A DNA stretch of 5,135 nucleotides from a bacterium (lineage in GTDB: Bacteria > UBA9089 > CG2-30-40-21 > SBAY01), in contig JBFLYA010000266.1 of assembly GCA_040757115.1 (NCBI GenBank), positions 1 through 5,135 on the forward strand, given 5' to 3'. Position numbers and translations under genes: made by a program. Positions 1-5,135 of this stretch are shown here, one piece after another (position 1 is the stretch's first letter; every line of letters starts with the position of its first letter). Under the pieces are notes generated by a model, which did not search any database, had not been told where the DNA came from, and saw nothing but the letters and a program-made list of their open reading frames with translations.

Positions 1-48
1 ATATTTAAAAAATTCACTTGTATCCGAACATACTATTTTTGTGCCTTT

Positions 49-138
49 TTAGGGATATAAGTCAAGAAAAATATTTTTAAAAAAACTTAATTTTTTACTT
101 GACATTTCACCATAAGACTTTGTGAGTTGCAGACTCAT
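49..138 (-). CDS. Candidate short ORF or broken gene start, unknown function
   Basis: This is a weak candidate. An ATG at 138-136 opens a 29-codon frame (begins MSLQLTKSYGEM, ends FLDLYP) that stops at TAA (51-49). An AGGAG motif at 150-146 lies 7 nt upstream, which is good ribosome-binding spacing. The 13 nt around that motif (146-158) are identical to the leader just before the permease start (4905-4917). After the TAA the same frame stays open to the window edge (KGTKIVCSD and so on), so this could be the start of a gene broken by a nonsense change. I recognise no domain, and LTKSYG resembling the opening of some ABC ATPases is too little to use. It could equally be chance in AT-rich DNA. 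Confidence 0.2.
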   Translation of the reverse strand: MSLQLTKSYGEMSSKKLSFFKNIFLDLYP

Positions 139-165
139 GAGCGTTCTCCTGAAAATGAATAGAAT

Positions 166-199
166 ACGGATGACACGGATTAGACGGATGAGCACGGAT
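166..199 (+). repeat. Short tandem array of ACGGAT units, 9-10 bp period
   Basis: ACGGAT occurs four times, at 166, 175, 184 and 194, separated by 3-4 variable bases, giving periods of 9, 9 and 10. The array runs directly into another CGGATT pair at 218-239. A plus-strand open frame crosses the region, but its translation simply follows the repeats, so I treat it as non-coding. Confidence 0.8.
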
Positions 200-210
200 T
201 TTTTATTTTT

Positions 211-287
211 TAGTAATCGGATTGAGCGGATTAATCGGACTTCTTTTCTGTTTTTTTATCTGCTCAATCCGCTAAATCCGCTTACTA
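211..287. repeat. Imperfect inverted repeat built from 9-bp CGGATT units
   Basis: The left arm (211-239) and the reverse complement of the right arm (259-287) match at 24 of 29 positions, with a 19-nt T-rich loop. Each arm begins TAGTAA and then carries CGGATTNAG-type units at a 9-bp period. The RNA or single strand could fold into a long hairpin. No T-run directly follows the stem, so a terminator role is not supported. It continues the ACGGAT array beside it. Confidence 0.75.
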
Positions 288-302
288 CTTATTTCCCTTA
301 TT

Positions 303-536
303 GTAACCGTTCAGGTAATCCTTTACCGCAGAGACGCAGAGAAACAGAGAAGAAAATATCTTTTTTTCGTGTTTTTCGGTATTTAAAAAGGCTTAAAAAC
401 AGTTAGTCGAAAGTAAGTATTAAAAGATTATAAACAACGAAAGCCCCGAAATGCACAAAAAAAGGGAATTTCTGTTTCTGGTGAATAGATTTTAATTTTT
501 TCTCTGCGTCTCTGTGTCTCTGCGGTGAACGGTTAC
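303..536. repeat. 234-bp element with inverted GTAACCGTTCA/CAGAGACG ends
   Basis: The left end (303-353, plus) has the head GTAACCGTTCA, a 12-nt insert, then CCGCAGAG and an 8-bp-period tail (CAGAGACG, CAGAGAAA, CAGAGAAG). The right end (501-536, minus) has the same head joined straight to CCGCAGAGACACAGAGACG. The ends therefore face each other. Inside, T-rich 361-379 and the complement of 443-463 are also loosely inverted. Another copy of the left end, 48 of 51 bases identical, lies at 3567-3617. There is no gene inside. The design matches that of 1475-1729, which suggests a dispersed, possibly mobile, non-autonomous repeat. Confidence 0.75.
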
Positions 537-547
537 CCCTTATTTCC

Positions 548-574
548 CTTTGCGTTCTTTGCGTGCTTGGCGTG
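548..574 (-). repeat. Three 9-bp ACGCAAAGA-type units
   Basis: On the minus strand the units are ACGCCAAGC, ACGCAAAGA and ACGCAAAGG, an exact 9-bp period. They lie between the right end of the 303-536 element and the GC-rich hairpin, and have the same general form (AC, two or three variable bases, AAG) as the ACGAAGGAC units at 1475-1510. Confidence 0.75.
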
Positions 575-595
575 AAACTTCCTTTCCCCTGAAAA

Positions 596-631
596 TCGGG
601 GTTCGGGGATTCTTTTATTCCCGAGCCCCGA
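596..631. repeat. GC-rich 15-bp hairpin downstream of the Spy-like gene
   Basis: Bases 596-610 pair with 617-631 around a 6-nt loop (TCTTTT). In plus-strand RNA all 15 pairs form, two of them G-U. In minus-strand RNA two positions become A-C mismatches. It lies 34 bp past the stop codon of the minus-strand gene at 665-1444 and could terminate it, but only GATTTTC follows the stem on that strand. A terminator role is therefore possible, not established. Confidence 0.5.
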
Positions 632-657
632 GTCCCGAGCCCCGAGCCCCGAGTCCC
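620..657 (+). repeat. Tandem array of five 7-bp CCCGAGY units
   Basis: Five consecutive heptamers CCCGAGC, CCCGAGT, CCCGAGC, CCCGAGC, CCCGAGT occupy 620-654, with a closing CCC. The first two units are also the right arm of the hairpin at 596-631. The array is far more GC-rich than its surroundings and sits just past the 3' end of the Spy-like gene. Such arrays can change copy number by slippage. Confidence 0.85.
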
Positions 658-664
658 TTTATTT

Positions 665-1444
665 TCATTCCCCTTGTTGTGTTTCTATTTTCTCACTATG
701 TTGACGAAGTGCCTCTTTAAATCGTTCAGCCGCTTCATTATTTTGAAATTCGTCTAATCCTTGTGCTGATTCACCAAATGGATTTTTTTGCAAATTAGGC
801 GAAGAAGGCTGTGGTGGTAACCCTTTTGAAAATTCCTGCTGAGCCTTTTCACTTTGTGATTGAAGTGCCTGGATAAATTTATCTCTTGCCTCTTTTTCTT
901 TCTCAGTCATCGTGGTTGCTGAAGAGCCTGAAAATCCCTTATTTTTTTGCACGGCGACTTCAAAAGGATTACTTGGAGGAGATACCTCTCTTTGTGGTTT
1001 AATCTCAGGCACCCATTTTTGAGCCCATTGCTGTTCAAGCCAGGGAACAAACTCCTTATACTGAAACGGGGTCAAAGTTTGTTCGACATCTATTTTTGTC
1101 TTCTCTACAATTTCCACTGTTTTCTTATCCATATTATTTTTTTCGTCTTGCTTCTTCTCCATAGATAGTTTTTCATCTTTGAGTATCTCCTGCCATTCTT
1201 GTTGAAGGGTTTCTAATGCCTCTTTTTCTGCTTTAATAATCATCATCATCTTTTGGGTTTGCTGGGGAGTTAATGATAATCTCATCGTCATCTCATCCAA
1301 AAATGTAAAATCCGTAGCGAAATAACTAATCATTGGTCTTGTCCCAAAGCTATCTTTTTCTACCTTTTCACCTTCTTTAGCTAAAATCTGCTGTGCCATC
1401 CCCATGCTAATCATTAAAATAACCGTTACCATTATTTTTTTCAT
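665..1444 (-). CDS. Secreted Spy/CpxP-like LTxxQ protein, 259 aa
   Basis: An N-terminal signal peptide is visible (MKK, hydrophobic stretch to about residue 20, likely cleavage after ILA at 22), so the protein should be periplasmic or exported. Two LTxxQ motifs, LTPQQ at 58-62 and LTPFQ at 124-128, bracket a charged, coiled-coil-like helical stretch (about 65-120). This arrangement recalls Spy/CpxP-type periplasmic stress chaperones, but the protein is longer than those (usually about 160 aa). The C-terminal half is rich in Gln, Lys, Glu and Pro and contains a degenerate internal duplication: NPF plus EARDKF at 159-200 resembles NPF plus EAAERF at 221-252. The start is supported by AGGAGG at 1458-1453, 8 nt before the ATG. 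No clear promoter is seen. The signal peptide is confident; the chaperone-like role is inferred. Confidence 0.8.
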   Translation of the reverse strand: MKKIMVTVILMISMGMAQQILAKEGEKVEKDSFGTRPMISYFATDFTFLDEMTMRLSLTPQQTQKMMMIIKAEKEALETLQQEWQEILKDEKLSMEKKQDEKNNMDKKTVEIVEKTKIDVEQTLTPFQYKEFVPWLEQQWAQKWVPEIKPQREVSPPSNPFEVAVQKNKGFSGSSATTMTEKEKEARDKFIQALQSQSEKAQQEFSKGLPPQPSSPNLQKNPFGESAQGLDEFQNNEAAERFKEALRQHSEKIETQQGE

Positions 1445-1474
1445 TTCAAATTCCTCCTTTAATTTAGTAATTTA

Positions 1475-1729
1475 GTAACTATTCACTACGAAGAGCACGA
1501 AGGACACGAAATGGAATTTAATGTCTTGTAATTTTCGGTAGTGTCTGACAATAACTACAATTCTTTTAACCACAAAGCTCACAAAGAGTTTCACAAAAGA
1601 GTCAAAGATTTTTGAGAGAATAAATTTTTCCCTTTATTTCTTTGTGTATTGTTTGTGTAATTTGTGGTTAATTTCAGAGACCATCTAATTTTCTTCGTGT
1701 CCTTCGTGTTCTTCGTGGTGAATAGTTAC
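1475..1729. repeat. 255-bp nested inverted-repeat element (GTAACTATTCAC ends)
   Basis: The outer arms 1475-1510 (plus) and 1694-1729 (minus) agree at 34 of 36 bases: head GTAACTATTCAC, then 9-bp units ACGAAGAAC/ACGAAGGAC. Inside are second inverted arms: TTAACCACAAA (1566-1576) and its exact complement (1661-1671), each leading into CACAAAG-type units. The centre is A/T-rich and has no gene. The element fills almost all of the gap between two minus-strand genes, ending 3 bp past the methyltransferase stop codon. On the left it abuts two AATTTAGT octamers (1461-1476). I see no clean target-site duplication. It looks like a miniature inverted-repeat or BIME-like element. Confidence 0.8.
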
Positions 1730-1732
1730 CTT

Positions 1733-2401
1733 TTATTTAGTTGCCACTATAGCCAGATGTCTAACAAATTGTCTTGGGAATTTTCTCGTTATCATCATAG
1801 CTAATTCATAAATCCCGGTTTTACTAAGGACAGGAATCCTATTAATAATACCACCTAATTTGAACAAGTTAGTCGTAACCGGTTCGATTTTTACTATTTT
1901 AAACCTTCTTGACACTAAATCAATAAATTCTTGATATTTAAAATATCCTGGTAAAATAGGGACAGAAATCAGGATATATCCATCTTTTTTTAAAAGGGTA
2001 TATAAATTATCAACTATTTCTAAGAGGAAATTTCGTGGAGGATAATATATTACTTCTAAACAAGTTATTAAATCAAAACTTTCAGGTTCAAATTTCAATT
2101 CGATAATATCTTGGACTGAAAAAATTACCTTGTCCCCAAATTCACTAAAATAAGTCTTACATCGATTAATAGCTATTTCAGAAATATCTACTGCATAAAT
2201 TTTATCGCCGATATTTAATAATTTACTGGTAAATGCACCTTCACTACAACCTAATTCTAATATCTGTGGATAATGTCCATGCGGAATCAGTTTAAATGAA
2301 TTTTCTAATCTCACCTTTTCGGCATAGACATTTTTTGTTCCCCATGGATCCCCTTTTTTTGAATACATATCGTCAAATTTCTCTTGTTGTAATAAATCCA
2401 T
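1733..2401 (-). CDS. NodS-like SAM-dependent methyltransferase, 222 aa
   Basis: This is a class I S-adenosylmethionine methyltransferase. Motif I is ELGCSEG (49-55), the ribose-binding acidic residue is D72 in AVDIS, a further acidic residue is D98 in QDI, and motif IV is FDLITCLEVIYY (109-120). The N-terminal DPWG (18-21) followed by an E-K-R stretch (28-31), together with EVIYYP, fits the NodS-like family, which includes the N-methyltransferase of Nod-factor synthesis. The natural substrate cannot be read from sequence; the divergent rfbA suggests a glycan or glycolipid, as inference. The ATG at 2401 has no Shine-Dalgarno sequence, and the -10 box of a perfect promoter ends 7 nt before it, so the mRNA is probably leaderless. 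A second in-frame ATG at codon 12 also lacks a ribosome-binding site and would still retain DPWG. Confidence 0.9.
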   Translation of the reverse strand: MDLLQQEKFDDMYSKKGDPWGTKNVYAEKVRLENSFKLIPHGHYPQILELGCSEGAFTSKLLNIGDKIYAVDISEIAINRCKTYFSEFGDKVIFSVQDIIELKFEPESFDLITCLEVIYYPPRNFLLEIVDNLYTLLKKDGYILISVPILPGYFKYQEFIDLVSRRFKIVKIEPVTTNLFKLGGIINRIPVLSKTGIYELAMMITRKFPRQFVRHLAIVATK

Positions 2402-2408
2402 AATAAAA

Positions 2409-2437
2409 ATTATATCAAAAATTTAATACCCTGTCAA
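2409..2437 (-). promoter_or_regulatory. Perfect sigma-70 promoter of the methyltransferase gene
   Basis: On the minus strand TTGACA (2437-2432), a 17-bp spacer, and TATAAT (2414-2409) match the consensus exactly. TG one base before the -10 makes it an extended -10 (TGATATAAT). The expected transcription start is at about 2402-2401, on the start codon itself. A near-copy including the spacer lies at 3658-3686. Confidence 0.9.
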
Positions 2438-2467
2438 CTGAATTGTAAGAATTTGTTAAAATTTTCC

Positions 2468-2496
2468 TTGCCTTTTTTTTAAATATATTATATAAT
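2468..2496 (+). promoter_or_regulatory. Sigma-70 promoter of rfbA
   Basis: TTGCCT (2468-2473, 4 of 6 consensus), a 17-bp spacer and TATAAT (2491-2496, perfect). The predicted start at about 2503 gives a leader of roughly 44 nt before the rfbA ATG. It is back to back with the methyltransferase promoter, the two -35 boxes being 30 bp apart, so one bound regulator could affect both. Confidence 0.75.
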
Positions 2497-2536
2497 TCAG
2501 AGGTGAAAAAGTTTTCTGACTACTATCTACTATTTT

Positions 2537-2541
2537 GGAGG
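2537..2541 (+). promoter_or_regulatory. Ribosome-binding site fixing the rfbA start at 2547
   Basis: GGAGG lies 5 nt before ATG 2547. The longer in-frame alternative begins at TTG 2535, which overlaps this site and adds only four residues (MEVV) ahead of the conserved MKGIILAGG start. The ATG is therefore chosen. Confidence 0.9.
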
Positions 2542-2546
2542 TTGTA

Positions 2547-3428
2547 ATGAAAGGTATTATTCTTGCCGGAGGAAGTGGAACAAGGCTTTATCCCATAACG
2601 CTGGGTATTAGTAAACAACTTTTGCCGATTTACGATAAACCGATGATTTATTATCCTCTATCCGTGCTGATGTTGGCGGGGATAAGAGAAATTTTGATCA
2701 TTTCAACTCCCCATGATTTACCAAGATTTAAAGAACTCTTCGGTGATGGTTCACAGTTAGGACTAACATTTTCTTATAAAGAACAACCTTTTCCCAATGG
2801 TCTGGCTGAGGCATTTATATTAGGGAAAGAATTTATAGGTGATGATGATGTGTGTCTCATTTTAGGAGATAATATCTTTTATGGTGATAGCTTAATTCAG
2901 TTACTAAGGAATATCGTTCAAGATATTACTACCTCAGGAGGAGCTACGGTTTTTGGTTATTATGTGAGTAATCCTCAACAATATGGAGTAGTGGAATTTG
3001 ATAAAGAGGGAAAGGTTTTATCTATTGAAGAAAAACCTAAAATACCTAAATCTCACTATGCAGTTACAGGCCTGTATTTTTATGATAATAATGTTGTTGA
3101 GATTGCTCATGGTATTAAACCTTCCTGGAGAGGAGAGTTGGAGATAACCGATGTAAATAAAAAATATTTGGAAGATAATAAACTTAAGGTTGAACTTTTA
3201 GGTAGAGGATATGCCTGGCTTGATACAGGAACCCATGAAAGTCTTCTTGAAGCGGGAGAGTTTATGGCGACTATAGAAAAAAGGCAGGGTTTGAAAATAG
3301 CCTGTATAGAAGAAATTGCCTATTCCTTAGGATACATAGACAAAGAACATTTATTAAAGATTGGTGAACTTTTGAAAAATAGTCAGTACGGACAATATGT
3401 TTTGAGGATAATTAAAAATGAACAATGA
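2547..3428 (+). CDS. rfbA: Glucose-1-phosphate thymidylyltransferase, 293 aa
   Basis: It catalyses dTTP + glucose-1-phosphate to dTDP-glucose + pyrophosphate in the cytoplasm, the first step of dTDP-rhamnose and other dTDP-sugar synthesis. The family motifs are complete: nucleotide-binding GGSGTRLYP (8-16) with K23, [13 protein letters not shown] (27-39), GLAEAF (85-90), LGDNIFYG (106-113) with the metal-binding Asp at 108, EEKP (161-164), ELEITDVN (197-204) and [10 protein letters not shown] (221-230) with the second metal-binding Asp at 226. Length is normal for RfbA/RmlA and the protein is intact. The gene stands alone: no rfbB, rfbC or rfbD lies in the window, whereas these are usually clustered. 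It has its own promoter and a good ribosome-binding site, and is divergent from the NodS-like methyltransferase. No convincing terminator follows. Confidence 0.97.
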
Positions 3429-3521
3429 CCTCATTTAACTAATTCACCAATGCTCAAATGTCTACTTTAACTTATCCACCCCTTCTTTGTTGCCTAACTC
3501 TGTATAACCTGCCTACCTACC

Positions 3522-3617
3522 TGAACGGTTACAATAATCTTTTATGTGCTCTAATTTATTTCTATGTCCTCTCTGTTCCTCTGCGTCTCTGCGGTAAAGG
3601 ATTACTTGAACGGTTAC
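3522..3617 (-). repeat. GTAACCGTTCA repeat cluster, one long copy with CAGAGACG tail
   Basis: On the minus strand the head GTAACCGTTCA occurs exactly at 3617-3607 and again at 3532-3522, 85 bp apart in the same orientation. The first belongs to a 51-bp copy (3617-3567) that matches 303-353 at 48 of 51 positions, including the 12-nt insert and the CAGAGACG tail. The second head has no obvious tail. A small CGGATA-TTTT-TATCCG hairpin overlaps the edge at 3617-3632. A plus-strand open frame spans 3458-3658, but it is made of this repeat and has no ribosome-binding site. The rest of 3429-3711 shows no gene. Confidence 0.8.
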
Positions 3618-3657
3618 GGATATTTTTATCCGAAAGTCTTCTTGTTTCTGTAAACTA

Positions 3658-3686
3658 ATTATATCAAAATTTTAATGCCCTGTTAA
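3658..3686 (-). promoter_or_regulatory. Second copy of the methyltransferase promoter, pointing at the rfbA 3' end
   Basis: On the minus strand TTAACA (3686-3681), a 17-bp spacer, and extended TGATATAAT with TATAAT at 3663-3658. Bases 3657-3686 match 2408-2437 at 27 of 30 positions, and 15 of 17 spacer bases agree. No minus-strand gene begins downstream, so a transcript would run through the repeat cluster and antisense to the end of rfbA. It may be a duplicated or relic promoter. It lies 25 bp past the permease stop codon. Confidence 0.6.
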
Positions 3687-3711
3687 TAGAAAAATTTTCT
3701 TCAAATGTGCA

Positions 3712-4899
3712 TTACTCATATCGAAGTGCCTCAACAGGATTAAGTTTAGCCGCCAGATGTGCGGGATAGACACCAAAAAATATCCCGACCAGACAGGAAA
3801 AAGAAAAACCAAGCATAATCGCCCAAAATGAGAGAAAGATATCTAAATTCACCATCTTTACTATTAATAAAATCATACCCATTGCCGCACCAATCCCGAT
3901 TATTCCGCCGGTAAGACAGAGTATCAGGCTTTCAATCAAAAACTGCCAGAGTATATCTTTTTTAGTGGCACCAACCGCCTTTCTGATACCAATTTCACGC
4001 GTCCGCTCTCGCACTGCTACTAACATAATATTCATAATCCCAATTCCTCCAACCAACAAAGAAATAGCCGCAATACTACTAATCACAATAGAAATGATAT
4101 TCGTTATCGTAGAGAGCATTTCAATCATTTCATCCAGGGTAACAACTTCCCATACCTTTCTATTAGAAAAGGTTTTAAACAGATAGTTTTCTACTCGCTC
4201 TTTGAGTCCAGAGACACTCACTCCATTCCTGGCTTTAAAGAATACCAGATATATTTCTTGTGCACCAAGTAGCCGTTTCACACAAGAAGATGGTAAAAGT
4301 AAGGCATTGTTAGGGTCCATTGGTCCCATCTTTAACTTAAAACCCATTAACCCAATGACCTTGAAATATGTCCCTTCTATATTTATCTCTTGTCCCAAAT
4401 TTTTTTGCTTTCCAAAAAGTGAATTAAAGAGTTGATGACCGACGACGCAGACCTTTTCTGATGATTTAACCTCATTATCGGTGAATTTTCTACCTTTTAT
4501 AATCAGGTCTAATCCTCGCACCTCAAACCAGTTGGCTGGCACACCAATCACCGTAATCAGTTTATTTTCACCCCGAACCTTCATTGGAGTAGATAAAAAA
4601 TACTGGGGGGCTAAATCAGCAATTCCCGGGATGTCCTTTTTCATTGTTTCAAGTTGAGTTTCAGTCAGATAGGCAAATTTATCCACCCGAGTTTCCATCA
4701 TCTGGTCATTATGGGCAACGACGAGATTAGTTCCAGAACCAGTAATTTCACGAATAATTAGCCTTTTCCCTTCCTCACCAATGGTAATAATTGCCACAAT
4801 CGAAAAGACACCAATAGTAACCCCTAAAATCGTTAGAAAGGAACGCAGTTTGTATTGCCTTAAACTCTTTAATGAAGACAAAATATAATCTACGAACAA
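3712..4899 (-). CDS. MacB/FtsX-family ABC transporter permease, 395 aa
   Basis: This is an inner-membrane permease of the MacB type without a fused ATPase. The order is an N-terminal SLKSLRQYKLRSFLTILGVTIGV signature in two parts (cytoplasmic lead 9-20, TM1 about 21-41), a large periplasmic MacB_PCD-like domain (about 42-262), TM2 about 266-297, the FtsX cytoplasmic signature ERTREIGIRKAVGA (298-311), TM3 about 320-348, TM4 about 357-380, and the typical ending NPVEALRYE. Length fits stand-alone permeases (about 400 aa). The start chosen is TTG 4899, 4 nt after AGGAGG (4909-4904). A longer in-frame GTG at 4986 would add 29 residues encoded by a 7-bp repeat and no family signature. Such permeases work as dimers with a separate ATPase, often with a MacA-like adaptor; neither is in the window. 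The substrate (peptide, antibiotic, lipid or lipoprotein) cannot be told. Confidence 0.93.
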   Translation of the reverse strand: MFVDYILSSLKSLRQYKLRSFLTILGVTIGVFSIVAIITIGEEGKRLIIREITGSGTNLVVAHNDQMMETRVDKFAYLTETQLETMKKDIPGIADLAPQYFLSTPMKVRGENKLITVIGVPANWFEVRGLDLIIKGRKFTDNEVKSSEKVCVVGHQLFNSLFGKQKNLGQEINIEGTYFKVIGLMGFKLKMGPMDPNNALLLPSSCVKRLLGAQEIYLVFFKARNGVSVSGLKERVENYLFKTFSNRKVWEVVTLDEMIEMLSTITNIISIVISSIAAISLLVGGIGIMNIMLVAVRERTREIGIRKAVGATKKDILWQFLIESLILCLTGGIIGIGAAMGMILLIVKMVNLDIFLSFWAIMLGFSFSCLVGIFFGVYPAHLAAKLNPVEALRYE

Positions 4900-4903
4900 G
4901 GTT

Positions 4904-4909
4904 CCTCCT
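4904..4909 (-). promoter_or_regulatory. Shine-Dalgarno site selecting the TTG start of the permease
   Basis: A full AGGAGG on the minus strand ends 4 nt before TTG 4899. The preceding bases (TCATTTTCAGGAG on the minus strand, 4917-4905) are identical to those before the weak short frame at 49-138. Confidence 0.8.
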
Positions 4910-4920
4910 GAAAATGAGGA

Positions 4921-4948
4921 AGTAGAAAGTAGAGAGTAGAAAGTAAAG
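4921..4948 (+). repeat. Four 7-bp AGTAGAR-type units in the permease leader
   Basis: AGTAGAA, AGTAGAG, AGTAGAA and AGTAAAG follow one another without gaps. On the transcribed (minus) strand this is a pyrimidine-rich TTTCTAC array 12 nt upstream of the Shine-Dalgarno site. Copy-number change here would alter leader length without touching the protein if the TTG start is used. Confidence 0.8.
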
Positions 4949-5023
4949 AAAACATCACTGCTCACGCTTATCTCCCCATCTCCCACCTTCTATCTCCTAC
5001 CTACTATTTTCATCCTCCTATGT

Positions 5024-5044
5024 GCCGAGTTGTCGGCATGGCCG
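5024..5044 (-). promoter_or_regulatory. Overlapping hairpins near the 5' end of the permease leader
   Basis: GCCGA (5024-5028) pairs with TCGGC (5033-5037) around a 4-nt loop, and CGGC (5034-5037) can instead pair with GCCG (5041-5044) around ATG. The two stems share 5034-5037 and so exclude each other. They lie about 10-30 nt into the predicted permease transcript. The stems are short, and a regulatory role is only a possibility. Confidence 0.35.
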
Positions 5045-5060
5045 TTTCTCCTACAATTAG

Positions 5061-5089
5061 ATTATATCATACCTAATCCATTATGTCAA
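5061..5089 (-). promoter_or_regulatory. Perfect sigma-70 promoter upstream of the permease
   Basis: TTGACA (5089-5084), a 17-bp spacer and TATAAT (5066-5061) match the consensus exactly, with an extended -10 (TGATATAAT). Predicted transcription start is about 5054, giving an unusually long leader of about 155 nt before TTG 4899. This makes the permease the first gene of its transcript, not the tail of an operon with an upstream ATPase gene. Confidence 0.85.
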
Positions 5090-5135
5090 AAGGATTTTGT
5101 GTCAATATTCAGAATCCCGTGTTTCAAAATTCTAT

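Follow-up and report, generated by a model that had tools for sequence, protein, structure and literature searches.

Introduction

The window analysed here, a stretch of 5135 nucleotides covering positions 1 to 5135 of contig JBFLYA010000266.1 (assembly GCA_040757115.1), contains at six places an 11 bp motif, GTAACYRTTCA (the head), which is combined with tails of differing short-period tandem repeats. The question raised by this arrangement is what the head is, how it came to be scattered and where its tails come from. We consider it very probable that two layers act together, namely short elements inserted through IS66-type ends and tails derived from units built around genes of the GxxExxY family.

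Occurrence of the head

All six places carry the motif on the strands given in a preliminary description made from the sequence; 0.04 occurrences were expected by chance, and six were reached in none of 200 shuffles. Genome-wide the motif is found 1,065 times in 4.3 Mb (525 forward and 540 reverse), compared with 22 occurrences (9 and 13) of a control consisting of the same pattern read backwards. Heads are biased towards intergenic DNA, 13% of them lying inside ORFs although ORFs make up 71% of the sequence. The 8 and 9 bp periods of the tails are real, and the linkage of head to tail extends beyond the window. Of the 60 CGCAGAGACGCAGAG clusters in 1.57 Mb, 45 are preceded by an exact head at no more than 60 bp, the spacing being 13 or 1 bp in every case, against a chance rate of linkage of 0.3%. 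Synteny breaks lay near a head in 8 of 28 cases, compared with 16% at random, numbers too small for a claim. Rfam gave no match within the window, and literature searches with the head or tail strings returned no relevant paper. The features of the window are as follows.

295–302, no strand: target site duplication CCCTTATT, left copy, read from the sequence
303–536, +: IS66-ended miniature element, 234 bp, subfamily A (A1 left, A2 right), with convergent heads and an exact 8 bp duplication
303–313, +: IS66-type terminal inverted repeat, CG variant
326–353, +: upstream-type CAGAGACG array, 8 bp period, once flanking a GxxExxY gene that is now lost
493–525, −: downstream-type CAGAGACG array, inverted partner of 326–353
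526–536, −: IS66-type terminal inverted repeat, CG variant
537–544, no strand: target site duplication CCCTTATT, right copy, read from the sequence
1475–1729, +: B-B element, 255 bp, with TA heads, CACGAAG arrays at both ends and no target duplication
1566–1671, no strand: CACAAAG arrays, inner inverted pair within the B element
3461–3532, +: IS66 remnant, comprising the right terminal repeat and the 3' part of the transposase gene up to its end
3522–3532, −: IS66 right terminal inverted repeat
3533–3617, −: A1 end, truncated, of a GxxExxY cassette with IS66 ends, aligned over 85 bp without gaps to bases 1–85 of cassette L247
3533–3565, −: decayed GxxExxY gene start, ATG now ATA (intact copies, MEINQITEKII)
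3607–3617, −: IS66-type terminal inverted repeat of the truncated A element

Two points of the preliminary description are corrected by this list. The heads at 303/526 and 1475/1729 do not represent four independent copies but the convergent ends of two single elements, and the head at 3522–3532, to which a CAGAGACG tail had been attributed, has none, being the end of an IS66 transposase remnant.

The head is the terminal inverted repeat of IS66-family elements

The ends of target-duplicated elements share the 13 bp terminal inverted repeat consensus GTAAC[CT][AG]TTCA[CG][CG], in which the initial GTAA reflects selection, since the ends were collected with a GTAA pattern. The same ends are carried by independent IS66 genes, identified as such by Pfam and NCBIfam matches. 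A transposase gene lies between them at L051, L117/L124, L118/L123, L125 and L231–L239; such genes are present in the window's genome (in degenerate form), in relatives and in another phylum. At L051 a transposase pseudogene sits exactly between GTAACCGTTCAGGTA ends in a 1563 bp copy, to whose right end the window's remnant (3461–3532) is 97% identical over 72 bp. Transposases of 468 aa (L117/L124) and 522 aa (L118/L123) are bounded by GTAACCGTTCACA and GTAACTACTCAGG ends, respectively, and tnpC fragments adjoin a GTAACTATTCAGCA end at L055, in the window's own genome, and at L125. Outside the phylum, genome G065 contains IS66 elements of 1492–1494 bp with ends GTAACTATTCAGG/GTAACCATTCAGG and exact 8 bp duplications at four separate sites, and ISAva2 has ends GTAAGGATTCAGG and target duplication CGATAAAG.

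A classical IS66 element carries tnpA, tnpB and tnpC. The autonomous relatives found here, of approximately 1.5–1.7 kb, have one long ORF and lack the tnpA/tnpB accessory genes, and they resemble the single-ORF members of the family (ISAva2, ISKpn15-like) in having GTAA-starting ends followed by TTCA[CG][CG], an 8 bp target duplication and a DDE_Tnp_IS66 transposase of approximately 470–520 aa; the window's elements differ in being without a transposase. IS66 ends have been described as starting GTAAGCG (PMC11946415). Both head variants match IS66 parents in this genome, which survive in the assembly in degenerate or truncated form. The window's assembly, a draft of a kind from which repeats are often lost, yielded no intact IS66 transposase, and this counts against the explanation preferred here.

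Taken together, the identity of the 11 bp head as the terminal inverted repeat of IS66-family elements is solid. The suggestion that the head is a recognition site for one enzyme is supported, the kind of enzyme being an IS66-family transposase. A REP/BIME-like origin with movement by a Y1 (TnpA-REP) transposase, for whose gene a search had been suggested, might account for the high copy number, intergenic bias and palindromic folding, and Y1 genes do exist; however, none of the six Y1 loci is enclosed by a pair of heads, REPs leave no 8 bp duplication, and the exact 8 bp duplications together with IS66 genes bearing identical ends make such an origin extremely improbable.

Mobility and subfamily structure of the headed elements

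Pairs of heads bound elements of approximately 170–500 bp, many with exact 8 bp target duplications. Among 95 neighbouring head pairs, 32 had an exact 8 bp duplication compared with 0.5 expected, and none had one of at least 9 bp. Two clean empty sites were recovered in the sister genome G001, one for L081 17570–17863 (400 of 400 bp aligned with no gap) and one for L092 7797–8004, so that mobility of the family, previously surmised, is borne out. The elements are short, lack a transposase, have two terminal inverted repeats and a target duplication, are multicopy and show insertion polymorphism between related genomes, as do miniature inverted-repeat transposable elements (MITEs). Near full-length copies of element 303–536 are numerous in G000 and G001. 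The two sides of element 1475–1729 have different contexts in the sister genome.

IS66-ended short elements are an already known kind of thing, and for the head the proposal of an undescribed system falls away. Bacterial MITEs, of which MITEPsy1 (PMC3189936) and the IS982-derived MITECca01 (PMC9769881) are examples, are likewise short, non-coding, largely intergenic and of high copy number, with IS-type ends and target duplications; an IS66-derived MITE was not found in the literature searched. Our estimate that the short elements make up approximately 3% of the genome compares with published shares of ‘up to 2%’ (PMC3281130) and 3.5% (PMC9769881). The elements described here differ from other bacterial MITEs in that many subfamilies, their interiors unrelated, have one end in common. 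The combination of one head with several tails, as noted earlier, is real, but tails are not freely interchanged: target-duplicated elements mostly have fixed end pairs (A1-A2, B-F, C1-C2, D1-D2 and G1-G2). The head variant mostly tracks the tail, the TA head being present on 43 of 43 B tails; it also occurs on a minority of A tails, one such element having a perfect duplication. Nearly all B-B elements, including that at 1475–1729, lack the 8 bp duplication, which counts against our preferred explanation.

GxxExxY cassettes as the probable source of A tails

The genome has 65 matches to PF13366. Full-length GxxExxY genes lie between CAGAGACG tails and heads in four cassettes of 459–472 bp (L243, L244, L245 and L247), and 292 bp deletion derivatives with exact duplications occur at L264, L267 and L268. 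Elements of subfamily A bearing target duplications align to the ends of GxxExxY cassettes, and the ends of element 303–536 match those of the 472 bp cassette L247; the window's 303–536 and 3533–3617 are deletion derivatives of such cassettes. In the four full-length cassettes themselves the 8 bp duplication is absent (1–4 of 8 bases match), a further point against our explanation. Copies from L243 and L246 match the family profile (PDDEXK_3; TIGR04256, PF13366) at 1e-46 to 1e-48, and the catalytic D, E-x-K and Q-x3-Y residues, as expected of a PD-(D/E)XK protein, are invariant across 30 diverse copies. The arrays directly adjoin the gene at its start and stop codons, and in some copies the open frame takes in the upstream array. 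The cassettes resemble mobile insertion cassettes (MICs) in that two IS ends enclose a passenger gene and no transposase, but differ in that the passenger already lies within its own inverted arrays and that no target duplication was found for full-length copies.

Other GxxExxY genes are flanked by E-like GGATAAGG and CGCAAAG arrays (L252 and L250). By analogy, the B-F, C, D and G tails may also be linked to GxxExxY, and would then derive from other units of this kind. Some arrays are solitary, with neither head nor GxxExxY nearby, and these count against the explanation. No GxxExxY gene was found beside CGCAGAG arrays of other genomes (L155–L184) within the stretches examined, and these are thus solo arrays. 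Headless 7 bp arrays in this genome include CCCGAGT and AGTAGAG. For headless arrays (5–6 pairs only) no convincing offset or length of a target duplication of their own was obtained with a script that recovers the 8 bp duplication of headed elements. Degenerate 7 bp tandem units in intergenic DNA also make up the short tandemly repeated repetitive (STRR) sequences of cyanobacteria, to which the headless 7 bp arrays may be akin.

Array-flanked GxxExxY genes in other bacteria

In 24 other genomes, 24 GxxExxY loci were scored for inverted array flanks against displaced controls; 20 of them exceeded the controls' 99th percentile, and by eye 23 had such flanks. The arrays had first been spotted by eye and regular expressions chosen afterwards; the alignment test of the 24 loci is independent of those expressions. 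A repeat dialect common to both arrays of a unit exceeded the 99th percentile of mismatched pairs at 13 of 24 loci. GxxExxY was present in 13 of 14 genomes with a CGCAGAGACGCAGAG array, compared with 20 of 84 without. Array-flanked examples occur in Bacteroides, Bernardetia and Sphingomonas, in the last between fabD and fabG, and in unrelated genomes such arrays flank GxxExxY with no IS66 head present. Plasmids seldom carry GxxExxY (8 of 72,556 records), phage records contained none, and none was found in viral contigs by a scan that detects close relatives only. The search for an empty site of a headless unit gave none, L255 being filled in both genomes and the flanks of L246 lying on different contigs. 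The flanking repeats were not described in those parts of the open-access literature that were searched, and the GxxExxY-array unit looks new; for what the tails belong to, the proposal of an undescribed system may be right.

Discussion

Our working model is that the head would be recognized by single-ORF IS66-family (TnpC, DDE) transposases, which would have inserted roughly 500 short transposase-less elements, each with two heads, in trans, duplicating 8 bp of AT-rich target. The CAGAGACG tails are the inverted degenerate 8–9 bp repeat arrays bracketing a GxxExxY gene, predicted to encode a small PD-(D/E)XK (RecB/Cas4-like) nuclease. Array–gene–array units within IS66 ends constitute the 459–472 bp cassettes, and internal loss of the gene gave the shorter A elements. 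The nuclease may itself have a role in maintaining or moving its arrays.

It is conceivable, though rather unlikely, that these are plain IS66 MITEs with randomly captured interiors and that GxxExxY is an accidental passenger, uninformative on the arrays. The unrelated interiors of the subfamilies, several of which have no demonstrated internal GxxExxY, and the existence of headless arrays are consistent with this, but arrays bracket GxxExxY where IS66 heads are absent, and across genomes array presence tracks GxxExxY presence. We give similarly little credence to the arrays being regulatory or structural hairpins of the GxxExxY gene (terminators or RNA-stability elements) rather than mobility signals. 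The window's elements do fold back strongly (z=−9.7 and −13.2) and the arrays adjoin the start and stop codons; against this, arrays persist at high copy number once the gene is lost and some upstream arrays continue into the open frame.

Somewhat less doubtful, but still tentative, is a selfish array–nuclease–array unit that would cut related arrays and be copied in by repair, in a homing-like manner, with IS66 ends hitch-hiking later in this phylum. This would supplement the two-layer explanation, not replace it. The invariant catalytic residues, the shared array dialect and the fabD–fabG placement in Sphingomonas speak for it, whereas headless units yielded neither target duplication nor clean empty site when these were looked for, plasmids rarely carry GxxExxY, and phage records gave no match. 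GxxExxY genes might, on this speculative reading, form the centre of a widespread selfish unit, as yet undescribed, in which the nuclease would target the unit's own arrays; the scattered CAGAGACG/ACGAAGGAC-type repeats of many genomes could possibly be its gene-less remains; and IS66 ends may perhaps have captured and amplified such remains in this phylum.

Under the two-layer explanation, a large group of unusual intergenic repeats from one phylum would be accounted for as IS66-type miniature elements, and the IS66 link supplies a transposase family to test. The repeat arrays of many bacteria would at the same time be tied to one small nuclease family, GxxExxY, of unknown role, so that the origin of the repeats and the purpose of GxxExxY would merge into one testable question.

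Head pairs as IS66-type ends

All six window positions that the preliminary description gave for the 11-bp head, GTAACYRTTCA, were found to carry it (0.04 expected), and its excess over chance extends genome-wide: the 4.317 Mb of the organism's own genome (462 contigs) hold 525 forward and 540 reverse copies, 1,065 in all, while a reversed-pattern control occurs 22 times. Counts in 18 same-phylum relatives ranged from 2 to 1,074 per genome, and outside the phylum were at background in most genomes.

Within 1.57 Mb of the own genome, neighbouring heads form convergent pairs, mostly spaced 170-500 bp apart, in which the head variant (CG, TA or TG) is identical in 73 of 95 cases (40 expected on shuffling). 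Exact 8-bp target duplications flank 32 of the 95 pairs, where 0.5 would be expected, and none of at least 9 bp was found among them. The ends of the duplicated elements share a sharp 13-bp consensus, GTAAC[CT][AG]TTCA[CG][CG], and the adjoining target is AT-rich. One such element lies in the window:

303-536, element with target duplication CCCTTATT

Ends starting with GTAA and 8-bp repeats are hallmarks of IS66 (PMC11946415); both are matched here, and the head is therefore read as an IS66-type end. An IS66 transposase pseudogene of the own genome (locus L051) is bounded exactly by GTAACCGTTCAGGTA ends, and window positions 3461-3532 are 97% identical to the right end of that copy. The TA head variant terminates another IS66 copy (L125) and, in the own genome, adjoins a tnpC fragment (L055). 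No intact IS66 gene was recovered from the own genome, and the assemblies are fragmented at these very repeats; two genomes from its order carry open transposase genes with identical or similar ends. The complete genome of an unrelated organism (G065) carries 1.5-kb IS66 elements with ends GTAACTATTCAGG/GTAACCATTCAGG; exact duplications of 8 bp flank them at four distinct sites (nine loci, several overlapping). Named relatives are ISAva2, with ends GTAAGGATTCAGG and duplication CGATAAAG, and an ISKpn15-like element.

Another genome outside the phylum, G078, has 260 heads, mostly GTAACTGTTCA among those listed, many paired at a spacing of about 125 bp; it gave no PF03050 match. These pairs are perhaps orphan IS66-type miniature elements.

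Mobility of the headed elements

The element at 17570-17863 of locus L081 has a perfect empty site in the sister genome (400/400 bp, no gap, a single AAGAAAAG), and that at 7797-8004 of L092 has another; this count leaves out many other script-flagged matches, which are repeat matches. A third element (L066, 4193-4436) is present in both genomes with an identical duplication. The sister copy of the window B element carries an inserted E-type head, and a B-type head at the sister site matching window position ~3702 is absent from the window; in both cases the far end lies off the contig. Nesting was also seen, L081 4646-4923 lying within 4223-4976, each with a duplication. A composite with B-type ends recurs in L045 (1962-2284), L148, L146 and L153, with 'gcgcatccaatgactctattcgat' in common, differing outer flanks and no duplication.

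Target duplications are missing from the full-length cassettes and from nearly all B-B elements, which have B tails at both ends. Their age, or recombination among the copies, may account for this; a search for such recombination yielded no demonstration.

Tails as flanks of GxxExxY genes

The preliminary description spoke of interchangeable tails; free interchange did not hold, as duplication-bearing elements mostly have fixed end pairs. B tails follow a TA head in 43/43 cases, and the two main CAGAGACG tail classes follow a CG or TG head in 75/82 and a TA head in 7.

In some A elements the tail continues into MEINQITEKIIGAAIEIH, with which a GxxExxY protein (PF13366/TIGR04256, a small nuclease family) begins. 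The own genome contains 65 PF13366 matches; genes spanning the family sit between CGCAGAG arrays and heads, and others are bracketed by different arrays without IS66 heads.

GxxExxY units of the own genome
L243, L244: between CGCAGAG arrays and heads; 459 bp; open
L245, L247: between CGCAGAG arrays and heads; 472 bp; in-frame stops in both
L246: headless; CACGGAG/CACAGAG arrays
L250: headless; CGCAAAG arrays
L252: headless; GGATAAGG arrays, within a further inverted repeat CGACCTGTGAAATAGG

A elements bearing target duplications match bases 1-48 or ~1-107 of the 472-bp cassette (L247) plus 393-472 or 420-472, and since both cassette ends are matched, they are internal deletions. In L264, L267 and L268, 292-bp derivatives that keep some of the gene are flanked by exact duplications. 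Window positions 3533-3617 match cassette bases 1-85, the ATG having decayed to ATA. No case of movement was demonstrated among the headless units, although it was looked for. The CGACCTGTGAAATAGG repeat encloses units with GGATAAGG arrays in L249, L251 and L252, and is apparently the end of a different mobile element also carrying GxxExxY.

Paired arrays in other genomes

A PF13366 search of 98 genomes gave matches in 33. Flank pairing was scored at 24 full-length loci, one from each of 24 other genomes (L274 belonging to the sister species), by aligning the 170 bp upstream with the reverse-complemented 170 bp downstream; segments displaced by 300-700 bp and mismatched pairs served as controls. 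The median score was 40, against 16 and 17, respectively; scores lay above the 99th percentile in 20/24 loci when set against the displaced control, and in 13/24 when set against mismatched pairs. By eye, arrays were paired in 23/24, the sole exception being L275. Copies on plasmid records had paired arrays in Bacteroides, Bernardetia and Sphingomonas; those in Persicobacter, Fusobacteria and Prevotella had no clear ones.

Of the 98 genomes, 14 have the CGCAGAGACGCAGAG array; GxxExxY is present in 13 of these 14 and in 20 of the 84 that lack the array (Fisher p = 1e-6, ignoring shared ancestry); outside the phylum the figures are 5/5 and 15/74 (p = 7e-4). In Sphingomonas parapaucimobilis (L305), a GxxExxY unit with TTCACGCGAAG arrays lies between fabD and fabG, interrupting their usual operon neighbourhood. 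No description of repeats flanking GxxExxY was found in the accessible portion of the open-access literature, where absence is not proof of novelty.

Nine residues are invariant in 30 aligned GxxExxY proteins (E26, Y29, D66, E76, K78, Q90, Y94, N107 and F108). We take the D...ExK and QxxxY pattern to be like that of RecB/Cas4-type nucleases; PADLOC gave a weak Cas4 match, and no sequence match to any solved structure was found.

Other arrays and signals in the window

163-285, headless ACGGAT-type array with inverted partner (CGGATTGAGCGGATTAATCGG / CTGCTCAATCCGCTAAATCCG)
548-581 and 620-657, headless CTTTGCGTN and CCCGAGT (7-bp) arrays
4919-4949 and 4978-5010, inverted AGTAGAAAGTAGAG-type arrays upstream of an FtsX/MacB-like gene
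2408-2442, 3657-3691 and ~5060-5100, minus strand, TTGACA-N-TATAAT (TTAACA at 3657-3691)

The 163-285 array, which has several near-identical copies in the sister genome, probably belongs to the same class as the tails, as a solo array or one that has no gene; the AGTAGAAAGTAGAG-type arrays are also multicopy there. Over 1.57 Mb, a head lay beside 1/27 clusters of CGCAAAG arrays and 0/32 of CCCGAG arrays. The minus-strand signals lie in stretches that resemble one another and are predicted to be ordinary sigma-70-like promoters, and the putative one at 3657-3691 points only at repeat remnants.

Proposed mechanism

The 13-bp ends would be bound by an IS66 transposase, which would insert any DNA lying between two of them and duplicate 8 bp of target. 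We infer that mobilisation occurs in trans by this transposase, and likewise infer the role of the GxxExxY nuclease. Most likely, GxxExxY units caught between IS66 ends would have been amplified in this way, with loss of most of the gene.
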